Shown in pieces: positions 1 to 64,000 of a DNA stretch of 64,000 bases; position 1 is the first letter of the stretch; every line of letters begins with the position of its first letter. The translations under genes were made by a program, and so were the position numbers. Source of the stretch: a virus. The stretch lies in IMG/VR virus record IMGVR_UViG_3300025941_000001, positions 1-64,000 of that record. The stretch is one strand, 5' to 3'. A model generated the notes under the pieces. That model was not told the origin of the DNA and searched no databases. It worked only from the letters and a program-made list of their open reading frames with translations.

Positions 1-1381
1 CGTCATCGACAAAGCGCTCTATCAGTACGATCAAGGCAACATCGAAGGCGTAGTCGTCCTCGCGCCGAACGGCATTCACATCAACTGGGTCCTCAACGAA
101 ATTCCCCGCTGGACGTATCCACGCAATGACGTGATGGCGTTCGCGTGGGAAGCGCCCAAGCGCGCCGACTGGGACCGCATCGAGAAGCTCCGCGCGCTCG
201 AAGCGTTCGGCGGCATGAAGTGGTTGACCATCAACATGGAGGCGCTGACCGAAACCGGCAACCACGGCAAGGACTGCATTCAAACCATCAAGCGGTTCAA
301 GGCAGCGTGCCACGGGAAATTCATGCTCGCGATCTCCGAGGCCCATCACTTCGGCCGGGCTGGAGCGAAACGCACGCGGCTCGCGCGCAACCTCGGCAAG
401 GTCGCCAAGTTCGTCACGGTCGAGACCGGAACGCCGATCTTGAACTCGCCGCTCCGAGCGTATTCGATTTACAAAATCTTGGACGATCTCGCGCTCGGCC
501 CGGAGTACGCCGGAGACACCTACGAAAAGTTCGTCCGTCATTTCGCCGAATTTGAGATCGACCCGAACGCCCCGGCCTTCCGGGCGAAGCGCCGCGCCTA
601 CAAGAAGCTCAAGTGCTACAAGAACCTCGACGAACTCCGGGACAAGATGGCCCGGTGGTCGAGCGTCGTGACCCGGGACGATGTAGAGGGCATGCCTGAC
701 CTCTTGCGCACCGAGCGAATTATCGTTATGAGTGAGACCCAGCGGCGCGCGTATCTGGAGATGGTCTCCCGGCACCTCGTCGAGATCGGCGACAGCATGG
801 TCTCTGCCAAGGACGGCGGAGCACGCGTGCAGAAGCTCCAACAAATTCTAAACGGGTACTTGAAGGATGGCGACGCTATCATCGACATCGACCCCGAGGC
901 ACCTATCTATGATGCTCTCGTCGAAGAGGTTGTTGGAACTTATCCCGAGAACAGCATCGTTTGGTGCCGTTATCGAGAAGACATCCGACGCGTCTGCGCT
1001 CGACTTCTACGCGAGAAAATCCCCTTCCTCGAATTTCACGGCGGAGTGCCAGCCGGTCAACGTGAACCCGTGCGACTACAGTTTCAAAACAGTGATCGAC
1101 CAACGGTCCTTGTCGGACATCCCGGGGCTGGAGGCGAAGGCCGAGATTTTAGCCGAGCACATGCGATCATCTTTTTCTCGTCTACTCCAAACGCAATTCA
1201 TGTCAATCAGGGAGAAGAGCGAGGAACGGAGAAGTGGGGACATCCGGTCAGCGTGGTCCGATTTCGAACGCCGGGCACAGTCGATGACCGAAACTGGGCA
1301 ATCGTCGATGGAAAAGTCACCGTGGCTGACGACCTATCCGGGCGTGGGCTACGCGATCTCTTGATGAGGACCGATGTCTAG
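1..1381 (+). CDS. SNF2-type DNA helicase/translocase (5' end outside window)
   Basis: The frame is already open at base 2 and stays open to the TAG at 1379-1381, so the first Met at 131 is internal and the gene is cut by the window edge. The upstream part encodes VVVLAPNGIHINWV, typical of SNF2 motif Ia. Motif II is degenerate: MLAISEAHHF in place of DEAH/DESH. Motif III-like GTPILNSPL follows. The C-terminal RecA lobe has EFHGGVPAGQRE, the GHPGAGGEGRD motif V and the NQGEERGTEK motif VI. Known family role: ATP-driven remodelling of DNA or protein-DNA, in phages usually linked to replication or repair. The missing Asp-Glu of motif II raises doubt about ATPase activity; that is an inference. 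Confidence 0.85.
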   Translation, partial: VIDKALYQYDQGNIEGVVVLAPNGIHINWVLNEIPRWTYPRNDVMAFAWEAPKRADWDRIEKLRALEAFGGMKWLTINMEALTETGNHGKDCIQTIKRFKAACHGKFMLAISEAHHFGRAGAKRTRLARNLGKVAKFVTVETGTPILNSPLRAYSIYKILDDLALGPEYAGDTYEKFVRHFAEFEIDPNAPAFRAKRRAYKKLKCYKNLDELRDKMARWSSVVTRDDVEGMPDLLRTERIIVMSETQRRAYLEMVSRHLVEIGDSMVSAKDGGARVQKLQQILNGYLKDGDAIIDIDPEAPIYDALVEEVVGTYPENSIVWCRYREDIRRVCARLLREKIPFLEFHGGVPAGQREPVRLQFQNSDRPTVLVGHPGAGGEGRDFSRAHAIIFFSSTPNAIHVNQGEERGTEKWGHPVSVVRFRTPGTVDDRNWAIVDGKVTVADDLSGRGLRDLLMRTDV

Positions 1382-1865
1382 GACCAAACGATACCCGGAG
1401 TTGTTGAAGGCCGATCTCCGCAACGGCGTCAGCTACGCGTGCGCGTACTTGCGGCTCGGGCTCGGCTGGCCGCTCGCGCGTGCTGTCAGTGAGCCTCCGC
1501 GCAAGATGAGGCCGAGGCTCGCGTCTGAGCAGCGAGTGATCCATAAACGGTTCACGACGCCCCCGGTGATCCATAGGCGGGTCACCGAGGACAAGTCCCC
1601 CGCTCGCATTCGCCGCCTTCGGGAAGCGTACTGCGATCACTTCATCAAGACCGGCATTCTCGACGAGAGCATGGCGGCGCAACTCAGGGCCTACGCAGAT
1701 GACAAACGAACATCTCTCACTGATCCTCAACGAGTATCGTCCCAGCATGCGTCTCGACATTATCGTGGAGCGCGAAAAGGTGATGGAGACCACGGTTCTC
1801 GATCTGATGTGCAAGTTGATCTCGGAACCGCCAAGCTCATCAGTGCATTTCTGCGGCCGAGGTGA
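1374..1865 (+). CDS. Hypothetical protein; last third overlaps the next gene
   Basis: Starts inside the helicase stop region (ATG at 1374), which suggests translational coupling. The first 110 residues are basic and read like coding sequence. From about 1699 to the stop the frame overlaps the separate gene at 1699-1953, and its C-terminal 55 residues (rich in S, R, H, Q) look like an out-of-frame shadow. Either this is a genuine 167-nt overlap, or a single-base difference removed an earlier stop. No family recognised. Confidence 0.5.
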   Translation: MSRTKRYPELLKADLRNGVSYACAYLRLGLGWPLARAVSEPPRKMRPRLASEQRVIHKRFTTPPVIHRRVTEDKSPARIRRLREAYCDHFIKTGILDESMAAQLRAYADDKRTSLTDPQRVSSQHASRHYRGARKGDGDHGSRSDVQVDLGTAKLISAFLRPR

Positions 1866-1953
1866 TTGCATCCTGCGTGAGCGCGGCGAGGCAACCGACG
1901 ATGTCGCGGGCGCTGCGCCCTATAGGACATGGCTTGAGATGGACATGAGGTGA
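1699..1953 (+). CDS. Small hypothetical protein, 84 aa
   Basis: ATG at 1699; the protein begins MTNEHLSLILNEY and reads as a compact, mostly helical domain. It ends four bases ahead of the next ATG. It overlaps the tail of the preceding frame by 167 nt, and codon use in the shared stretch favours this frame. Function unknown. Confidence 0.6.
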   Translation: MTNEHLSLILNEYRPSMRLDIIVEREKVMETTVLDLMCKLISEPPSSSVHFCGRGDCILRERGEATDDVAGAAPYRTWLEMDMR

Positions 1954-1956
1954 CCT

Positions 1957-2217
1957 ATGACAAAACATCTGCCCCTGCTTACTCGACTGACGCGTCAGCT
2001 TGCGGCTGACAACGTCCCCGATGCGCGCGACGAAGCCATTGGCATCCTGCGCGAGCGCGGACACATGAAAAAGAACTCGACTGAATTAACGGTCGAGGGC
2101 AAGAAACGTGAGGCCCTCGGCCCCGCCGGTCGCGCCATCGACCGAGCCGCGAAGCAAAGCGGCCGACCGAAGAGCGACTACAAATACATCGGTGGCAGCC
2201 GGGCGGTGCTCAAGTGA
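1957..2217 (+). CDS. Basic hypothetical protein, 86 aa
   Basis: Begins MTKHLPLLTRLTR and has a Lys/Arg-rich C-terminal half (GKKREALGPAGRAIDR, then SGRPKSDYKYIGG). The stop overlaps the GTG of the following gene (GTGA), typical of coupled phage genes. The basic tail could bind nucleic acid, but no domain is recognised. Confidence 0.6.
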   Translation: MTKHLPLLTRLTRQLAADNVPDARDEAIGILRERGHMKKNSTELTVEGKKREALGPAGRAIDRAAKQSGRPKSDYKYIGGSRAVLK

Positions 2218-2450
2218 CGCTCGACGGTCCCGACACAAGATACATGATGTTCTGGCGCGGCGCGTGGAGGCCGGTCGTTCACATGCTCATGGCGAACAAC
2301 GCGCAGACGTTCAACGTGATGCAAGCTGGCAAGGCGGTGCTTTACGTCGCCGAGGCATTCGGTTGGGTTGCAGTGAGCATCAACCCGGGCGACCTTATCG
2401 AACGTGTGGACCGAGACCCGGCGAAACGAGAATGGGCATACATTGATTAA
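2214..2450 (+). CDS. Hypothetical protein, 78 aa, GTG start
   Basis: GTG start at 2214 overlaps the upstream TGA. The protein has alternating short beta-like segments (RYMMFWRGAWRPVV, KAVLYVAEAFGWVAV). Its TAA overlaps the TTAACC element of the following promoter. No family recognised; last gene of the first transcription unit. Confidence 0.6.
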   Translation: MTLDGPDTRYMMFWRGAWRPVVHMLMANNAQTFNVMQAGKAVLYVAEAFGWVAVSINPGDLIERVDRDPAKREWAYID

Positions 2451-2497
2451 CCACTTTCATTTTTCCGCTTGACGGCGTCTTCGACCGGGCGTAATGC
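2447..2497 (+). promoter_or_regulatory. Promoter with upstream TTAACC element
   Basis: TTAACC at 2447-2452 is followed 22 nt later (start to start) by TTGACG (2469-2474), a 17-nt spacer and TAATGC (2492-2497). The geometry is one base off the 23-17 arrangement seen at 3853, 5552, 6441 and 59.1k. It sits 51 bp upstream of the next start codon. Confidence 0.6.
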
Positions 2498-2547
2498 GGA
2501 CTGGCGAAAGCGCGAAGAGCGCACCAAACCCAAACCGGAGTTGTCCC

Positions 2548-3390
2548 ATGAGAGGCCTCGAAGAGATCAAGAAGATCAACGAAAATCCGCACGCATTCCA
2601 CGGCGAGAGCAATGACCGCGAGCAGTACGGCAACGCGCCGCGCTACCTCAGCGGCGATGATCGACCGTGGGACGGCACTGCATCCCACGCGAGGGTCAAG
2701 AACGCGGAAGGCCGTGTATCGCACGAGATCATCCAGCGCATTCTTGAAGACATCACGGGCGGCCGACCGAAGGCTGCGGCCGACACGACGACTGAAATCC
2801 TTCGCACGTTTCTGGACCCCCAGCTATCCGATAAGGACTTGACCGAGATGTTCGCCGTCGCGACTGTCTTCCAAAAGCTCGGCATCCCTGCGCCGCGCGA
2901 CTACGTCAAGGCGAAAAAGATCGCGGCCACTCTCGCGGCCACGGTCGTCGAAGGCCTTGATCGCACTCTCGCTGACCGCTCGCGTCTCAACGACAAGAGC
3001 GACCGGGTCGCGCGTGGTGAGCCCCTCGGCATGGAAGGCATCCTGTCGGCTATCGACGCCGAGCCGCCCTTTCTTAAGTTCTGGCAGAAGCTCAACGACG
3101 AGCGCGCTGCCCGGGGCGAACCGGAAGCCGGATACAAGACCGCACGTGAAGCGTTCACTGGCGGACCCACTCCGGCTGGCGCGCTGACGTTCATCGGCAA
3201 GAAGTGGGATGGCTTGCGTGCCGTCCCGGCCGGTATGAACTATTACGGCGAGTTTCGACAGGTGACCGAGGATGGCACTGTCTGGCACGTCGTTTCCGAC
3301 AAGAGTGGTCCTCGCGTCTATATGACGCCGGAAGCCGCTCTCGATGGAGCCGCTATCGCCAAGCGCCATTCGGAGGAACATAAGAGCTAG
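2548..3390 (+). CDS. Hypothetical protein, 280 aa
   Basis: I use the ATG at 2548 because GGAG lies 7 nt upstream and the promoter -10 lies between this codon and the longer ATG at 2494. The protein is soluble, helical in the middle (residues about 60-150) and has a C-terminal region rich in beta-like motifs (NYYGEFRQVTEDGTVWHVVS). No family recognised. It stands alone behind its own promoter and is followed by about 210 bp of non-coding hairpins. Confidence 0.65.
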   Translation: MRGLEEIKKINENPHAFHGESNDREQYGNAPRYLSGDDRPWDGTASHARVKNAEGRVSHEIIQRILEDITGGRPKAAADTTTEILRTFLDPQLSDKDLTEMFAVATVFQKLGIPAPRDYVKAKKIAATLAATVVEGLDRTLADRSRLNDKSDRVARGEPLGMEGILSAIDAEPPFLKFWQKLNDERAARGEPEAGYKTAREAFTGGPTPAGALTFIGKKWDGLRAVPAGMNYYGEFRQVTEDGTVWHVVSDKSGPRVYMTPEAALDGAAIAKRHSEEHKS

Positions 3391-3507
3391 GCCCGAGCCG
3401 GGCATTCGCGGTCGGCTTCGTCGGTCGGCTCCTACCAAGCAGGCATCCTGTGGGCGGCTCGTGCGCCTCAACGCTTTCCCCATCTAAGGGTGCTGTAGAC
3501 GCGGAGA

Positions 3508-3572
3508 CCTCGGCCTAGCAACCGAGGGTGACGAGAAACAACGGCCCCGCTGAGCAATGGCTCGCGGGGCCG
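3508..3572 (+). terminator. Two hairpins, probable terminator or processing site
   Basis: The 3391-3602 gap has no convincing gene. It holds CCTCGG/CCGAGG (3508-3513 with 3522-3527) and a 13-bp stem built from CGGCCCCGC plus GAGC with GCTC plus GCGGGGCCG (3542-3572, AATG loop, one bulged T). There is no U-tract after it, so intrinsic termination is uncertain; it may instead protect an RNA end or insulate the next gene. Confidence 0.45.
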
Positions 3573-3602
3573 GAGTTATACTCAAATCGCGGAAGTAGTA
3601 TA

Positions 3603-3845
3603 ATGATGAGCAAGGCTCCCCAATTCGTTGCCGAAGAAGTCTGGCGCGTTGCCCAGTCGGTCGTCGAGAACGCGATCAGCGAGGTTGACTGCGGCCGAGG
3701 CGGCGCGTTCAACACGTGCCAGCACTGCTATGAGCGCGTATGGTGGCAAGAGCCATACGAGAAGATCGTGCACAAGCCCGATTGCTTGTTCCTAGTCGCC
3801 CGGGACCTTTTGACCGGAGCCCCGGACAGCATCACGAGGGGTTAA
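3603..3845 (+). CDS. Small protein with putative zinc-binding CxxC...H...C motif, 80 aa
   Basis: The ATG at 3603 has GGAAG 7 nt upstream. An in-frame codon at 3528 would force translation through the 3542-3572 hairpin. Residues CQHC followed by HKPDC give a C2HC-like zinc site, a pattern common in small phage proteins. Role unknown. Confidence 0.6.
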   Translation: MMSKAPQFVAEEVWRVAQSVVENAISEVDCGRGGAFNTCQHCYERVWWQEPYEKIVHKPDCLFLVARDLLTGAPDSITRG

Positions 3846-3852
3846 CGGTTTA

Positions 3853-3904
3853 TTAACCATCCCCCATCTTCCTGCTTGCATCCGGGATAGGCCCGCGCTA
3901 CATC
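3853..3904 (+). promoter_or_regulatory. Early-type promoter (TTAACC-23-17 family)
   Basis: TTAACC 3853-3858, -35 TTGCAT 3876-3881, 17-nt spacer, -10 TACATC 3899-3904. Start-to-start distance from TTAACC to -35 is 23 nt. The spacer carries CCGGGAT and ends GCGC, shared with the promoters at 59.1k. Drives the AAA+ gene at 3952. Confidence 0.75.
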
Positions 3905-3951
3905 GGTCTCGTCGGGGACAGAACCCCGGCCCTACAGCAACAGGACCTAAA

Positions 3952-5544
3952 ATGACCGCTCAGATTTCCAAAGGCCAAAAGACCGCGACGGACATCTCTT
4001 CCTTGCTCCGCGCTCGCAACCCGCTGATCCAAGTGATCAGCCGTGAAGAGGCTCGCGTCGAAGGTTTCCTCGCGGAAGCCGCTGCCGCCGCCGGTTACAA
4101 AATTCTCTTCTGGGATATCGCTCAGGGCGTCACCAATCTTGACGGCAAACCCGCCGCCTCGTTCCGTGACGCGCAGGACCCGGCGACCGCTTTCAGCTAC
4201 GTCCGCAATGAAGCGGACAAGGGCGAGAAGGGCGAGCGCTACGTGTGGGTCTTCCGCGACCTCTCGACTTGGCTCGAAGGCCAGTCCGGTGCTGCCCCGC
4301 GTCGTCAACTTCGCAACCTCGCGAAGTACCTGCCGAGCGTCGGCCGCAAGTCGGCTCAGGCTATCGTGATCCTGACCACCTCGGCGACCGTGCAGGACGA
4401 TCTCGCTGGCCACGCTACGGTCATCGACTTCCCGCTCCCGGACCGCTCCGAGATTGAGAAGGTGTTGCAGACTGCGCTTGACAGCCTGCCGGACGACCTC
4501 AAGGCCGACGCTGCGCCGAATGGCACGCGTGACCTCGCGATTGACGCCGCTGTCGGCCTGACCGCCGAGGAAGCCGCGTCATGCTACGCGAAGTCTCTCG
4601 TCCAGACGAAAAAGATCGACCCGGCGATTGTCGCCAACGAAAAGAAGCGCGTCATCTCTCGTGAGCGCGTGCTCGAATGGATTGAGCCGGTGAACGGTGG
4701 CCTCGACGCTGTCGGCGGGCTGGAGAACTTCAAGGCGTGGCTGTCGCCCCGCAAGAACGCCTACAGCGCGAAGGCTCGCGAGTATGGTCTCCCGGCTCCG
4801 AAGGGCGTCGTGCTGACCGGCATCCCGGGCTGCGGTAAGTCGCTCGCTGCGAAGTGCACGCCTACCTCGTGGGGCGTTCCGCTTCTCAGGCTCGACCCGG
4901 GCGCGCTCAAGGGCAAGTTCGTCGGCGACAGCGAGGGCAACGTTCGTAAAGCTCTCAAGGTCATCGAAGCTCTGGGTCGCTGCATCGTGTGGATTGACGA
5001 AATCGAGAAGGCCCTTCAAGGTTCGGATGGCAACTCGGCGGACGGTGGCGTCTCTTCGGATCAACTCGGCACGCTGTTGAATTGGTTTCAAGAGCGCAAG
5101 AGCGAGGCTTTCGTGATCGTCACGTCGAACGATCTGACCAAGCTCCCGCCGGAGCTTATCCGTAAGGGCCGGTTCGACGAAGTGTTCTTCGTTGATCTCC
5201 CGAACCACGATGAGCGCAAGTCGGTGTTGAAAGCCGCGCTCAAAGCCAACGGCCGGGGCTCGGTCTTGGTGGACTTCGAGAAGCTCGCCGACGCGACCGA
5301 GACGTTCTCGGGCGCTGAGATCGCCGAACTCGTTCCGACCGCGCTGTATGTCGCGTTCGAAGACGAGGCCCGCGAGATCACGACCGAGGACTTGATCGCC
5401 GCTGCCAAGGCTGTCACGCCGATGGCGAAGACCGATGAGAAGCGCATCGCCCTCATCCGGGAGAAAGCCGCTAACCTCCGCCCGGCGACCGCCGAGGCGA
5501 AGGTCGGGGCCTCGGGCTCCAAGGGTCGGAAGATCGACCTTTAA
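3952..5544 (+). CDS. Ycf46-like AAA+ ATPase, 530 aa
   Basis: Single C-terminal AAA+ module: Walker A GIPGCGKS at residues 290-297, pore-loop-like GKFVGDSEG around 321-329, Walker B CIVWIDEIE at 344-352, and arginine-finger region RKGRFDEVFFVDLP. The first 240 residues resemble the N-terminal region of Ycf46-type ATPases (NPLIQVISREEARVEGFL). Family members remodel protein complexes; the substrate is unknown here. It has its own promoter, and the next gene encodes a helical protein whose C-terminus shares the G-R-x-I-D-L pattern (GRKIDL here, GRAIDL there), suggesting the two act together. Start has no competing ATG nearby. Confidence 0.9.
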   Translation: MTAQISKGQKTATDISSLLRARNPLIQVISREEARVEGFLAEAAAAAGYKILFWDIAQGVTNLDGKPAASFRDAQDPATAFSYVRNEADKGEKGERYVWVFRDLSTWLEGQSGAAPRRQLRNLAKYLPSVGRKSAQAIVILTTSATVQDDLAGHATVIDFPLPDRSEIEKVLQTALDSLPDDLKADAAPNGTRDLAIDAAVGLTAEEAASCYAKSLVQTKKIDPAIVANEKKRVISRERVLEWIEPVNGGLDAVGGLENFKAWLSPRKNAYSAKAREYGLPAPKGVVLTGIPGCGKSLAAKCTPTSWGVPLLRLDPGALKGKFVGDSEGNVRKALKVIEALGRCIVWIDEIEKALQGSDGNSADGGVSSDQLGTLLNWFQERKSEAFVIVTSNDLTKLPPELIRKGRFDEVFFVDLPNHDERKSVLKAALKANGRGSVLVDFEKLADATETFSGAEIAELVPTALYVAFEDEAREITTEDLIAAAKAVTPMAKTDEKRIALIREKAANLRPATAEAKVGASGSKGRKIDL

Positions 5545-5551
5545 GACTTCG

Positions 5552-5603
5552 TTAACCATCCCCCGGGTTCGTCCGTGACAAGCCCGGGGAGATGGACTAC
5601 ATC
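5552..5603 (+). promoter_or_regulatory. Early-type promoter (TTAACC-23-17 family)
   Basis: TTAACC 5552-5557, -35 GTGACA 5575-5580, 17-nt spacer, -10 TACATC 5598-5603. A direct repeat GACAAGCCCGGGG overlaps the -35/spacer and recurs just after the -10 (5577-5589 and about 5608-5620). Drives 5653. Confidence 0.7.
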
Positions 5604-5652
5604 ACGGACAAGCCCGGGGCGGTTCTCGGGCGCAGCAACAAAGGAACGCGAA

Positions 5653-6444
5653 ATGCCCATCTCAGTATCAACCCTCCGGCCCGGCCTGCTCGTTCACGTC
5701 TCGACGAGCATCAAGGGCAACGTCTCTTACGACAAGGGCGAAGAGAAAGTCTCGATTGGCGAAGACGGTGCCGAGGTCTCCGAATGGACGACCGAGCGGA
5801 CCATCCTCGACGCGAAGGAACAGAAGCTCGCGACCGAGGTGAAGTCCAAGGCGCGCAACCTCGTCGTCGGCGTCTGCATCGCGACCGAGCACGGGCTGCT
5901 CTGCCCGATCTCCAAGCGCGATGATCTGGACGCGGCTTTCGATACCGCCCGGGGCCTCGTCGCCGCGTTCAACGCGACCTCGAAGTTCACTCGCTTGAAG
6001 TTCAACGCGCTGGCCGGTTTCATCGCCGAGGACGATGTCAAGGCTGCGAAGGCTATCCGCAGCGAGATCAGCGACCTCATCGAAGAGATGAAGGTCGGCA
6101 TTGAAAACGTCGATGTCGAGCGCGTCCGTGACGCGGCCAGCCGTGCCAAGAAAATCGGCAACATGCTGACGCCGGAGTTGCAGGCCCGCGTTGACGACGC
6201 CGTCAAGGACGTTCGTGCTCAGGCCAAGAAGCTCGTGGAAGCGGGCGAGCAGGCGGCGACCGCCATTGACGCGGCGACGATCAACAAGCTCGCTGCCGCC
6301 CGCACGGCCTTCCTTGACCTCGACGACGCGGCCGACGTGCAGGCCCCGGCCGATAGCTCCGGCCGCGCCATCGACCTCGCCCCGTGCGAGACCGAGGCTC
6401 CGGCCCCGGCCGCCGCTCAGGCTCGGGAGATCGAAATCGCTTAA
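5653..6444 (+). CDS. Predicted coiled-coil partner of the AAA+ ATPase, 263 aa
   Basis: ATG at 5653 preceded by AAGGAA; an in-frame codon at 5575 would lie inside the promoter. N-terminal about 100 residues look beta-rich (VHVSTSIKGNVSYDKG), residues about 100-220 are strongly helical with heptad-like Leu/Val/Ala spacing, and the tail is acidic and Ala/Pro-rich, ending REIEIA. In other phages proteins of this shape sit beside AAA+ genes; a role as adaptor or substrate is inferred from neighbourhood. Not recognised as an enzyme. Confidence 0.65.
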   Translation: MPISVSTLRPGLLVHVSTSIKGNVSYDKGEEKVSIGEDGAEVSEWTTERTILDAKEQKLATEVKSKARNLVVGVCIATEHGLLCPISKRDDLDAAFDTARGLVAAFNATSKFTRLKFNALAGFIAEDDVKAAKAIRSEISDLIEEMKVGIENVDVERVRDAASRAKKIGNMLTPELQARVDDAVKDVRAQAKKLVEAGEQAATAIDAATINKLAAARTAFLDLDDAADVQAPADSSGRAIDLAPCETEAPAPAAAQAREIEIA

Positions 6445-6492
6445 CCATTCCCCGGGGCGGCTCTTGCGGGTCGCCCCGGACCCTGCTACAAC
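6441..6492 (+). promoter_or_regulatory. Early-type promoter (TTAACC-23-17 family)
   Basis: TTAACC 6441-6446 overlaps the upstream TAA; -35 TTGCGG 6464-6469, 17-nt spacer, -10 TACAAC 6487-6492. CCCCGGGG and CCGGA repeats in the spacer. Start codon 31 bp downstream at 6523. Confidence 0.7.
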
Positions 6493-6522
6493 CCGGCATC
6501 CTTAGCAACGAGGAACAGGACC

Positions 6523-6870
6523 ATGGCTTGCGAGACCTACAGGCGGACCCCGAACCAAACGCTCAGCGAGCGTAAGGCCGAGGTCAAGAAAGTGATCTAT
6601 GACATCAACTCGCTGATCGCGACGGGCAAGGTGAAGCCCATCGTGGACAAGCTGACCGGCGCGATTGCGTTTCAAGGCTTCGACCCGAACCTCCGCGACG
6701 GCGTCACTGACGCGTGCGTGTATCGCCAACTGATGATCTCAGGCGGCGCGCTGACCAAGGCGAAGATCGCGCAGGCCGAAGCCATAGCTGGCCGCACGGT
6801 CAGCAAGCAGGCGCTCGGCGCAGGCGTGCACTCGCACGACGGGGGCCAGTCGTGGCACCACGGACATTGA
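6523..6870 (+). CDS. Conserved-looking small phage protein, 115 aa
   Basis: Begins MACETYRRTPNQTLSERK, with an amphipathic N-terminal helix and a His/Gly-rich C-terminus (HSHDGGQSWHHGH) that could bind metal. AGGAACAGGACC precedes the ATG. It follows the AAA+ pair, each with the same type of promoter, so it is likely co-expressed with them. Function unknown. Confidence 0.65.
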   Translation: MACETYRRTPNQTLSERKAEVKKVIYDINSLIATGKVKPIVDKLTGAIAFQGFDPNLRDGVTDACVYRQLMISGGALTKAKIAQAEAIAGRTVSKQALGAGVHSHDGGQSWHHGH

Positions 6871-7109
6871 AGATCGTCGCCGAGGATGGGCGCGAAGTCG
6901 CCCACCTCAAGCGCGTTCGCAACGGCAGCCGGATCGATGTGTCGGTCTGGTACTCCGGCGATATGTATCATCCGACCGTTCGCGGTCGGACGCCGACGAC
7001 CCCTTGGCGGCTCAATGGCGCGACGCGCTACGATGAGCGCGAGGCCGGTCGGTGGCTCGGCTCCCTGACGCGGGCCGGGTATGTCGGGTTCAAGACCGTG
7101 ACGGCTTAA
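6852..7109 (+). CDS. Hypothetical protein, 85 aa, GTG start
   Basis: Reading begins at GTG 6852, inside the previous gene, with GGGGG upstream; the longer open frame upstream is the out-of-frame shadow of the preceding gene. The protein is beta-rich (LKIVAEDGREVAHLKRV, SRIDVSVWYSGDMYHP) and basic. No family recognised. Followed by a terminator. Confidence 0.6.
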   Translation: MAPRTLKIVAEDGREVAHLKRVRNGSRIDVSVWYSGDMYHPTVRGRTPTTPWRLNGATRYDEREAGRWLGSLTRAGYVGFKTVTA

Positions 7110-7163
7110 CACGTCACGGACTACAGCTAGGTGCGGCCTTCCCCCGGGCCGTACCCTGCGCGG

Positions 7164-7200
7164 GACCGGCGGGGTGAGTTGCTGCACTCCGCCGGTCTTA
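7164..7200 (+). terminator. Hairpin terminator
   Basis: GACCGGCGG (7164-7172) pairs with CCGCCGGTC (7189-7197), with inner GTG/CAC pairs, and is followed by TTAATTCT. Ends the unit before rtcB. Confidence 0.6.
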
Positions 7201-7323
7201 ATTCTCTTCGGTGATGCGCGCGATAGCGACAGTCAGCGTTAGCCCGCTTCGTTGTGGGCAGCCCACGGACGGCGAGACCTTGCAAGGCTCGCGCGCATCT
7301 CCGAAGTGAACCGGAGAAGACCA

Positions 7324-8676
7324 ATGCCGCAACGTACCGACCCGCACCAAGCTCGCGCTCGTGAACTCTGCATCGCCGCCGGGCTCGACCCGGACGGCCG
7401 ACGCGGCGAGGGCCGAGGCCATCCCATCTGGACCGAGTACCGCGACGCGGCGCGCAAGGAAGCGAACGCGGTCGAGCAGGCTCGGCTCGCATCCGAGATA
7501 GCCGCGATGACGGTGCCGGTGCAGACGGCCGAGTTCGCCGACGCTCCGCTCACGATCATGGGCGAGCACGACGAGGGCACCATCGCCCAGATGCGCAATT
7601 GCATGAAGATCGGCAACGTGGTCGGCGGCGTGATCTGCGCTGACGGTCATCTGGGATACGCGCAGCCGGTCGGCGGCGTGATCGCCTACAAGGATCACAT
7701 CAGCGTTTCCGGTGTCGGCTTCGACATCGGCTGCGGCAACATGGCGGTACGCCTCGACGTGAAGCACGCCGAGATCGCCGAGCGTCTGCCGACGATCATC
7801 CATGACGTGCAAAAGGTGATCTCATTCGGCATCGGTCGCACGAACGACGAGAAGGTCGAGCACGCGTTGTTCGACGACGCCGCGCTCTGGGATCAATCCG
7901 ACATGCGCGACTATCGGCAGAAAGCCGCCGGGCAACTGGGCACGGTCGGCTCGGGCAACCATTATGTGGACATCCTTCGCGATCTCCACGACGATCACGT
8001 TTGGATTGGCGTGCACTTCGGTTCGCGAGGCCTCGGCCACACGTCGGCGACGAAGTACATCAAGCTGGCCGGTGGCAAGGACGGCATCAACGTCGCGCCG
8101 ACCGTGCTCGACGTGCACAGCGAGATCGGGCAACGCTATATCGCTGCCATGACGCTTGCGGGCTCCTACGCCTACGCCGGGCGCGAGTGGGTCGTCGAGC
8201 GCGTGCGCAAGATCATCGGCGGCGAGGTGACGAAGTCGGTGCACAATCATCACAACTACGCATGGCAGGAAGAGCACAACGGGCAGAAGCTCTGGGTCGT
8301 GCGCAAGGGCGCAACGCCTGCGTTCCCGGGGCAACTCGGTTTCGTCGGCGGCTCGATGGGCGACGATGCGAAGATCATCGAAGGCATCGACGGTGCCGAG
8401 GCGAAGGCCGCGCTCTACTCTACTGTCCACGGCGCGGGCCGGGTCTTCGGCCGCAACGAGGCCAAGCGTCGGTTCACGCGCGCCGAGATGGATCAGTGGT
8501 TGCAGGCTCGCAACGTGATCCTCGTGGGCGCTGACCTCGACGAAAGCCCAATGGCTTACCGACGCCTGCCCGAAGTTCTGACGCACCACGCGGGCTCTGT
8601 GCGCGTTGTGCACAACCTCCGGCCGACTGCGGTCGCCATGGCGGGCGCGGGAGAATTTGATCCGTTCAAGGACTGA
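7324..8676 (+). CDS. rtcB: RNA-splicing ligase RtcB
   Basis: Start ATG 7324 has GGAGAAG upstream; the frame is open 72 nt further but without a ribosome site. 450 aa, usual for the family. Signature GVGFDIGCGN (metal-binding Cys), GTVGSGNHYVDI, HNHHNYAW, and HGAGRVFGR containing the His that is guanylylated. RtcB joins RNA ends carrying 2',3'-cyclic phosphate (or 3'-phosphate) and 5'-OH using GTP and Mn2+, the ends left by many anticodon nucleases. The tRNA cluster begins 230 bp downstream behind a strong promoter, so repair of cleaved tRNA is the likely job. A GTGGGC-A-GCCCAC palindrome at 7254-7266 in its leader could be an operator. Confidence 0.95.
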   Translation: MPQRTDPHQARARELCIAAGLDPDGRRGEGRGHPIWTEYRDAARKEANAVEQARLASEIAAMTVPVQTAEFADAPLTIMGEHDEGTIAQMRNCMKIGNVVGGVICADGHLGYAQPVGGVIAYKDHISVSGVGFDIGCGNMAVRLDVKHAEIAERLPTIIHDVQKVISFGIGRTNDEKVEHALFDDAALWDQSDMRDYRQKAAGQLGTVGSGNHYVDILRDLHDDHVWIGVHFGSRGLGHTSATKYIKLAGGKDGINVAPTVLDVHSEIGQRYIAAMTLAGSYAYAGREWVVERVRKIIGGEVTKSVHNHHNYAWQEEHNGQKLWVVRKGATPAFPGQLGFVGGSMGDDAKIIEGIDGAEAKAALYSTVHGAGRVFGRNEAKRRFTRAEMDQWLQARNVILVGADLDESPMAYRRLPEVLTHHAGSVRVVHNLRPTAVAMAGAGEFDPFKD

Positions 8677-8681
8677 GGGCC

Positions 8682-8710
8682 TTGACAGCTTTTCGCGGCT
8701 CGTGTATAAG
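8682..8710 (+). promoter_or_regulatory. Strong sigma70 promoter for the tRNA operon
   Basis: TTGACA 8682-8687, 17-nt spacer, TATAAG 8705-8710. The best consensus promoter in the window. It starts five bases after the rtcB stop and would transcribe a structured leader and six tRNAs. Confidence 0.8.
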
Positions 8711-8716
8711 CCGCCA

Positions 8717-8906
8717 CTCAATCGACGAGAGCCTGCGGGGCTCGCGTCTCTGACGCCCCCGGCCGACTAGGCCAGCCCTTAAATGGGCAAGGGGCTGCCC
8801 GCAGGAAACGAACGAGGCGACAGTGCGCGCCTACAACGTCGAACCGGAGTATGTGCTCGTGAACCGTTCCGCTGCCCACGCATCCCCGATGAACCCTCGC
8901 CCATCT
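8717..8906 (+). ncRNA. Structured leader or small RNA upstream of the tRNAs
   Basis: An outer stem CCTGCGGG (8732-8739) with CCCGCAGG (8798-8805) encloses GCGTC/GACGC (8744-8756), GGCC/GGCC (about 8761-8773) and GCCC/GGGC (about 8775-8788). The arrangement is cloverleaf-like but lacks T-loop and anticodon-loop features, so I do not call it a tRNA. GTG at 8823 opens a short frame that runs into tRNA-Pro and is probably not a gene. Could be a processed leader or an independent RNA. Confidence 0.45.
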
Positions 8907-8985
8907 CAGGGCGTGGGGGAGTTTGGCCGTCCCCGCGTGGCCCGGACCCACGAGATCGCAGGTTCAAATCCTGTCGCCCTGACCA
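8907..8985 (+). tRNA. tRNA-Pro (CGG)
   Basis: Acceptor CAGGGCG/CGCCCTG, discriminator A and encoded CCA. D stem GGGG/CCCC, anticodon stem CGTGG/CCACG with loop CCCGGAC, T arm GCAGG-TTCAAAT-CCTGT. All stems pair. Oddity: position 33 is C rather than the nearly universal U. Confidence 0.9.
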
Positions 8986-9021
8986 TTACCATCACATCGA
9001 CGACTACCCAACGCTAAGCCT

Positions 9022-9095
9022 GCGGGCTTGGTGTAGCGGTAGCACAACGGGCTCTGAACCCGTCAGTCTGGGTTCAAATCCTAGAGCCCGTGCCA
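9022..9095 (+). tRNA. tRNA-Gln (CTG)
   Basis: Acceptor GCGGGCT/AGCCCGT (G1-U72 wobble), discriminator G, encoded CCA. Anticodon stem ACGGG/CCCGT, loop CTCTGAA with normal U33; T arm CTGGG-TTCAAAT-CCTAG. The most regular member of the cluster. Confidence 0.92.
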
Positions 9096-9098
9096 TTC

Positions 9099-9174
9099 GT
9101 CGATGTAGCTCAGTGGTAGAGCAGTCCCCTCGTAACGGACAGGTCGAAGGTTCAATTCCATTCCATCGGCACCA
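9099..9174 (+). tRNA. tRNA-Thr (CGT), irregular
   Basis: Acceptor GTCGATG/CATCGGC, D arm GCTC/GAGC, anticodon loop CTCGTAA. The anticodon stem has a C31-C39 mismatch, and the T-stem GAAGG pairs with CCTTC only if an extra A is bulged out (CCATTC). CCA is encoded. May be degraded, or may fold with the bulge. Confidence 0.8.
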
Positions 9175-9180
9175 TTTCAC

Positions 9181-9258
9181 GACAGCGTAGCTCAGCCCGG
9201 TAGAGCGCCGGGCTCATAACCCGGATGTCATAGGTTCAAATCCTATCGTCTGTCACCA
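9181..9258 (+). tRNA. tRNA-Met (CAT), bulged acceptor stem
   Basis: Anticodon loop CTCATAA on a stem CCGGG/CCCGG whose three G:C pairs resemble initiator tRNA, but position 1-72 is G-C, unlike a bacterial initiator. T arm ATAGG-TTCAAAT-CCTAT pairs fully. Acceptor GACAGCG pairs with CGTCTGTC only with one U bulged. Could also be an Ile2 tRNA read by lysidine modification. CCA encoded. Confidence 0.85.
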
Positions 9259-9260
9259 AT

Positions 9261-9337
9261 GCCCAGTGTAGCTCAGCGGGGAGAGCGCGCGACCGATAAT
9301 CGCGAGGTCGCCGGTTCGAACCCGGCCACTGGCACCA
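9261..9337 (+). tRNA. tRNA-Ile (GAT), C33 and bulged acceptor stem
   Basis: Anticodon stem CGCGA/TCGCG, loop CCGATAA, so position 33 is C. T arm GCCGG-TTCGAAC-CCGGC is perfect. The 5' acceptor reads GCCCAGTG against CACTGGC, i.e. one extra C. CCA encoded. Confidence 0.87.
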
Positions 9338-9342
9338 TTCCC

Positions 9343-9418
9343 GGGCCGCGTAGCTCAGCGGGAGAGCATCTGTTTTGCAAGCAGAGGGTCGTCGGTTCAA
9401 ATCCGACCCGGTCCACCA
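9343..9418 (+). tRNA. tRNA-Ala (TGC), bulged acceptor stem
   Basis: Anticodon stem TCTGT/GCAGA, loop TTTGCAA, T arm GTCGG-TTCAAAT-CCGAC. The 5' acceptor strand is GGGCCGCG against CCGGTCC, one extra C. CCA encoded. Followed by CTCGAC-ATG-GTCGAG (9423-9437) and GTCGGA-ATAA-TCCGAC (9454-9469) hairpins that may end or process the transcript. Confidence 0.87.
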
Positions 9419-9490
9419 TACTCTCGACATGGTCGAGTGCTAGATTGGTTTTCGTCGGAATAATCCGACACTGGAAAGGAAACTATCAAC

Positions 9491-9841
9491 ATGACACTCC
9501 CTGCAAATGTCTTGCGCGGCGCGGTTCCGTCCATTCCGACCTTCGAGATCACTGGCCTTGTAGGCTCCGGACCGAATAGGTTTGCTACATTCGATGGTGG
9601 TTTTAACGTCGGGTCTCCGGATGGAGATGTCGGTTTGGCGCTTGTATCAATCGCAATTTCCGGCTTCGTCTGGGCGAACGGAGATTTCCAACGAATGTTC
9701 TACTTCAACGGAGGCTCAAATCAGTCTCACGTGCCCGTCGTCAACACCTCGACGGACCCGGCCCTAGCGGGGGTCACTAGCATAACCATCACGCAATATA
9801 CCGCTGTGGCAGGCGTGGGGGACTTGACAACTCTCGTCTAG
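9491..9841 (+). CDS. Hypothetical beta-rich protein, 116 aa
   Basis: GGAAAGGAAACT precedes the ATG at 9491. Composition differs from its neighbours: rich in Gly, Ser, Thr, Val, poor in charge, with alternating beta-strand segments (GLALVSIAISGFVW, GVTSITITQYTAV). It resembles small virion decoration or carbohydrate-binding proteins, but no family is recognised. It is isolated between the tRNAs and a small RNA, and is less GC-rich than the region, which hints at transfer. Confidence 0.6.
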   Translation: MTLPANVLRGAVPSIPTFEITGLVGSGPNRFATFDGGFNVGSPDGDVGLALVSIAISGFVWANGDFQRMFYFNGGSNQSHVPVVNTSTDPALAGVTSITITQYTAVAGVGDLTTLV

Positions 9842-9923
9842 TATGAGACGACACTCGGACAGCGCTCGCACTGGCCTTCTTAAAGACCCACGGTGCGAGA
9901 CTAATCTTTGAGGGAGGTCCGTT

Positions 9924-9932
9924 ATGAAGTAA
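9924..9932 (+). CDS. Two-codon minigene (Met-Lys-stop)
   Basis: AGGGAGG at 9911-9917 is placed 6 nt before ATG AAG TAA. In phage lambda, comparable bar minigenes sequester peptidyl-tRNA and inhibit cells lacking enough peptidyl-tRNA hydrolase. Here only the sequence arrangement is seen; function is inferred. Confidence 0.35.
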   Translation: MK

Positions 9933-9967
9933 CCCCATCGCCGCTGTCACGCACGTTCGTCGTGCAC

Positions 9968-10009
9968 AACGCCGCCCCGGGCCGTAGGTCAGAGGCGGCG
10001 TTTTTATTT
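9968..10009 (+). terminator. Intrinsic terminator
   Basis: AACGCCGCC (9968-9976) pairs with GGCGGCGTT (9994-10002), followed by TTTTTATTT. Textbook Rho-independent form. Confidence 0.85.
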
Positions 10010-10010
10010 G

Positions 10011-10048
10011 TTAACCCTCTTGCAATCTCTCGCGGCATCATGTAGGCA
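10011..10048 (+). promoter_or_regulatory. Possible promoter with TTAACC element
   Basis: TTAACC at 10011-10016, TTGCAA at 10020-10025, 17-nt spacer and weak TAGGCA at 10043-10048. TTAACC is only 9 nt from this -35, so it does not fit the 23-nt geometry of the other members. Confidence 0.4.
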
Positions 10049-10079
10049 ACGGTCCTTGACATTCGCTCGGGAGCTTGCC

Positions 10080-10328
10080 ATGCGCCATCCGCCGATCATT
10101 CCTGCCCGTCATGCTCAGGGCCTCGCCGCGTATCGCGCAGGCCACTCCATCGCCGAGTTGATCGGGATCAACGAAGAGATCGACCGATTGCACGATCAGC
10201 CCGACCTCACGCACGAACAGCACAGCGAGATTGCGGCGGCCGGTCCCAGCCTCATCGCCGGTTTCGCTGATGGCTTGATCGAAGATATCCGTCTTCTCGC
10301 CGGAGCGCGACGCGGCCAGCGCGCGTAA
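10080..10328 (+). CDS. Hypothetical helical protein, 82 aa
   Basis: ATG 10080 with GGGAG upstream. Acidic and helical (GHSIAELIGINEEIDRL). The downstream gap holds AGAAATT/AATTTCT. No family recognised; first gene of a unit leading to the nucleotide-metabolism gene. Confidence 0.6.
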   Translation: MRHPPIIPARHAQGLAAYRAGHSIAELIGINEEIDRLHDQPDLTHEQHSEIAAAGPSLIAGFADGLIEDIRLLAGARRGQRA

Positions 10329-10376
10329 GAAATTCGTCTCAAATTTCTGACAGTCCCCAGCCCAAAAGGATCACGC

Positions 10377-10868
10377 ATGTCAACTCCCAAAGAGAAACGC
10401 TACCTCGACCGTTTCGACAGCCCCGGCCGCAAACGCGTGCCGATGTTCTCCGGAGTGATGGCATACTTCCCCGACGCCATCGCCGCTCTCGCCGAGCACT
10501 CGTTCAACGGCAATGAGAAGCACAACCCGGGCGAACCGCTTCACCATGCGCGCGGCAAGAGCATGGATCACACGGACTGCATCATGCGCCATCTGGCCAA
10601 CTACGAAGGCATGGACGGCGAAGCTCTCGAAGCTGTCGCGCTGTTCTGGCGGGCCGGTGCGCTCTGTCAGGAAGTGTTGGAGCGCAAGTACGGACTGACG
10701 CTGCCCCGGGGTGTCGTTGACCCGCGTGCGTTCCCCGAAACCAATTCGCTCGTCGGACCGAACGGCGAGCAGGCACCACTTGAAGTACCCAAGGTCAGGG
10801 TCGTCAGCGGAACAAGTCGGCCGCTGATGCCGAACTCCGCCGAACGTCGGCACGAGAGCCAAGGCTGA
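10377..10868 (+). CDS. dATP/dGTP diphosphohydrolase-like (DUF5664) protein, 163 aa
   Basis: Residues about 20-85 match the pattern of the DUF5664 / dATP-dGTP diphosphohydrolase N-terminal domain: VPMFSGVMAYFPDAIAALAE, NPGEPLHHARGKS, DHTDCIMRHL. That family contains phage enzymes that hydrolyse purine dNTPs, sometimes to deplete normal nucleotides in phages with modified DNA. The C-terminal 50 residues are Pro-rich and probably disordered. Assignment by motif only; no partner such as PurZ is in the window. Confidence 0.7.
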   Translation: MSTPKEKRYLDRFDSPGRKRVPMFSGVMAYFPDAIAALAEHSFNGNEKHNPGEPLHHARGKSMDHTDCIMRHLANYEGMDGEALEAVALFWRAGALCQEVLERKYGLTLPRGVVDPRAFPETNSLVGPNGEQAPLEVPKVRVVSGTSRPLMPNSAERRHESQG

Positions 10869-10869
10869 G

Positions 10870-11307
10870 ATGGCGCGCGAGAGTTCGCTCTGGCAACGGT
10901 GCAAGACAGGCCTCAAGCATCTCAAAGCTTGCGGCCATGTCGTGCACTTCTGTCGGCTGGAGAACTCGGCGGGCGAAGGCAACCCGGATGTCGAAGGCGT
11001 CATCAACGGGGACCAATGCTGGATTGAATTGAAGTCGAATGACCGACCGGCGCGGCCGGGCACGATCATCCGGTCGAAGACGCGGGAGAGCCAATCGATC
11101 TGGCACCGCGAGCGCACGGAAGCGGGGAGCCGCATCCATTGGGTTCTGATACAGGTTGGCGAGGCACATGCTGCAAAACTCTACCTCATACCCGGCCAGA
11201 ACTACGACGACATCCTCGTCCCCGAGGCGGAGCTTGCGCGGCTATCCCTCGTCTCGCCCGACGCCACGCTCGCCGAAGTGCTCTTACGAGCATGTGAGGG
11301 CTGGTAA
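10870..11307 (+). CDS. PD-(D/E)XK nuclease (VRR-NUC-like), 145 aa
   Basis: The core GNPDVEG...CWIELKS gives the D and ExK of the restriction-endonuclease fold, preceded by an N-terminal Glu (RLENSAGEG) and followed by Q-x-x-W in the downstream helix (SQSIWHRE). Such small phage nucleases act on branched or damaged DNA. Starts one base after the previous stop, in an operon with nucleotide metabolism. Confidence 0.75.
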   Translation: MARESSLWQRCKTGLKHLKACGHVVHFCRLENSAGEGNPDVEGVINGDQCWIELKSNDRPARPGTIIRSKTRESQSIWHRERTEAGSRIHWVLIQVGEAHAAKLYLIPGQNYDDILVPEAELARLSLVSPDATLAEVLLRACEGW

Positions 11308-11308
11308 G

Positions 11309-11710
11309 ATGCTTTCAAGGACACCACGGATGACGATCAAGCGGTTCGCGCACGACTACTTCATGCGCGTCAGCTTCGTTGACATCTATGGCCGCAACAT
11401 CGGTTACGACTACGACTTCATCCTCGCCGAGATCAGGGCCACGTTTCCGGGCGCACGAACATCCCGGCGGTGGCTCCAAGATATGGCTTACGTCCTCAAT
11501 CGCAGCGCGAAGCTCCCTGTCCGTCGCCGCTCGCGTCGTGCCCTGTCCGAGGACTACGCGATGGCATTGCTTCTGCGGCCCATCCAATACGGGTCGATCT
11601 GCAACGCGGTCCGCAACAAATTCCCCGACCACATTCAAACACTGAAATCGCTCCGGTCTCTTGAGGGTCGTCTCAAGAACCGGGGCTTTGTTGTTCCCGA
11701 GCGCAAATGA
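11309..11710 (+). CDS. Basic hypothetical protein, possible DNA-binding, 133 aa
   Basis: ATG 11309, GAGGG upstream; an alternative ATG at 11330. Strongly basic (PVRRRSRRALSEDY, RSLEGRLKNRG) and helical. The frame is open further upstream, but that part is the shadow of the nuclease gene. Likely nucleic-acid binding by composition only. Confidence 0.6.
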   Translation: MLSRTPRMTIKRFAHDYFMRVSFVDIYGRNIGYDYDFILAEIRATFPGARTSRRWLQDMAYVLNRSAKLPVRRRSRRALSEDYAMALLLRPIQYGSICNAVRNKFPDHIQTLKSLRSLEGRLKNRGFVVPERK

Positions 11711-12099
11711 CATCGCTGGAGGCAAAGAGGCACGCGCGCTACAACCGATCTCCGAAGGGCAGGGAGCGTCGGCGCAAGTATCAAAGATCGCCCAAGTACC
11801 TCGACCGAAAACGTACCTATCAATCTTCGCCGAAGGGGCGAGCAACAGACAGGGAATATCGCACATGGTATCGAAAACAAAAACGGACGCCGAACGTCTC
11901 GCTGACGCCAACGACATCATCCGAGCCAAGCAAAACCAAATCAAAGCGCTCGAAAAAGAACTGCGCAATCGCGCAGCCGTCAACGACACGGCAGAGAGCC
12001 TCCGGGAAAGCATCTTCGGCCTCGATGCCTACACGCCCGAGCCGCCGAAGTGGCTCGTCGAGCCGCACAAGAAAGGCTCCATCACGGGCGTCCCGCTGA
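11707..12099 (+). CDS. Very basic protein with SPKGR-type repeats, overlapping next gene
   Basis: Starts in an ATGA overlap at 11707. Residues 1-55 contain three copies of a roughly 15-residue unit (RYNRSPKGRERRR, KYQRSPKYLDRKR, TYQSSPKGRATDR). After residue 53 the frame overlaps the phosphoesterase gene for 235 nt and its composition (S, T, R, P) is that of a shadow. Either a long overlap or an indel removed a stop. The repeats resemble nucleic-acid-binding basic tails. Confidence 0.5.
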   Translation: MTSLEAKRHARYNRSPKGRERRRKYQRSPKYLDRKRTYQSSPKGRATDREYRTWYRKQKRTPNVSLTPTTSSEPSKTKSKRSKKNCAIAQPSTTRQRASGKASSASMPTRPSRRSGSSSRTRKAPSRASR

Positions 12100-12995
12100 T
12101 CCTCGCGTCGGACTGGCACTGGGGCGAGACCGTGGACCCCGATCAGGTTGGCGGCATGAACGCCTTCAACCGAGCCATCGCCAAGAAGCGCGTGGACATC
12201 TTCGGCAAGGCCGTGATCGATCTGTGCTTCAACCACATGACCTCGCCGACGTATCCGGGCGTCGTCTTCTGTGTCGGCGGTGACATGATCACGGGCGGCA
12301 TCCATGAGGACCTCCGGGAGACGAACGACGGTCCGGTGACGCTGTCCGTGATGGAGGTGCAAGAGAACCTCATCGGCTTCATCACGATGCTGGCCGACAG
12401 GTTCGGCAAGGTGTTCGTGCCGTGCGTGCCGGGCAATCACGGACGCACGACGCTCAAGCCTCGTGCGAAGAACCGCGTCTTCGACAGTTGGGAGTGGGTC
12501 ATCTATCAGAACCTTGAGAAGTGGTTCTCGAAGGACCCGCGCGTCACTATCCACGTCCCCAACGAGGTGGACGCCCACTTCGCGATCTATGGACACCGCT
12601 TCATGCTCACGCACGGGGACACGCTGGGCGTGAAGGGCGGCGACGGCATCATCGGTGCGCTCGGCCCCATCGCACGCGGCGCGATCAAGGTCGGCCGTTC
12701 CGAGGCGCAGTGCGGCCGAGACTTCGACACGCTGCTCATCGGGCACTATCACACGTATATCCCCCGGGGTGACGCTGTGCCGGTGCTGGCGAACGGCTCA
12801 CTCATCGGTTACAACGAGTACGCCCGGCTGTTGCTCCGTGCGGGGCCGACGCGTCCGACGCAAGCATTGGCTTTCATCCATCCCCGACGCGGGATCACGG
12901 CTCAGTGGCCGATCTATCTCGACGGCGACGAGCGCCGCAAGCCGGGCTCGACCGCGTGGTGCTCGTGGGATACGAACACTCCAAAAATCGTTTGA
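11865..12995 (+). CDS. Calcineurin-like metallophosphoesterase, 376 aa
   Basis: All metal-site motifs are present in order: SDWHWGE, GGDM, GNHGR, LTHGDTLG and GHYHT. An N-terminal 45-residue helical stretch precedes the catalytic domain. I choose ATG 11865 because the upstream open frame (to 11661) overlaps other genes and reads poorly. Related phage enzymes act on DNA ends or nucleotides (Mre11/SbcD-like or general phosphatases). Followed by a strong terminator. Confidence 0.85.
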   Translation: MVSKTKTDAERLADANDIIRAKQNQIKALEKELRNRAAVNDTAESLRESIFGLDAYTPEPPKWLVEPHKKGSITGVPLILASDWHWGETVDPDQVGGMNAFNRAIAKKRVDIFGKAVIDLCFNHMTSPTYPGVVFCVGGDMITGGIHEDLRETNDGPVTLSVMEVQENLIGFITMLADRFGKVFVPCVPGNHGRTTLKPRAKNRVFDSWEWVIYQNLEKWFSKDPRVTIHVPNEVDAHFAIYGHRFMLTHGDTLGVKGGDGIIGALGPIARGAIKVGRSEAQCGRDFDTLLIGHYHTYIPRGDAVPVLANGSLIGYNEYARLLLRAGPTRPTQALAFIHPRRGITAQWPIYLDGDERRKPGSTAWCSWDTNTPKIV

Positions 12996-13004
12996 CAAAC
13001 GCGC

Positions 13005-13034
13005 GGGCCGGGGCTACCAAGCTCCGGCCCTTTT
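13005..13034 (+). terminator. Intrinsic terminator
   Basis: GGGCCGGGGCT (13005-13015) pairs with AGCTCCGGCCC (13020-13030), loop ACCA, followed by TTTTC. It lies 17 bp before the next gene, so it may also act as an attenuator. Confidence 0.8.
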
Positions 13035-13051
13035 CATTGGAGGCAGTCCGT

Positions 13052-13180
13052 ATGAACATCTTTGATCCTCTGCTCGCGCCGTTCATCCTCTTGATGGTCG
13101 TCGTCTCGCAACCCATCGTCTACATCCCGCTCGGTGCGTTCGGCGCGTACTGGCTCGCCAAGAACTGGCGCAAGCTGTGA
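13052..13180 (+). CDS. Membrane microprotein, 42 aa
   Basis: ATG 13052 with GGAGG upstream. MNIFDPLLAPFILLMVVV is hydrophobic and a second hydrophobic stretch (YIPLGAFGAYWLA) precedes the basic end KNWRKL. Its stop overlaps the GTG of the next microprotein, so the two are coupled. Confidence 0.65.
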   Translation: MNIFDPLLAPFILLMVVVSQPIVYIPLGAFGAYWLAKNWRKL

Positions 13181-13311
13181 AGTTCGTTCTCCCATCGGTC
13201 ATGATCGCGCTCTCGCTCGGCTCCGCCGGGGTATACGCGTTCGAAGGGGATTGGCGTCGAGTGGTCTATTGGGCCGCTGCATCCGCGCTGACCGCGTCAG
13301 TGACGTTCTAG
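13177..13311 (+). CDS. Membrane microprotein, 44 aa, GTG start
   Basis: GTG 13177 overlaps the upstream TGA (GTGA). MKFVLPSVMIALSLGSAG looks like a signal or membrane segment; a second hydrophobic stretch (VVYWAAASALTASVTF) ends the protein. Ends 9 bp before the next ATG with AGGAGGG between. Function unknown; holin-like or superinfection-related roles are possible. Confidence 0.6.
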   Translation: MKFVLPSVMIALSLGSAGVYAFEGDWRRVVYWAAASALTASVTF

Positions 13312-13320
13312 GAGGGTTAT

Positions 13321-13590
13321 ATGGACGACGCCCAGATTAAGCGTATGGTGAACCGCTTTCTCGTTTGGAGGCTCCCGGAAGATTTCAGCCCGGACGGCGG
13401 CATCAGCTTCAAGAAGACTTTCAATGATCACACAGCGCATCCGATGAAGCACGAGCCGACCGGAACGAACCTGTTCGATGCTCGACAGGCCGAAGCCATG
13501 GTGCGCTACATGATCGAAGGTGAGTTCATGGAGCCCGATCAATTCGGCGGCTTCCAACGGTCCCCGAGGTATCGCCATGCAGATAAGTGA
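13321..13590 (+). CDS. Conserved phage hypothetical protein, 89 aa
   Basis: AGGAGGG upstream. The pattern MVNRFLVWRLPEDFSPDGGI ... GTNLFDARQAEAMVRYM is familiar from many tailed phages and prophages of proteobacteria, with no assigned role. Coupled to the GNAT gene. Confidence 0.75.
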   Translation: MDDAQIKRMVNRFLVWRLPEDFSPDGGISFKKTFNDHTAHPMKHEPTGTNLFDARQAEAMVRYMIEGEFMEPDQFGGFQRSPRYRHADK

Positions 13591-14047
13591 GCCCTACGTC
13601 CACATCCGCAAGCCGCATTATCACGAGATGGCGCAGTGCTGCAAACTAGCGCGCGACAACTGGGGCAACGAAGCGGCCGACCGCTGTCGCGAGCAATTCA
13701 TCGAACATTGGAAAGGCGGTCGGTACGCGCCGACCTTTGTCGTCGCGGTCACCGCCGCTGACGACGGGCCAATCCTCGGCTTCGCCGCCTATCATCGCAC
13801 GATGCTGATGAAGGGCGCGTTCGATCTGATCTGGGTCGCGGTAGACCCGGAGTACCAAGGCTCGAATGTCGGCCGTGCGCTGACCAATTCTCGCTTGACC
13901 GCCATCGACGAGGACGGCGGCCAGATGATCCAGCTTGTGACCCAGAAGCCGGACTACTTCGCGAAGTTCGGGTTCTTCAAGCTCCATCATCTGGGCAACG
14001 AATGGTATCTGATGATTAAGCTTCTCACGAACGCCGTGGAGATGTAA
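13577..14047 (+). CDS. GNAT-family N-acetyltransferase, 156 aa
   Basis: Start ATG 13577 with GAGG upstream. Acetyl-CoA-binding motif A is visible as WVAVDPEYQGSNVGRALT, preceded by the beta4 region (ILGFAAYHRTML) and followed by YFAKFGF. Family members acetylate small molecules, proteins or tRNA; the substrate is unknown. Confidence 0.8.
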   Translation: MQISEPYVHIRKPHYHEMAQCCKLARDNWGNEAADRCREQFIEHWKGGRYAPTFVVAVTAADDGPILGFAAYHRTMLMKGAFDLIWVAVDPEYQGSNVGRALTNSRLTAIDEDGGQMIQLVTQKPDYFAKFGFFKLHHLGNEWYLMIKLLTNAVEM

Positions 14048-14048
14048 C

Positions 14049-14234
14049 GTGACTACGAACGTCAAGATCGTCGCGGACGCGGAGCCGAACGCTGACGGTG
14101 AATGGATCAACGTCCCTGCCAGCGTGCCGGTCGAGTTCGGGAGTAGCTGGATCAAGTCGGCGGAGTTTCTGACGCCGTTCATTCCCGAGGGCTTTCATAT
14201 CGTCGCGCTCGGCGGACGAACGGTGGACATTTGA
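14049..14234 (+). CDS. Small hypothetical protein, 61 aa, GTG start
   Basis: GTG 14049 immediately follows the GNAT stop. Short, acidic, no recognised domain. Next gene starts one base after its stop. Confidence 0.55.
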   Translation: MTTNVKIVADAEPNADGEWINVPASVPVEFGSSWIKSAEFLTPFIPEGFHIVALGGRTVDI

Positions 14235-14235
14235 C

Positions 14236-14577
14236 ATGGCTGGAAAACCGGCGAGAGGGTTATCGCGTATGCCGACGTATGAAGGTGGCTTCGACCCCAA
14301 CGGCGATCTCGTGCAATGGCAGATGGACATCGAAACGTTCGATCAAGACCTTCGGATGATCAATGGCGAGGTAAGGACGATCCGCACGCGACAGCCCGAG
14401 GCGACGCTGACCCTGTACTCAGTCAACAGGGAAGAGAGCATCGCCGTCATCGGGCTGCTCAATCAGATGCGCGCCAACGGCACCAAGGACGATGACGGGC
14501 TCGTCGGTCAGCCGAGCACGGAAGAGGCGCGAACGCCGTCAATCGGCGACAGGTTCGGTGGACTGGAATTTGACTGA
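14236..14577 (+). CDS. Hypothetical protein with RFGGLE C-terminal tail, 113 aa
   Basis: Begins MAGKPARGLSRMPTYEGGF. Central part looks like one alpha/beta unit, then a disordered linker and the C-terminus GDRFGGLEFD. The HExxH protein at 14826 ends GRFGGLELT, so the tail is shared between two otherwise unrelated neighbours. Confidence 0.6.
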   Translation: MAGKPARGLSRMPTYEGGFDPNGDLVQWQMDIETFDQDLRMINGEVRTIRTRQPEATLTLYSVNREESIAVIGLLNQMRANGTKDDDGLVGQPSTEEARTPSIGDRFGGLEFD

Positions 14578-14682
14578 GGATCACAAAGTCGTCAGCCGAA
14601 AATCATAGCGGTTGGCGAATGTGATCTGATCGATCTACACACGTCCGCCCCTACGTTTCCCGTGGCAAGCAAAATCTTTTCT

Positions 14683-14731
14683 TGATACAAACCGCTGATA
14701 CTACTGCGGCGACGATCAGCATTTTGTATCA
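14683..14731. repeat. Long imperfect inverted repeat (candidate operator)
   Basis: Arms 14683-14699 and 14715-14731 match at 15 of 17 positions (TGATACAAA...GCTGAT against ATCAGC...TTTGTATCA), around a 15-nt centre. It lies 10 bp upstream of the -35 of the following promoter, in a 248-bp gene-free region. Placement suggests a protein-binding operator; as RNA it would form a stem-loop. Confidence 0.65.
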
Positions 14732-14740
14732 TTCGTCGAT

Positions 14741-14769
14741 TTGACGACGGGTCGATATGCTAGTATGTC
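14741..14769 (+). promoter_or_regulatory. Promoter for the HExxH gene
   Basis: TTGACG 14741-14746, 17-nt spacer ending GATATGCTAG, TATGTC 14764-14769. Start codon 57 bp downstream. Confidence 0.6.
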
Positions 14770-14825
14770 TCACGCGCTCGGGAATGGTCCCGGGAGCGGG
14801 CTGTTTGAAATTGTGGAGACTACTG

Positions 14826-15392
14826 ATGAGAGAACGTGACACTCAACGTGCGCGCGTCTACAAGTGCGATGCTGCCGTCAACAACCTCGCGAAGCCCCTG
14901 CCCTCGGTCAGGGATGTCGAGCGGTTCGTCAAGAAGGTCTTCGCCTCGAAGCGCGTGCAGGCTGCGTATCCGAAAGCCATGAGATGGACGTTGCCCCGCG
15001 TGGGCGACGGTCGCGGTCGGCGCAATGCGTGCGGCTGGCAGGGCGGGATCAAAATCCCGCTCTGGGCTCGGAACGAGGGCGTCGTCCTCCACGAACTGGC
15101 GCACACGATCTGTATGCGCGAGGGCGGGAACGAAGCCTTCCACGGCTGGCAGTTTTGTTCGATCTATCTGCGGCTCGTGCTCTACATGATGGGGCGCGAG
15201 GCGCACGACGCATTGAAGGCTGCCTTCAAAGTGAACCGGGTCCGGTTCACCAAGCCCCGGGCCTCGAAGCCGCTCGACCCGGTCCGCCGGGCTGCCATGA
15301 TCGCCCGGCTGGCCGAGTTCCGGGCCTCCCGGAGTTCATCCCGGATAGACCAAGGGGTGGCCGGGCGATTTGGCGGGCTGGAACTGACCTAA
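14826..15392 (+). CDS. HExxH (SprT-like) metalloprotein, 188 aa
   Basis: ATG 14826 with GGAG upstream; the ATG at 14757 lies within the promoter. VVLHELAHTICMREGG...FHGWQF gives HExxH plus a third His 15 residues after the motif, as in SprT-like and related zinc peptidases. C-terminal region basic, ending GRFGGLELT. Its own promoter and the palindrome upstream indicate separate control. Substrate unknown. Confidence 0.7.
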   Translation: MRERDTQRARVYKCDAAVNNLAKPLPSVRDVERFVKKVFASKRVQAAYPKAMRWTLPRVGDGRGRRNACGWQGGIKIPLWARNEGVVLHELAHTICMREGGNEAFHGWQFCSIYLRLVLYMMGREAHDALKAAFKVNRVRFTKPRASKPLDPVRRAAMIARLAEFRASRSSSRIDQGVAGRFGGLELT

Positions 15393-15398
15393 AAACGA

Positions 15399-15436
15399 CG
15401 GCCCCGGGGGTGTTCCCTCCGGGGCCGCTTCTTTGT
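15399..15436. terminator. Bidirectional terminator between converging operons
   Basis: CGGCCCCGG (15399-15407) with CCGGGGCCG (15419-15427), inner GGG/CCC, then CTTCTTTG on the + side and AAAAA upstream for the - side. Separates rightward early genes from the long leftward block. Confidence 0.75.
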
Positions 15437-15528
15437 GGCCACGCCGGGCCAGCCGTAGGCAGGGATGAGGCGGCGGCCGGAGCCGGTGCTTGGACGCCCG
15501 GGAGCCGGGAGGCCTCTCTACGGGCTCC

Positions 15529-16008
15529 CTAGCGGATGATCACGTCGGCGTTTTTCCGGACCGTGGTGTAGGTATGCCCTTCCGGGCAGAGATCGACGAC
15601 CTCGGATGCATACTTGTACTCGCCCGGGGCGACGCTGGCCGGGACGTACCGGGGCGAGGCGGGAAGCTCGAAGGTGCCGATCTGGGCGGGCGGCTGCTTG
15701 ATAGGCTCAATGATCCGGACGATCTCGACGCCGTCCCCAGCCCGGATGAGAGACCATCGGACCTCGTAGGGGCAGAGCCGGTTGAGCGTGACGTTGATGT
15801 GGGCGGTGAACGGTTTCCCGGCCAGCAAGATCGACGGCTCGACCGTGATGCTGTTGACCACGCGCGGCGGTAGCTCGGCGTCTCGGGTCGAGAACAGGTT
15901 GTAGGAGAACCACGCCGCTGCGCTGAGCAGCGCTGCGCCGGAGACGACATTGAGGATCAGCGTTCCCCACGTGCCGGTGTTGTAGAACTTGGCGAACGGA
16001 TCAGCCAT
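15529..16008 (-). CDS. Membrane-anchored protein of the lysis region, 159 aa
   Basis: Start at 16008 (TAATG overlap with the preceding stop). One N-terminal membrane segment (WGTLILNVVSGAALLSAAAW) followed by a beta-rich domain of about 110 residues (ILLAGKPFTAHINVTLNRL). Two Cys residues may form a periplasmic disulfide. Last gene of the leftward block; a spanin-like role is possible but not shown. Confidence 0.6.
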   Translation of the reverse strand: MADPFAKFYNTGTWGTLILNVVSGAALLSAAAWFSYNLFSTRDAELPPRVVNSITVEPSILLAGKPFTAHINVTLNRLCPYEVRWSLIRAGDGVEIVRIIEPIKQPPAQIGTFELPASPRYVPASVAPGEYKYASEVVDLCPEGHTYTTVRKNADVIIR

Positions 16009-16214
16009 TAGGCGTGCCCTTTGAAAATCAGGTTGGTCGCCCAGCCGATGAAGCCGCCGAGCATGATCAGAATGGTGGTTGCGCCTTTCCAGCGGTTCGT
16101 CATAGCAACGACCGCGTCGAGCTTCTTCTCCATTTCGTCTTGCTTCTTCATGATGGCTTCGATGTTCGCGCTCATCGTGCCGATCAATCGCTGGGTCTCT
16201 GCATCGCCACTCAT
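16008..16214 (-). CDS. Small membrane protein with N-terminal coiled coil, 68 aa
   Basis: MSGDAETQRLIGTMSANIEA is followed by a heptad helix and a C-terminal membrane segment (ILIMLGGFIGWATNLIF). Tail-anchored topology; typical of accessory proteins beside holins. Coupled at both ends. Confidence 0.6.
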   Translation of the reverse strand: MSGDAETQRLIGTMSANIEAIMKKQDEMEKKLDAVVAMTNRWKGATTILIMLGGFIGWATNLIFKGHA

Positions 16215-16423
16215 TTCCCATCCCCCTCTGCCGCGAGCTTGTCCAAACAGACGAGAACGCGGTGTTGCTGCTTGACGGGGAATTGGGCGACCCAGTCGTC
16301 CCGCTTCACCGAACTATCATAGCCTTTGGTGAACCGCTCGCACGTCGAGTGCTTCGTCATGCTCCGATGTGGGGGCTGACAGAAGATAAACAAAAAGCAC
16401 GCGGCAAGAGCGATCAGTTTCAT
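16211..16423 (-). CDS. Small exported protein, 70 aa
   Basis: MKLIALAACFLFIFCQ is a signal peptide, possibly a lipoprotein signal with Cys15. The mature part has two further Cys and is basic. Position between holin and membrane genes fits an outer-membrane spanin, but the sequence does not decide it. Confidence 0.5.
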   Translation of the reverse strand: MKLIALAACFLFIFCQPPHRSMTKHSTCERFTKGYDSSVKRDDWVAQFPVKQQHRVLVCLDKLAAEGDGK

Positions 16424-16878
16424 TTGCTTCCGTTCTTAACGATGCGCGTCACGCCGACTGTCACTTCGCTGACGAAGTAGAAGCCGAGGACGATGGTGAT
16501 GACGGTCCACAAATTGGCGTCAAGCGTGTCAGTGGTGAAGATGCCACACGTTCCCTTGGGGGCCTGAGAGCAACCGACCAAAGAGCCGATGACCTTGTCC
16601 CAGAGGAACAGCTTGAGGATAACGCTCGCGGGGCCGACTGCGATGGCGGTCCGCATGAACAAATTTAAGCGAGAACCGGAACCGGCCTCGGCGATCAGGA
16701 CATCCCGGCGGGCCTGCAACGTCGAGACGCGCTCGTCCGCGATGATCTTCTCTTGCGCCGTGGTCGCGTTGATCTGTGCGATCTTCGCGTCGGCCAGCGC
16801 CTTGGTGATACCGTTGATCGTGCCGAACGCGCCGGAGATCAGGCCGGGCAATCCCAAGAGGGCGGTGAGGATACCCAT
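16420..16878 (-). CDS. Holin, 3TM type, 152 aa
   Basis: Matches the layout of the 3-TM holin family: short hydrophobic N-terminus (GILTALLGLPGLISG), a charged coiled helix (residues about 25-60), then two membrane segments (IAVGPASVILKLFLW and WTVITIVLGFYFVSEV). Forms inner-membrane holes that release the muramidase. Overlaps the next gene by 4 nt. Confidence 0.7.
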   Translation of the reverse strand: MGILTALLGLPGLISGAFGTINGITKALADAKIAQINATTAQEKIIADERVSTLQARRDVLIAEAGSGSRLNLFMRTAIAVGPASVILKLFLWDKVIGSLVGCSQAPKGTCGIFTTDTLDANLWTVITIVLGFYFVSEVTVGVTRIVKNGSK

Positions 16879-16884
16879 GATGCG

Positions 16885-17391
16885 TTACTCCGTTTTCGCC
16901 GGGCCGAGAGGCGTCGGGGTCGGCGAGGGGACAGTCGAGATCGGGAGCCCGGGCGCGGGAGCGGCGAGCGGCTGACCGGCCTGCAACAGCGCGATGGCGT
17001 TCGCTTGCGCCTGCCTGTCGGCGAGGTTACGGAAATACTGCACAAGCCAAAGGATGGCGATGGTGAGCACGGGCCAAACCCATCCCGGCATCTTCGGGAG
17101 GAACTGCGACGGGTCCACGCCTGCTTGCGTCACGAGCGGTGCGATCTCGTCATGTGCCAGCACGAGCACGCTGCCCATCGAGATGATGAGCGTGACGAGC
17201 TTCTGCTTGACGCCGGAGAACTTGGCGTTGACGGCGTAGAGCCAACCGGCCTCGGCGTCGTAGACATCCTTGAAGCCGGGGGTTTGCTTCAAGATCGGGC
17301 GCAGTCCGACGAAGTAGCCGACGAACAGCGTGAAGACCACGAGAACCGGGAGAAGGTAGTTGGCGAGAACGTGAGGGTCGAGACTGGACAT
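16885..17391 (-). CDS. Membrane protein of lysis cassette, 168 aa
   Basis: Three hydrophobic segments (YLLPVLVVFTLFVGYFVG; LVTLIISMGSVLVLA; VWPVLTIAILWLVQYF) and a Pro-rich C-terminal tail. Could be a second holin or an antiholin. Lies directly downstream of the muramidase. Confidence 0.6.
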   Translation of the reverse strand: MSSLDPHVLANYLLPVLVVFTLFVGYFVGLRPILKQTPGFKDVYDAEAGWLYAVNAKFSGVKQKLVTLIISMGSVLVLAHDEIAPLVTQAGVDPSQFLPKMPGWVWPVLTIAILWLVQYFRNLADRQAQANAIALLQAGQPLAAPAPGLPISTVPSPTPTPLGPAKTE

Positions 17392-17403
17392 TGTTGCTGA
17401 TCC

Positions 17404-18228
17404 TTATGCGGTGACGGCAGCCGGGGGCAGCACGACGGTCGCGTTGAGCATCGCGGCGTGCTGGTGTTTCCAGACGGCGTACCCGATACCGCCGACGATG
17501 ATGAAGCCGAGGCCAATCGCGAGCAACTCCGGCGGCACGCCTGCGGCCCAGCCCGAGGGGCCGGTCGTGAGAACGGTGCCGGTCGTGCCCTTGATGACGT
17601 TGCTGTTCGTCTTCGGGTCACCGTGCTGCGCCTTGGGCGTCGAAACGTTCGACAGGTCCGGCGGGATGGGCTCGGCGACAGCGCCGGGGGCCGCAGTGAG
17701 ATGGTGAGCATAGGCCTTGAGATCGGCCACACGCGCGCCCCAGCCTCCGCCAAAGGTCCGCCACGCGGAGCCGCCACGGATGGCATGCATGAACGCGAGC
17801 CGCTCAGCGGACATCGCGTCGATGAACTTGTCGGGGTCGGTCTTCTTGAGGGCGTCGAGCAATGGCTGATCCATTCTCGCGCCCGGCGGGAGCTTGAGTA
17901 TCGCGCGAGCGACGCGGAGCGGACGCGAGACGCCGGAGTTGACGCCATAGTCCATCATCTCCACGTCGATGCCTGCCGGAAGATCGTTGTAGCGAATGGC
18001 CGCCGCGTACTTCTTGGCATAGATTTGCTCGGCGGTGTCGAGTGTCATCGCCTTGACGATGGGAGCCCAGCGGGACATGCTGTCCATCTTCTGGCCCATA
18101 TGCTCGGCGAGATCGAAGCACGTCACGCCATACTTCGTCGGGCCGCCAGTATCGGCTTTATCCCAGCCGTAGCCGCCCTCGTACTTCTGGATCATACGAC
18201 CCACGAATGGTTTGTAGGTGTTCAACAT
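17404..18228 (-). CDS. GH108 N-acetylmuramidase endolysin with C-terminal membrane segment, 274 aa
   Basis: The N-terminus reads IQKYEGGYGWDKADTGGPT with catalytic Glu17, followed by KYGVT; this is the GH108 signature, with a peptidoglycan-binding_3-like part to about residue 165. Residues about 230-250 (LLAIGLGFIIVGGIGYAVW) form a membrane helix at the C-terminus, unusual because SAR endolysins carry it at the N-terminus. Cleaves the glycan strand of peptidoglycan at lysis. Confidence 0.85.
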   Translation of the reverse strand: MLNTYKPFVGRMIQKYEGGYGWDKADTGGPTKYGVTCFDLAEHMGQKMDSMSRWAPIVKAMTLDTAEQIYAKKYAAAIRYNDLPAGIDVEMMDYGVNSGVSRPLRVARAILKLPPGARMDQPLLDALKKTDPDKFIDAMSAERLAFMHAIRGGSAWRTFGGGWGARVADLKAYAHHLTAAPGAVAEPIPPDLSNVSTPKAQHGDPKTNSNVIKGTTGTVLTTGPSGWAAGVPPELLAIGLGFIIVGGIGYAVWKHQHAAMLNATVVLPPAAVTA

Positions 18229-18296
18229 GGTTCGGCTCCGGGGACAGAGAGATACCCAGAGGTTGACGCCGAGGGGTCCAGCGTCAACCTACAGGT

Positions 18297-18563
18297 TTAC
18301 GCGGACGGGGCGAGCGGCTGTTCGGAAGGCTTGAGCGCAACCTTTGGCGCGGGAGCGGCCGGGGCGATCTGCGCGAGCACGTCGGCCTGAGCGCCGCGAA
18401 CCTTCGCGAGTGCATCGGCCTCAACGCTGTTGAGCGCAACGCGCAACTGCGACGGGATGCCCTTGAACCAATCCTTGATTTTGGTCGAGAACAAAACGCC
18501 TGCGATCAGCGCGACTGCGCCGACAATGATGTTGATTTCGAGATTGGTGACGAAGTCGAGCAT
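18297..18563 (-). CDS. Small membrane protein, 88 aa
   Basis: One membrane helix (IIVGAVALIAGVLFS) near the N-terminus, a short charged helix, then an Ala/Pro-rich tail. First gene of the lysis unit, behind its own promoter. Holin-like size and topology, but no family recognised. Confidence 0.6.
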   Translation of the reverse strand: MLDFVTNLEINIIVGAVALIAGVLFSTKIKDWFKGIPSQLRVALNSVEADALAKVRGAQADVLAQIAPAAPAPKVALKPSEQPLAPSA

Positions 18564-18598
18564 GGGGCGGCCTCACGGTTTTGGGGGAGTTCCCGCCA

Positions 18599-18627
18599 CC
18601 TTTAGCCGTTAACCATGTTCAAGTCAA
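18599..18627 (-). promoter_or_regulatory. Leftward promoter of the lysis unit
   Basis: On the minus strand: TTGACT (18622-18627), 17-nt spacer containing AACATGGTTAACGG, TAAAGG (18599-18604). The AACAtGGTTAA element recurs at 27.4k and 49.2k. Confidence 0.55.
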
Positions 18628-18654
18628 GCCGGTTGCATCCCGGACGGGGCCAAA

Positions 18655-19578
18655 TTATGACCGCGTGTGCCTGACCGAGTACCAATCATAAGTCGAGCGC
18701 AAGCCATCAGCGAATGAGACTTTCGGCTGCCAGCCCAGCGCATGGAGCTTCGAGAGATCGGAGTAGCACTCCGGCCGTCCAGTCGGTTTGCTCGTGTCAA
18801 AGCGAACGTCCGACCAATCCACGCCGCTGATATCCGAGAGAAGCTTGGCGATGTCCCTGATCGCGACCGTCGTGCCGCTGCCGATGTTGATCGGCCCGGT
18901 GAAGTCGTTGCCCATAAAAAGGCTGGCGATGTCCGCGAGGTCCGCGCTGTGCAGGAAGTCGCGACGAGCGGAACCATCGCCCCAGATGTCCACGGCGTTC
19001 TTCGGCGGGACGGACGCCCACCAAAACTTGTGGATCAGGGACGGCAGAACATGGCCGGTCTTCTCGTTGAAGTTGTCGCGCGGTCCATAGAGATTGCCGG
19101 AGACGAGATAGGTGTAGTTCATCCCGGATGCTTCGAGCATCGCGAGCATGTGCCGCTTCGCATGTCCATACCCGGCCTCGCCATCGTGTGGCCGACCGTC
19201 GAAAATGTTCTCTTCACGGTAGGGCAAGATCGCGGGCCACGGATAGATCGCGTTCGTGCCCATGACGACAATCTTCTTGACGCCAACCCAGTGCGAAGCG
19301 TTGATGACGTTCGTGTTGATCATCGTGTTGTTCAAGATGGCTTTGTATTGGTTATCCATGTTGCCTTGAAGGCCATAGACCGTAGCGGCGGCATGGAAGA
19401 CGTATTCAGGCTGGACGCGCCCGAAGAAACGGCCAGTCCTGTCGGCGTCCATCAGGTCGGCGTCGTCGCGCGTGAGCGGCACAACGAACGTAAACCCGCG
19501 CTCGCGCAGATGCTCCACGACAGCCGAACCCGCGAGACCGTTTGCGCCTGTCACAACGATGCAGCTATTCTGTTTCAT
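18655..19578 (-). CDS. GDP-L-fucose synthase-like SDR epimerase/reductase, 307 aa
   Basis: Extended SDR: NAD(P) motif TGANGLAG (residues 10-17), Tyr137-x3-Lys141 in GYGHAK, and the family motif GHVLPSLIHKF with the catalytic His. Family role: converts GDP-4-keto-6-deoxymannose (the product of Gmd, encoded 3.4 kb upstream) to GDP-L-fucose. Oddity: the catalytic Ser107 and Cys109 of the E. coli enzyme are Thr108 and Ala110 here (GTNAIYP instead of GSSCIYP). Loss of the epimerisation Cys could leave a 4-reductase; this is inference. Confidence 0.8.
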   Translation of the reverse strand: MKQNSCIVVTGANGLAGSAVVEHLRERGFTFVVPLTRDDADLMDADRTGRFFGRVQPEYVFHAAATVYGLQGNMDNQYKAILNNTMINTNVINASHWVGVKKIVVMGTNAIYPWPAILPYREENIFDGRPHDGEAGYGHAKRHMLAMLEASGMNYTYLVSGNLYGPRDNFNEKTGHVLPSLIHKFWWASVPPKNAVDIWGDGSARRDFLHSADLADIASLFMGNDFTGPINIGSGTTVAIRDIAKLLSDISGVDWSDVRFDTSKPTGRPECYSDLSKLHALGWQPKVSFADGLRSTYDWYSVRHTRS

Positions 19579-20450
19579 GCTTTTAGTCCTTGATTGTGCG
19601 GACCGGAGACAACGGCCCGACGTTGATTTTGCATCAGCCTGAGAGCGGCGCGATGCTGCGCGGACATCTGGCCGGGGATTTGAGGACGAAGGCGACCGCC
19701 CGGGGGAATGGCCGAGAGATAGGAGGCGATCTCTTCCGGGGTGAGAGCCGCCTCAAGCCATGGGGTCGATTTGAAGACGCTCGTGAGCTTGGTCGAGAGG
19801 TACTCGCTCTTGAGCATGATCTTCACGCGCTCGACGACCTCGTCCTTCGAAAGTACGGCATGCCAGTTGAACGCGCCATGGTATCCGAAATGATCCGGGT
19901 TGCGTGGCCCAAGCTCCCACGAGAAGGCCGACGCGAGATCGCGGTTCGGCCATTTGAAGCCTCGGGGCTCCAGAAAGCGTCGCTGCACGCGACAGAAATC
20001 CCAATCGGTAGTGACCGGGAACTGTCGGATGTTGTCCACGACGAAGTGTCCGAGCTTCTGCGACATCAGCGTGAAGCCGCCGTTGCCCACGTCGTAGGGG
20101 TCGCCGGGGCGAACTGTCCACGGTGCGCCGATGTAGTCGTAGTCGAAGAACTCGGGCTTCCACTTGGTCGCGTCGAAGATGCCGCCGTCCCATTCGAGCA
20201 TGAGCGCGAACTCGGTCTCGACGTGGCCCATGGCCCGGCCGTAGTAGAACTCGCCCGCCTGACGCTTGTCGGGGAAGTCGATGCACGGGAGCACGCGAGC
20301 GCCCGGGACCGGCAGAAGCTCCGGCTTGTCAGTGTAGAGCAGCACGTCGCCGAACGTCGCCTTGCTCAGGCAATCGTCGATGACGCGCTTGGTGATCTCG
20401 TGGGCTCGGGTTTCAACGAAGAGAAGAGTAACGCGGGACAGGTCGAGCAT
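19575..20450 (-). CDS. DUF5672-type glycosyltransferase-like protein, 291 aa
   Basis: Contains the features of DUF5672: EWDGGIFDATKWKPEFFDYD, YIGAPW, VGNGGFTLMSQK. These proteins resemble GT-A glycosyltransferases. ATGA overlap with the fcl-like gene downstream; the last residues GLKA recur in two other cluster proteins. Confidence 0.7.
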   Translation of the reverse strand: MLDLSRVTLLFVETRAHEITKRVIDDCLSKATFGDVLLYTDKPELLPVPGARVLPCIDFPDKRQAGEFYYGRAMGHVETEFALMLEWDGGIFDATKWKPEFFDYDYIGAPWTVRPGDPYDVGNGGFTLMSQKLGHFVVDNIRQFPVTTDWDFCRVQRRFLEPRGFKWPNRDLASAFSWELGPRNPDHFGYHGAFNWHAVLSKDEVVERVKIMLKSEYLSTKLTSVFKSTPWLEAALTPEEIASYLSAIPPGGRLRPQIPGQMSAQHRAALRLMQNQRRAVVSGPHNQGLKA

Positions 20451-20453
20451 GGG

Positions 20454-21407
20454 TCAGGCTTTCAATCCGGGATGAGTGAGACGCTGTTGCTGGACGAGCA
20501 GAGCCCGGCGCTGCCGTTCGGCCGCGATGCGGTTTCCGGCCGCTGCCGCCGGGTGCCGGTTGTTCATGACCCGGCCGCGATTTTCGGGATTGCCGCCGAC
20601 CCACGGGGCCTCGGTCTCCGCCGGGACCCAGTTGGGATGGCCCGCGACGTAGTTGCGGCGAAGCGTGATGAGCTTCTCCATGGTCTCGCCGTCCTTGACG
20701 GAGTGCACGATGTTGGAGCCGCCGAGGCCGACCGCGCGCTGCGCCAGAGCGAAGCCGTGAGCATACATCTTGCGCTGATCGGCGTGCGGGTTCGGGTATT
20801 GCTTTTGGTTTATCGAGATCGGCCAACTGATCGCGTCCATCATCCGTTTCCACGGGAGCCCGCCAACCATCGTCAACTGCACCATGTAGAAGTCGATGAA
20901 GGGTCGAGACCCGGTCGCCTTGACGAGCGGATGATCGCTCTCGCCTACGGCAACCATTCTCTGCATCATGCTGCGCGACAGAAAGTAGGGCGGCTGGAAC
21001 GCGACCGGCGGCCAACCCTCGGGGAACGGCTCACGGTTCGGAACGCCGTCGAAAACCTGATTAGACCATACGACATCCTCATCGTAGAGGTACGCCGGAA
21101 TGATGGGGTCGAGCACAGCACTGTCGGCGTCGTTGAGAAGAAAGAAACCGTGGTCAGGATACGCTTCGAGCAGCGCCTTCATCTGCGCCAGTTGTCGGTC
21201 GAGCGAAACCTGCCCGGTGTAGCCGACGAGGCCCGCATGGATGTTGTCAACGCCCTCGACCACGACGGCGCTATCGGTCGGCGAGACGACGACGACCTTG
21301 CTCCCGGCATGATGGAGGTACGCGGGAAGGTTCCCTTGAACCTGATGGAGGTCGCCAGCGTAACAGTGGATGGCGACGACGGTCTCCCGATTGCGATCAT
21401 GTGCCAT
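20454..21407 (-). CDS. Glycosyltransferase-like protein (paralogue of next), 317 aa
   Basis: GT-A-like N-terminal half: VAIHCYAGDLHQV, and FFLLNDADSAVLD with a D-x-D metal site. Clearly homologous to 21397-22089 ([13 protein letters not shown]), with an extra C-terminal extension of about 90 residues that is Ala/Arg/Gln-rich. Tandem duplication. Confidence 0.65.
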   Translation of the reverse strand: MAHDRNRETVVAIHCYAGDLHQVQGNLPAYLHHAGSKVVVVSPTDSAVVVEGVDNIHAGLVGYTGQVSLDRQLAQMKALLEAYPDHGFFLLNDADSAVLDPIIPAYLYDEDVVWSNQVFDGVPNREPFPEGWPPVAFQPPYFLSRSMMQRMVAVGESDHPLVKATGSRPFIDFYMVQLTMVGGLPWKRMMDAISWPISINQKQYPNPHADQRKMYAHGFALAQRAVGLGGSNIVHSVKDGETMEKLITLRRNYVAGHPNWVPAETEAPWVGGNPENRGRVMNNRHPAAAAGNRIAAERQRRALLVQQQRLTHPGLKA

Positions 21408-22089
21408 TGAACTGTTTCCTCGCTGTTCTCAAAAGGTCGCACGTCTCGTTCGTCTTGACCGAGTGGACGAACGTGGTGCCGTGATAGCGGACGGCATTCC
21501 ATGCCGCTCCGGCCCAGAAAGGATCATACGTGGGATAGCTGATCGCCCCCTCGACGTGCTTCCACGGTACGTCGGCCGCGATAGCCGCCTGCACGAACCA
21601 ATGGTCGATGAAGAGCATATCCGGATTGAAGGGGACATCGGTCGCGAGAAGCTTCTCGATCACTGAGCGAGATGTGAACCACGGGGGCTGGAACGCGACA
21701 TGCGGCATTCCCTCGGGATAGAAGGCTTGCTGCTGTGGTATCTCGTCGATGACGACGTTCGACCAAAGCACATCGGGCTCGACGTAGAGGTAGCCCGGGA
21801 GTTTGGCATCGAGCACGATGCTGTCGGCGTCGTGGATCAGAAAGAAAGTTTCGGGGGTCTCGTCGAGCAGGATGCGAAGCTGACGCTGCATCCGTAGGAT
21901 TGCGTCCTCGCCGATATAGCAGCGCTTGCCGCCTGCGCGGCAGTCGAGCCCGGGGATAAGTACCGGGCTGTCCTCGGGGGAGAGAATGGTGATCGGACAC
22001 TCGTGATGACGATAGATGTCCATCATGGAGACGACTTGATTGGCGTCTCCCTGATAGCAACAAATCGCGACCCGAGTGTCAATGTTCAT
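21397..22089 (-). CDS. Glycosyltransferase-like protein, 230 aa
   Basis: [21 protein letters not shown] (putative D-x-D) and [14 protein letters not shown] align throughout with the neighbouring gene. Lies between gmd and its paralogue with short overlaps on both sides, so probably uses a nucleotide-sugar made by this cluster. Confidence 0.65.
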
Positions 22090-23101
22090 CCGCCAATTCC
22101 TTCACGTCGGCCGAAACCATTTCCTTCACGAGCGCCCGAAACGTCGTCTTGGGTCGCCAGCCGAGCCGCTCCATAGCCTTCTTTGGGTCGCCGCGCAAGA
22201 CGTTTACCTCAGTTGGCCGAAAGTATTTTCGGTCGATCAGGACGACCTCTTCCCCGGTCTTCCGGTCGTACCCGGCCTCGACCTCGCCGCTGCCGCGCCA
22301 CGCGATGTCCATGCCGACCTCGTCAAAGGCGAGTTCGACGAACTCGCGCACGGTATGCGCTTCGCCGGTCGCGACGACGTAGTCATCGGGTTTGTCTTGC
22401 TGGAGCGCGAGCCACATCGCCTCGACGTAGTCCTTGGCGTGGCCCCAATCCCGGAGGGCGTCGAGGTTGCCGAGGTAGAGGCAGTCCTGCTTGCCCGCCG
22501 CTATCGCGGCGACAGCCTTGGTGATCTTGCGCGTGACGAACGTCGGGCCGCGCCGAGGGCTCTCATGATTGAAGAGAATGCCGTTGCTCGCGTGGATGCC
22601 ATAGGCTTCGCGGTAGTTCACCGTGATCCAGTACGCATAGAGCTTCGCAGCCGCATACGGGCTGCGCGGCATGAACGGCGTCTGCTCGTTCCGAAGATAA
22701 CCGCCGGAGTTGCCATAGAGTTCCGAGGTCGAGGCCTGATAGAAGGTCGGGGTGTGGCCCTTCTCATACTGTGCTTTCACCGCTTCAAGCAGCCGCATGG
22801 TGCCGAGCGCGTCCGAGTTCGCGGTGTACTCCGGCGTCTCGAAGCTGACTTGGACGTGCGACTGAGCGGCGAGATTGTAGACCTCGTGCGGGTCCACGGC
22901 ACTGACGATGCGCGAGAGGCTCGACCCGTCCGTCATGTCGCCGTAGTGCAGCTTGAGGGCGGAGAGGTGATCGACGCGCGAAGTGTTGTAGCTGGAGGCC
23001 CGGCGTTTGATACCGTGCACCTCGTAGCCCTTGCTGAGCAGAAGCTCCGCGAGGTAGCTGCCGTCTTGTCCGGTGACCCCGGTGATCAATGCTCTTTTCA
23101 T
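22079..23101 (-). CDS. gmd: GDP-mannose 4,6-dehydratase
   Basis: Start at 23101 ([20 protein letters not shown]) with GGAGAAG upstream; the longer frame is noncoding. 340 aa, normal for Gmd. NADP motif GVTGQDG (8-14), catalytic STSELYG and Y-x3-K in SPYAAAK. Converts GDP-mannose to GDP-4-keto-6-deoxymannose for the downstream fcl-like enzyme. ATGA overlap with the preceding gene. Confidence 0.93.
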
Positions 23102-23394
23102 AAACACTTCTCCGCTTTCCTGATGACCCAGCGTGGGAGCTTCAACTCCACGGCCTTGGCGCGAGCCTCGGCTTCGGAGTGCGATTGCAGATATGCCTTG
23201 AGCATCCCGCACATCTCGTTGCACGGAGGCCACGCGGAGGACATGGCTTCATATCGGCCGGAGCCGTAGCAAGCCCAGATGTCTTCCTCGGCGTGAACCT
23301 TCGTCGCCGCAAACGCGAGCAGCGCAGCGAGCACAAGAAAAAGCGCCCACGGGAAGAGCGCTTTGATCTTCGGGTCGATGTCGCGATGGTTCAT
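23098..23394 (-). CDS. Exported/membrane-anchored small protein, 98 aa
   Basis: Hydrophobic N-terminal segment ([19 protein letters not shown]) then a Cys-containing domain ([22 protein letters not shown]) with five Cys in all. GGAGG just before ATG 23394. Coupled to gmd; role unknown. Confidence 0.65.
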
Positions 23395-24023
23395 GCCTTC
23401 AATCCTCCAATACGTCCGTTGCGGTGCCTGTCCGTGATCTCTTCTCGAAGCCAATCTTCCGTGGGCTCTGTGAACTGTTCCTTCGTCCATCCGTTGAAGC
23501 TTCGAACGTAGGGCTTGAGTTCCTTGAGGCGCGGCGTCCATCCCCGACGAAACGCGAGCGCTGCGTTCCACGGCTCGTTGCGGACGAAGTGATTGGCCTC
23601 CACTGTCATCGGAACTCCGCACAGAATGATGTGGACGTATCCATTCTCCCTCGCAACCTTGACGCAAAAGAGGCCGGTCGAGCCGGACCAATCCCGGGTC
23701 CAGTTGGTGATCGACGAGGTCGAGCGATGAGCCCATACCTTCGGCGGGTCGTTGAAGCCATTGGCCCGACGACGGGGCATCCATAGCTGGAGTTTTTCCG
23801 GATGAAGCGTGAGCGCGTGGTCAATGTCATGCGGGAAGCGTTCTATCATATCGTTCCCGGCAAAAACACTAGCATGTTTGCCCGCTCGCTCGACGAGTGC
23901 ACGGGCCTGCTCGTACTCGGCGAACGGGTCGCCGCCGCCGCAGACAATGATCGCAATGTCTTGAGTGGTCGGGGCTTCAACGATGAGGGGCGCGACAGGG
24001 GGACGCATCACGTAAGCGATCAT
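23391..24023 (-). CDS. Hypothetical protein of the glycan cluster, 210 aa
   Basis: Begins with a Rossmann-like strand-loop (IAIIVCGGGDPFAEYEQARAL), as in DUF115-type proteins, which lends weak support for a sugar-related role. Middle contains VHIILCGVPM. Ends GGLKA, where the codons also supply the ribosome site for the next gene. Confidence 0.55.
   Translation of the reverse strand: MIAYVMRPPVAPLIVEAPTTQDIAIIVCGGGDPFAEYEQARALVERAGKHASVFAGNDMIERFPHDIDHALTLHPEKLQLWMPRRRANGFNDPPKVWAHRSTSSITNWTRDWSGSTGLFCVKVARENGYVHIILCGVPMTVEANHFVRNEPWNAALAFRRGWTPRLKELKPYVRSFNGWTKEQFTEPTEDWLREEITDRHRNGRIGGLKA
23840..23868 (-). promoter_or_regulatory. Possible intragenic promoter of the GCTAG family
   Basis: Minus strand: AAACATGCTAG immediately followed by TGTTTT (23863-23868), 17-nt spacer, TAGAAC (23840-23845). 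Lies in the coding sequence of 23391-24023; would transcribe gmd and the downstream glycan genes. Confidence 0.4.
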
Positions 24024-24976
24024 GGAGTGTCCCCAATTTGTATACAGTTTTGGGACACGAAATCGGCGACGGCGAGCTTCGCCGCGTCGAGGTCGAGCGA
24101 TTTATCACAGACTTTCCGACACGCCGAGGTCCAGCATGAGCATGGAGCCCTCGGCCCAATTGCGAGGTAGGGGGCGAACCGGATGCCGCTGTCGTGGCAG
24201 CGCGGGTCCTCGTAGCCGCCGACGATGGACAGCGTGGGCGTGCCGACCGCTGGGCCGAGGATAGCCGGAAATCCGCTGGAGGTGTAGACGAGGCTCGCGC
24301 GCTTGAACAGGGCGGCCAGAGCTTCGAAGACGAGTTCGCCCTTGTGAAAAGTCAGGTCGGGTTTAGGGTCCGGTCCGACGATCCACTCTTTACCCGCTTC
24401 AAGGTCCGCGACCGACACGACGAAGAACTTATCCCGGATACTTTCGAATAGCGCTTCGTATGCCGCCGGGTCCGCGTTGCGAGCGCTGCCGCCGCTCCAC
24501 TCAGGTCGGGTGCAAAGCGGACGATACACGAGCCACGGCCTTCCCCTCGCGCCATCCGCGTTAGCTCCCAGCGCGGCGTCGAGCTTTTCATTCCAACTAT
24601 CAGGGACAGGGAGGCGATAATCCGCCTCCGCAAATGACGTGCGCGTCGCATTACACATAGCCTCTAAAATCGTTTTGCTCGGCGACGCGAGAACTTGCTG
24701 TCCCGTGTACGCCACGCGCATGTTCGCGCGCATGAGCGGATGAACTGGAGTGAACATGACGCTCTCGCTTTCGCGAGCCGCGTTCTTCGCTTGCGTCCGG
24801 AGGCCCGTGGGCCGCCGACAAACCATAAGACCTTCGGCGATGAGATCGTGATACATCGAAGGCCACGGGGTCTCTAACGTCACGGTGTAGCGTTCCATCA
24901 ACTGCCGAAGGACCGCTCGCTGATGCAAGCAGTCCCCCATGCCGAACATTCCCATGACGCGCAGAGCAGGCTTCAT
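24020..24976 (-). CDS. GT9-like glycosyltransferase (heptosyltransferase fold), 318 aa
   Basis: N-terminal GMFGMGDCLHQRAVLRQL resembles the G-x-G-D start of GT9 enzymes. The C-terminal donor site region reads YTSSGFPAILGPAVGTPT then SIVGGYEDPRC, as in heptosyltransferases where the acceptance loop precedes a conserved Gly-Pro. Cys-rich end (CSCWTSACRKVC). First gene of the glycan cluster after the tail genes. Confidence 0.65.
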   Translation of the reverse strand: MKPALRVMGMFGMGDCLHQRAVLRQLMERYTVTLETPWPSMYHDLIAEGLMVCRRPTGLRTQAKNAARESESVMFTPVHPLMRANMRVAYTGQQVLASPSKTILEAMCNATRTSFAEADYRLPVPDSWNEKLDAALGANADGARGRPWLVYRPLCTRPEWSGGSARNADPAAYEALFESIRDKFFVVSVADLEAGKEWIVGPDPKPDLTFHKGELVFEALAALFKRASLVYTSSGFPAILGPAVGTPTLSIVGGYEDPRCHDSGIRFAPYLAIGPRAPCSCWTSACRKVCDKSLDLDAAKLAVADFVSQNCIQIGDTP

Positions 24977-24981
24977 TCGCC

Positions 24982-25350
24982 TTAGCCGTGCGTGATCGAC
25001 GCCGTGGTGATCGTGACCGGCTGCCCGGCGACGATGTTGGTGGACGACAGGACGATGTCGCCCGAGGTGCTCGACACGGTCAAGCCGGAGACGATCACGG
25101 TGCCGCCGCTGTCCGTGAGCGTGGCCGCCGCTGCCGTGCCGCTGGCAGCCGCCGAGCTATCGGTCAGCGGAGTGCCGGAGAACGTCAGCACGCCGCCAGA
25201 GACCGTGCCCGCCGGGTTGGCGAGGTTGATGGTCGAGAGCAGCGTCGCGAGCGCGGCGGTATAAATCTTGAGCTTACCGGCCGAACCGAGCGCCGTGACC
25301 ACGTCGGTCATACGGGTATTTTTCAGTGTGGTGTTGTAGACGACGGACAT
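24982..25350 (-). CDS. Virion-type beta protein, 122 aa
   Basis: Thr/Ser/Ala/Gly-rich, beta-prone; LKIYTAALATLLSTINL ... IVAGQPVTITTASITHG matches the plan of 41598-42041 (HIKIFSGSMP, STLTLS, IVQHATVAITSWVVTLP). Likely a minor virion or fibre-associated protein. Confidence 0.6.
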   Translation of the reverse strand: MSVVYNTTLKNTRMTDVVTALGSAGKLKIYTAALATLLSTINLANPAGTVSGGVLTFSGTPLTDSSAAASGTAAAATLTDSGGTVIVSGLTVSSTSGDIVLSSTNIVAGQPVTITTASITHG

Positions 25351-25369
25351 GGTCTGTCCCTCCCTTCGA

Positions 25370-26548
25370 TCAGGTTACAAAACGACGACGACGGCGGCGA
25401 ACCTGAGTAACGCCTGCGCCGATGAACCGTGCACGATCAGCCGCCCCAGTGGCGGCCAATGTTCCTTGTGGAGGCACTGCGCCTACGGCCGAGAATATGT
25501 CCGGAGTGCCGACTGTAATGAGGACGCCGTCCTCGCCCAGCCCGATGCCGGTCGCGTGGAATTGGTCAGCGGCTCCGGTGGTGACAAACGTTCCGGTGAT
25601 GGGTTGGAAGCCGAATGCGGAGAAAGTGTCTACAGCTTCAACCGAGAATATAACGCCCGACGCCGCGACATGGCCCGCCGCCGCTAATGTATCTGGATTT
25701 TCGGTCGCTGTCAAATCCCCTCTAACCCCAGAGAAGAGATACCCAACCATGTGGGCGGTGTCTGCGGTCTCGGTAGCGGCGAGCGTGCCGGACGGGGAAG
25801 AGGCATCCGAAGTCAGGGCGAAACCGATGGCGTACCAATTGGTGCAGGACGTAGGCGCGGAATACGTGACGTTCGAATACGGCCCCGTGACGGCCGGACC
25901 GCCGCTGCCGATGCCAGACGCGTACTCCGCGTCGATAAACTCAGACGCGTTCTTCTGTTGAATAACCTGTTGGTTACGCGACACGCCGTTGAACGACACG
26001 TTCTGGGTAGCCCGGGTCGTTCCCCACGTTCCGAAAATCCAAATCGGATAGATGTGCGTCTGAGTGGTCGAAATACCCGTGATGGTCTCAGCGGTCGAAG
26101 TGGACGCTTGGACGATCTTCGGCAGTGACGCGTTGCCGTCGAACGGGTTGGCCGCGTCATACCCAAGAAGTTTCGGGCTTATGACCATAGCGGCGGCGTC
26201 AATTGTGCCGCTGTGGTTCACGGTTATATCAATCGAAGTTGCGGGAACGGTCGCCCCTTTAGTGTACCATACTTCTACCGCAAACGATTTCTGGGCTCCG
26301 TTAACCGTTGGTCCCGTGCTCCAGCCCGAATGCGCTTCGACGGCTGTATATTTAGACCACGTGTTACCTTGATTGTCCGTGATGGACGTGATTGGTTGTG
26401 GCGTTGTCGAAGTGGTCGTATAGATGATACCCATGACCAGCATGGCATTCGACTGGCTCGCGCCGCCGATAGCCAGCGTCTTCGCACCAGACGAGGATAC
26501 GCCATTGTACGTTGCCGATGCAGCGCTGCCAACTTCGGTAATGGCCAT
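25370..26548 (-). CDS. Tail appendage protein with about 21-residue repeats, 392 aa
   Basis: Residues 1-250 form a beta domain similar to the N-terminus of 42072-44174 (ITDNQGNTWSKY against SITDASGGTWNLRK). From residue 254, six tandem units of 21-23 residues share the pattern G-x-L-x-A-T-E-x-x-D-x-x-x-x-x-G. Ends in a run of Arg. Probable fibre or decoration protein. Confidence 0.7.
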   Translation of the reverse strand: MAITEVGSAASATYNGVSSSGAKTLAIGGASQSNAMLVMGIIYTTTSTTPQPITSITDNQGNTWSKYTAVEAHSGWSTGPTVNGAQKSFAVEVWYTKGATVPATSIDITVNHSGTIDAAAMVISPKLLGYDAANPFDGNASLPKIVQASTSTAETITGISTTQTHIYPIWIFGTWGTTRATQNVSFNGVSRNQQVIQQKNASEFIDAEYASGIGSGGPAVTGPYSNVTYSAPTSCTNWYAIGFALTSDASSPSGTLAATETADTAHMVGYLFSGVRGDLTATENPDTLAAAGHVAASGVIFSVEAVDTFSAFGFQPITGTFVTTGAADQFHATGIGLGEDGVLITVGTPDIFSAVGAVPPQGTLAATGAADRARFIGAGVTQVRRRRRRFVT

Positions 26549-26555
26549 TTCAGGT

Positions 26556-27410
26556 TTATTCCGTCAGAAGAGTGACGATGGAGAACGAGATGTCCGATTG
26601 ATTGATGTCCGGCGTAGTCGGACCCACCATCGACAAAACGTCTCCGGGGAAGAGAACGGTCTCGGCCAGCGTGACCGTGATCGTCTCCGGCGAGCCGCCT
26701 GAGAAATTGATGCTGCCGATAGCGTCCCCATTCAAGAGAAGGTTGTAGGTGGTCGCGGAGTTCGCCGGGGTGCCCTCGAAGAACGCCGACCCGGTCAGGC
26801 TGACCGGCAGAACCGAATGATCGACGACCGCGTACTGCAACAGAAGCTCGCTCGGATCAGGATGCCCGTTGACTTGCACGAACAGCACGCGCTTGTCGCT
26901 GACCCACTCCGTCGTGAACGGGCTCGCGCGGGAGCGCACGAGACGCTGACCGATGGTGCCGTCAGCCGGGAGAGAGTTCGCGGGCGTCTCCAAGAGCAGC
27001 ATGTAGAGCGGATGACCGAGGCCGTCCGTTGCCAGCGGAGAGAACGTCGCCGCGCTCGTGTGAGCAATCGAGACGAGATACGTCGAGCCGTTATCACTCA
27101 CGACATCGAACGCCGCGTAGGCGGTGAGCGGCTTCCACTGGCCCTTGGGGTTCCACTGCGAAGTCGGAATGGTGAAAGGACCGAGCACGCGATGATCGGT
27201 CAAGTGGATGAAGAACTGATTTCCGCCGGTCACTTGCGAGATGAAATCGATGCCAGCGGCAGCGCCCGCGAGCAATTGATCTTCGAGCGCGGCGACCGCG
27301 ATGAACAGGCTCCAGAAGTTGAGATCGACGGTCGCGGCAGCGAGCGGCGAGCCTTGTCCGCCGCCCCAGCGCGTGCCGTCGTCTGTGCGGTACGTGAGAT
27401 TGTCAACCAT
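26556..27410 (-). CDS. Tail fibre/structural protein, 284 aa
   Basis: Central module WKPLTAYAAFDVVSDNGSTY with SIAHTSAATF resembles the small carbohydrate-binding-like units found in tail proteins (x-Y-x-x-x-D-x-V-x-x-x-G-x-x-Y). C-terminal beta-rich domain (SINFSGGSPETITVTLAETV). First gene after the 27.4k promoter. Confidence 0.7.
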   Translation of the reverse strand: MVDNLTYRTDDGTRWGGGQGSPLAAATVDLNFWSLFIAVAALEDQLLAGAAAGIDFISQVTGGNQFFIHLTDHRVLGPFTIPTSQWNPKGQWKPLTAYAAFDVVSDNGSTYLVSIAHTSAATFSPLATDGLGHPLYMLLLETPANSLPADGTIGQRLVRSRASPFTTEWVSDKRVLFVQVNGHPDPSELLLQYAVVDHSVLPVSLTGSAFFEGTPANSATTYNLLLNGDAIGSINFSGGSPETITVTLAETVLFPGDVLSMVGPTTPDINQSDISFSIVTLLTE

Positions 27411-27436
27411 GGAGGTGTCCTTTAAGGCTGGAGGGT

Positions 27437-27465
27437 CTATTAACCATGTTTTAGTGTGGCGTCAA
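27437..27465 (-). promoter_or_regulatory. Leftward promoter of the fibre/glycan unit
   Basis: Minus strand: TTGACG (27460-27465), 17-nt spacer ending AAAACATGGT, TAATAG (27437-27442). Shares AACCGGCTTGAC and ACATGGTTAA with the 18.6k site. Confidence 0.55.
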
Positions 27466-27470
27466 GCCGG

Positions 27471-29033
27471 TTAGAAGGGGGCGAAGTCGATAAGCAACAG
27501 CTTCGTCGTGCGAGGCGGGACAGGATCATCGGTGTCACGTGTGAGCGTCCACGTGAAGTGGCCCCCAGAGTTGGTTGTGGCCTCGCTGTCGAACGTGCCA
27601 TTGGTCCCGAGAATGGTCGGCGTGATCTGACCCGAGAATGGTTTCACCTTGCTGTAGACAATGCCGGTGCACGCCTTGGTCTCCCCGGTCAGGCCGATTT
27701 GGGTTTCCAATTTCATGCCCATTTTGACGATCACGTCTCGTATCCAAACCGTCGCGGGCTCGCCGCCTACAAGTTGATCGATATGCGGCCCCATGTCCCG
27801 CATAAAGAACGGGGGACACGGGTGAAGCGGATCAGTCGAACCCGAAAAGGTCTGATCATTGCTGATGAACGCCTGATATGCCTGTGCCTCGGTCAGAGTA
27901 CCGAACGTGAGTGAGGCCCGGTCAGTGTGATCGGCTGGGCTGTAGGGCGGCCAAAATTCGCCCTGTTGATTGATGACTTCACTAGTCCGACCGCCGCCGA
28001 ACGTGAGGCCTTTTTGAAACCCGTCCGGAAGGAGCGTGAGAGCATCTTGAAGAGACGAGATAGCGGGGACGATGGTCGGGCAGTCAAACTGATGCGGTCC
28101 GGAAGACGGCGGCGATTGGACAGCGTTGCTATACCATAAAATATAGTTTCCCGAGGTCGGCGGCAATCGGACGGTCGTCTGATCATAAAGAGGGACCAGC
28201 CCACTTGGAAAAGAGATCACGGGCGGAGAGCCATCCGACGAAAGACGAAAGTACACATAGAATGAACTCGCAACCTTCCTGATCCACCAAAGCGGTCCCA
28301 TCTTGATCTTGGTATCGCCGGTCAGGAAGTCGTCTGCACCCTTGACCGGCTTGACGTAGTTGTGTCCGTCCTTCGTTTCCGACAGAAGTGGCGGAGTGAC
28401 CGCATCATCACTGTCGTCGGTCGGATCATAGTCCGCTGGGGTCGTGAACGTCGAAGCTCGTCCAAAATTTACATTAACGGCCTTGGGGTCGTCACACGAC
28501 GGGATACTGAGGATGACTTCCTCATTGCGCACGCGACGGAAGGCAATGTTGTCGCTACGCTGAATTGTCAGGTAGTCAGTACCAGCCTCTTCCTTCGTTT
28601 TCCCGAACGGGACCGAGACGATTTCGTCGTGCGCCTTTCGCGTCGAAGACCTATCGCCAGTGCCGTCACTGATATCGAACTCGCTACTCCCTTGCATATC
28701 CAAAATCCACTCTTCACCACGTTGATCACGCGCGGCCCAGCTATCGACGACTTCGACATCGAGCTTGCCATTCGGTCCTTTGACCCGTTCCATGTGCGAG
28801 CGTTGGGTCGGCGTTGATGGTTTCTTCTCATGGCCGCCGCCCGTGTCGTCAACAATGAACGGCGACGCGCTGGCCGCTTCCAAACTCAGAATAACCTCTT
28901 TGTTGCCCTCGGTGCGAAACGCGATGGCATCGAGAACTTCCAAATCGATATACAGGCTCGGTTTCTCGCCCTTGGCGACCGGCGGGTCGTCCATCGGGAC
29001 ACGAACAATGTGAGTGCGTCGCGTGAAAGCCAT
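27471..29033 (-). CDS. Virion-associated protein, 520 aa
   Basis: No family recognised. Sequence is beta-rich with several repeats of a strand pattern ending EVILSL/EVILSI and SDNIAFRR, and a C-terminal region predicted globular (GETKACTGIVYSKVKPF). Position directly downstream of the baseplate hub gene suggests a baseplate or tail-tip protein. Confidence 0.6.
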   Translation of the reverse strand: MAFTRRTHIVRVPMDDPPVAKGEKPSLYIDLEVLDAIAFRTEGNKEVILSLEAASASPFIVDDTGGGHEKKPSTPTQRSHMERVKGPNGKLDVEVVDSWAARDQRGEEWILDMQGSSEFDISDGTGDRSSTRKAHDEIVSVPFGKTKEEAGTDYLTIQRSDNIAFRRVRNEEVILSIPSCDDPKAVNVNFGRASTFTTPADYDPTDDSDDAVTPPLLSETKDGHNYVKPVKGADDFLTGDTKIKMGPLWWIRKVASSFYVYFRLSSDGSPPVISFPSGLVPLYDQTTVRLPPTSGNYILWYSNAVQSPPSSGPHQFDCPTIVPAISSLQDALTLLPDGFQKGLTFGGGRTSEVINQQGEFWPPYSPADHTDRASLTFGTLTEAQAYQAFISNDQTFSGSTDPLHPCPPFFMRDMGPHIDQLVGGEPATVWIRDVIVKMGMKLETQIGLTGETKACTGIVYSKVKPFSGQITPTILGTNGTFDSEATTNSGGHFTWTLTRDTDDPVPPRTTKLLLIDFAPF

Positions 29034-29266
29034 TATCGCAACTTTCCGGTGGTCATGTCGAATGCGTCCGAAGCCTTTTCAGTGTGCACGGCGGCCATAT
29101 AGGATGACAGCGACGTGCTATAGCTCCACGCAAACGTCTTGTTGCCGCCGACGAGGCCGACAGACAGACGCGCGGGCGCGACGCCCGCCGTGCCCGGTTG
29201 AAAGAACTGCTTGGCGGTGACGCCCTCGCCCGCGAATGGGCGAATGATGCCCTCAAGGCCTGCCAT
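29033..29266 (-). CDS. Small tail protein, 77 aa
   Basis: ATG 29266 with GGAGAAG upstream. MAGLEGIIRPFAGEGVTAKQ suggests a short beta protein. Stop overlaps the next start. Found between hub and tail-tip genes in a clear structural block; function unknown. Confidence 0.6.
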   Translation of the reverse strand: MAGLEGIIRPFAGEGVTAKQFFQPGTAGVAPARLSVGLVGGNKTFAWSYSTSLSSYMAAVHTEKASDAFDMTTGKLR

Positions 29267-29277
29267 GGTCTTCTCCG

Positions 29278-31830
29278 TTAGTTGTTTGAAGGTGCCGCGA
29301 GATCGATGCCGAGCGGCAGATGCATCGTGGATACGACGAGCGAATACGAACCGTTGAATGGCCCGTTGCCCGCGCACGGCTTCAAGACAGCCGTCGCCGA
29401 GATCGGATTGGCCGCCATGACCGCCGGGGTCGTTTGGTTCACAAGCGCAAGCTGGGCCTTCTCCAGCGTCCATGCAACATCCGGCGGCACTCCCGACTGT
29501 TGAATGCTGCCGTTGCCGCCGATGGAGCTACCGACCGATTGGAGATACTGCAACTGGACTTGCACGGCGAAACTGCTCTGGATTTTCGCTTTCTGTTCGG
29601 CGACCGTGCCCGTTTGAATGAACCCGTTCGTGATCTGCCTCCACGAGAGCGGGAAGCTGAGACCGTCGTCGAACGCGCTGTAGAGCGGGAGCGAATAGGT
29701 GAGATCGTTGCTGCCGTGCGCGACCATCTGTCCGATATAGCGCTGATAGTCGCTGCCGGTGTAGTCGGCGACACAATACTCCGGCGTCCCCTCGACCGGG
29801 TCAACATTATCCCCGAGGCCGACCGCAACGCCGATCTCGACCTTGCCGATGATCTTTCCGTCACCGCCCGCGATGAGCGAATACGAAATGATCTTGCCCG
29901 TGGCGGTGCCGCCGGGCAAGCGCTGATCGTTGAGCGTCGCGTTCTTGCGACACGAGAGACCGACCGCCTGTTCGAACGGGCAACTCCAACCAATCGTGAC
30001 AGCCCGAGCGCGGTAGCGCAGCCGGGCACGTGCCTTGCTGATGAGGTACTCAATCGAGCGCAGGCCCCGGGGCGTCGGAAAGAACGAGCGCGCCCGAACG
30101 TCATCGGCGGTGCCGCCAGCCGGAATAGACAGGCCCGGAGGATTGGGGCCGAGCACGGTCCATACCACGGACCCGTCGCTGATGTGCGAGCCGACGCTCG
30201 TCGAGAACGCGGGCGCGCGGATCAGCGCGACCTTACGCGGAGCCGGAGGTGCTTCAACGTTCGTCGTAGCCGGAGGCGTATACGTGATGACCTCGTAGGT
30301 ATCGTTCGTTCGGCCTTGTTGCGTGCAGATGTAGTAACTGACTTGCGTCGGCACGGGCTCGAAGTCGCCGATGTTGTCGTTGAAGACTTGGTTTTGCATG
30401 AGCACGATCTGCCCGAGCGGAATGGCCGACGCTGCCGACCAGCGCGGCGCAATCGTCGGCAAGCTCGTGCCCAAGCTGGCCCAATGCACGGTGCCGTCAA
30501 TCGTAACTGTGCCCGGGATGTCGCTGAATACCGGCTCGGTCGCGCCCGCCGTCCCTGCCTGAACGCAAATCTGGAAAGCCAAACCGCCCGGCGTCGTCGG
30601 GTTGTTCGGCGTGATGATCTGGGTCAGGCCGACCGGCTGGCTCGCGAAGTTCGTCCACGCCGAGATTTCGAGAAGAGGTTGCCCCACTTCCACGGCTTGG
30701 ATGGAGAGCAACTCGGTGTTCTGACTGACGGTCGGAGCCGCGAGGACCGACTGAGTATTCGCGATGAGATCGAACGCTAGCAACTCGGTGAAGTCGCGCT
30801 CGGCGTCGAAGCGGATTGTCATGTCCATGCTGACCGACCAAAGCGGCACAACGATGCCGCTGCTCGTCAGCGTCATCGGAATGTTCTGCGGCGGGTCGGA
30901 AGTCGGGAAGCAAAGCCCGCTCTGGAAATACCCGGCGAGCGCAACCGTCATCGGGTTCGGCGACATGAGCGCCGGGCCGCTGGAGTTGGTCGTCGCGGAC
31001 GAGTTCGAACACTGGCCCGGGTTCGGGTCGGTGTTCGTCCACGAGTAGCTATACGACGCGGTCGGGGTTTGCGTGACGAAGAACACGTCGGTCGTGAAGC
31101 TCGACTGGCACTTGTAGCCCGCGCCGATGCTCGTGCCCGGCTTTGGCCAATCGCTGAGCAGGCTGTCGCCCGTATAGCTCTGCATGTTGAGCGTCGGGAC
31201 TTCAAACGTCCCGGACGAGCGCTGGGTCCAGTGCGCGCCGGTCTCGACGCGGACGTTCGTCAGCGGCGGTTGTCCGAGATTGAGCGAGACGCTTTCGTAG
31301 AGCGCGTCCAGCACATCGAATACGACGGTGCCGTCTTCGCCGTTGAGCACATCCGACGCGGTGATGTCCAGCGTCGTGCGGTCAATATGCCAGAGCGCCG
31401 ACCAGCCTTCGAGAACCGTGTCCGGATCATCGCGCTTGGTCGCGTCGATCCAGAGCGGATCATAATAGGGCGCAGTCTTCATGGTTTCGGCGAGCCGCTG
31501 CTTGTTCGCGATGAACTGCGGCGAGCGCGCAACGAGTTGGATACTGACCTTCTCCCGGAACAGGTTCGTCGGCACGCCGACGAGGATGCCGAAGAAGAGC
31601 GGGACCAAGGTGCCGTTGTTGTCCCACGCAAGCCATGCCCACACATTGCGGCCGGGATTGAGCAGGCCGATGCGCGGGTTCCTGATGACCATGTCCAGCG
31701 ACGGGACTTGACCTTCCTCGTGCTTCAATTCGAACGAGACGATGTCCTCGTCGAACACGTTCATCGTGCTCGGGTTGAACGTCGTCGCGTTCTCAGGGAC
31801 CCACGCGAAGGTGAATGGGAGATTGGACAT
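29278..31830 (-). CDS. Baseplate hub / tail-tip protein, 850 aa
   Basis: Largest gene of the tail block, placed after the tape measure and one small tail protein. N-terminal region IVSFELKHEEGQVPSLDMVI and FFGILVGVP resembles the first domain of hub proteins (gp27/gpD fold). Residues about 400-580 contain two insertions with WSAASAIPLGQIVLMQNQVF-like modules. Role: nucleates the tail tube around the tape measure. Confidence 0.7.
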   Translation of the reverse strand: MSNLPFTFAWVPENATTFNPSTMNVFDEDIVSFELKHEEGQVPSLDMVIRNPRIGLLNPGRNVWAWLAWDNNGTLVPLFFGILVGVPTNLFREKVSIQLVARSPQFIANKQRLAETMKTAPYYDPLWIDATKRDDPDTVLEGWSALWHIDRTTLDITASDVLNGEDGTVVFDVLDALYESVSLNLGQPPLTNVRVETGAHWTQRSSGTFEVPTLNMQSYTGDSLLSDWPKPGTSIGAGYKCQSSFTTDVFFVTQTPTASYSYSWTNTDPNPGQCSNSSATTNSSGPALMSPNPMTVALAGYFQSGLCFPTSDPPQNIPMTLTSSGIVVPLWSVSMDMTIRFDAERDFTELLAFDLIANTQSVLAAPTVSQNTELLSIQAVEVGQPLLEISAWTNFASQPVGLTQIITPNNPTTPGGLAFQICVQAGTAGATEPVFSDIPGTVTIDGTVHWASLGTSLPTIAPRWSAASAIPLGQIVLMQNQVFNDNIGDFEPVPTQVSYYICTQQGRTNDTYEVITYTPPATTNVEAPPAPRKVALIRAPAFSTSVGSHISDGSVVWTVLGPNPPGLSIPAGGTADDVRARSFFPTPRGLRSIEYLISKARARLRYRARAVTIGWSCPFEQAVGLSCRKNATLNDQRLPGGTATGKIISYSLIAGGDGKIIGKVEIGVAVGLGDNVDPVEGTPEYCVADYTGSDYQRYIGQMVAHGSNDLTYSLPLYSAFDDGLSFPLSWRQITNGFIQTGTVAEQKAKIQSSFAVQVQLQYLQSVGSSIGGNGSIQQSGVPPDVAWTLEKAQLALVNQTTPAVMAANPISATAVLKPCAGNGPFNGSYSLVVSTMHLPLGIDLAAPSNN

Positions 31831-32300
31831 TAGATTTCCTCGGCGTCAAGCGTCCAGCCAATGACGTTCTTCCATTCGTCGAAATGCTGTTCGTGTGTGA
31901 CGACACGCATCTCAAGAACCGGCCGGTAGAACGTATAGCCGCCCTCGACGTACTGAGAGCCGGAGACGGGGTTGCGTCCGTGCGGACCATTGCCGCCGGA
32001 CGTGAGGTAGCAGAACACGAGCGCGCACTCGACGGTGATGTGCATGCCGGGCCAAACGTTGTCGAGCGGCGGGGCGGTCGAGTTGTCCGGCGCGCTGATC
32101 TTCGTAGAATACTTTCGGAACTGCGGAGCCGACAGGTCAATGAGCGTGCCGTTGATCGTGCGCTCCAATTGCGACGCCGCGCCGATCACTTCGGCGGTCT
32201 GCGACAACCCGCGCGCCTGATAGAGCATGTTGCCAAAGCTGGAGATCGTCAACAGCGTGTCGCTGTCAGCCGGGAGAATGTTATGGAATTGCGCTGGCAT
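31830..32300 (-). CDS. Distal tail / tail-tip assembly protein, 156 aa
   Basis: Mixed alpha/beta; residues about 1-55 helical (ISSFGNMLYQARGLSQTAEV), then strands (MHITVECALVFCYLTSGG). Lies between tape measure and hub, the usual place of a distal tail protein. No direct family match seen. Confidence 0.55.
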   Translation of the reverse strand: MPAQFHNILPADSDTLLTISSFGNMLYQARGLSQTAEVIGAASQLERTINGTLIDLSAPQFRKYSTKISAPDNSTAPPLDNVWPGMHITVECALVFCYLTSGGNGPHGRNPVSGSQYVEGGYTFYRPVLEMRVVTHEQHFDEWKNVIGWTLDAEEI

Positions 32301-32301
32301 G

Positions 32302-34596
32302 TTACCCTACCCATGAAGGCTTGGAGCCTGCGGCCGAAGTCTGGCGCGAGACTGCATAGTTGGCGAGGTCGTCAATCGTGCTCTTCGGCCCACGCAAACC
32401 ATTGAAGGTGCGCTCGCCGATTGTCAGGTTAAGCGTGCTCGTCGGCCCGTTGCTCAGGCCGCCCGTGAGGCGCGACGGCGCAGCGACGCCGCCGCCCTGC
32501 GCGAAGCCGGGAAGCTGCATGTTGTTCAAGGCATGGAACAGCCCGGTGCCGTACTGTTGGACCGCCGCCGCCTTGATGACGAACTCGCCGCGCGACAGAC
32601 GCGCGAGAATGCTGTCGCTCGTGGTCGTGCCCGGCCCGTCGATGGGACCGCCGGTCGCATGCCCCTTGACATCGCCGCCTTCGCTGGGCGTGTTCGCCTG
32701 CCCGCTGCTCGGCAGTTTGATCGCGGTCGCGCGATCAATTGCCGCGAGGCCCTTGATGATCTGCCCGATGATCTCGACCACGGTGGTCAGGAATTTGATG
32801 ATCGCGTTGTCCTTGACCTTCTCCCACGCCTTACCCGCGATATCGACGATCTTTTCCCAGTTGGCGCGAAGAAGACCGACAGCGGTGATGACGAGACCGA
32901 CAGCCACAACCATAACGCCGATTGGCCCGGTCGCGAGAGTGATGGCGACGCCAATGCCGATGATGATGCCCTTGAGGATCGTAGCCTGCTCTACGACGCC
33001 GCCGCCGAACAGCTTCGCGAACCACGTCGCGGTATCTGCCAATGCCTTGACAGCCGCAGACAGTCCGGCTCCGAGGGCCGAGAGGCCGTCGATGAAGCCG
33101 TGAAGCAACCCGGTGTTACTCTCTATGCTATCGCGGAGCCCGTTCAAGAACACGGTGAATGCGGGGGCGATAGCGAGCGCGAACCTCTGCGACAGGATGC
33201 TTATGGTCAAGTTGAGATTGGCCAGCGCGCCCCGGAAATGTTCTAGGTCATCGCGGGCTTTCTTGGTATCGAGTTCTTTGGTCGCGGCGTTGAGGTGCTC
33301 CAGCGCCCCGGTGTTGTGCTCCAACACGTGCAGAATTTCAGATGCCGAAGCTCCGAGCGCCTGCATCGACGTGCCAGCGAGACGATTGACGATGGCCAAT
33401 CGCTGTTGCCGAGTGATCAGGTGGTCGGTGTCCGCCGCAAAAGTGCGGCTCAGTTGGATGAGCGTCTCGTACCCAAGCTTGTCTGGGTTCTTGTTGCCCT
33501 CTTTTGCCTGAGCGATGATCGCGTTGGTCAAGTGCTGGACGGAAACCTCAGCCAGATTGACAGACTTGGCGGCCTCCTTGTTGCCCGCGACGATACCATC
33601 AAGCGCATCACGGATGCTGGCAATATTGGAAAGAGCGACCTTCTCCGCCCTTTGCTCCGCCTCAGCGCGTTGAATGATCGCTTCCTTGACGGCGTTCTGA
33701 TCTTTGATACGCTGCTCGATGTCTTCGCGCGCATTCTTCGCGGCGCGACGAGCGAGGTCCTCCACGTCTTGTTCAAGCTGACGCTGCTTGAGTGAAGCCT
33801 GCGCGGCCTTCTCTTGCTGGGCCAGACGAGCGTCGGCCTCGGCCTTGCGCGCGGTATCGACCGCTTGCTGGGCCTGAGCGATGGCGAGACTTTCCTTCTC
33901 GGAAGCCGAGGGAGGCGTGCCCTTGGCAGTGGCGAGAGCCTGCACGGCAGACAACACGCCCAACTCCGCGCCGCGCACGGACTGGGCCGCGCCGAGTTGT
34001 TCGGACGCGGCGTGCTGGGCGGCGAAGGTCAGCTTGATGTACGCGGCTTCGAGCGCGTTGCTGTCGCGCGACATCTGCGCGAAACGTTCGGACGAGTTCT
34101 CGCTCAGGGCGGTTTGCGCCTCGCGCACACGCTGGATAGCGGTCGAGACGCGCAGCGTCGCCGCGTCATTCTCGGTCGCGTAGGTCTTGATGCTCTCGGC
34201 GATCTGTGGCCACTCACGCGCGATGGTGATCGTGAGACGATTGGCGAACCGCTCAAACTGCTCGACCTTGACGCCTGCGCCTGCGAACGTGGCTTCGATA
34301 TCTTGAAGCTGGCCAGCGGTCACGCCGAATGCGTCGGCGAGCAACGCGGTCTTCTGGGTCAATTCGGTTTGCTCTTCGATGAACTGGGTCGTCGCGGCGG
34401 TCACGCCAGAGATGACTTTCTCCAGCCCACTAAGAGCAAGTCCGGCGAGCGCGAACGAGGTCGCGCCCTTCTCGAATGCCGAGGTGAGCTTCTCAAAGCT
34501 CTCAGCGCCTTCCTCGCCAATCTTCTTGATCGACGAGATGAACTCGGTGTCGCCTTTGAGCAGAATTTCTGCGATAAGTGGATCAAGCTCAGCCAT
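32302..34596 (-). CDS. Tape measure protein, 764 aa
   Basis: Long helical protein with central coiled coil (Ala/Glu/Lys/Gln-rich, residues about 170-320), hydrophobic stretches (ILKGIIIGIGVAITLATGPI, VMVVAVGLVITAVGLL) and the typical C-terminus GGPIDGPGTTTSDSILARLS, GEFVIKAAAV. Length sets the tail at roughly 110-115 nm by the usual 1.5 A per residue. Follows the tail-assembly chaperones with one gene between. Confidence 0.9.
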   Translation of the reverse strand: MAELDPLIAEILLKGDTEFISSIKKIGEEGAESFEKLTSAFEKGATSFALAGLALSGLEKVISGVTAATTQFIEEQTELTQKTALLADAFGVTAGQLQDIEATFAGAGVKVEQFERFANRLTITIAREWPQIAESIKTYATENDAATLRVSTAIQRVREAQTALSENSSERFAQMSRDSNALEAAYIKLTFAAQHAASEQLGAAQSVRGAELGVLSAVQALATAKGTPPSASEKESLAIAQAQQAVDTARKAEADARLAQQEKAAQASLKQRQLEQDVEDLARRAAKNAREDIEQRIKDQNAVKEAIIQRAEAEQRAEKVALSNIASIRDALDGIVAGNKEAAKSVNLAEVSVQHLTNAIIAQAKEGNKNPDKLGYETLIQLSRTFAADTDHLITRQQRLAIVNRLAGTSMQALGASASEILHVLEHNTGALEHLNAATKELDTKKARDDLEHFRGALANLNLTISILSQRFALAIAPAFTVFLNGLRDSIESNTGLLHGFIDGLSALGAGLSAAVKALADTATWFAKLFGGGVVEQATILKGIIIGIGVAITLATGPIGVMVVAVGLVITAVGLLRANWEKIVDIAGKAWEKVKDNAIIKFLTTVVEIIGQIIKGLAAIDRATAIKLPSSGQANTPSEGGDVKGHATGGPIDGPGTTTSDSILARLSRGEFVIKAAAVQQYGTGLFHALNNMQLPGFAQGGGVAAPSRLTGGLSNGPTSTLNLTIGERTFNGLRGPKSTIDDLANYAVSRQTSAAGSKPSWVG

Positions 34597-35122
34597 TGCC
34601 GCCGCCCTTCAACTGCGCGTTCAAGATGTCCGGAAATTCCTCCATCACTCGCTTCTCGATTTCCGCGATGTGGAATTTCTTCGGAATGTTCACGCTGGGG
34701 ACGCCGAAGTATTTCGGTGCGCGATCTTTGATGGCAAACAAGAGCGGAGGTCCGCCCGCGTGCCGGTTGACAGAGAACAGTTTGTCGCCGTAGTCCTTCG
34801 GCTCGATGCCGACTGCATCGGTGCCGCTGATCGGAAGCCATAGGAGGGGCTTGCCGTGGATGGTGCCGCCGCTTTCGAAGATGTCCGCGCCGGGCGCATC
34901 GATCTTGGTCGTGATCGTGTGATCGCTGACCGTGACGCTCAAGCTGTTGAGGTACTGAGACCCGAAGTTGCCAGCGCCCGCGATGTCCGCCGAAATCTGT
35001 TGTTTCAGCATGGACGCGATCATGTTCTCCGCAGTCTTGAGCGCCGCGCTATACTTCTCGGCAGTCTCGTTGAGCCCCTTCTTGAACTCTTCGGTGTTGA
35101 TGCGGAATGAAAGCTCCACCAC
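34589..35122 (-). CDS. Minor tail protein, 177 aa, GTG start
   Basis: Starts GTG 35122 (a second GTG is the next codon). N-terminal helices (FKKGLNETAEKYSAALKTAE) and a C-terminal domain (GIEPKDYGDKLFSVNRHAGG). Overlaps the tape measure start by 8 nt. Resembles minor tail proteins located between chaperone and tape measure genes. Confidence 0.6.
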   Translation of the reverse strand: MVELSFRINTEEFKKGLNETAEKYSAALKTAENMIASMLKQQISADIAGAGNFGSQYLNSLSVTVSDHTITTKIDAPGADIFESGGTIHGKPLLWLPISGTDAVGIEPKDYGDKLFSVNRHAGGPPLLFAIKDRAPKYFGVPSVNIPKKFHIAEIEKRVMEEFPDILNAQLKGGGNG

Positions 35123-35125
35123 GGT

Positions 35126-35754
35126 TCACAATTCCTTGTCCCATGTATCGAACTGTTTCTTGAGCGCCTTGTCATCCCCGCTGCTACCGAGGTTGAGCAG
35201 GCCGAGCATGTAGTAGAGATCTCGGAGCGCTCGCTTCTCAGCGAGGAAGGCATACGCCGCCATCTGTCGCGGCGTGTAGCCCCAGACTACGGCTGGGGGG
35301 TGACCGGCGGCGATGAGGGCCTCGATGTTTGCTGCAATTTCATATCCGGCACCTTTGAAGAGAGGTCGGAGTTTGCTGCGTTGGCGAGGGTCATAATCCT
35401 CTGGGCGAAAGGGGCGAAGCCTTTCGTGAAGGTCATACCTCCCACGGCTTCGAGAAGGTCCATCTGGTATTCGAACCCGATCTCGCTCGCGCGCTCTTCG
35501 GCTTCCTTATCGCCGAGTTGCCCGACCGCTGCCGCGATGATCGCGGCGACGGCGTCGGGGGCGACGGTGATGAATACGCCGAGGTCGAACTTTTCCCCGG
35601 TGACCATGCCCAAAATCTTCGGGAAGCGCTTGATGATTTCGAGGCCGGTCTTGGCACTGATGCCTTGAACGGTGAGGTAACTGTCCCCGACCGGGATATC
35701 CTTGGACATCGGGACGAGGTCGGTCAGGTTGAGACCGGGCTTCTTCTTGCTCAT
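35126..35754 (-). CDS. Tail assembly chaperone, frameshift fusion (gpG-T type)
   Basis: The second reading frame has no start of its own; it is reached by a -1 shift in the upstream chaperone gene at CCCTTTC (35407-35413). After the slip the frame reads PFRPEDYDPRQRSKLRPLF, then GYEIAANIEALIAAGH, and ends WDKEL at 35126. About 209 residues. The downstream part is helical, as in T-domain chaperones that bind the tape measure. Confidence 0.75.
35287..35754 (-). CDS. Tail assembly chaperone, short form (gpG type), 155 aa
   Basis: ATG 35754 has AAGGAA 6 nt upstream; the ATG at 35760 abuts the same sequence. Helical, with VGDSYLTVQGISAKTGLEI near the start. Ends in a Pro/Ser-rich tail (RPSSPPVTPQP) translated only when no shift occurs. 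Positioned between the major tail protein and the tape measure. Confidence 0.75.
   Translation of the reverse strand: MSKKKPGLNLTDLVPMSKDIPVGDSYLTVQGISAKTGLEIIKRFPKILGMVTGEKFDLGVFITVAPDAVAAIIAAAVGQLGDKEAEERASEIGFEYQMDLLEAVGGMTFTKGFAPFAQRIMTLANAANSDLSSKVPDMKLQQTSRPSSPPVTPQP
35407..35413 (-). other. Slippery heptamer for -1 frameshift
   Basis: Minus strand C-CCT-TTC, the X-XXY-YYZ form: codons CCT-TTC slip to CCC-TTT. Both frames are open around it and the -1 frame continues into the T domain. Confidence 0.75.
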
Positions 35755-35799
35755 GATCATTTCCTTGTATCAGCGGGGGAGACTGATGCGGTACGCTTA

Positions 35800-36054
35800 T
35801 CAGACGGTCCGAGGGTGCGGGGGCGGCCCGGCGGCGACGCCGCGCAGGGCGTTCGGATTGGTGACAGCGGCCTCGTCGTCGAACTCTTCTGCGGCGGCCT
35901 CGGGGGCGTCCTGCGGGGCCTCTGGAGCGGGGTCTTCCTCCGGGGCGACTTCCGGTGCCTTTTCCTGCGGCTCGCTCTGGACGCCTGCGCCAGCGTCGGC
36001 GGGGGCGGTTTCAGGGGCGATATCTTCCGGGGGCATTTCGGGGGCGTCGGTCAT
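35800..36054 (-). CDS. Acidic Pro/Glu/Ala-rich disordered protein, 84 aa
   Basis: Nearly entirely Pro, Glu, Ala and Asp (EDIAPETAPADAGAGVQSEP). No fold expected. Lies between the major tail protein and the chaperones. Low-complexity, so confidence that it is translated rests on its frame and position. Confidence 0.5.
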   Translation of the reverse strand: MTDAPEMPPEDIAPETAPADAGAGVQSEPQEKAPEVAPEEDPAPEAPQDAPEAAAEEFDDEAAVTNPNALRGVAAGPPPHPRTV

Positions 36055-36086
36055 GGGGGGTATCCTTTTTCAGGGGGCGGGTTTAT

Positions 36087-36182
36087 CCGTGATAGGTTTT
36101 CACGGTGCGGAACGGTATTTCACGTTCCCGGGGGACAAAACCATAAGGCCGGGGCCTGATCTCCCGGGCGGGAAATCAGGCC
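36087..36182 (-). terminator. Terminator after the major tail protein, plus second hairpin
   Basis: Minus-strand GGCCTGAT/ATCAGGCC (36153-36160 with 36175-36182) with inner TCCCG/CGGGA; followed after a few bases by GGTTTTG. A CCGTGA/TCACGG pair lies at 36087-36105. Likely reduces read-through from the abundant tail gene. Confidence 0.55.
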
Positions 36183-36188
36183 AGAGGC

Positions 36189-36758
36189 TTAGAAGGCAAC
36201 CGAGGGCGAGTTCGGCAGCGAGACGGTCGCCGTGCCGAAGGTTCCGGCCGCTTGGTCGAACAGAACGTCACCTTCGAGTTCGATGACGCCCCACGTGTTG
36301 GCGATCAGGCCGAGGGCCTTCGAGGGCGACAGCTTGACGAGCGGGAACTCCACGGTCCAGATGGGGCCGATGTCGTTGGTGCCGACGAACTTGACCGCCC
36401 CGTAAATGACCGGGTTGGAGAAGATGTCGATCACGTCCGGGGTCGGAGACGGCCCGCCGGTCGGAAGACCGAGCAGCGCGAAGCCCATGTTGCGCGCGGT
36501 CATCTCTTCGAGTTGCATGTTGAGCGTACCAGCGAGTTCGATGACGGCGGTGAAGTCCTTCACGCGCACGCCGGTCCGGCTGGAGAAGTGGTCGAGTTGC
36601 GTGACCTTCGCCAAGAACTCAAACTGCGGGACGTTGCCGCAATCGACGAAGGCGGTCTCGCCGAGCAACTTGATGCTGACGATGCCCTTGCCGATGTAAT
36701 AGTTGCCGATGTTCGGGCTAACAAGGGAGCCGGGGATGTGTTCGTTTCCAATGGGCAT
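36189..36758 (-). CDS. Major tail (tube) protein, 189 aa
   Basis: Beta-rich, Gly/Thr/Val-rich, no long helices except LEEMTARNMGFALLG. Order with connectors upstream and chaperones and tape measure downstream is the standard place for the tail tube protein. Starts with GGAGAG before ATG. Confidence 0.75.
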   Translation of the reverse strand: MPIGNEHIPGSLVSPNIGNYYIGKGIVSIKLLGETAFVDCGNVPQFEFLAKVTQLDHFSSRTGVRVKDFTAVIELAGTLNMQLEEMTARNMGFALLGLPTGGPSPTPDVIDIFSNPVIYGAVKFVGTNDIGPIWTVEFPLVKLSPSKALGLIANTWGVIELEGDVLFDQAAGTFGTATVSLPNSPSVAF

Positions 36759-36769
36759 GGTTCTCTCCG

Positions 36770-37276
36770 TTAGGCATTCACGAGTTCATCGGGTATAAAC
36801 GGATAGCCGAACGTGATCGACAAACCCATCTGCCCTTTCATCTGGCGATTGCGCGCCAAGTCGGTGTAGCAACCGTCGAAAACAATTGACCCTGCGGAGC
36901 CGGTGAAGGTCGCGAGGTCCGGATCATGAAGGATCAAATTCAAGATCGCTGCACGAGCCAAATTCAAATCTTCTCCTACGTTCGTGTTCTGCGGCTTGCG
37001 CACATCGAGCACGACGTAAATCTCTGGCGTCATCTTCATCATGCCGGGTCCGGAGCGTTCGCTTCGTCCCGACATCTGGGGGAAGCGTGGGTCCTTGACT
37101 TCGTCGGCATCCAAGAGGATGATACCCGGAACCTTCTCTTTCGGAAGCTCATCGCGATTGTGCACGATGTTGCCCGCCGCGATATGGGTCCCGTCCGTAA
37201 GCGTAACGTCGAGGTTCGACAAAATCTCGAAGAGCCTCGCCAAGATCAGTGCTCGCCTATCCGCCTTTGCCGTCAT
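36770..37276 (-). CDS. Tail completion/terminator-like protein, 168 aa
   Basis: Start 37276 (MTAKADRRALILARLFEIL). N-terminal helix then strands, with VPGIILLDADEV and PEIYVVLDVRKP; plan resembles tail terminator proteins that cap the tube. Overlaps the preceding gene by 4 nt. Confidence 0.6.
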   Translation of the reverse strand: MTAKADRRALILARLFEILSNLDVTLTDGTHIAAGNIVHNRDELPKEKVPGIILLDADEVKDPRFPQMSGRSERSGPGMMKMTPEIYVVLDVRKPQNTNVGEDLNLARAAILNLILHDPDLATFTGSAGSIVFDGCYTDLARNRQMKGQMGLSITFGYPFIPDELVNA

Positions 37277-37650
37277 TGACGCACCGTAAATTCCCAGAGT
37301 GCCGTTATCCCGGCGGGCGCAGTCTTCTTCGGCTTGCACGTCATCGGCAAGATTTCGTCGATCACTGGCGGGTCCGCTGGGGGTTGAACGAACGTCACCA
37401 ATTGATCCTGCTCGTTGTCAGGCGGCATCAGTTGCACTTCCGAGTTTTTCGCCGACATGATGACCTTGCGGTCGGTCGGGTTGGCGAGATCGGAAGGCTT
37501 CTCACGCGGGATGTACTCGATGATGACAACCCGACATGGGCGGTCCTCGGGGCTACTTCCTGCGCGACGGAGTACGGCGTCCATACCAAAGAAAGTGATA
37601 AGTTCGTCCGCGTCCGTAATCGCCTGATCATAGTCAAATTTCGTGGCCAT
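37273..37650 (-). CDS. Head-tail joining protein, 125 aa
   Basis: Start 37650 (MATKFDYDQAITDADELITF). Contains strand pairs (CRVVIIEYIPREK, KVIMSAKNSEVQLM). In connector region between DnaT-like connector and tail terminator. A GCTAG-family promoter overlaps its first codon, so translation must come from an upstream transcript. Confidence 0.55.
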   Translation of the reverse strand: MATKFDYDQAITDADELITFFGMDAVLRRAGSSPEDRPCRVVIIEYIPREKPSDLANPTDRKVIMSAKNSEVQLMPPDNEQDQLVTFVQPPADPPVIDEILPMTCKPKKTAPAGITALWEFTVRQ

Positions 37651-37677
37651 TCTATGTGATCCTATGGTGCCGAACAA
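37649..37677 (-). promoter_or_regulatory. GCTAG-family promoter-like sequence
   Basis: Minus strand GAAGTTGCTAG abutting TTGTTC (37672-37677), 17-nt spacer, TAGAAT (37649-37654). The -10 overlaps the ATG of the downstream gene, so any transcript would start inside it; possibly serves genes further down. Confidence 0.45.
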
Positions 37678-37692
37678 CTAGCAACTTCGGGC

Positions 37693-38598
37693 TTACCGGA
37701 TGACCGTCCGGCTGCCGCCCTGACTGAGCAGTCCGGCCTTCGAGAGGATGCGGTCCACGTGCGGGAACGAAGCGAAGAAGCCGAGCCCGAACTTCGTATC
37801 GTAGGAGACGATGGTTTCGAGAGGGCCGACTTTCTTGGTGACAGACGAGGCCACGCCGCCATTGCCGACGAGGGCCGGGTCGTAGTCAGGCTGGAGATTG
37901 ACGCCGTTGAGCACGCGAATGGCAAGCTCCGAACACGCGGCTTTGAGCGCCCTCGGAATGCCGTTGACCGTGTTCCCGTTGAGGTCCACGAGACCCTGAC
38001 GCGGAAACTCGGTGCTCTGATTTGTCGTGCTGGAAACGAGGAACGGGCTGGAGATCAGCGCGTAGGGCGTAAGCCATCCTTCGAGGAAGTAGGCGTTCGC
38101 GCCGGGCAACACGCTGCCCATGCTCTGGAGACGCTTGACGCCGCCGAACCGATACTTCTGATCAAGGTAGTCGGTGCTTTGCACGATGGCGGCTTGGATG
38201 GCCGTGTCGGTCACAGCCGGGATGGAGTTGCCCCGGCTATCGTGATACTGCCGAAACTCGTCGATGGTCTCGTAGGCGTTGGCCGCGTTGATCTCGATGA
38301 CGAGCGACTGCTCGCCGACGTTCGCGCCGGTCTGCCATGTGATCGTGCCGTTCGCAGGCCAATCGGCCATATTGGCGTTCGGGGCTGTGACGGAAAATTC
38401 GCTCGCGCTGAGAACCTGACAGACGGTGAACGTCAACGACTGAAACGTCTCGTTGGAGAAGCCATCTTGATTGTTGAAGACGCCCTCATAGAGCCCGGTG
38501 TCTCCGACTTCAATGGGCGCGATGACCGGCGACGGCGACGGCAACAACGTGAGTTGCGCCACGGTGCCGGTTTCGTTTTGGACGGAGAAGACGGCCAT
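37693..38598 (-). CDS. Head-tail connector with DnaT_2-like domain, 301 aa
   Basis: C-terminal 190 residues match the pattern of the phage DnaT_2-like family: AYETIDEFRQYHDSRG, STDYLDQKYRFGG, FPRQGLVDLNG, GIPRALKAACSELA. The N-terminal 105 residues are an extra beta domain. In many phages this gene lies right after the capsid gene and acts in head completion rather than DNA binding. Confidence 0.7.
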   Translation of the reverse strand: MAVFSVQNETGTVAQLTLLPSPSPVIAPIEVGDTGLYEGVFNNQDGFSNETFQSLTFTVCQVLSASEFSVTAPNANMADWPANGTITWQTGANVGEQSLVIEINAANAYETIDEFRQYHDSRGNSIPAVTDTAIQAAIVQSTDYLDQKYRFGGVKRLQSMGSVLPGANAYFLEGWLTPYALISSPFLVSSTTNQSTEFPRQGLVDLNGNTVNGIPRALKAACSELAIRVLNGVNLQPDYDPALVGNGGVASSVTKKVGPLETIVSYDTKFGLGFFASFPHVDRILSKAGLLSQGGSRTVIR

Positions 38599-38618
38599 TG
38601 AATATTCCCCAGCGTTAA

Positions 38619-38647
38619 AGCGCCGCCTGCACTATGCGGGCGGCGCT
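38619..38647 (-). terminator. Hairpin between head genes
   Basis: Minus-strand AGCGCCGCC/GGCGGCGCT (38639-38647 with 38619-38627) with inner GCA/TGC, followed by TTTAACG. Weak U-run, so partial termination is likely. Confidence 0.5.
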
Positions 38648-38653
38648 CTGTGA

Positions 38654-39373
38654 TCAGTAGTTGACCGCTGCTTTGCGGGGGAGGAACGCGGGAGCCGGAG
38701 TGTGGCCCCGGCCGTTTCGACCGTTGTCCCGCTTGCGGTCCATCAGCGTCGCATCGACCGGGTTCTGAGCCATGTTCGGCTCAAAGCGGCTGCCGGTGAT
38801 CCGCTCGCGCAGAACCTCTTGCTGACGCTCAAGATGCTGCTTGATGTTGGCGGCGACCGAGATCGCCGGATACTTCGAAGCGTAGAGCGTGAGCGCCCGG
38901 TTCAACCGAGCCTCGGCCGCGACGAGCAAACGCTGCGCGTCCGCGATCTTGTTCTTCGCATCAGTGACGCCAGCCTCGGCGTCATCGACACGGCCCTTGG
39001 CGATAAGTCGGAGCCGTTCGTATTCGTCCTTTGCGTCGAGCGGATCATCGCGGTCTTCATCCGGGTCCGGAGGTCCCATGATCTTCGCGGCTACAACTGC
39101 CGCCGGAGACACGCCGTTGGCCGCAGCCTCGGCATTGATGGCATCGAGCCCGCCGGTTTCATCGCCGGGTTGTTCGTCCTCGGCGACACTATCCGAGGTC
39201 TTGCGCGCGAAGCCCGGGAGGGCGTCGTTGATCTGCGCTCGGGTGATGTCCTTGTCGTTGCAGAGCCGTTGCACTTCGGCGACGAGCGGAGCGCCGTCAT
39301 CAGTCCAGAGCTTGTCGTCCTTGTGATCGAAAGATTGCAGGGCCTCTGCGATAGCTGCTTTGGGGGTCGTCAT
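38654..39373 (-). CDS. Hypothetical head-region protein, 239 aa
   Basis: Acidic N-terminal half, helical middle (residues about 115-190: DDAEAGVTDAKNKIADAQRL) and basic end (RNGRGHTPAPAFLPRK). Located between repeat protein and connector. No family recognised; possibly a scaffolding or head accessory factor. Confidence 0.5.
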   Translation of the reverse strand: MTTPKAAIAEALQSFDHKDDKLWTDDGAPLVAEVQRLCNDKDITRAQINDALPGFARKTSDSVAEDEQPGDETGGLDAINAEAAANGVSPAAVVAAKIMGPPDPDEDRDDPLDAKDEYERLRLIAKGRVDDAEAGVTDAKNKIADAQRLLVAAEARLNRALTLYASKYPAISVAANIKQHLERQQEVLRERITGSRFEPNMAQNPVDATLMDRKRDNGRNGRGHTPAPAFLPRKAAVNY

Positions 39374-39493
39374 AGTTTCACCTCATGGTGCGGGGGACAA
39401 ATCGATGCCCGGGGCTCGAAAGCCCCGGGCCGGGAAGCGACAGCGCGAGCCGAAAGTGTCCCCCTCTTAGCCCGCTGCCGTCGCCGTCCCGTT

Positions 39494-40189
39494 TCACGGA
39501 ATGGCAGCGAGACTGGCGGCGGCGGAGACCGTTCGCGCGCCATACTTGGTGACCTTCGCGAAGATGACTGCGGCGGTGCTCGACAGGCGCGTTGCCTGCG
39601 CATCGAGATACGCGCCAAGCTGACCGCCGGTCGCGCCGCTGGAATTGCGCCTCTTCGCAAGCGAGGCATAACGCTGATGGAGGTTGTACTCGCGGGGCGA
39701 GGGACCAGTCTGACCGGATACGTTGCTTGGCATTGGAACAGTCTCCCTACTTTGCTGCGGCGAGAGCTTCCCGCCGGTCTTGAAACTCGCTCTGTCTTCG
39801 ACTTCGACCGAAACCCACTGACCCCAAAGACCGCGCACGGCCCTCGCAACCATTTGGTCCCGTGTCCCGGTTACCCGGAGCGGTCCCCACGAACCGCTGT
39901 ATCCTTTTCCTTTGGCCCTATCCGGCTTCTCCGTCGAAGCGAACTGGCCCGAGGTGCCGACTGATCCTTGAGCCGCTGCGGCGTCGCGCAACTCAGTGAC
40001 CTTGAGCGGTCCCCAAATCCCTGCCGAGCCTTTGAGCCTCGCAATGTCTGCCCGCTCGACTGGGCCGACACTTCCTTGCGCGCCGTCGTATCCGCGAAGC
40101 GCGGCCTGATCTCGCGTCTCGGTGACCTTGAGCGGTCCCCAGATGCCGACCGAGCCCCTGAGCCGCGCGATGTCGGCTCTCTCCGACAC
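39494..40189 (-). CDS. Repeat-containing virion protein, 231 aa, GTG start
   Basis: GTG at 40189. Six consecutive units of exactly 21 residues begin at residues 3, 24, 45, 66, 87 and 108: E-x-x-D near the start, then G-x-W-G-x-L-x-V-T. The same repeat type is in the tail appendage protein at 25370-26548. The C-terminal 90 residues are Ser/Ala-rich with LHQRYASLAKRRN. Just downstream of a strong terminator, so expressed by read-through or from its own start. Possible head fibre or decoration protein. Confidence 0.6.
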   Translation of the reverse strand: MSERADIARLRGSVGIWGPLKVTETRDQAALRGYDGAQGSVGPVERADIARLKGSAGIWGPLKVTELRDAAAAQGSVGTSGQFASTEKPDRAKGKGYSGSWGPLRVTGTRDQMVARAVRGLWGQWVSVEVEDRASFKTGGKLSPQQSRETVPMPSNVSGQTGPSPREYNLHQRYASLAKRRNSSGATGGQLGAYLDAQATRLSSTAAVIFAKVTKYGARTVSAAASLAAIP

Positions 40190-40202
40190 GACATTCGACG
40201 CC

Positions 40203-40241
40203 TCAAAAAGAAAAGAGGCGGCGGTTTGTCCGCCGCCTCTT
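40203..40241 (-). terminator. Strong terminator after major capsid gene
   Basis: Minus strand AAGAGGCGGCGG/CCGCCGCCTCTT (12 bp), loop ACAAA, then TTCTTTTT. The strongest leftward terminator in the window. Confidence 0.85.
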
Positions 40242-40274
40242 GGTTCACGCTAATTCACGCTATTCGCGGGAGCC

Positions 40275-41372
40275 TTAGCTCTCGCGGGTGATCAGGCGAG
40301 CCAGCTTGATCTGCTTGCGCTCCGGGAACACTCGGACCCACGAGTTGGAATGGGCGAGGTTGTTCGTGGTCGCGGCGTTGGTCGGGCCACCTTCGGTCGC
40401 CGGGCTGCCGACGTAGGCATGACCGACCGGATGGATACACCACTCGACGCGGTTGTAGAGCGTATCGCTGCCCGCGCCGTTACCACGGTCCGGGTTGCGG
40501 AAGACTTCGGTCGGGACGATGGGCGTACCCACGCCGAGACGGAACGAGGCAGGGCCGACCAGCCACGTATGGTAGATGCCTGCGGCGGTCTGCGCGCCGT
40601 TGGAAGCATCGCCCGCCGGGTTGGGCATACCGTCGTCCACGATCACGCGGCGGCCGAGGAAGGTCGGAATGTTGACCTTGCCTTCGCTATCCGGGATGAA
40701 GTCGATCAGGTTGTTCTTCTGGGCGGTGGAGTACACGATGGAGTGCATGAACACTGCCGTCACGTCCTCGGCCGCGTCGCCGAGCAGGGTCGCGGTGTCG
40801 ATGAACGCCGACGCCGAGAAGTTGGTCACGCCAGCCGTGAAGCTGGAGCCCTTGATATCGTGGGTCAGGTCGTTCTGATGACCGTAGGCGGCATTGATGC
40901 CAAGCTGGCCGGAGCGACCGAGGGTCGGGTCGGCAAGCGCGTTGTTGGCGAAGATGCCGTTGGCGACCGCGACGAACGCACGCTGCAACCGGCGGACCCA
41001 GTAGTCGGACACGCGGCTCGCGATGCTCTGCATCGGGTCGGACCCGGCCAGAGCGGTCGCCAGACGCATCGTGCTCCACGAGGCGTTACGGCTCAGACGA
41101 ACCGCGACTTCGGCGGAGGTCTGGGTGATGTTCGGGGTCGAAGACGTGTTCGGGTCATCGCTCGACACGTTCTCGGCGGGGTCGCCGATGTCCTGCCAAG
41201 ACGGGACCGTGAAGGTCAGGCCGCCGCCAGCGAGCAGGTTGTCGAGGAAGTCATCACGCGCGGCGACGCCGCTCTGGATGATCGCGGTCTTCTCCATCGT
41301 CAACTGTTGGGTATACGGCGTGAAGACGGCGGGGACGATAACGTCGCTGATCTGGGTGGACACGTTGACCAT
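40275..41372 (-). CDS. Major capsid (coat) protein, 365 aa
   Basis: Start 41372 (MVNVSTQISDVIVPAVFTPY) with GGAG upstream. Matches a coat-protein family of tailed phages by LLAGGGLTFTVPSW, ENVSSDDPNTSSTP, VRLSRNASWSTM and SRVSDYWVRR. Own promoter 130 bp upstream and a strong terminator behind it give it an independent, high-level transcript, as expected for the shell protein. Confidence 0.88.
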   Translation of the reverse strand: MVNVSTQISDVIVPAVFTPYTQQLTMEKTAIIQSGVAARDDFLDNLLAGGGLTFTVPSWQDIGDPAENVSSDDPNTSSTPNITQTSAEVAVRLSRNASWSTMRLATALAGSDPMQSIASRVSDYWVRRLQRAFVAVANGIFANNALADPTLGRSGQLGINAAYGHQNDLTHDIKGSSFTAGVTNFSASAFIDTATLLGDAAEDVTAVFMHSIVYSTAQKNNLIDFIPDSEGKVNIPTFLGRRVIVDDGMPNPAGDASNGAQTAAGIYHTWLVGPASFRLGVGTPIVPTEVFRNPDRGNGAGSDTLYNRVEWCIHPVGHAYVGSPATEGGPTNAATTNNLAHSNSWVRVFPERKQIKLARLITRES

Positions 41373-41500
41373 GATAATCTCCGATGGCTTGTGGGGTGGA
41401 AGCTTTTTCAAGCACCTCCCCATGGAGGTATCTTGGCTGATGCTGATGGGGTCACGACTGCCCTGCATAGGGGCGCGAAGCCATTGCAAATTCTGGCGTG

Positions 41501-41529
41501 AGATTATCGCACTAAATTCCGGAAAACAA
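41501..41529 (-). promoter_or_regulatory. GCTAG-family promoter of the capsid gene
   Basis: Minus strand GAACTTACTAG abutting TTGTTT (41524-41529), 17-nt spacer, TAATCT (41501-41506). Directly downstream of a terminator, leaving a 130-nt leader before the capsid ATG. Confidence 0.7.
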
Positions 41530-41545
41530 CTAGTAAGTTCTCGCG

Positions 41546-41576
41546 CAAAAACGCGCCCCGTTTTTGACAGGGCGCG
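41546..41576 (-). terminator. Intrinsic terminator
   Basis: Minus-strand CGCGCCC/GGGCGCG (41570-41576 with 41552-41558), followed by TTTTTG. Ends the transcript from 42-45k before the capsid promoter. Confidence 0.8.
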
Positions 41577-41597
41577 CTCTCATTCGTGAGGCAGATT

Positions 41598-42041
41598 TTA
41601 GTCTGCGCCGGAGCCGTCAGGCAGCGTCACAACCCAGCTTGTGATCGCAACAGTAGCGTGCTGCACGATGGAAGTCGTGTTGAGGATCATGTCGGCGGCA
41701 GAGGTGCCGACCGTACCCTGCACGATGCAGACGCCCGCACTGTCGTAAGCGCGGAAGTAGCCTGCGGTGCCGGTCGCCGCCGCATCGGTGTCCGACGTGA
41801 TGGCATTGGCCGTAGCAGTCGCGAGGCCATTCGAACCCGGATCAGTTGAGGCGGGAAACGCCGTTGTGCTGAGCGTGAGCGTCGAAAGCAGCGTGCCGCT
41901 GTCGGCGGTCTCGCACGTTGCTGGCATGGAGCCCGAGAAGATTTTGATGTGACCGGGGGTGCCGCCCACATTCAACTTCGCCAGCAACGCGTCCAGCGCA
42001 GCGCGAGCCGAAAGCATAGAGACCATAGGATTAGCAGCCAT
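41598..42041 (-). CDS. Virion protein, paralogue of 24982-25350, 147 aa
   Basis: Helical N-terminus (MLSARAALDALLAKLNVGG) then a Thr/Ala-rich beta domain (GHIKIFSGSMP, LSTLTLSTTAFP, YFRAYDSAGVCIVQGTVG). The same plan occurs next to the tail appendage gene at 25k. Each lies beside a large repeat-bearing fibre-like gene, so the pair may be chaperone or adaptor units. Confidence 0.6.
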   Translation of the reverse strand: MAANPMVSMLSARAALDALLAKLNVGGTPGHIKIFSGSMPATCETADSGTLLSTLTLSTTAFPASTDPGSNGLATATANAITSDTDAAATGTAGYFRAYDSAGVCIVQGTVGTSAADMILNTTSIVQHATVAITSWVVTLPDGSGAD

Positions 42042-42071
42042 AGTTTTTCTCCCTCCTAGTAAGCTGGGCGT

Positions 42072-44174
42072 TTAACTGTCGAGGTAGCGGTACGAGTACC
42101 ACTTACCGCTACCCGGCGTGCCCAGTAAGCCGCCGAGAATTGATTGACCGAAGCCTTGAAGGTTCATCACGATTGGCCCTTCGATAATAAGCTCGGCGTC
42201 CACGATATTTCCGAAGCCGCCTTGCTCGGTCTGGCCGAGGTTCGTGACGATGGTGCCGGAGAAAGTCTCTTCTCCGACCGCCGCAAAACTGGCGGGCGAC
42301 AGGTTTGTGACAATAGGTCCGAAGATAGCTGCCTCAAACGCGTCCACGCGTTGCGAGATGCCGCTGAGCACGGTGTTGACCGAGCCGACGATGATCTCCG
42401 CTTCAACGGCCAACTGACTGATGCCGGACAACGCTGTCGTTACATTGCCCGAGACCGAATAGATCGACGAGCCGTTGAGCGTTTGACCGATACCCGACAG
42501 CGTAGTTTGGATCGTGCCAGTGAAACTCAGACTTGTCGATGAACCCGAAAGGCTTTGACTGATCTTGGTCAAGTTCGTCGCGATGGTGCCACTCGCGCCA
42601 GCCGTTTGCGTCCCGGACAGCGATTGACTTGCGCCTGTCAGTGTCGTCGTGATTGTGCCCGACGAGTTCTGCGAGAAGTTGGCCGTGCCATTGGTGTCGC
42701 CCGACAGCGCGTCCGTGGACAACGTCCATTCGAGCGTGCTGTTCGTAGCCCACGTTTGCGTGCCAGAGCCCGATTGCGGGGCGGTCGTCCAAGCCAGTGC
42801 GTTCTGGCATGGCCCCGTCGTGCTGTTGCCAGTGGTGATGTGAGCGCTGCCGAACGTGTACCCGGCCGGTGCGCTACTGACATTCGTATTGCCCGTGGCC
42901 CCGTATTGACAGAGAAGGCCGAGCACAAGATCGCTCGCCGACGAGAGCGCCCATGTCTTGCTCGGGAGCGTCGGAGTGAAGGCGTTGTCGTAGGTCGAAT
43001 AGAGCCCGAGCGCCGTGTTCACGTCCCATGGTGCAGTCGGGGTCATCGACCCGATGAACGTGGCCCATGTAGTAAGCGTTCCGGAGGCTTGGTTCGCGGT
43101 GTTGGACAGCGCGATGCTGACCGTCACGTTGGAGCCGTGCGCGGCAGTTACGTTGGCCCACCAAACTTCTTGCGTGACGAACTCGACCCCGTTGCTCAAA
43201 CCTTGGAATGGCGTGGCATCAAATTGGAGTGCGCTGCGCCTGTGCCACGTATGGCCCGCGCTATCTGTGACGCCCGTGATCGGAACGTAGCCGAGGCCCA
43301 CGCCGCCTTGCGTCAGGATATTAGCGACGATGATGCACGGGGCCGTATTCGTGAACGTGAACGTGGCGGGCGAGCCGGTGCCCGAGTTATTGTTGCCTGA
43401 CGACAGGTTGCGAAGGTTCGCGAGATCAATTGTCCCTGCGCTGGCCGACGAGCCGGTCGAAGTGCCGGAAAGCGCATCGCCCGTGAAGATGAACGATTGC
43501 TTCGTCTGAGTAGCCGCCAGCGTCGCAGTGCCCGCCGTGGCCTGCGTTTTGCTTTCGAAAAACATATGGAATTGGTTCGGCGACGTGCCGTTTGTTTGGT
43601 TGTTTTGCGCTGTCATACCCGTGCCAGCGGCGGATAAGGTCGAGTTGTTCGTCGAAGTCACTTCCGAGAGTAGCGCAATGAACTCGGAGTTGTTCTGAGA
43701 CGTAGTCGCGCTCAGCGTGATCGCCGCCAGTGTAGACACTGGGTCGCCATAAGTCTGAGCCGAAGTGAGCAGGCCGGAGTTCGTATCCCATGGCGCGGAG
43801 GGCGTCGTGCTGCCCGTGATGCATTGATAGAGGAACTGATACTCGACGCAAGCGCCATTGTTCGTGAGATTGAACGTGAGATTGCGGTTGGTCGAAGACA
43901 CATCGTTCTTCCACCAAATTTCCTGCACGATGTAGTTCGCGTTCGCCGTGCTGCCAGCGCCCAGCCATGCCGATTGGAAGCGCACGCGCTTGCGGAGGTT
44001 CCACGTGCCGCCCGACGCATCCGTGATGCTGGACGTAGACGTGAACGAGCCGTTCGAATAGTACGAGATGAACATGATCGACACGCCGTTGGCATTGTTG
44101 ACAATGCCTGCGGTGATCGTTGAGCCCGGAGTTGCGCCGGAGCCGTTCGAACTATTTGCATACGCGAGTGCCAT
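42072..44174 (-). CDS. Large fibre-like repeat protein, 700 aa
   Basis: Two similar N-terminal beta modules (ITDASGGTWNLRKRVRFQS and VTDSAGHTWHRRSALQF, each followed by QEIWW/QEVWW) and from about residue 500 a series of units G-T-I-x-T-x-L-x-x-I-x-Q-x-L-x-G. N-terminal modules are related to 25370-26548. Probably a head or tail fibre. Ser/Thr/Gly/Asn-rich. Confidence 0.65.
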   Translation of the reverse strand: MALAYANSSNGSGATPGSTITAGIVNNANGVSIMFISYYSNGSFTSTSSITDASGGTWNLRKRVRFQSAWLGAGSTANANYIVQEIWWKNDVSSTNRNLTFNLTNNGACVEYQFLYQCITGSTTPSAPWDTNSGLLTSAQTYGDPVSTLAAITLSATTSQNNSEFIALLSEVTSTNNSTLSAAGTGMTAQNNQTNGTSPNQFHMFFESKTQATAGTATLAATQTKQSFIFTGDALSGTSTGSSASAGTIDLANLRNLSSGNNNSGTGSPATFTFTNTAPCIIVANILTQGGVGLGYVPITGVTDSAGHTWHRRSALQFDATPFQGLSNGVEFVTQEVWWANVTAAHGSNVTVSIALSNTANQASGTLTTWATFIGSMTPTAPWDVNTALGLYSTYDNAFTPTLPSKTWALSSASDLVLGLLCQYGATGNTNVSSAPAGYTFGSAHITTGNSTTGPCQNALAWTTAPQSGSGTQTWATNSTLEWTLSTDALSGDTNGTANFSQNSSGTITTTLTGASQSLSGTQTAGASGTIATNLTKISQSLSGSSTSLSFTGTIQTTLSGIGQTLNGSSIYSVSGNVTTALSGISQLAVEAEIIVGSVNTVLSGISQRVDAFEAAIFGPIVTNLSPASFAAVGEETFSGTIVTNLGQTEQGGFGNIVDAELIIEGPIVMNLQGFGQSILGGLLGTPGSGKWYSYRYLDS

Positions 44175-44638
44175 TACACGGGCTCACTGACAAAGAGACA
44201 TCGAAGACCGGCCATAGCCGCGTCTGGCACTTCGGGCATCACAAGCCATAGGGGCGTGTGAGCAGGGATGGTTCGGTCGGCAAAGTCCAGCGTCGCATGT
44301 TGAGTGACGCCTTCGAAGTGCGCGGTGCCGATCACGTTGGCTCCGGTGCCGAGAAAGCCCGCGAGATTGTCCGTGAGGACGATGTCGCATGACCCGGCCG
44401 TTGGAAACGTGCACGAGACCGAACTCAAGAGATCGCTCAGGCCGTTGAAGTAGTGCTCTCCGGTTTCGTTGAGCGCCAACTCGAAAGACTGAAACGACGT
44501 GAACGGGAACAGCGCCTCACTGTTGAGCCCGAGCACATGATATCGAACGAGCTTCCCCTTCTTGTTCCAGATATCGCTCTGGCGCAAATAGAAATCGTCG
44601 TTCAAGTCGTTGATGTAGAACTCGCCATTGACTGTCAT
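44174..44638 (-). CDS. Virion protein, 154 aa
   Basis: Beta-rich (GEFYINDLNDDFYLRQSDIW, FTSFQSFELALNE). Overlaps the following gene's start by 1 nt and the preceding stop by 4. In the head-fibre unit between scaffold and capsid genes. No family recognised. Confidence 0.55.
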   Translation of the reverse strand: MTVNGEFYINDLNDDFYLRQSDIWNKKGKLVRYHVLGLNSEALFPFTSFQSFELALNETGEHYFNGLSDLLSSVSCTFPTAGSCDIVLTDNLAGFLGTGANVIGTAHFEGVTQHATLDFADRTIPAHTPLWLVMPEVPDAAMAGLRCLFVSEPV

Positions 44639-44880
44639 TCTGGGGGTCCGTCTCCGCTTGAGCCCGCTCCGATAATACTCCCGCCGCCGCCTCCGCCCTT
44701 TTGGATGATCCAGTGACGTTCAAGGACGGTCGAGACGGGACGAGGTTTGAGCGCGCCGAGCGTAGCGCCCGCCTGTCGCGCCTTGCGCGCGGCGACAGAG
44801 ACGCCGTACTTTTTGACGTATTCGCCTTGCGCGGTGAGGTTCCAATTCTCCGGAGCCCAAGGATTGGCAACGTTCGTCAT
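44635..44880 (-). CDS. Free-standing scaffold C-terminal domain homologue, 81 aa
   Basis: Residues 6-46 align with the last 45 residues of the predicted scaffold (44957-45820): NPWAPENWNLTAQGEYV against NPWSKAGWNMTKQGALV, and QAGATLGALKP against QAGSFIGATKP. The remaining half is Gly/Ser-rich. Own promoter upstream. May compete with or replace the scaffold at its capsid-binding site. Confidence 0.65.
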   Translation of the reverse strand: MTNVANPWAPENWNLTAQGEYVKKYGVSVAARKARQAGATLGALKPRPVSTVLERHWIIQKGGGGGGSIIGAGSSGDGPPE

Positions 44881-44914
44881 CGGTGACTACCTCGCAAAGA
44901 AAAAGCGTGCCGCG

Positions 44915-44943
44915 ATATTACTCGCGACACGCCGGGATTGATA
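44915..44943 (-). promoter_or_regulatory. GCTAG-family promoter
   Basis: Minus strand GAAGTTGCTAG abutting TATCAA (44938-44943), 17-nt spacer, TAATAT (44915-44920). Sits between scaffold and its small homologue. Confidence 0.55.
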
Positions 44944-44956
44944 CTAGCAACTTCGC

Positions 44957-45820
44957 TTACGCCGCGTCAGCGGCGGGCTTAGTTGCGCCGATAAACGACC
45001 CGGCTTGCGCCGCGATCTCGCCAGCTTTCACTTCGCCAAGCTGACGCACGAGCGCGCCCTGCTTGGTCATGTTCCAGCCTGCCTTCGACCATGGGTTGTT
45101 CGACCCGCCGTAAGTGCCCTTCGGTCCGCCGCCTCCGCCGGAGCCGCCGCCGACCGATGCAGGCCACCAATGCGGTGCCTTCTCGACCATGTCGCGGAGC
45201 CATTCCTTGGGGGTCAGGCCCGGGACGGTGCCGGGGACATCCTTGGTGATGATGCGCCCGTCCTCGGTCTTCTCGAAGATGCGGGAGCCGCGCAGAACCA
45301 CGTCGTCGAGGGCGGTGACTTGCACCTTCTCGGCCACGGCAGCATCACGGACAGTGCGCTCGATGCTGTCCATGGTGATGGAGCCTTTGAGGTTGGTGAC
45401 TTCGCCATCCTTCTCCATGACGAGCTTTTTCTGTGCGTCGAGTTGACGCTCCAGATTGGACTTGTCGCGCTCCAGCGGAGCGACAGCCTGCTTGACGCGG
45501 GCCGCGATGATCGGCTCAAGCTTCTCTTGGTCGAGGTGACCATCCTTGTTGATGGCTTCGAGTTGAGCCTTCACAGTTTCAAGCTCGTTGGCCTGAGCGT
45601 GGAAAGCCTCGGCGTCAACGCCATCGAACGAAGCGAGTGCGGTCTTCGTCGCCTTGTGGTCGGCCTTTTCCTTGCGGAGGGCTTCCTGCACGCGCTCGAC
45701 ATCCGCTTGCGTCTTCACGCCTTGGATGCCGGTCAACTCCCACTTGCCGTTGCGTTCCGTATAGAGGTCCGCATAGCCCTCCGGAATGTCTTCGGCGGTA
45801 TCATAGATTGTCTTCAACAT
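44957..45820 (-). CDS. Scaffolding-like protein, 287 aa
   Basis: Residues about 35-150 form a charged coiled coil (VERVQEALRKEKADHKATK), followed by a Gly-rich linker and a C-terminal helix-turn-helix-like unit beginning NPWSKAGWN. Location just upstream of the capsid gene fits a scaffold that binds the coat protein through its C-terminus. No protease is obvious nearby. Confidence 0.65.
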   Translation of the reverse strand: MLKTIYDTAEDIPEGYADLYTERNGKWELTGIQGVKTQADVERVQEALRKEKADHKATKTALASFDGVDAEAFHAQANELETVKAQLEAINKDGHLDQEKLEPIIAARVKQAVAPLERDKSNLERQLDAQKKLVMEKDGEVTNLKGSITMDSIERTVRDAAVAEKVQVTALDDVVLRGSRIFEKTEDGRIITKDVPGTVPGLTPKEWLRDMVEKAPHWWPASVGGGSGGGGGPKGTYGGSNNPWSKAGWNMTKQGALVRQLGEVKAGEIAAQAGSFIGATKPAADAA

Positions 45821-45849
45821 AGGATTTCTCCATTACTGCCAACATCGGA

Positions 45850-46191
45850 TCATTCCGATGAGGACCCGGCCATCCGGGATTTGCGTTTGTGGAGCAATCC
45901 TTTGCCGAGGCGAAGGATATGCTGCCGGGTGATCTCCGTCGCGCCGTTGGCTCCGTTCAAGCGACGAGAACCGATGACGCGATGGGCGATATCAGTGTTG
46001 TCCTCGCCAGCGGTGAGGCCAACACTAATTGCGGTATGGATGCGCTCGGCATCCTGAGCAGCGATGTTGCGCGCCCAGTGCGCAAGCTCGTGCCCGTGTA
46101 TCTTGAGCACCTTCTTTTTGCCGGTGCGGAAGCGATGCTTGTCCCACGCGCCGCCGTCGTGCTCGTGATCTCCAATCTCTGGGTCGCTCAT
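45850..46191 (-). CDS. MuF/gp7-like head morphogenesis domain, 113 aa
   Basis: AAQDAERIHTAISVGLTAGE, then IAHRVIGSRRLNG and TRQHILRLGKG match the C-terminal part of SPP1 gp7/Mu gpF-type minor head proteins. Much shorter than the usual 250+ residues, so probably a stand-alone domain. It also contains HGHELAHWAR, an HExxH-like motif that may be chance. ATGA overlap with 46188-47177. Confidence 0.55.
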   Translation of the reverse strand: MSDPEIGDHEHDGGAWDKHRFRTGKKKVLKIHGHELAHWARNIAAQDAERIHTAISVGLTAGEDNTDIAHRVIGSRRLNGANGATEITRQHILRLGKGLLHKRKSRMAGSSSE

Positions 46192-47177
46192 TTGCGTCCC
46201 TCATTCTCGGTCCAGTCCGGCATCAGCCCGATCTTCTGCGGCGCGAAGACCGTGTGCTCGGCGTCGGCGGTTCGGTTAGTTGCGCCGTGCGGGCCGTAGT
46301 TGACCCATGAGTTCTGTCCGCGCGTCTCCGATGTCATCGCTTTGCGCGCGAGGTCCGAATACATCGAGGCGTGAGAGCGCCAAGCGTTCTCTTCTCCCTC
46401 GGCGCGAAAACCATTGCCTTCTTTCAAGTGCCCCATCATGTCGTGCACGATGCGGAAAACGTCGTTGACGACCACGTGCCTGCCGTCGATCACTTCGCCG
46501 GTCGGCCGGAGCATCGGGTTCGTCTCGGCCTTGTCGTTGCTCTTGTCGGTCTTGTTGCCGTAGCCGAGGTCCGTGGGAAAGCCCCACCAATGATTGTTCT
46601 CGCTCACATCCATCGCCGCGAGACGCGGCGAGAGCGCATAGGGGTCCTTCTGTCCGGGCTTGACCCACTCGACCTTGAGCCCGGTCTGCTTGATCACGTC
46701 CCACTGAGCGAGCGTCTCTTTCGCCATCGCCTCGTAGCTGGCCTTGACCTCGGGGTTGTTCGGGTCATCCTTCATCTTGTCGTATTCGTCGGCGATCTTC
46801 GCGGCGCGCTCTTTGTCGAGCTTCGCGTACTCGGTCGGCGGCGAGTACGGCATCCCGGCCTTGTCCATGTAGGCCTTCGCCGCGTCGCGGAGCCGACCGA
46901 TGGGACCGGGGACGTACCACTGATCGCCCAGTTGAATAGGCTTTTGCGGCAGTCCGACGAGCGGCTTCGCGCCCGCTGCAACTTTCTCCGCCTGCGCCTG
47001 CGCTTCCTCGGGCGTGCTCGCGCCCGCGTGCGCGGCCGGACCGATGGGTCGCTGTTCCGGCGGGTGCATCGGCTGTTGCGTGACAGCCGCGCTCGCTGCC
47101 GCTACGCCCTTGAGCGGAACGTCTTGCGTGCCGAACTCGCCGTGGTTGTTGCGAGCCTGTGCGGGGTTATATGTCAC
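46188..47177 (-). CDS. Head-region protein with polyvalent-type conserved domain, 329 aa
   Basis: From residue about 100 the protein has a conserved set FRIVHDMMGHLKEGNGF, GEENAWRSHASM and TETRGQNSWVNYG, with His, Asp and Glu that look like an active or metal site. I have the impression of this pattern in phage head-operon and polyvalent proteins, with no known activity. N-terminal 90 residues disordered, Ala/Pro/Gln-rich. Between portal and scaffold: candidate injected or internal head protein. Confidence 0.55.
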   Translation of the reverse strand: MTYNPAQARNNHGEFGTQDVPLKGVAAASAAVTQQPMHPPEQRPIGPAAHAGASTPEEAQAQAEKVAAGAKPLVGLPQKPIQLGDQWYVPGPIGRLRDAAKAYMDKAGMPYSPPTEYAKLDKERAAKIADEYDKMKDDPNNPEVKASYEAMAKETLAQWDVIKQTGLKVEWVKPGQKDPYALSPRLAAMDVSENNHWWGFPTDLGYGNKTDKSNDKAETNPMLRPTGEVIDGRHVVVNDVFRIVHDMMGHLKEGNGFRAEGEENAWRSHASMYSDLARKAMTSETRGQNSWVNYGPHGATNRTADAEHTVFAPQKIGLMPDWTENEGRK

Positions 47178-47418
47178 TGGGCAGATGCTCTCTCAAATGG
47201 CGAAACGCCGCCTTGATGTGATGATGGCGGAGCGCAACGATCTTTTTCGTCAACTCGTCTCGGGTCAGCATGGCATCGCTGACCTTTGTTCGATTGACGC
47301 CCGCCACGTCCATCAAGTTCGTCTCGATGAGGTCGCGAATTTGCGGTTCGCAACCATCAAGGATGTCGATGGCCTCGTGAAAGGTCTTTACGATGTGCGC
47401 TCCGGCCGGATCACTCAT
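47167..47418 (-). CDS. Small helical protein, 83 aa
   Basis: Helical throughout (IVKTFHEAIDILDGCEPQIRDL). ATGA overlap with the portal stop and 11-nt overlap with the next gene. Often such small helical proteins sit between portal and head genes; role unknown. Confidence 0.55.
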   Translation of the reverse strand: MSDPAGAHIVKTFHEAIDILDGCEPQIRDLIETNLMDVAGVNRTKVSDAMLTRDELTKKIVALRHHHIKAAFRHLREHLPSDI

Positions 47419-49130
47419 GCGCCGCCTTTGGTCTTCCCGGCCGACGCGCCCTTCTTGCCGACCTTGCGCTTCAACGGAACAGGTGACCCACGCGTATGGC
47501 CCTTTGGACTTTGACTGTTCGGTTTGATCGGAACGTTCGAATTGGGAGGCGCAGTCGATGCAGGCCCAGCCGGAGGTGCAGTACCGGCGGGAGGTGCAGT
47601 GGCTCCGGGCGTGCCCGCAGCCGGATCAGAGATAGGGTCGTTGCCCTCATCCAAGAATGTATCATCGGTGACAGACTGTTGGAACGGCCCAACCATCGTG
47701 CCGAGCATCGACGCGGCTTCCTCTTCGATCTGTGCGTTCTCTTCTTCAAAATCCATCTCCGTCATGTCGTTAAGCTTCATCATGCGGTGCATAGAACGAA
47801 GAGACAGGGGCAGGCCCAGTTGCTTCGCTTGCATGAAGGCAAGCAGAGCAGCGCCAGCGACAGTCTGATCGGCGAAGTCGGTCGTCGGTTTGACACTGAC
47901 TTCATCCGGGTCTTCTCCAACCCACTCGGCCGCGTACTTGAGCGCTCGCTCAAGCCCGGCTCCGGCGGCCTTCGCCACGGACGAGATCGTGGTCGTGCGC
48001 GCCGCCAGTCGAATGCGGAGCGCCTCGCCGCTCTGGCCAGTGTCAGTGCCGACATCCAAAAACGCGTTGCCCTCTTGGGCCGCGCGCATCTTGTCGTTCT
48101 CCAGCGATTGACGCATCTCGCCGAGACCGGCGGCCGAAACGCCGATGTACTTCGCGTCGCCGCCGATGCGGAGGTCGATCACGCCCTTGTTGCCGACGCG
48201 CAGAGTGTTGGGCGCGGCTTCATCGACGTTGCCGCCGATGATGACGAGGGTGTTCTGGCCCTGCAAGTAGAGCGTCTGCCGGTAGTCGGCTTCGCCGCGA
48301 TAGATCGCGAGCGACAGGTTCGACAGGCCGAGCAATGGGGAAATCTCGGGCTCGGGCACGAGATCGTTCGCGCCGATGAAGACGAACGGGATTTCGTCGA
48401 GCGTCTTGCCCGCGATGCTAGGATAGATGAAATCCGTGAGTTGCGGCATGTTCGTGTCATTGACCTTTACGGCGACGCCGAACGGCGCGCCCGGGGGCGG
48501 ACGCTCCCATCCGCTATCAAGCTCCGCCTGTCCGCCACGAGTGAGGACGCGGTACTTGCGCTCGGTCTTCCACGTGAAGCCCTCACGCCGATAGCCGCTC
48601 TCGTCGAGCACGACGAGTTCAAGCTCTTGCATGCCTTCGTCCAGTTTCCCCGCGTCCCAGTTGATGATGCGCTCGGGATTGTAGAACGAAATGTAGGGAG
48701 TTGCCTTGTCGGCATCGACGCCCTGCGGCGTATCGACAAGCAGGCCGCAGCGCCCGTAGACGAGTTGCGCGACGTTGATCCTGCGGAGCAACGCTTGCAA
48801 ACCTTCGCCCTGCACGGTCGCCTTCGTCATCATGTCTTCGAGTTTCTTCGGCAGCACGATCTCGGCGGGCTTGTTGTGCATGATGCCGACCATGGCTTTG
48901 ACGGCATCCTTGACCACGTCATGGTAGTAGGCGCGCAACAGATACGCCTCGTAGTCTTTCCAGCCGGGGGAGGTCGGCGTCGTCATCCCGTCCTGCACCA
49001 TGCCCTCGGTCGCCGGGAGATAATCGAGACGCTTCGATTTCACCGCGCGCTCGCCCGCGTAGGTGTCGCTCATCTGTATCCATTCGCCGAGCCGCTCGAC
49101 GTATTCGGGATGCTTGTCCGGGAGTGCCAT
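47415..49130 (-). CDS. Portal protein (DUF4055), 571 aa
   Basis: Matches DUF4055 portals by overall plan: N-terminal LRAYYHDVVKDAVKAMVGIM, YGRCGLLVDTP, EIPFVFIGANDLV, SPLLGLSNLSLAIYRGEADY, and the C-terminal helix with AGAALLAFMQAKQLGLP. Pro/Ala/Gly-rich disordered tail. Forms the dodecameric DNA channel. Follows terminase. Confidence 0.88.
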   Translation of the reverse strand: MALPDKHPEYVERLGEWIQMSDTYAGERAVKSKRLDYLPATEGMVQDGMTTPTSPGWKDYEAYLLRAYYHDVVKDAVKAMVGIMHNKPAEIVLPKKLEDMMTKATVQGEGLQALLRRINVAQLVYGRCGLLVDTPQGVDADKATPYISFYNPERIINWDAGKLDEGMQELELVVLDESGYRREGFTWKTERKYRVLTRGGQAELDSGWERPPPGAPFGVAVKVNDTNMPQLTDFIYPSIAGKTLDEIPFVFIGANDLVPEPEISPLLGLSNLSLAIYRGEADYRQTLYLQGQNTLVIIGGNVDEAAPNTLRVGNKGVIDLRIGGDAKYIGVSAAGLGEMRQSLENDKMRAAQEGNAFLDVGTDTGQSGEALRIRLAARTTTISSVAKAAGAGLERALKYAAEWVGEDPDEVSVKPTTDFADQTVAGAALLAFMQAKQLGLPLSLRSMHRMMKLNDMTEMDFEEENAQIEEEAASMLGTMVGPFQQSVTDDTFLDEGNDPISDPAAGTPGATAPPAGTAPPAGPASTAPPNSNVPIKPNSQSPKGHTRGSPVPLKRKVGKKGASAGKTKGGA

Positions 49131-49155
49131 GGTTGATCCTATCTGGGGGCGATGC

Positions 49156-49184
49156 GGTCTAGCACCGTTAACCCTGTTTGTAAA
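49156..49184 (-). promoter_or_regulatory. Leftward promoter of the portal unit
   Basis: Minus strand TTTACA (49179-49184), 17-nt spacer AACAGGGTTAACGG..., TAGACC (49156-49161). The + strand here also reads TTAACC with TTGACA 23 nt on (49168-49196), but no -10 follows. Confidence 0.5.
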
Positions 49185-49199
49185 TAGCCCTTGACAGAA

Positions 49200-50795
49200 T
49201 TAAGCGCCTGTGCGTCCGGACTTCATAGTCCGAACCTCGAAGCGGAGCATGTATCGCGTTTCGTCGCCGTTATGATCTTCGCTCTCGTCGTCAACGTCGT
49301 CGATCTTCAACTCGTCACGCGGGAGGACAGGGACGCAACGAAGCCATTGAGGGCATTCGGTGGTGATGAACAGGCCGGGCGTTTCCCGGAAGCCGCCCGG
49401 GGGCCGCTTGGTCGCCTTGAGGGCTTTACGGATTTGCTCCCATCCCTGCTCACGCGAGCCCGCGCCCTTGTCGGCGCGTTCCCAGAAAATGCCGCGATGC
49501 TTGACGCCGTTGATCGTGACCGGCTTCTCGAAGTCGTTCGCGATGGTGACCTCGGAGCCGTTCGTGTTGTCGTCGAAGATTTGCGTGTCGGCCGGGCCGC
49601 GCGAGACGCGGGTCCACGATGCATCGGCTGCGCGCAGGCCCCACTTGATCTCGCGCTCGATGATGCCCTTCGCGATGTCGGGGATGAGCATGCGCGAGCC
49701 TTCGTTCGCGACGCCGCGCCAGCCGTACCATTCCTTGAACCGAAACTTGTCGCCGCGCAGGGTCGAGCGCACGCGTCCATCGCGAAGCTTGAGATCGGTG
49801 CCGTCGCTGACAGCGTACCAGCCGACCGAGAACGGCTTCGACGAACCGTGGTCGTATGCGCGATAGATTTTCCAGCCCGCCGGAATGTCGAACGGCTCCA
49901 TGACGACCGTGTCGCGATATTCATACCAGATGTCGTCGAACATGCCGCCCGCGACGATGTCCCACGACCCATCGAGCCACGCTGCCTTTTCCGATGCGTT
50001 GCGCGCAGCGGCGGCGATACGGCCTTTGTACTCGGGGTCGGCGTGCAAGAGCAATTGGTTCTCGTCGAGATACCCGTGGATGGCGCGACGCGGCGGTTCC
50101 TTGTTGCCCTCGGCGTCAATATCTCCGACGATGAGCGGACCGACGCACGGACGCGTGCCGTTCGGCCCCATCTCGCCGTTGATCGGCAGCCGCCAGCGCG
50201 CCTTGACCCAGTTGTGGCCGACGCCGTATGGGTTCGTCGTCGCACGGATTTTGCGCGGCATGCCCTTGATGGTCGAACGCGAGCACGAGAACATGCTCTT
50301 GTAGCAATCCGGGTTCGGCCAGTTGGTCAACTCTTCCCAACCAATCCACGGATAAGCGTGGCCGTGGTAGTTGTCGTAGTCGCTGCGAACGTTGAAGTGC
50401 GCGAAGTAGAGACGCTCGCCCGTGGGCCACTCCCACATCGTCTTCACTTCGTTGTAAATCGCATCGGGCCAGATGCGCTTGATCCATTTCTTCGACTTCT
50501 CGATGATGTCGCGCAACTGCGGATGGGTCTGACGGAAGAGGATGCCTTTCCATTCCGCGCCGTGGCCTTTACCGATCTCTTGACAGAAATCCATGATGAG
50601 CGCGTCGGTCTTGCCCGGGCCGCGCGTACCCTCGTAGAGAACCTCGACAGTCGGATCAGCGAGAAAGAACGTTTGCGAGCCGGGTTGGGGAGCCCAAGCG
50701 ACTTGCTTCAACACGCCGTTAGCGTCCCGCACATACGGGACGTACTCGCCGTTGATCGACTTGAAAGTCTCGACTGATCCGGTAAGCTCAAACAT
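49200..50795 (-). CDS. Terminase large subunit, 531 aa
   Basis: Walker A GTRGPGKT (residues 56-63), Walker B region WIGWEELTNW (150-159), coupling segment, and an RNase H-like nuclease domain with IYRAYDHGSSKPFSVGW in which Asp is metal-binding. Packages DNA with the small subunit encoded just upstream (8-nt overlap). Confidence 0.92.
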   Translation of the reverse strand: MFELTGSVETFKSINGEYVPYVRDANGVLKQVAWAPQPGSQTFFLADPTVEVLYEGTRGPGKTDALIMDFCQEIGKGHGAEWKGILFRQTHPQLRDIIEKSKKWIKRIWPDAIYNEVKTMWEWPTGERLYFAHFNVRSDYDNYHGHAYPWIGWEELTNWPNPDCYKSMFSCSRSTIKGMPRKIRATTNPYGVGHNWVKARWRLPINGEMGPNGTRPCVGPLIVGDIDAEGNKEPPRRAIHGYLDENQLLLHADPEYKGRIAAAARNASEKAAWLDGSWDIVAGGMFDDIWYEYRDTVVMEPFDIPAGWKIYRAYDHGSSKPFSVGWYAVSDGTDLKLRDGRVRSTLRGDKFRFKEWYGWRGVANEGSRMLIPDIAKGIIEREIKWGLRAADASWTRVSRGPADTQIFDDNTNGSEVTIANDFEKPVTINGVKHRGIFWERADKGAGSREQGWEQIRKALKATKRPPGGFRETPGLFITTECPQWLRCVPVLPRDELKIDDVDDESEDHNGDETRYMLRFEVRTMKSGRTGA

Positions 50796-51588
50796 CGTCG
50801 TCGCCGCCCTCTTCGAATGTCACGGTCGGACGCCCGGTCTTGCGGTAGTTGCTCTCGATTTCGTTGAGGTCGGTAGCCGCAATCGTTCGCATCGGGACCA
50901 CGAGCACGCCGCCGCGCACGTTGACATCGACGCTGGCCTTGTTGCCATAGGTCTTCGACATGCGGGTCTTGAGGATGAACATCGCAAGGTCCGGGTCCAT
51001 CTTGTAGACAGTCTCCGGAACGGGAGCGCCGAACTCGTCGGTGAGATAGTTATCCGGGACAAGCTCGGGCAAGCCGAGATCGCGCGCATCCGCGAGCTTC
51101 TTTGGGTCGTACTTGTATTGCACACGTCCCTGATAGACGAGCGTCTCGTCGTAGCCGGTCGCGCGCTTGATCGTCGCAGCCTCGACCTTCTGGACGCCCG
51201 CCTCCATGGCGATGTCCCACGCTTCATGGAAGCGCACGGTGTTGTCGTCGGTGCCATTCTCGTCGTCGTCGCCCATGACGATGTCGAAGCCATCCCCCGG
51301 TGCGCCTTCGAATGATTTCTGGAGCCAATATTTCAACGTCGTGTAGTTGATGCCGAGCCGACGCGCGACATCAGCGCCGACCGGCATTTCGGTCGCGTAG
51401 CTCAGCGCACGGTTGAGGCGTTCGGGGGTGTTCTTGCGGGCTGCGCGATTGACAGGGTAAGATCGCGAGCGCTCTAGGACGGCTTTGCCTGATCGGTCGA
51501 GGGGCACTGCGCCGTCAAGTAGGTTCTCTTCGGGCTCGGCGACCGGGTCGGGGCCAAGCATCTCATCAAGCTCTTTGTCGCCGCTCAT
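50788..51588 (-). CDS. Terminase small subunit, 266 aa
   Basis: Start 51588 (MSGDKELDEMLGPDPVAEPE) with GAGAGGAA upstream. N-terminal HTH: GADVARRLGINYTTLKYWLQ. Then a helical oligomerisation region (HEAWDIAMEAGVQKVEAATI) and a tail ending EEGGDDDV that may contact the large subunit. Recognises the packaging site; palindromes 40-97 bp upstream are candidates. Confidence 0.8.
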   Translation of the reverse strand: MSGDKELDEMLGPDPVAEPEENLLDGAVPLDRSGKAVLERSRSYPVNRAARKNTPERLNRALSYATEMPVGADVARRLGINYTTLKYWLQKSFEGAPGDGFDIVMGDDDENGTDDNTVRFHEAWDIAMEAGVQKVEAATIKRATGYDETLVYQGRVQYKYDPKKLADARDLGLPELVPDNYLTDEFGAPVPETVYKMDPDLAMFILKTRMSKTYGNKASVDVNVRGGVLVVPMRTIAATDLNEIESNYRKTGRPTVTFEEGGDDDV

Positions 51589-51627
51589 GCGGTGGTTCCT
51601 CTCAGTATTCACCGCACAAGCGATGGA

Positions 51628-51685
51628 GCGCGCACATGCGCGCCTCGTCCTATACGGGTTCGCGCATAATCTCAGATTATGCGCG
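51628..51685. repeat. Tandem palindromes upstream of small terminase
   Basis: GCGCGCA-CA-TGCGCGC (51628-51643) and CGCGCATAATCT-C-AGATTATGCGCG (51661-51685, perfect 12-bp arms). In the 116-bp gap before the small terminase gene. May be cos/pac, a terminator or an operator. Confidence 0.7.
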
Positions 51686-51704
51686 TTCGCGTATCATTCG
51701 GTCG

Positions 51705-52082
51705 TCAGATTGATCCGTCTTCGAGAATGGACGGATAGAGGCGGGCCGGAAGCGCGCCGTAGTTCATCGCGCAGCCTTTGACAAAGCGCACGACCAAAAT
51801 CATCGGGCTGTCTTCTTTCATGCGATAGAACATGAAGGTCGTATCGTCGGGCAACTTGAAGTCCGCGCCCATATAGTTCTTGGCGAAGTTCTTGGCCTCG
51901 TCGCCCTCGACTTTCTTGAGAGCGATGCCCTGTTTGCCGACCTTGTCTTCGAGCGACTTGGTGACGCTCTCATACGAGAAGCATGTAGCCTCCGCCGGTT
52001 TCGCCGCCGACTTGGGCGGGGTCTTGGCGAAGGCTGGAGTGATGGCGAGCAGCGCAACGAGGGACAACGATGCGAGCTTCAT
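51705..52082 (-). CDS. Exported protein, 125 aa
   Basis: Signal peptide MKLASLSLVALLAITPAFA followed by a small alpha/beta domain with two Cys (ATCFSYESVTK, VKGCAMNYG) that may form a disulfide. Secreted or periplasmic; unusual among head genes. A role in superinfection control or host envelope is conjecture. Confidence 0.65.
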   Translation of the reverse strand: MKLASLSLVALLAITPAFAKTPPKSAAKPAEATCFSYESVTKSLEDKVGKQGIALKKVEGDEAKNFAKNYMGADFKLPDDTTFMFYRMKEDSPMILVVRFVKGCAMNYGALPARLYPSILEDGSI

Positions 52083-52085
52083 GGT

Positions 52086-52406
52086 TCACCTCTGATAGTT
52101 GCCGCCCATGGCGCGCTTGGTCGCGGCCCTGACGTTGTTCGTCGGGAAACTGATCTTGCTGTCGCGCGCCTTCATGCCGGGGTGCGTCGTGATCGGCGTC
52201 TGATCGACCTTGCGGGTCTGCCAGTCGCCAGCATCGGCACTCGGGTCCGCCGGGAGACCATAGTCGCGATCCATGCGCGTGCTCTGGCCGGGAAGGTCGC
52301 TCGACGGTCCCTGATAGCCGTTCTGGCCGTAGCCATTCTTGGCCTTCTGCTTGGAACCTATGAGGGCGTCGGAGCCCGCAGCTTGAGCGTCAATTGGGTC
52401 GGTCAT
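52086..52406 (-). CDS. Disordered hypothetical protein, 106 aa
   Basis: Rich in Gly, Asp, Gln, Ser; MTDPIDAQAAGSDALIG then GYGQNGYQGPSSDLPG. Basic end (RAATKRAMGGNYQR). No fold expected. Part of the pre-terminase array. Confidence 0.55.
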   Translation of the reverse strand: MTDPIDAQAAGSDALIGSKQKAKNGYGQNGYQGPSSDLPGQSTRMDRDYGLPADPSADAGDWQTRKVDQTPITTHPGMKARDSKISFPTNNVRAATKRAMGGNYQR

Positions 52407-52424
52407 TGGTCAAATCCTTCGGGG

Positions 52425-52769
52425 TTAGCGGCCGAGGTTCGACGCCTCGGTGAGCACAGCATGGCCGAGGTTGCCGTTGACCGACTGGCCGTTGGCGTCC
52501 TTCATGCCCCACTTCGCGGGCGCGTCCGGAAACTTCTTGAGCTTCGGCGACGGGCTCAGCGGGTTCGCCGGGTCCGCGTCGGGGCCGACGCCGGGATTGG
52601 CCGGGCTCACGCCCGCCATCTCAGCGGTGCGGTCGCGCATGCCATACGTGGTCGGGAATTTCGTCTGGGGCCGCTTTGCAGCGCCATCGCGCGCAATGTT
52701 GGTGTTGGTCAGGTCCTTCATGCCTTGCTTGGCAGGGGCCGCAGTGCCGCCGTTCGTCTGATACGCCAT
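52425..52769 (-). CDS. Disordered hypothetical protein, 114 aa
   Basis: Ala/Pro/Gly/Asn-rich. Contains GMKDLTNTNIARDG and GMKDANGQSVNGN; the GMKD segments echo the MKDALGHGS tag only loosely. First gene after the 52.8k promoter. Confidence 0.55.
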   Translation of the reverse strand: MAYQTNGGTAAPAKQGMKDLTNTNIARDGAAKRPQTKFPTTYGMRDRTAEMAGVSPANPGVGPDADPANPLSPSPKLKKFPDAPAKWGMKDANGQSVNGNLGHAVLTEASNLGR

Positions 52770-52808
52770 GATGAGGTCCTCGCGTGCGCAGATGTGATTT
52801 CGCCGCCA

Positions 52809-52837
52809 AGCTTACTAGGCTTGACGGCGACAAACAA
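52809..52837 (-). promoter_or_regulatory. GCTAG-family promoter
   Basis: Minus strand GAACATGCTAG abutting TTGTTT (52832-52837), 17-nt spacer, TAAGCT (52809-52814). Drives 52425-52769 and on into terminase. Confidence 0.65.
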
Positions 52838-52848
52838 CTAGCATGTTC

Positions 52849-53046
52849 TCAGCACGCGCTTATCGGGGATGTCGGCCCCATCGGGCCTGTCGTAGGCGGT
52901 CCGTTCGCTCCCGGAGCCGCTCCCGTGCCCGGGCTGCCCGGAAGGACCGGAGCAGGGTCGCGAAGGGGCGCACGCTGGCTTTTAGGATGGCCATTGGCCA
53001 GCGCTCGCGCCGCGTCGTCGTTGTCAACAGTGATCGGGTTTGCCAT
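52849..53046 (-). CDS. Pro/Gly-rich small protein, 65 aa
   Basis: Begins MANPITVDNDDAARAL and continues as Pro/Gly/Ala collagen-like low complexity (GSPGTGAAPGANGPP). Ends before the 52.8k promoter. Disordered; unknown role. Confidence 0.5.
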   Translation of the reverse strand: MANPITVDNDDAARALANGHPKSQRAPLRDPAPVLPGSPGTGAAPGANGPPTTGPMGPTSPISAC

Positions 53047-53049
53047 CGG

Positions 53050-53499
53050 TTACTCCCCCGTGCCGCCTGTCCGGATTTCTTTTCCATGCTTGACATCCCA
53101 GATGGCGATTTGGTTGTGCTTGCGGCCAGTGTTGACGGCCTCACGCTTGCTTCTGATGTTGTGGGATACGTCGAGATATGTTTTGCCGGTTTCCTTGTCG
53201 GTCCAGCCGCCGATGTGCGCTCGTGGATCACGCAACACGTCGGCGTGCGCGTTGGCATATTGCGAGATGATTTCGTGGCCCTGCGGACCGCTCAGCGCCT
53301 TCTCGGAAACGATTTGCGTGTGGCCGGGTATCGAAACCATAAAGCCGTTCGACGGCATGCGCCCGTTCGTCGGTCGAACCGAGAAGCCGCCGGGGTTGCC
53401 GGTGACAGTCTTGATCACGCTGGGATGGAGCGGGAGCTTGCCGATTTTGGCGACGCCCGAGTTGTGGGCGTTGGAGCCGTGGCCGAGTGCGTCTTTCAT
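53050..53499 (-). CDS. MKDALGHGSN-tagged protein 8 (polyvalent-type domain), 149 aa
   Basis: N-terminal tag MKDALGHGSNAH, then a distinct domain: GGFSVRPTNGRMPSNGFMVS, ADVLRDPRAHIGGW, GKTYLDVSHNI, NQIAIWDVKHGKEI. I recall similar segments in phage polyvalent proteins, with no known activity. Last of the eight tagged genes in transcription order. Confidence 0.75.
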   Translation of the reverse strand: MKDALGHGSNAHNSGVAKIGKLPLHPSVIKTVTGNPGGFSVRPTNGRMPSNGFMVSIPGHTQIVSEKALSGPQGHEIISQYANAHADVLRDPRAHIGGWTDKETGKTYLDVSHNIRSKREAVNTGRKHNQIAIWDVKHGKEIRTGGTGE

Positions 53500-53500
53500 G

Positions 53501-53833
53501 TCAGAGCCATTTCGATTTCTTGATGGGATGTTCGTTGCCTTGGTAACGTTTGCGCGCCTCGCGCTCGTCGATCAGCGAGCGGAGGTGCGCGGTATTGGCG
53601 CGATACTCATCGAAGATCGGATGGCCGGTCATTTGCATGATCTCGTTGCCCTTGACCATGCCGTGACCCATGTCGATGAGCTTGCTGTTGATCTCGCTGC
53701 TCTTCGCCTGCGCCTTCTCATACGCCTTGAGCAGGGCAGCACGCGGCAACTCCGAAATAGGTTTCGGCTTGCGCGGCAACGTCTCGATGCCAGTGTTGTG
53801 CGCGTTGGAGCCGTGACCGAGCGCGTCCTTCAT
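53501..53833 (-). CDS. MKDALGHGSN-tagged protein 7, 110 aa
   Basis: Tag MKDALGHGSNAHNTG, Pro/Lys-rich linker, then helices (RAALLKAYEKAQAKSSEINS). Ends in basic residues (HPIKKSKWL). ATGA overlap with its upstream neighbour. Body unrelated to the other tagged proteins. Confidence 0.75.
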   Translation of the reverse strand: MKDALGHGSNAHNTGIETLPRKPKPISELPRAALLKAYEKAQAKSSEINSKLIDMGHGMVKGNEIMQMTGHPIFDEYRANTAHLRSLIDEREARKRYQGNEHPIKKSKWL

Positions 53834-54120
53834 TTGAACCCCCGACGAGCGTCGCGATCTGTCTTCATCTCTTTCTTGAAATTCTTGACCATGAACCCAT
53901 TGTGATCTCGGAGCGCGGAGACAGCCCGATCAAGATTGGCCTTCTCCATCCGGTATTCGGTTGAGGTTCTGATGTGCTCCGGCGGCAGCCCCAAGGGGCC
54001 TCTTGGGTACTTATCCATGGCACGAGCATGCTGCTCAACGGTCGCGGTCAGGCCCGCGTTGTGCGCGCGATGGAATGCATAGTCATGGGCATTGCTGCCG
54101 TGGCCGAGAGCGTCCTTCAT
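53830..54120 (-). CDS. MKDALGHGSN-tagged protein 6, 96 aa
   Basis: Tag MKDALGHGSNAHDYAFHRAH, then helices (TATVEQHARAMDKY, MEKANLDRAVSALRDHNGFM) and a basic end (KEMKTDRDARRGFK). Overlaps its neighbours by 4 nt at both ends. Confidence 0.75.
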   Translation of the reverse strand: MKDALGHGSNAHDYAFHRAHNAGLTATVEQHARAMDKYPRGPLGLPPEHIRTSTEYRMEKANLDRAVSALRDHNGFMVKNFKKEMKTDRDARRGFK

Positions 54121-54353
54121 TTGATCCTCACACGCGAGTTGGGATTGTCAACGCGATGAAACTGGGCGATCTTCTCGGCGACAGCGCGACGGCGCGAGCC
54201 GCCGACCTTCTGCCAGATGTTGCCCGAGGTCGTGACCTTCTGCCCGGCCGCCGTGACGCCGTGGAAAGCGATGTGCTTCTCGACCTTGAACTGATGGCGC
54301 GGCGACTTGAAAGCTCCGCGTCCGTTGCTGCCGTGTCCGAGTGGGTCTTTCAT
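54117..54353 (-). CDS. MKDALGHGSN-tagged protein 5, 78 aa
   Basis: Tag variant MKDPLGHGSNGRG, then a beta-then-helix unit (FKVEKHIAFHGVTAAGQKVT; SRRRAVAEKIAQFHRV). Very basic. Coupled both ways. Confidence 0.75.
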   Translation of the reverse strand: MKDPLGHGSNGRGAFKSPRHQFKVEKHIAFHGVTAAGQKVTTSGNIWQKVGGSRRRAVAEKIAQFHRVDNPNSRVRIK

Positions 54354-54589
54354 GGCGTCCTCTTCATGCTGTTATAGCCCCGCTCCCACTCCGCCGCAAG
54401 TGCCCCGTCATTTGGGGTTAACAATTCGTTGTGCGGGTTCTCCGCCGGACGCCCGAGCCGCCGGGCCTCGCGTCCCTTGTAGAAGGCGATCTCCAGCGGG
54501 GACATGGACGGCGTCGGCGTGAACTTCGAATGCGGCACCAAAATGGAAACGCCGACCGAGTGGGTCGGCTTTGGAAATCGTTGGGCCAT
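54350..54589 (-). CDS. Untagged protein within the tagged array, 79 aa
   Basis: MAQRFPKPTHSVGVSILVPH, followed by IAFYKGREARRLGRPAENPH and AAEWERGYNSM. The pattern YxxGxExxxxG...N-P...W..GY resembles ribosome-modulation-factor-like phage proteins; weak. Coupled by one-base overlap to 54589-55077. Confidence 0.6.
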   Translation of the reverse strand: MAQRFPKPTHSVGVSILVPHSKFTPTPSMSPLEIAFYKGREARRLGRPAENPHNELLTPNDGALAAEWERGYNSMKRTP

Positions 54590-55077
54590 TAGCGCCCCTT
54601 GAGCAGCCGGTGGATTGCACTTGCTTCCTTACCGCCGATACGCCGCCCGCTGCGGTTCGACGAAGCAATGGCCTTGTTGACCGCGTCGGGGCTGTAACCA
54701 TGACGACCGAGCGTGCTGTCCGGAGACGGGTTGCTCGGCCGCATGGTCGGGCCTGTGCCCTTCGACGCACCGTAATCGTGCATGCTGTCGTGGATTGGGG
54801 CCGGTGCCGACTTCGGTCCGCTCGCGAGCGAGGCCTTTGCGTCCTGATCGGCGTAGCGCTGCAACTGGAACTGGGCGGTCGCGTGAGCGTCGGCGATGTC
54901 GTCCGTGTGACTGTCGGCCTTCGATTGATAGACGCCGTTGTGGAAAAATTTAACGACCTTCTCGCCCCACTCCGGGTTGTTGTAGACCTTCGCCGAGTGC
55001 GGTCCGTTGACATGCGTCTTGATCAGACGCATTCCCCTCGTGCCCGTGTCGCTGCCGTGGCCCTTTGCGTCCTTCAT
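54589..55077 (-). CDS. MKDALGHGSN-tagged protein 4, 162 aa
   Basis: Tag variant MKDAKGHGSDTG. Body has a small beta region (RLIKTHVNGPHSAKVYNNPE), a middle linker, and the C-terminal helix GYSPDAVNKAIASSNRSGRR. Ends HRLLKGR. Confidence 0.75.
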   Translation of the reverse strand: MKDAKGHGSDTGTRGMRLIKTHVNGPHSAKVYNNPEWGEKVVKFFHNGVYQSKADSHTDDIADAHATAQFQLQRYADQDAKASLASGPKSAPAPIHDSMHDYGASKGTGPTMRPSNPSPDSTLGRHGYSPDAVNKAIASSNRSGRRIGGKEASAIHRLLKGR

Positions 55078-55146
55078 GATCAGTCCTCGTTGTTGAGATC
55101 GCCCGCAGACAACGAGCCATGGTAGCGTGTAGCCGCTGCGCTCTTG

Positions 55147-55620
55147 TCACTTGTTGTGATACCGGATATCGAACCCGTGTTGGTATGAGGTGGACACGCT
55201 CCGAGCTTTTGGATGCTTCGCGAAAGCCTCGGCTGCCGCCGCTTCGCGAGTGGCGTGCGGGCCGTACTCGCCGAGCTTGGAGCCGTTCTTCGACGAGACC
55301 CGAGCATATAGCGGGCGAACGCCGCTCGCTACCATGCTGTCGTGCGTCGGAGCCGGGTCCGATTTCGGGGTGCCGCTGTGAAGCTGATCCGCTGGCGCGT
55401 CCGACTTGCCGCCGCGCGCCCGATACGCGAGCACGGTCGAGGCGTCGTTGACTTGGTCCGCGTACTTGTTGATGCCGCGCTGATCGCCCATCTCTTGCGC
55501 GTTGCGACCGGCCTCGTGAGCATCCCGTTGGATGTAACGAAGCTCATCGTTCGTCTTCGCGTGATAGGCGTGACCCGGAATTGGTCGCGCGTTGGAGCCG
55601 TGTCCCAGTGCGTCCTTCAT
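55147..55620 (-). CDS. MKDAL tag protein 3, 157 aa
   Basis: Tag MKDALGHGSNARPIPGH. Residues about 25-70 form a helical domain (DELRYIQRDAHEAGRNAQEM, NKYADQVNDASTVL) seen in other phage or bacterial proteins of unknown function. The C-terminal 60 residues are a beta domain (RPLYARVSSKNGSKLGEYGP). A 66-bp gap to 55077 has no clear gene. Confidence 0.75.
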   Translation of the reverse strand: MKDALGHGSNARPIPGHAYHAKTNDELRYIQRDAHEAGRNAQEMGDQRGINKYADQVNDASTVLAYRARGGKSDAPADQLHSGTPKSDPAPTHDSMVASGVRPLYARVSSKNGSKLGEYGPHATREAAAAEAFAKHPKARSVSTSYQHGFDIRYHNK

Positions 55621-56027
55621 GACTTGAACTTTCCAAGACCGCCTGCGAAGTGTCCGCCATTGAACCGAGGCGCGGGCGACTTCTTGGTGCTCATGGTCAT
55701 CCCGGTGTTGGATGACGCTGCACGATACTTGCCCAGTTGCTTCGAGGTGTTGATTTTGGTGATCTCGCGCGTGGACTTGTTCTTGTAGCTCGTGTTCGGC
55801 TGCGATGCCTTCACGAACAGGTCGCGTCGAAATCCCGGATTGGTCGTTGCAAGGTGATTGGCCATGGCCTCGACGCGAGCGTCGTGCCCGGCCGGATCAT
55901 TGACAGCCTTGGAGCGGAGGTCGGCGGCGATCTGCTCGAAGTGACGCCGACCGAGCTTGGCCGGGAGCGCCTTGATCATCGCCGAATGAACTCCGGCGTC
56001 GGAGCCGTGGCCGAGTGCGTCTTTCAT
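55617..56027 (-). CDS. MKDAL tag protein 2, 136 aa
   Basis: Tag MKDALGHGSDAGVH, a helical domain (RRHFEQIAADLRSKAVND, ARVEAMANHLATTNPG) and a basic disordered tail (KSPAPRFNGGHFAGGLGKFK). 4-nt overlap with protein 3. Confidence 0.75.
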   Translation of the reverse strand: MKDALGHGSDAGVHSAMIKALPAKLGRRHFEQIAADLRSKAVNDPAGHDARVEAMANHLATTNPGFRRDLFVKASQPNTSYKNKSTREITKINTSKQLGKYRAASSNTGMTMSTKKSPAPRFNGGHFAGGLGKFKS

Positions 56028-56030
56028 GGT

Positions 56031-56306
56031 TCACATTCCTTTGCGGCCGACTTCGCCATTGCGAATGCGCGTGACGAGGTTGCGATTGTACTCGCGTTCT
56101 GGAGATCGATCATTCCACGTCTGGAGCGGGGCCTTGATCATCGTTTTGCCCATCGCGCTCATGAGCGCTGCGCTTGCCGAGGCGTTCGACGACTGCGGGA
56201 TGCCGCCGCCCTTGAGCGAGGTCACGTGCGTCAATCGCGCCCTGAGCGCATCGAGCATTGCGCCGTCGCCGGAGCCGTTGCTCCCGTGGCCGAGTGCATC
56301 CTTCAT
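56031..56306 (-). CDS. MKDAL tag protein 1, 91 aa
   Basis: Tag MKDALGHGSNGSGDG, then helices (AMLDALRARLTHVTSLKGGG; SASAALMSAMGKTMIKA) and a basic end (LVTRIRNGEVGRKGM). First of the tagged set in transcription order. Confidence 0.75.
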   Translation of the reverse strand: MKDALGHGSNGSGDGAMLDALRARLTHVTSLKGGGIPQSSNASASAALMSAMGKTMIKAPLQTWNDRSPEREYNRNLVTRIRNGEVGRKGM

Positions 56307-56318
56307 CGGAGGGCTCCG

Positions 56319-56558
56319 TCAGACGTTGTGGTAGGTGCTGTCGTGCTTGCCGAGAACGGCGTCGGCCTTGTGCCTGATCTTCGCGGCCTGCTCGGGGGAC
56401 AGCTTGCCTTTCGCGACCATCTGGGTCGCACGGGCCTTGGCGTTCGCGGCATGCGATGGGTCGTTGACCGGGTACTTCCCGGGCTGGCCCTTCTTGCCGG
56501 GCAGCGCGAATTTTCCCTTGGGCAGCGCGTTGCGTTTCTTGGCTGTGAGTTTGGCCAT
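56319..56558 (-). CDS. DUF6582-like basic protein, 79 aa
   Basis: Start 56558. RNALPKGKFALPGKKGQPGK then YPVNDPSHAANAKARATQM matches the family pattern lP...FAlPg..KYPi.D..HA.nA.aR. Found in many phages and bacteria without known function. Preceded by a GCTAG-family promoter. Confidence 0.7.
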   Translation of the reverse strand: MAKLTAKKRNALPKGKFALPGKKGQPGKYPVNDPSHAANAKARATQMVAKGKLSPEQAAKIRHKADAVLGKHDSTYHNV

Positions 56559-56590
56559 GGCGGCCTCCGGATGTCTCGATCTGGGGCGAG

Positions 56591-56619
56591 AGATTATCCC
56601 AGACGAGACCCCGGGGCAA
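56591..56619 (-). promoter_or_regulatory. GCTAG-family promoter
   Basis: Minus strand GTAATTGCTAG abutting TTGCCC (56614-56619), 17-nt spacer, TAATCT (56591-56596). Opens the unit holding the tagged array. Confidence 0.7.
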
Positions 56620-56626
56620 CTAGCAA

Positions 56627-56944
56627 TTACATCAGGTCCGCGAACTCGTCGGTCGCCGGGTTGGCGTCGGCTGTCTCTTGCGGGATGGAGCCGGTGCTCC
56701 GAGCCTCGGCCGCATCGGTGTCCCGCTTCGTCGGGGGCCGAGCTTTCACGCTGCCGGTCGTCATCGCGAGCATCAATGCCTTGACCGGGTCCACGTCTTC
56801 GGCGAACGAGACGCCGAACTTCGAGGACATCGCGTAGGAGCCGCGCCACTTCGTTCCGTTCTGCGATGGCGTCAGACTGATGTGGCTGATCTCGCCGCGC
56901 GCAGCGAGGTTGCGGATTGCATCTTCAAGCGTGAGGGTCGTCAT
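56627..56944 (-). CDS. Hypothetical protein, 105 aa
   Basis: Start 56944 (MTTLTLEDAIRNLAARGEIS). Small alpha/beta domain (SHISLTPSQNGTKWRGSYAM) with an acidic disordered tail ending DEFADLM. Overlaps the next small gene's stop by 20 nt. Confidence 0.6.
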   Translation of the reverse strand: MTTLTLEDAIRNLAARGEISHISLTPSQNGTKWRGSYAMSSKFGVSFAEDVDPVKALMLAMTTGSVKARPPTKRDTDAAEARSTGSIPQETADANPATDEFADLM

Positions 56945-57092
56945 CGGGCGCGTCTCCAGTGATGGGCCGGTAGGGCTTCGGCTCAGGGGTTGCAGGTTTG
57001 GGCTTGGCACGGAAGTCCTCCCACGCCTTCCGACGTTCCTCTTGCGAGATGATCAGGAACGTCGGGATGCCGTCATTTGTTGCGTTCGGCAT
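56925..57092 (-). CDS. Small hypothetical protein, 55 aa
   Basis: ATG 57092; reads MPNATNDGIPTFLIISQEER, then basic and Pro-rich (AKPKPATPEPKPYRP). Stop at 56925. Fills an otherwise empty gap in a tightly packed operon. Unknown. Confidence 0.55.
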   Translation of the reverse strand: MPNATNDGIPTFLIISQEERRKAWEDFRAKPKPATPEPKPYRPITGDAPDDDPHA

Positions 57093-57345
57093 ACTCGCGT
57101 GCCTTCTGTTGTCGCTCGCGACGGAGATCGGAAAACTTCGCGAGCAAATCGCTTAACAGGTCGAGCGCCTCGTCTTCTGAGAAGTGCGCGACGTAGTCAG
57201 CGATGGTGACCGTGATCTCAGTCCCTATCGCCTTGACGAAGCCGCCTTGCGGCGGAGCCCAGACGATGTGAGTGCCGACCGAAGGTTGACCCTCGGCGAT
57301 GACACGCTTGACCGTTCGAATAGACCGTTTGCGGATTTCAGCCAT
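57073..57345 (-). CDS. Hypothetical protein, 90 aa
   Basis: Start 57345 (MAEIRKRSIRTVKRVIAEGQ). Beta-rich middle (VGTHIVWAPPQGGFVKAIGT) and a charged C-terminal helix (SDLLAKFSDLRRERQQKARE). Overlaps the preceding gene by 8 nt. Confidence 0.6.
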   Translation of the reverse strand: MAEIRKRSIRTVKRVIAEGQPSVGTHIVWAPPQGGFVKAIGTEITVTIADYVAHFSEDEALDLLSDLLAKFSDLRRERQQKAREYAERNK

Positions 57346-57649
57346 TGCCGTCTGTCTCCGGGTTGTAGTTTTGCCAGCCCGCGTCATACGCGCATTTGAC
57401 GTACTCGTCAAACACTTCGTCGGCCTCGGGCTTGAACTTGCACAGTCGGTGAAACTCCGGCCATGTCTTCGGCGTGTCGCCGGGCGAGCACTCTTCGACG
57501 CCCGGAACGAACATGCAAACCTTGACCGCTCGGTCGCTCAGCCATTGGATGCGAACGTCGCCAAGCTCCATCGCCTTCCCGTGCCCACGCTTGAGCATCA
57601 GTATGCGAACGGCGTCGCCCGGGTACTGTGGCTCGGTCCACAAACTCAT
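57338..57649 (-). CDS. Hypothetical protein, 103 aa
   Basis: Start 57649 (MSLWTEPQYPGDAVRILMLK). Contains Cys-rich spots (VCMFVPGVEECSPGD) and Trp/Tyr near the end. No family. ATGA overlap with the preceding gene. Confidence 0.6.
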   Translation of the reverse strand: MSLWTEPQYPGDAVRILMLKRGHGKAMELGDVRIQWLSDRAVKVCMFVPGVEECSPGDTPKTWPEFHRLCKFKPEADEVFDEYVKCAYDAGWQNYNPETDGNG

Positions 57650-57933
57650 TTGTTCGCCTCGGTGTTGATCCACTCTCGCGCTATTTCGAGGGTGTCAGCT
57701 TTCAATTCAGCATCGCCTCCACCATGAACGAAAAACGGTCCAGTGTAAACTCCGTCTACGGTTCGCCCGTTCTCGAAGGTCGAGATCGTGAAGCCGCGAT
57801 AGAGAAGCTGATCGTAGTCGCCCGGGTATTGATGCGTTGCGGTGTATAGGATCATGTCGGCGGGTTTTTGGACCCGCCAACCATTGACGCTGACTAGGTC
57901 CGTGTCGATCTTCACGCGGCCATCTGCACTCAT
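57646..57933 (-). CDS. Hypothetical protein, 95 aa
   Basis: ATG 57933 overlaps the upstream TGA (ATGA). YPGDYDQLLYRGFTISTFEN and VDGVYTGPFFVHGG give a small beta domain, then a helix (LEIAREWINTE). Unknown role. Confidence 0.6.
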   Translation of the reverse strand: MSADGRVKIDTDLVSVNGWRVQKPADMILYTATHQYPGDYDQLLYRGFTISTFENGRTVDGVYTGPFFVHGGGDAELKADTLEIAREWINTEANK

Positions 57934-58199
57934 CGCCGACATCCCATGGCAGGATGCACGATGCGGCCTTCGTCGGTCCACATGACGACCGGCGAGCAGA
58001 CGCGCTGCTCGTGGCGGGCTTTGCCGATCTCCGATTGCGTCGCCGGAGGTCCGACGATAATCATCCCGGAGTTGGTGCCGAGGTTCCAGCCGTAGTAGTG
58101 GTGATTGACGCTAAAGCCGGAACGGTTCCAGTCGTCGTATGCCTTCGCGGGGGACACGACGCTGACCGCGACGAGCGCGGCCAATATCAACTTCTTCAT
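57930..58199 (-). CDS. Exported small protein, 89 aa
   Basis: Signal peptide MKKLILAALVAVSVVSPAKA with a likely cleavage before YDD. The mature 69 residues contain two Cys. Periplasmic by inference. Overlaps the next gene by 4 nt. Confidence 0.65.
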   Translation of the reverse strand: MKKLILAALVAVSVVSPAKAYDDWNRSGFSVNHHYYGWNLGTNSGMIIVGPPATQSEIGKARHEQRVCSPVVMWTDEGRIVHPAMGCRR

Positions 58200-58471
58200 T
58201 TGAGGTCCTTTCGTTGCCAGACTTTGAATTTGTAGTGTCCCTTCGTGCTGGCGAGAAGGTACTTGCAAACTTCGTTGCCGACAGAGTACGGGACGCCGCC
58301 GGTGTAACTGAAATCTCCCGTCACGCCGTAGGGGCGATGCGTGATGACTTCGGTGTCGGTGATCTGGGTCACGACGGCGGTGCCGAACGGACCATCGAAA
58401 ACTTCGATGACATCCGCGAGCCGAAGCTCAGTGAGATCGACCGTGATCGGAAACTTGATCTTGTCAGCCAT
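58196..58471 (-). CDS. Hypothetical protein, 91 aa
   Basis: Start 58471 with GGGAG upstream. Beta-rich (KFPITVDLTELRLADVIEVF, AVVTQITDTEVITHRPYG), resembling small SH3-like beta proteins. Unknown. Confidence 0.6.
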   Translation of the reverse strand: MADKIKFPITVDLTELRLADVIEVFDGPFGTAVVTQITDTEVITHRPYGVTGDFSYTGGVPYSVGNEVCKYLLASTKGHYKFKVWQRKDLK

Positions 58472-58679
58472 GTTCAACTCCCATCATGCGCGCGGCGAAT
58501 TGCTTGCCCTCATCGACCCATTGCGCGAGCGAAAGGTCGTTGAGCCTCGCCACCATGACTGACAGCGTATCATAACGCTTGCCGTCATCGAAGACGAAGT
58601 AGAGATAGCCCTTGCCCTTGACAAGCTCCAAAGGGAGCTTGCTGGCGGAGAACACGTTGTTGACGGTTCGCAGTTGCAC
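58464..58679 (-). CDS. Hypothetical protein, 71 aa, GTG start
   Basis: GTG 58679 with GAGG upstream. YLYFVFDDGKRYDTLSVMVA and QWVDEGKQFAARM form a small alpha/beta unit. The longer open frame upstream overlaps the next gene and is noncoding. Confidence 0.55.
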   Translation of the reverse strand: MQLRTVNNVFSASKLPLELVKGKGYLYFVFDDGKRYDTLSVMVARLNDLSLAQWVDEGKQFAARMMGVEHG

Positions 58680-58680
58680 G

Positions 58681-59037
58681 TCACGCCTCGGCTTTCGCTT
58701 TGCCGCAGTATTTCTGAGAAGCGACCGCCTCGGCGACGCTCCAGCTAAACGCATCCGGCGCGACGAGCTTGCGCCATTCGAAGTTGTCCGGCCCGAACCA
58801 AATCTTGACGGCGACCGGATGGTCGAAGTCGGCAGCGGTGACCCGCTTCTCGCCGACGACCTTCGAGAGCGAACCGTAAGAGCAGAAGCCGACTTCGGTG
58901 GTCGTGCCCTGCACATACTTGCGGTTCTTGTTGAGAACCATGCCGCCGGTTCCGAGCCATGTTTTGCCGTTGCCCTCGTAGTCGGTCATTTCCTTGCGGG
59001 TTTCAAGGTTGAAAAAGTAAACGCGAAATTGTGACAT
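58681..59037 (-). CDS. First gene of the leftward block, hypothetical, 118 aa
   Basis: Start 59037 (MSQFRVYFFNLETRKEMTDY). Beta-rich with two Cys (EVGFCSYGS, QKYCGKAK). Directly behind the early-type promoter at 59.1k, so probably expressed early. Unknown. Confidence 0.6.
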   Translation of the reverse strand: MSQFRVYFFNLETRKEMTDYEGNGKTWLGTGGMVLNKNRKYVQGTTTEVGFCSYGSLSKVVGEKRVTAADFDHPVAVKIWFGPDNFEWRKLVAPDAFSWSVAEAVASQKYCGKAKAEA

Positions 59038-59066
59038 CTGTCTGGCCTCTCGTTGCTGATGACCCG

Positions 59067-59118
59067 GATGTAGCGCATCCCGGATGAGCCCGCAAGCCGA
59101 ACCGTGTGACGTGGTTAA
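59067..59118 (-). promoter_or_regulatory. Early-type leftward promoter (TTAACC-23-17 family)
   Basis: Minus strand: TTAACC (59113-59118), -35 TTGCGG (59090-59095) exactly 23 nt on, 17-nt spacer with CATCCGGGATGCGC, -10 TACATC (59067-59072). Mirror image of the promoter at 59160. Confidence 0.75.
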
Positions 59119-59159
59119 CACTTCGATAACGCCCGGCTGGCCGGGGTTTTAACCGTGCG

Positions 59160-59211
59160 TAAACCATAGGCCGAGGTGTCGCTTGCGGGTCCATCCGGGA
59201 TGCGCTACGTC
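59160..59211 (+). promoter_or_regulatory. Early-type rightward promoter (TTAACC-23-17 family)
   Basis: TAAACC (59160-59165), -35 TTGCGG (59183-59188) 23 nt on, 17-nt spacer CATCCGGGATGCGC, -10 TACGTC (59206-59211). Divergent partner of the promoter at 59067; core sequences are nearly identical. Confidence 0.75.
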
Positions 59212-59246
59212 ATGGTCATGCCCAATCCCGGGCTGGAGCGCAAGCG

Positions 59247-59513
59247 ATGCCGAAATTCTCTGCCACTTCTATCGCCGACCTCTTCACCGCTGAGCGCGAC
59301 GCGGGTCGCGTCGCTCGCCGGGTCGAGTACATCGTCGCCTGCGAAGCGAGCGATGGCTCTTGGTGCGAGTTCGATGGCGACGACTACTTCCATGCGAAGC
59401 GTCTCGCCGACAACGCGGTCGATGTTCTCGGCGCGCGTGGCTGCTCGGTCTGGCGCGTGCGCCTGATGGACGGCGAAGTCGTGAAGCCGAAATGCTATGA
59501 GGTGTTCGCGTGA
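59247..59513 (+). CDS. Hypothetical protein, 88 aa
   Basis: Starts 36 bp after the -10. MPKFSATSIADLFTAERDAG then YIVACEASDGSWCEFDGDDY, ending CYEVFA; three Cys. Small alpha/beta. Unknown early protein. Confidence 0.6.
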   Translation: MPKFSATSIADLFTAERDAGRVARRVEYIVACEASDGSWCEFDGDDYFHAKRLADNAVDVLGARGCSVWRVRLMDGEVVKPKCYEVFA

Positions 59514-59683
59514 CACAAGCTGTTCCTTTCTGTGCCGACCGTTGGCTCGCCTTCTACGTCGGCCGTGATGGCAAGATGCGCGTCGCTCGCGACGCGCGTG
59601 GCCTGCCAATCGAATGTGAAACCGAGCAACTCGCGCTCTCGGTCGCACGATATCGCCGCAAGCGCATGAGGATTTGGAAATGA
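59510..59683 (+). CDS. Small hypothetical protein, 57 aa, GTG start
   Basis: GTG 59510 overlaps the upstream TGA (GTGA); stop TGA overlaps the next ATG (ATGA at 59680). MTQAVPFCADRWLAFYVGRD, basic end RRKRMRIWK. Perfect coupling at both ends supports translation. Confidence 0.6.
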   Translation: MTQAVPFCADRWLAFYVGRDGKMRVARDARGLPIECETEQLALSVARYRRKRMRIWK

Positions 59684-60018
59684 CCACGTATCCGGCCCTC
59701 TGTCGGCGCAAGCCAAAGGCCCATTGGGAGGTCGTCGCCGGGCTGGAGTGGACGCGCAAGCGCGACGGCTTCGACAACTCAGGGCGGCCGATGTATGACT
59801 ACGAGGCCCACCACGGAAGCGTGCACTTCCACATCACGCGCGCCACGGACGCGGGCTTCGGTATCAGCGTGCACGATAGCGACGCGAAGCAATATCTGAC
59901 CCATCACTTCGGCTTCGAGTGGCGACGCACGCTCAAAGCCTGCCATGCTCGCGCCGTCGAGATCATGGACGCAATTCGAAGGAAAGAACATGACGCACGT
60001 GGAAAAGCTGGTAGCTGA
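59680..60018 (+). CDS. Hypothetical protein, 112 aa
   Basis: ATG 59680 (MTTYPALCRRKPKAHWEVVA). Beta-rich middle (HGSVHFHITRATDAGFGISV) and a helix near the end. Overlaps the next gene by 29 nt. Unknown. Confidence 0.6.
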   Translation: MTTYPALCRRKPKAHWEVVAGLEWTRKRDGFDNSGRPMYDYEAHHGSVHFHITRATDAGFGISVHDSDAKQYLTHHFGFEWRRTLKACHARAVEIMDAIRRKEHDARGKAGS

Positions 60019-60307
60019 CGGCGTCGTCGAGGTTCGCGACGGCAGGGTCTATCTGACCCGACAAGCGTGGAACGATGCAGTGAAGGGCACGCCCTACGAA
60101 GAGCGCGGTCTGTATCACTTCGTCGGCTTCAAGGATGATCGATACCTGACGGCGGTGAAGACATTCGGCAAGCCGGATTTCGTTCACCGCTTTTGGGACC
60201 GAAGAGCCCGGGACGAGGTCGCCCCGGGAGACGTGGTCTTCTTCGCCGAGGGAGACGAGACCCAGCCCGTGCGCGAGTTCGCGTTCGACGACAGCGCCAA
60301 CTTTTGA
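59990..60307 (+). CDS. Hypothetical protein, 105 aa
   Basis: ATG 59990 with AAGGAAAGA upstream. MTHVEKLVADGVVEVRDGRV, an alpha/beta protein with an acidic tail (FDDSANF). Unknown. Confidence 0.6.
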   Translation: MTHVEKLVADGVVEVRDGRVYLTRQAWNDAVKGTPYEERGLYHFVGFKDDRYLTAVKTFGKPDFVHRFWDRRARDEVAPGDVVFFAEGDETQPVREFAFDDSANF

Positions 60308-60315
60308 GGACCGTC

Positions 60316-60498
60316 ATGGAAAACGAGATGTTCACGTTCGTCGTGCTCACGACCGAAAGTCATCGGGTCGAGCATCGTTATCACTCACGCGAACAGGCCG
60401 ACCGGCTCTTCGACCGGCTGACCCTTGAGCCCGGCGCAATCTCCGTCGCGTTCTACTGCGCGTCGGTCGGGGGTTGCGTCAATGCTTGGCACGCTTGA
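60316..60498 (+). CDS. Small hypothetical protein, 60 aa
   Basis: ATG 60316 with TGAGGA upstream. MENEMFTFVVLTTESHRVEH; beta then helix (SREQADRLFDRLTLE). Overlaps the next gene by 17 nt. Confidence 0.55.
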   Translation: MENEMFTFVVLTTESHRVEHRYHSREQADRLFDRLTLEPGAISVAFYCASVGGCVNAWHA

Positions 60499-60685
60499 AG
60501 ACGAGATCACGCTGGAGCTTGCTAGGCTCCGGCGTGCGGCCCTCGCGCGAGCGCGCGAGCGCGCAGCTTCCCAGCAACTGGGCGAGGCATGGATTGGGCT
60601 CGAAGCGCCTTCCGCGCCGCCTCCAGAGACCGCCGGTAGTCGGCGAGCATCTGATCGAACATCATGTTCGACGGAGCGGCCCTAG
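60482..60685 (+). CDS. Small protein overlapping a leftward gene, 67 aa
   Basis: ATG 60482: MLGTLEDEITLELARLRRAA is a good helix, but the second half is low complexity and lies antisense to 60522-60914 for 164 nt. Only one of the two may be real beyond 60600. Confidence 0.4.
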   Translation: MLGTLEDEITLELARLRRAALARARERAASQQLGEAWIGLEAPSAPPPETAGSRRASDRTSCSTERP

Positions 60686-60914
60686 CTGCGCCCGGGGTCC
60701 GCTCCAGAAGCGAGATCGCCGCAGCTAGACTAGCTGTCACCGCGACGAACGGGTCCCGTGTCTTTTCGCGGGTCTTATTTTCGGAATTTACGAAATGTGT
60801 CATCTCGGTCCGGAACCGGCGGAGACGCCGGGCTTGACCGAGCAAGCCCGAGACTGTGATGTCTCGGGCTATCTCGTCCATCGAGCGCAGGATTTGCTCG
60901 GGGGTCCGTCTCAC
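60522..60914 (-). CDS. Helical hypothetical protein, 130 aa
   Basis: ATG overlaps the preceding stop (60911-60914). Helical and basic (RSMDEIARDITVSGLLGQAR; AVTASLAAAISLLERTP). Converges tail-to-tail with the rightward operon. Confidence 0.55.
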   Translation of the reverse strand: MRRTPEQILRSMDEIARDITVSGLLGQARRLRRFRTEMTHFVNSENKTREKTRDPFVAVTASLAAAISLLERTPGAARAAPSNMMFDQMLADYRRSLEAARKALRAQSMPRPVAGKLRARALARGPHAGA

Positions 60915-61309
60915 GCCGACTGTTCCCCGGTTACCACCTTCTTGAGCCGTTTGCCGACGCTGGCGAGCCCGCCCAGAAGCCCGACAGGGGCCGGGGCCGG
61001 GACAGCGCCCCGCTTGACCGAGCGATACGGGTAGGGCTTGCTGCGCGGCACGCCGGTATACTGGCGGCCGACGAAGATCGGGGTCGGCCTCCGGTCGCCG
61101 ACCGGCTTCGCCGGAACCTGCGGCAGCGTCTCGGTGAGCCGCACGGTGTTGAGCCGCTTGCCGCTCTCATCCGTGATGCGCTTGACGAGGGTCCGGCCTC
61201 GGACGCCCTTGGTCGTGATCATGTCGCCCTTATCCGCGACGAACGCCTTGGCGTTGCGGTACGGCCTGAGCGGCGACTTGTTGATTTTCTTCCGACGTGT
61301 CTTGGCCAT
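60911..61309 (-). CDS. Basic hypothetical protein, 132 aa
   Basis: N-terminal MAKTRRKKINKSPLRPYR strongly basic; middle beta-like (VRGRTLVKRITDESGKRLNT). Possibly nucleic-acid binding. ATGA coupling downstream. Confidence 0.55.
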   Translation of the reverse strand: MAKTRRKKINKSPLRPYRNAKAFVADKGDMITTKGVRGRTLVKRITDESGKRLNTVRLTETLPQVPAKPVGDRRPTPIFVGRQYTGVPRSKPYPYRSVKRGAVPAPAPVGLLGGLASVGKRLKKVVTGEQSA

Positions 61310-61336
61310 TGGCCGACCCTCCGTTGCTGATGAAGC

Positions 61337-61567
61337 TTACTGTTGAATGCCGCCCGACCCGTGATCCGGCGTCTCCGGCGGCAGCGTGAGCGTGAAGTCC
61401 ACTGCGGGCTTCGCGATCTCGTCGGCGTAGTCCTTCAACCATGGGCCGACTGCGTTCTGGAGCGCCATGAAATGCTTCGCTTGCGCCGCCGGTTCATTCG
61501 GCGAAAAGCTCGCGAGGATCATCAGGTGAAGTCCGCGCAGGATCAGTTGTTCGGCTGACGTGGCCAT
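61337..61567 (-). CDS. Small helical protein, 76 aa
   Basis: AAGGAAG precedes ATG 61567. ILRGLHLMILASFSPNEPAA then QNAVGPWLKDYADE; helical with disordered end. Unknown. Confidence 0.55.
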   Translation of the reverse strand: MATSAEQLILRGLHLMILASFSPNEPAAQAKHFMALQNAVGPWLKDYADEIAKPAVDFTLTLPPETPDHGSGGIQQ

Positions 61568-61700
61568 GTGGGTTCTTCCTTCGTTGGACGGTGCAATAGA
61601 TTGAGCCGGGCTCGACGCGAGCGTAGGTGATCTCTACTAGACCCGCATCGACGATGAGGTCAAGAAGTTTTTCACGGTCGCTCGCGTCGAGGCATTTCAT
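61494..61700 (-). CDS. Small hypothetical protein, 68 aa
   Basis: ATG 61700 overlaps the upstream stop (ATGA). MKCLDASDREKLLDLIVDAG resembles an N-terminal helix of a DNA-binding protein. Overlaps the next gene for 74 nt, where its composition is poor, so the true end is doubtful. Confidence 0.45.
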   Translation of the reverse strand: MKCLDASDREKLLDLIVDAGLVEITYARVEPGSIYCTVQRRKNPHGHVSRTTDPARTSPDDPRELFAE

Positions 61701-61984
61701 AGGTCGTCGTACTTTCCCTGTTCGATCTCTGTGACGCGCCCGGAGCCGATGTTGTGTCGGCGTCCCATCTTCGCGCGGCTCAGCCCTGCGTATCGCGGGT
61801 CGGCGAGATCGCGTAGAACCGCGTCTCGAATTTCCTTGTTGACCCGATTGCACTCGACACGGGCATGACGAATAGACTTGTCTCGCTTCATCAGCACGAG
61901 TGCTTCCGCTAGATCATCTAGCGGCCGGAGACCGGTGAGAACTTCGTCAACGATCTCCCGCGCTTTGGGGACATCACTGGGCAT
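61697..61984 (-). CDS. Putative HTH DNA-binding protein, 95 aa
   Basis: The C-terminal half has a helix-turn-helix-like stretch GLSRAKMGRRHNIGSGRVTE, in which the second helix would read DNA. N-terminal half helical and acidic. Coupled to the membrane gene upstream and a small gene downstream. A regulator of this small operon is possible. Confidence 0.55.
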   Translation of the reverse strand: MPSDVPKAREIVDEVLTGLRPLDDLAEALVLMKRDKSIRHARVECNRVNKEIRDAVLRDLADPRYAGLSRAKMGRRHNIGSGRVTEIEQGKYDDL

Positions 61985-62811
61985 CAGTCGCCTCCGCCTC
62001 CGCCGCCGCCGCCGCCGCTGTCGCCTCCGCCGGAGGACGATGAGCCGCTGTCGTAGCTCGATGAGCTATAGGACGACGAGCTATCGCTCACGCTCGGTGC
62101 GCTCGGGGCCGTGTAACTCGGTGCAGGCTCCGGCATCGGTTCACTGCGCGCGGCATAGCCGCCGACCGTGTCGCCGGGCTGATACTTCGGGTCCTGATCC
62201 GACGAACCCTTAAAGCTCGCCGGATCACTGAGCGGATCAGCACTCGCGCTGGCCACGATACCGACAGCAACAGCCGTGGCGACCGGGTCGTTCGTCCACG
62301 AGCCCGAGGCTCCAGCGCCCGCATACTCGCCGCCCTGTCCGTTGTAGGGCTTCTCGGGGTCGATGGCGATGCCGCTGGAGACGTGACAGTACGACGACTG
62401 ATGGTCAGCAAAAAGGACCTCGTAAAGGATCAGGTACGTGATCCAATCCGTGCCATTGTCCGGCTGCTTGCGGGGTTGGTCCCACGCATGAGCAACTGCG
62501 TTCTGGATACCCGCGATGTTGAGCGCGGGCTTACCGAGCCATCGGCGTTCGATGTTGACGCGCTCCAGTTGACGCGGCGTCAGATAGATGGTCGATGGCA
62601 CATACGGCGCGGCAAGCGTCGGGCTCTTGCGCATCGGACGCATCCTGCGACGATGACCAAACGTTCCGGGGCTCCGCTCTTCGCGCTTGATCTGGGCGAA
62701 GGTGGTGACGTGTCCGTCAACCTTCGGCTTGGCGAGCGGCGACCGAGGGCGCGTCAAGACCATGATCACGATGGCGACAGCGAAAACTAAGAACACGAGA
62801 AGTAACTCCAT
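61984..62811 (-). CDS. Membrane-anchored protein with Ser/Gly-rich tail, 275 aa
   Basis: Start 62811: MELLLVFLVFAVAIVIMVLT is a membrane anchor. A domain of about 130 residues follows (YLTPRQLERVNIERRWLGKP; SSYCHVSSGIAIDPEKPYNG), then about 90 residues of low complexity ending in a run of Ser then Gly. Gly/Ser tails of this form occur on many bacterial membrane proteins. Function unknown. Confidence 0.6.
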   Translation of the reverse strand: MELLLVFLVFAVAIVIMVLTRPRSPLAKPKVDGHVTTFAQIKREERSPGTFGHRRRMRPMRKSPTLAAPYVPSTIYLTPRQLERVNIERRWLGKPALNIAGIQNAVAHAWDQPRKQPDNGTDWITYLILYEVLFADHQSSYCHVSSGIAIDPEKPYNGQGGEYAGAGASGSWTNDPVATAVAVGIVASASADPLSDPASFKGSSDQDPKYQPGDTVGGYAARSEPMPEPAPSYTAPSAPSVSDSSSSYSSSSYDSGSSSSGGGDSGGGGGGGGGD

Positions 62812-62813
62812 AG

Positions 62814-63020
62814 CTAGGTCCCTTCGATGATCTTCCATTGATAGGATGCGCGCTGAGCGTCGTGAAACGCAACCCGATGTGCGCGCTCGCCCTTCGGGTT
62901 GAAGTAGTAGAGCAGTTTGTCTTCCTTCACATACCGCATTGTCCAGCCGACCGTCATCGTCGCGTCGTCACGGACGGCGACGCCACTCTCGGCCGCTTTG
63001 ATCGCCGCGTTCAAGTCCAT
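62814..63020 (-). CDS. Small hypothetical protein, 68 aa
   Basis: MDLNAAIKAAESGVAVRDDA, then MRYVKEDKLLYYFNPKGERA. Looks like a compact alpha/beta domain common in phage hypothetical proteins. Overlaps the next microprotein by 10 nt. Confidence 0.6.
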   Translation of the reverse strand: MDLNAAIKAAESGVAVRDDATMTVGWTMRYVKEDKLLYYFNPKGERAHRVAFHDAQRASYQWKIIEGT

Positions 63021-63100
63021 GAGTGCACAAGGCTCCAGACAAGCAAGATCGTCGGGCCGACGATGGTCACGGCGTAGGTTCGTAGCTGCATTTCGGTCAT
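63011..63100 (-). CDS. Membrane microprotein, 29 aa
   Basis: ATG 63100: MTEMQLRTYAVTIVGPTILL then VWSLVHSWT. One membrane segment. ATGA overlap with the next microprotein. Coupling supports translation. Confidence 0.5.
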   Translation of the reverse strand: MTEMQLRTYAVTIVGPTILLVWSLVHSWT

Positions 63101-63177
63101 CGGATCATCCAGTATGAGACCGCACCGCCGACGATGACGAGCGCGAAGATGATCGCGATAGCTGTTTCAAATGGCAT
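63097..63177 (-). CDS. Membrane microprotein, 26 aa
   Basis: ATG 63177: MPFETAIAIIFALVIVGGAV then SYWMIR. A single hydrophobic helix. Stop overlaps the next start. Overlaps 63167-63412 by 11 nt. Confidence 0.5.
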   Translation of the reverse strand: MPFETAIAIIFALVIVGGAVSYWMIR

Positions 63178-63412
63178 CGTCAAGTCCTTTCGCGCGAGCG
63201 TCCCATCCGGCCGCGAAGCCATCCTTGATCGCTGCGACCACGACCGAGTTGTATCGGTTGGCGTAGTGAGCCTCGACGATGAACCGGCTACAGGCCTCGT
63301 CCCGAGCGCTACGCACGGGGACGGGAGTGCGGCCGGGCTGTTCGGGGAGCGGCGGCACGGGCATGCGCCACGGTTCGTTTCTGGGGGCTGGCGGGCCTAC
63401 TCGGTCTGACAT
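63167..63412 (-). CDS. Hypothetical protein, 81 aa
   Basis: Start 63412 (MSDRVGPPAPRNEPWRMPVP). Pro-rich N-terminus then YNSVVVAAIKDGFAAGWDAR, a helical end. Unknown. Confidence 0.55.
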   Translation of the reverse strand: MSDRVGPPAPRNEPWRMPVPPLPEQPGRTPVPVRSARDEACSRFIVEAHYANRYNSVVVAAIKDGFAAGWDARAKGLDDAI

Positions 63413-63629
63413 GGTTTGCATCCACGGTTAGGAGGTGACGACACTTGACGCACGTGATCATGTCCGACTGCGTCGAGCAGAAAAATTGATTTCCGTTTCG
63501 CGCGATGAGATCGTAGCGCGTCGGACCGGCGGCCGAGACTACGGGATGATCGATGGTCCGGCCGCAGCGTGTTCGTACCGTTGGCACCTCGCCAGTCGGG
63601 ACTGGGTCGATGACCATGTGCACGATCAT
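63309..63629 (-). CDS. Zinc-finger-like protein, 106 aa
   Basis: ATG 63629 (MIVHMVIDPVPTGEVPTVRT). Cys pattern TRCGRTI ... FFCSTQ ... TCVKCRHLL suggests a zinc-binding domain. The C-terminal 35 residues overlap the next gene and are Arg/Ala-rich, likely shadow; true end uncertain. Confidence 0.5.
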   Translation of the reverse strand: MIVHMVIDPVPTGEVPTVRTRCGRTIDHPVVSAAGPTRYDLIARNGNQFFCSTQSDMITCVKCRHLLTVDANHVRPSRPASPQKRTVAHARAAAPRTARPHSRPRA

Positions 63630-63642
63630 GGCGCGCTTAGGT

Positions 63643-63927
63643 TTATTCGGGTGCGTTGTCACGATGACACTCCTGACATTCCCACTGAGCGCCGTCAGGC
63701 GTCGCGTTCTCGCGTTGGCGTTTCCACCAATTGCAAGTGACGCAACAGAAGACCATGCTGTCGAGCGCCTGCAAAAATCTTTGATCGTCCACGACAGCGG
63801 CGACGGTCTCGTCGTTGTCGGCGAGGTCCTCAAGGCTGTCGGTAGTGTATTCGAGCTTCTGCGCCGCCTTAGCCGCGAGCGCGATCACGTCGGACACGTC
63901 GAGCCTCCGATGTTCATGCACGTGCAC
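63643..63927 (-). CDS. Zinc-ribbon protein, 94 aa
   Basis: Start 63927 (MHVHEHRRLDVSDVIALAAK). Two CxxC pairs (CVTC and CQEC) separated by 22 residues form a zinc ribbon. Helical N-terminal half. Unknown role. Confidence 0.6.
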   Translation of the reverse strand: MHVHEHRRLDVSDVIALAAKAAQKLEYTTDSLEDLADNDETVAAVVDDQRFLQALDSMVFCCVTCNWWKRQRENATPDGAQWECQECHRDNAPE

Positions 63928-64000
63928 TTGGGATAGCGACAGGGATCATTCGTGTTGCGCTCTCCGCACTTCGAGACGTTCGGCGGGATGACCCGGCCGT
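63895..64000 (-). CDS. Cys-rich protein, 5' end outside window
   Basis: Open frame enters from the right edge and ends at 63895: GRVIPPNVSKCGERNTNDPC then RYPKCTCMNIGG. Cys spacing suggests metal binding. Overlaps the next gene's start by 33 nt. Partial, so tentative. Confidence 0.4.

Follow-up and report, generated by a model that had tools for sequence, protein, structure and literature searches.

The window analysed here comprises positions 1-64,000 of the virus record IMGVR_UViG_3300025941_000001 and is part of the 93.8-kb phage record G000. Three consecutive genes on its plus strand, the first encoding an AAA ATPase, are each preceded by a box beginning with TTAACC and by a core promoter. 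These promoters (P1 to P3) and further members of the set are listed in Table 1. In Mycobacterium phages, whose host is quite different, neighbouring genes encode proteins related to the AAA ATPase (44% identity) and to the 263-aa protein (41%). Ahead of the start codon, the P1 leader (3905-3951) has CCTACAGCAAC-type stretches in common with leaders elsewhere in the set; it also contains a conserved hairpin, GGGGACAG(AA)CCCC.

Table 1. Promoter elements, associated genes and inverted repeats in the window.
Feature	Position	Strand	Details
Offset-22 member	2447..2497	+	TTAACCAC, TTGACG (2469), TAATGC (2492); present in L013 too
P1 upstream half box TTAA	3842..3845	+	TTAA-N7-TTAACC; overlaps stop codon of upstream gene
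P1 box TTAACCAT	3853..3860	+
P1 core	3876..3904	+	TTGCAT 3876-3881, 17-nt spacer, TACATC 3899-3904, GC before TACATC
P1 gene, AAA ATPase, 530 aa	3952..5544	+	Pfam AAA, 1.5e-25
P2 upstream half box TTAA	5541..5544	+	overlaps stop codon
P2 box TTAACCAT	5552..5559	+
P2 inverted repeat around -35	5558..5593	+	GC-rich; -23.2 kcal/mol, z = -4.0
P2 core	5575..5603	+	GTGACA 5575-5580, TACATC 5598-5603
P2 gene, 263 aa	5653..6444	+	no Pfam match
P3 box TTAACCAT	6441..6448	+	half site only; ATCG at the position 11 bp upstream
P3 inverted repeat	6452..6479	+	GC-rich, 12-bp stem, -35 in loop; -26.3 kcal/mol, z = -3.5
P3 core	6464..6492	+	TTGCGG 6464-6469, TACAAC 6487-6492
P3 gene, 115 aa	6523..6870	+	no Pfam match
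Offset-22 member	54371..54421	-	TTAACC box, TTGCGG, TATAAC; conserved at G002 54771 and G005 417
Divergent pair, minus member	59067..59118	-	TTAACCAC box at 59118, TTGCGG, TACATC; TTAT 11 bp upstream
Divergent pair, plus member	59149..59211	+	TTAA (59149)-N7-TAAACCAT (59160), TTGCGG (59183), TACGTC (59206)

Elsewhere in the window, a tRNA cluster (8907-9418) comprises Pro, Gln, Thr, Ile and Ala tRNAs and one more found by Rfam at 9182-9254. It is followed at 10011-10047 by a second conserved layout, TTAACCCTCTTGCAA-N17-TAGGCA, with a box 9 nt before the -35 and similar arrangements at L006 9136 and L007 9767. One protein of the window gene set matches ribosome modulation factor. In the remainder of the record (64-93.8 kb; L033 and L034), family matches include Tad3, a Thoeris inhibitor, and Mom, which serves DNA modification.

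Spacing between TTAACC and the core promoter

Offsets were counted from the start of TTAACC to the start of the -35 over the range 6-69, with [TG]TG-N17-TAnnnY as the core pattern. Pairs in the window occurred at offsets 22 (two), 23 (four), 24 (one) and 34 (one), and at none of the remaining offsets of that range. When TACANC was sought downstream of TTAACC with gaps of 33-43 permitted, all four matches in the window had a gap of exactly 40, and 100 shuffles gave none. The preliminary description had placed TTAACC 23 nt before the -35 of three consecutive genes, with a 17-nt spacer. This is exact at 3853, 5552 and 6441 (+), where the spacer leads from TTGCAT, GTGACA and TTGCGG to TACATC, TACATC and TACAAC, respectively. 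The site at 2447, reported as one base off, indeed has an offset of 22. Of the two exact fits also claimed at 59.1 kb, the one on the minus strand (59118) holds. On the plus strand, TTAACC (59149) has an offset of 34 to TTGCGG, and the offset of 23 belongs to a TAAACC box (59160), the two boxes forming an 11-bp-spaced pair. The offset-24 member at 18609(+) is oriented antisense to the gene there.

Cores cluster at offsets 22-24 from TTAACC across five related phage records (G000-G004, 383 kb) as they do in the window. In these records, TTAAC[CT] paired with TTG-N17-TAnnnY 16 times at offset 23, four times at 22, once at 24 and three times at 34, with 0 or 1 at any other single offset; the 61 offsets apart from 22-24 held 13 sites in all, including the three at 34. 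The corresponding Poisson P value is about 7e-25, a guide only because orthologous sites are not independent; different sites of one record precede different genes and are closer to independence. Permuted control hexamers gave 0 or 1 at offsets 22-24.

Relatives of the AAA gene in IMG/VR with 61-99% amino-acid identity (L006, L007, L008, L009, L013) have the promoter in the corresponding position, the P1 box in L008 being TTTACC rather than TTAACC. TTAACC is absent directly upstream of the AAA gene in the seven relatives of 51-60% identity with readable upstream DNA (L010, L011, L012, L015, L016, L018, L024). Sites comparable to 59118(-) are present in G002, G003 and L102. For terminase, portal and DNA polymerase, the nearest named relative is Roseobacter phage RDJL3, followed by Pseudomonas siphophages.

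The offset statistics and the orthologous conservation strongly support a fixed-geometry, activator-type promoter family. The preliminary description had left the choice between an activator and a modified polymerase, and the second is not needed. A scan of 88 proteins predicted from the 93.8-kb record, among them a minority of the structural proteins and none of the smallest frames, recognised no RNA polymerase, sigma factor or OmpR-type regulator. A modified or phage-encoded RNA polymerase was rejected because none was recognised among these proteins.

Box sequence, core type and hairpins

We aligned 24 sites with an offset of 23 and a 17-nt spacer, allowing one mismatch in the first six box positions on selection. 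Their consensus is TTAA(C)-N7-TTAACCA(T/C)-N15-CTTG(C/A)-N~17-GCTANATC. From -58 to -51 the box counts are T24 T23 A23 A24 C24 C21 A23 T16, and the unselected upstream half from -69 to -65 gives T15 T17 A16 A18 C16. Scanning spacings of 4-30 upstream of the box, we found the TTAA half at spacing 11 exactly in 8 of the 24 sites and with at least three of four bases matching in 16, compared with at most four sites at any other spacing (P about 6e-21 for the enrichment at 11). The upstream halves at 3842 and 5541 overlap stop codons and alone prove little; the spacing statistics do not rest on these two halves. The second half, 11 bp upstream and missed in the preliminary description, turns TTAACC into TTAA-N7-TTAACCAT. 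Exact TTAA-N7-TTAA occurs at three dispersed sites in G000 (3842, 5541 and 88766).

The core consensus of the 24 sites comprises CTTG(C/A) at -36 to -32 and GCTANATC at -14 to -7. C is found at -13 in 22 of 24, TA in all 24, A at -9 in 17, T at -8 in 17 and C at -7 in 15; TTG/GTG and TA were inclusion requirements, so their counts are selected. Malakooti et al. (cited in PMC1175088) reportedly described in 1995 an alphaproteobacterial housekeeping consensus with TTG at -35 and GCTANAWC at -10. CTTG[CA]-N17-GCTANATC agrees with this in bases and spacing and is a core of the alphaproteobacterial housekeeping (sigma-73/sigma-70) type. By sequence, the weak-looking core is an ordinary alphaproteobacterial sigma-70-type core, a point overlooked earlier.

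A GC-rich inverted repeat surrounds the -35, which lies in or beside the loop, at the promoters following the AAA gene and the 263-aa gene in the records aligned; a further one is present at G004 70097. Of the 26 sites folded, 11 had z values of -2.8 to -5.0 and 15 of -1.8 to +1.5. In the aligned sequences, stems vary between phages and the pairing appears to be kept. A U-tract terminator was looked for at the P2 and P3 hairpins and none was found. The hairpins probably represent the ends of upstream transcripts, overlapped by the next promoter.

Outside the window, at 68.09-68.36 kb of G000 (L033 4092-4363), a palindromic TTAACCTTAATAGTTAAGGTTAA repeat array with 16 TTAAC in 270 bp sits in an AT-rich stretch, roughly 1 kb long, that separates divergently oriented genes. 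Related arrays are found at G002 42.2-42.5 kb, G003 50.3-50.9 kb and G004 85.1-85.5 kb. The array is a candidate replication origin or operator array. Binding of one and the same protein to the array and the promoters was rejected, the TTAA spacings in the array being 6, 7, 13 and 19, not 11.

Occurrence in viral and bacterial genomes

Searching 2.9 million viral contigs with TTAACCAY-N15-TTG-N19-CTANANC returned 55 stretches. Nearly all GC-rich ones (GC at least 0.59) are related records or closely similar sites; L095 and L107 are unassigned GC-rich matches to the strict pattern. The AT-rich IMG/VR matches were set aside as chance or unrelated coding sequence by appearance, many of them being one repeated coding-like sequence. 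Neither phiCbK nor RDJL3 contains the exact layout. A looser search of these two and of RDJL Phi 1, DSS3P8 and Lacusarx yielded a few matches, in none of which TTAACC stands at offset 23.

In the GTDB species set, a slightly stricter pattern was matched 24 times, with the matches spread across the taxonomy. Among 190 alphaproteobacterial genomes there were two matches, one of them in the centre genome, which had been chosen for its prior match. In 150 Hyphomicrobiales genomes, TTAACCAY with the strict core at any of 25 offsets matched twice, fewer than the reversed-pattern control, so that no host promoter with this layout was found that would show it to work. A Rhizobium genome had four matches to the layout and five to the control; in an Amylibacter MAG the counts were three and five. 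Mimicry of a common host promoter layout was therefore rejected, matches being rare or no more frequent than the control in the sampled bacterial genomes. The scarcity in bacterial genomes and other phages marks the layout as a property of the phage clade and not of hosts in general. As for the host, the terminase gave a best identity of 40% across 385 alphaproteobacterial genomes, DUF3222 had no match anywhere and was hence uninformative, and matches of the phage tRNAs to plasmids were weak and mixed.

Candidate regulators and comparison with known systems

Published motifs of CtrA, which is the master regulator governing the cell cycle in Alphaproteobacteria, comprise TTAA-N7-TTAA, the half site TTAA and ungapped TTAACCAT (PMC6180460, PMC4287350, PMC9437464). 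Going by sequence, TTAA-N7-TTAACCAT is a match to the CtrA full box in its known TTAACCAT variant. In unrelated phages of Alphaproteobacteria, host CtrA is known to bind promoters and to regulate them (PMC9437464), and agrobacterial CtrA sites lie further upstream than Caulobacter ones (PMC10469942). We consider phosphorylated host CtrA to be the activator of these phage promoters with a probability of about 0.65. This reading is based on the identity of the box with published CtrA motifs, including a half at spacing 11 only; the rigid core offset in the window and four related records; the two precedents just cited; the lack of a recognised OmpR-type regulator, sigma factor or RNA polymerase among the 88 proteins; and a Roseobacter phage as nearest named relative. 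Counting against activation by CtrA, the boxes here do not overlap the -35, unlike most activating CtrA sites (PMC11264516, PMC4287350). The failure to find a host promoter of this layout in the 150 Hyphomicrobiales genomes and the overlap of two upstream TTAA halves with stop codons also count against it.

The housekeeping polymerase of a presumably alphaproteobacterial host would transcribe from the CTTG[CA]-N17-GCTANATC core. The response regulator CtrA would bind upstream, at TTAA-N7-TTAACCAT or at a lone TTAACCAT half site. The full box is centred near -62, and its constant distance would keep it on a constant helical face. This position and the rigid distance to a weak -35 argue for a class I mode, in which phosphorylated CtrA most likely recruits polymerase, probably through the alpha C-terminal domain. 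The genes for the AAA ATPase, the 263-aa and 115-aa proteins and others would then depend on the cell-cycle or motility state of the host. The constant placement of CtrA-type boxes before a set of its promoters suggests that this group of uncultured phages senses host cell-cycle state to time its own genes.

It is unlikely, albeit worth weighing, that the protein at TTAA-N7-TTAACCAT is instead a phage-encoded activator of an unrecognised family that recruits polymerase. Such a protein would fit a geometry essentially confined to the phage clade. No family could be assigned to many of the record's small proteins, and the same records hold a second, different TTAACC-containing array that is presumably protein-bound. 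The motif nevertheless equals the published CtrA motif down to the 11-bp repeat, and neither an OmpR-type nor another DNA-binding activator was recognised among the scanned proteins.

We regard it as improbable that CtrA binds here to repress or delay the promoters, a lytic deferment through repression as in Brevundimonas phage Delta. Repressing half sites in Caulobacter sit over the -10 (PMC4287350), and selection for contact activation would be expected to produce just such a rigid 23-bp distance from a weak -35. Precedents for repression are the DELTA_120 promoter, which is repressed by CtrA (PMC9437464), and pilA, whose expression is reduced and delayed by upstream CtrA sites (PMC11264516). 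An UP-element-like or curvature element contacting polymerase directly, without a regulator, is very improbable: the box is AT-rich in a GC-rich genome and lies about where distal UP subsites do, but its almost invariant CC (positions 5-6) and A (7) and the specific 11-bp repeat are unlike A/T tracts.

Returning to host CtrA, its control of phage promoters is already known for phiCbK gp005/gp018, Cp1R7A-A1 gp019 and vB_BsubS-Delta (PMC9437464). The promoters described here share with them the TTAA-N7-TTAA boxes, the location in promoter regions between genes of tailed phages, and downstream genes that mostly lack a known function. In the known cases, the sites are concentrated in one genome region, with low positional entropy (PMC9437464). 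In our own alignment of the phiCbK terminal repeat (L083), the boxes start 26-27 nt before the apparent -10 and overlap the -35, whereas the full box here starts 57 nt before the -10 with a TTG -35 in between. CtrA-activated promoters of Caulobacter share the box sequence and the occurrence of full and half sites. Their box, however, begins near -35 to -39 and canonically covers the -35; here it begins at about -69, the core has a -35 of its own, and the TTAACC box starts 23 nt before it in the 24 aligned sites. The box is about three DNA turns upstream of the Caulobacter and phiCbK placement.

N4-type promoters, which are read by a virion RNA polymerase that the phage itself supplies, all carry a hairpin. 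That model was rejected, as strong hairpins occur in a subset of the 26 folded sites only and no phage RNA polymerase was recognised among the scanned proteins. Closer in layout are class I activator-dependent promoters, where CRP binds at -61.5. They likewise have an activator site centred near -62 and a complete but weak core downstream; the putative regulator here would differ in being an OmpR-type direct-repeat binder, with a presumed alpha contact.

As far as searched, there is no earlier description of a class I-like position for the box, of the rigid layout, of the lineage or of hairpins with the -35 in the loop. We tentatively propose that the lineage evolved a promoter class of its own, absent from the hosts sampled and from the other phages considered. 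CtrA, normally a regulator sitting over the -35, or else a phage-encoded protein of unknown family that copies its specificity, would there activate in class I fashion from a rigid -62, with the -35 at two conserved sites placed in the loop of a hairpin marking the end of the upstream gene. If this holds, a further phage lineage, kin of Roseobacter and Pseudomonas siphophages, reads the host CtrA pathway, CtrA is able to act from a class I position, and the fixed-geometry promoter set provides a clean test case for lytic deferment. The restricted, rigid layout is usable as a signature for such phages in metagenomes.

What the first reader, a model, noticed from the sequence alone, without database searches (positions are those of the whole stretch)
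8907..9418. tRNA cluster with C33 anticodon loops and single-base bulges
Of six tRNAs, two have C instead of U33 (Pro loop CCCGGAC, Ile loop CCGATAA). Four have one extra base in a stem: A in the T-stem of Thr, U in the 3' acceptor of Met, C in the 5' acceptor of Ile and Ala. Thr also has a C31-C39 mismatch. Only Gln is fully regular. Large genes in the window are intact, so random sequencing indels are not an obvious explanation for four hits within 330 bp. Altered anticodon loops in phage tRNAs are known to evade tRNA-cleaving defences; bulges could have a similar purpose, or mark decay.
Basis: partly seen in the sequence, partly recalled or inferred. Interest (0 to 1): 0.68.

Follow-up and report, generated by a model that had tools for sequence, protein, structure and literature searches.

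The report
Phage tRNAs with conserved stem bulges
A bacteriophage carries six tRNA genes, four of which have one extra base at a fixed place in a stem; the same oddities recur in other phages, including isolated ones, so they are real and preserved, and probably help the tRNAs slip past bacterial defences that attack tRNAs.

Summary
Pro and Ile have C33. Thr, Met, Ile and Ala each carry one extra base in a stem. This is neither sequencing error nor decay. A 93.6%-identical phage from another metagenome repeats every oddity. Relatives with 79-82% identical portal protein keep most of them while the stem pairs around them change by compensation. In this phage group 15 of 17 Thr/Met/Ile/Ala tRNAs are bulged, against 0 of 18 others. 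The same isotype-site combinations recur in phages without a detectable portal homologue and in isolates: Sphingobium phage Lacusarx has the same Met bulge, Vibrio phages nt-1 and D484 and Mesorhizobium phage Cp1R7A-A1 have initiator-Met bulges. Background in viral tRNAs is about 0.5%. The bulged Ile pattern has no match in 84,980 prokaryote genomes. C33 in tRNA-Ile(GAU) is in 20 of 111 viral tRNAs, and its pattern matches 0 of 399 Pseudomonadota genomes. An RtcB RNA ligase lies directly upstream. Best reading: working phage tRNAs altered so that host tRNA-inactivating effectors recognise them poorly: C33 against anticodon nucleases (known idea), acceptor/T-stem bulges against acceptor-reading toxins (new, inferred). 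Function is untested; passive inheritance remains possible.

The parts
7252..8676 (+). RtcB-family RNA ligase ORF (474 aa, TTG start) directly upstream of the tRNA cluster
   Evidence: Pfam PF01139 E=8e-67; phrog_1075; catalytic Cys/Asp/Asn/His motifs conserved in the alignment with PDB 4dwr; about 98% identical in L012
8907..8985 (+). tRNA-Pro(CGG), C33, 11-nt D loop, A37, no bulge
   Evidence: same CCCGGAC loop in L012, L033 and L071
9022..9095 (+). tRNA-Gln(CTG), regular apart from a G1:U72 wobble
9099..9174 (+). tRNA-Thr(CGT), extra A in the 3' T-stem strand between positions 62 and 63; C31.C39 mismatch
   Evidence: bulge kept in L012, L013, L033 (A) and L071 (G) with compensatory stem changes; also L164, L222, L313
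9181..9258 (+). tRNA-Met(CAT), elongator-type D stem, extra U in the 3' acceptor strand between positions 67 and 68
   Evidence: kept in L012, L033 and isolate Lacusarx (L009); missed by ARAGORN
9261..9337 (+). tRNA-Ile(GAT), C33, extra C in the 5' acceptor strand (positions 2-4)
   Evidence: bulge kept in L012, L013, L033; also L164 and an L162 CAT tRNA; pattern has 0 matches in genome contigs
9343..9418 (+). tRNA-Ala(TGC), extra C in the 5' acceptor strand between positions 6 and 7; G3:U70 kept
   Evidence: kept in L012, L033; also L160 and L161

Best explanation
The six tRNAs are working phage tRNAs. The extra bases and the C33 substitutions are preserved features, not damage. Most likely they make the phage tRNAs poor substrates for host effectors that inactivate tRNAs during infection. 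C33 removes the conserved U33 and U-turn used by anticodon nucleases. The single-base bulges, all in the stacked acceptor/T helix and fixed in site by isotype, distort the surface read by toxins that modify or cut the 3' end (aminoacyl-tRNA acetyltransferases, toxic alarmone synthetases, acceptor-cleaving RNases), while the ribosome and synthetase still accept the tRNA. The RtcB ligase next door probably repairs tRNAs that do get cut. Shown: presence, conservation with compensatory changes, isotype and site specificity in this group, recurrence in other phages, near-absence from bacterial genomes, RtcB homology with its catalytic residues. Inferred: function in translation, evasion as the selective reason, and the identity of the effectors.
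For: All oddities are identical in L012, and the few changes inside its tRNAs are pair-compatible or in a loop. Thr bulge kept in L071 with 7 of 17 stem pairs changed on both sides and a different bulge base; Met bulge kept in Lacusarx with 7 of 17. Group: 15 of 17 Thr/Met/Ile/Ala bulged, 0 of 18 others. Recurrence in phages without detectable portal homology: L160, L161 (Ala), L222, L313 (Thr), and initiator-Met 3' acceptor bulges in isolates nt-1, D484 and Cp1R7A-A1. In viral samples such bulges are in 9 of 121 initiator-like tRNAs against 4 of 2172 others, p=1.4e-9. Bulged Ile pattern: 0 in 84,980 genomes. C33 in Ile-GAU: 20 of 111 viral, 0 of 399 Pseudomonadota genomes while the U33 form is found in 149. 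AtaT reads G4-G6:C67-C69 of tRNAfMet (PMC7595197), the tract that the initiator bulges interrupt. CdiA-CT Kp342 and EC3006 cut tRNA-Ile at 70-72 (PMC9071432). FaRel2 reads acceptor pairs of Gly/Thr tRNAs (PMC11559606). RtcB neighbour.
Against: No expression, charging or toxin data. No effector is known to target all four isotypes, and the phage's host and its defences are unknown. The Thr bulge lies in the T stem, outside the FaRel2 contacts. The window Met has an elongator-type D stem and no G-C tract, so the AtaT match applies to other phages' initiators, not to it directly. CDI toxins are weapons between bacteria, not phage defences. L013 has unbulged Met and Ala. In the unbiased viral sample the exact Ala and Ile bulges were absent (0 of 142 Ala, 0 of 111 Ile), so they are rare outside this group. 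Counts are of sequences, not independent events. A bulge fixed once and tolerated could persist without a function.
Confidence: 0.5

Rival explanations
1. Tolerated relics: the bulges arose once in a phage tRNA lineage at sites that synthetases, EF-Tu and the ribosome tolerate, and were spread by descent and gene transfer. Selection keeps the stems pairing but is indifferent to the bulge.
For: Bulged tRNAs in other phages are about 70-87% identical to the window's, compatible with old shared ancestry or transfer. The sites are plausibly permissive: the bottom of the acceptor stem, one T-stem site, a C-run.
Against: In this group four isotypes are bulged (15 of 17) and none of the other isotypes (0 of 18). 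Single-base deletions would remove them easily, yet they persist while much of the stem sequence turns over. In initiator-Met tRNAs the bulge base (A, T or G) and exact site (67^68 or 68^69) vary while a bulge is kept. Bacterial tRNAs of the same isotypes almost never carry them.
Confidence: 0.28
2. The bulges tune normal tRNA handling: they adjust EF-Tu or synthetase affinity, block mischarging, or mark phage tRNAs as distinct from host tRNAs when the phage itself degrades host tRNAs.
For: All four bulges lie in the acceptor/T helix, the EF-Tu-binding half. The Ala bulge leaves the G3:U70 identity pair in register. Isotype-specific placement would suit synthetase or EF-Tu tuning.
Against: No phage-encoded tRNA nuclease was recognised among the proteins scanned (most are unannotated). 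Bacterial tRNAs meet the same EF-Tu and synthetase demands without bulges.
Confidence: 0.17
3. Sequencing indels or decaying tRNA pseudogenes.
For: Four indel-like departures within about 330 bp; the Ile extra base is in a C-run; ARAGORN misses one tRNA.
Against: Identical in an independent assembly, kept with compensatory changes in others, same kinds of bulge in isolated phages, all six score well above the Rfam cut-off.
Confidence: 0.02

Closest known systems
Phage tRNAs with anticodon-loop mutations predicted to evade tRNA-targeting defences (van den Berg et al. 2023, PMC10264068)
   Same: Phage tRNA cluster with altered anticodon loops; C33 in Pro and Ile is the same kind of change
   Different: That work treats anticodon loops; searches of the paper for acceptor stem and indels found nothing. 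The conserved acceptor/T-stem bulges are a different alteration.
Phage tRNAs that neutralise retron or PARIS effectors (T5 and others; PMC11555353, and PARIS work cited in PMC11559606)
   Same: Phage isoacceptors that are not recognised as substrates restore translation under tRNA attack
   Different: There function was shown by experiment, and PARIS cleaves the anticodon loop; here only sequence evidence exists and the bulges are at the other end of the tRNA
Acceptor-stem-reading toxins: AtaT (PMC7595197), FaRel2/CapRel toxSAS (PMC11559606), CdiA-CT EC869/Kp342/EC3006 (PMC9071432), Cas12a3 (PMC12851939)
   Same: They read or cut the part of the tRNA where the bulges sit; AtaT reads the bottom-half G-C tract of initiator tRNA
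   Different: They are candidate opponents, not the same kind of object; none is linked to this phage, and CDI toxins are not phage defences
RtcB RNA ligase (PF01139)
   Same: Catalytic motifs are conserved and the gene is adjacent to the tRNAs
   Different: Substrate and activity untested; divergent from solved RtcB proteins

Membership tests
Functional tRNA (RF00005) | Cloverleaf scoring above the Rfam gathering score with encoded CCA | tested here: met
   six tRNAs at 47.8-63.1 bits, gathering 29; CCA encoded in all
Functional tRNA (RF00005) | Purifying selection on structure | tested here: met
   changes between relatives are mostly compensated on both sides or keep the pair
Functional tRNA (RF00005) | Transcribed, processed, charged and used | not testable with these tools
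   needs tRNA-seq or Northern analysis in infected cells
Defence-evading phage tRNA (anticodon-loop type) | Anticodon-loop change absent from host isoacceptors | tested here: inconclusive
   C33 in Ile-GAU: 20 of 111 viral tRNAs; 0 of 399 Pseudomonadota genomes match the C33 pattern, 149 match the U33 one; met for bacteria at large, but the actual host is unknown
Defence-evading phage tRNA (anticodon-loop type) | Resistance to a defined effector | not testable with these tools
   no assay possible
RtcB ligase | RtcB domain with metal-binding Cys/His and the guanylylated His | tested here: met
   PF01139 E=8e-67; DIGCG, GSGNH, GVHFGSRGLGH, HN and STVHGAGR motifs aligned to PDB 4dwr

The most novel reading that the evidence does not exclude
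Phages carry an isotype-specific set of stem bulges in the acceptor/T half of their tRNAs (Ala 6^7, Ile 1-4, Met 67^68, Thr 62^63), kept by selection as a shield against acceptor-reading tRNA toxins. This would be a second layer of tRNA counter-defence besides anticodon-loop changes.
Probability: 0.4. Interest if true: 0.82.

Novelty: new variant of a known kind. Interest (0 to 1): 0.62.

Why it matters
Why phages carry tRNAs is a long-standing question. Known counter-defence work concerns the anticodon loop, while several recently described defence effectors and toxins read the acceptor and T arms. Conserved, isotype-specific stem bulges that are almost absent from bacterial tRNAs give a directly testable sign of evasion at that end of the molecule, and may point to the isotypes that unknown effectors attack. 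Some gene finders miss such tRNAs (ARAGORN misses the window Met; the Lacusarx Met is not annotated), so they are probably under-reported.

Tried and rejected
Sequencing error and decay: rejected. Host-derived bulged tRNAs: the Ile pattern gave no hit in 84,980 genomes; the Ala pattern gave three: one native-looking Ala(CGC) in a Paucibacter MAG that can also be read as a C6.C67 mismatch, one truncated tRNA, and one stretch that is not a tRNA. RNAfold alone: gives a cloverleaf-like MFE with the bulge for Thr but not for every tRNA, so folding energy was not used as evidence. Several parser calls (5' acceptor 'bulges' at position 7 with unusual 8-9 bases, 5' T-stem bulges beside long variable loops) were treated as artefacts and removed by the strict filter. 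Pfam on ten further ORFs gave nothing. Paper searches for bulged phage tRNAs or C33 found no prior report in the open library; subscription literature was not searched.

Full report
OBSERVATION. The window is part of a 93,824-base IMG/VR phage contig. Infernal finds all six tRNAs and ARAGORN five; a seventh, regular Asn(GTT) lies at 86829 of the contig. A cloverleaf parser that allows one bulge per stem confirms the finding: C33 in Pro (CCCGGAC) and Ile (CCGATAA); C31.C39 in Thr; and one extra base in the Thr T stem, the Met 3' acceptor strand, the Ile 5' acceptor strand and the Ala 5' acceptor strand. With the extra base left out, each of these four stems pairs fully. The Ala register keeps G3:U70, the alanyl-tRNA synthetase identity pair (established knowledge). 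For Ile a G-1 with a C1.C72 mismatch is an alternative reading.

NOT ERROR, NOT DECAY. L012, a contig from another metagenome with an identical portal protein and 93.6% identity over this region, has every oddity. Inside its tRNAs three bases differ: G:U to G:C in the Pro T stem, U:G to C:G in the Thr acceptor, and a Gln D-loop base. More distant relatives (portal 82% in L013, 79% in L033; L071 with 87% ATPase identity) keep most of the same sites: Thr in L013, L033 and L071, Ile in L013 and L033, Met and Ala in L033. Against the window, the L071 Thr tRNA has 7 of 17 stem pairs changed on both sides and carries G instead of A as the bulge. The Met tRNA of isolated Sphingobium phage Lacusarx also has 7 of 17 changed and keeps the U bulge; it is not annotated in that record. 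In the window, L012, L013, L033 and L071 together, 15 of 17 Thr/Met/Ile/Ala tRNAs are bulged and 0 of 18 others.

BEYOND THE GROUP. Scans for the bulged forms found the Ala bulge in L160 and L161 and the Ile bulge in L164 and in an L162 CAT tRNA. No portal homologue was detected in L160 and L161, and only distant ones in L162 and L164. L164 also carries the Thr bulge, which was not searched for. Scans blind to bulges gave 1905 distinct viral-contig tRNAs, of which a strict filter bulged. Two of these are the Thr bulge at the same site (L222, L313). Initiator-like Met tRNAs (A11:U24) stand out: 3' acceptor bulges at 67^68 or 68^69 in 9 of 121 against 4 of 2172 others, Fisher p=1.4e-9. Isolates Vibrio nt-1, Vibrio D484 and Mesorhizobium Cp1R7A-A1 have them too. 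These are counts of sequences, not of independent events. The exact Ala and Ile bulges of the window were not met in the blind sample, so they are rare outside this group and a few others.

HOST CONTROLS. The bulged Ile pattern has no match in 84,980 prokaryote genomes. The bulged Ala pattern has three, one of them a plausible tRNA that can also be read as a mismatch. C33 in Ile(GAU) occurs in 20 of 111 viral tRNAs, a strong excess over other isotypes (p=4.6e-13 for non-U33). The C33 pattern matches 0 of 399 Pseudomonadota genomes while the U33 pattern matches 149. The host of this phage is unknown. tRNA similarity to Sphingobium and Erythrobacter phages and portal similarity to Roseobacter phage RDJL3 suggest an alphaproteobacterium.

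NEIGHBOUR. ORF 7252-8676 is an RtcB-family RNA ligase. Its catalytic motifs align with solved RtcB. In many relatives tRNAs lie close to RtcB.

MECHANISM. Phage tRNAs with altered anticodon loops are already proposed to escape anticodon nucleases (PMC10264068); C33 fits that. All four bulges lie in the acceptor/T helix. Published effectors read that surface: AtaT needs the G4-G6:C67-C69 tract of tRNAfMet (PMC7595197), which the initiator bulges interrupt; CdiA-CT Kp342 and EC3006 cut tRNA-Ile at 70-72 (PMC9071432), opposite the Ile bulge; [quoted passage not shown] Cas12a3 engages acceptor stem and T arm (PMC12851939). These are correspondences, not tests. The window Met is elongator-like, and the Thr bulge is outside the FaRel2 contacts.

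VERDICT. The features are real and conserved, and the tRNAs are under structural selection. Evasion of tRNA-inactivating effectors is the best single explanation, at about 0.5. Passive inheritance of tolerated bulges is the main rival.

Noticed in passing
L009:3042-3116 (KY629563.1, about 67004-67078): Lacusarx carries an unannotated tRNA-Met(CAT) with the same U bulge as the window Met and with C33 (CCCATAC).
   Followed up: yes
L015, L016, L018, L024, L030, L035 next to the RtcB match: In six RtcB relatives a tRNA-Pro(UGG) lies within 1-10 nt of the RtcB match; in the window a tRNA-Pro is also the first tRNA after RtcB. A lasting RtcB/tRNA-Pro linkage.
   Followed up: partly
window 8907-8985 and relatives: Phage tRNA-Pro(CGG) has A37 and an 11-nt D loop; bacterial tRNA-Pro normally has G37 (own knowledge), so TrmD methylation would be absent.
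   Followed up: no
window 12098-12186 (-): ARAGORN calls a tRNA-Gly here that the Rfam tRNA search of the whole contig does not support; probably false.
   Followed up: partly
L421:1972-2045 (-): A Paucibacter MAG tRNA-Ala(CGC) can be read with the same 6^7 C bulge or as a C6.C67 mismatch; the only bacterial candidate seen.
   Followed up: partly
L045 (contig 3300044713_000194): Another phage contig with 36 tRNAs has a Thr(GGT) 5' acceptor bulge and a Met T-stem bulge at different sites.
   Followed up: no
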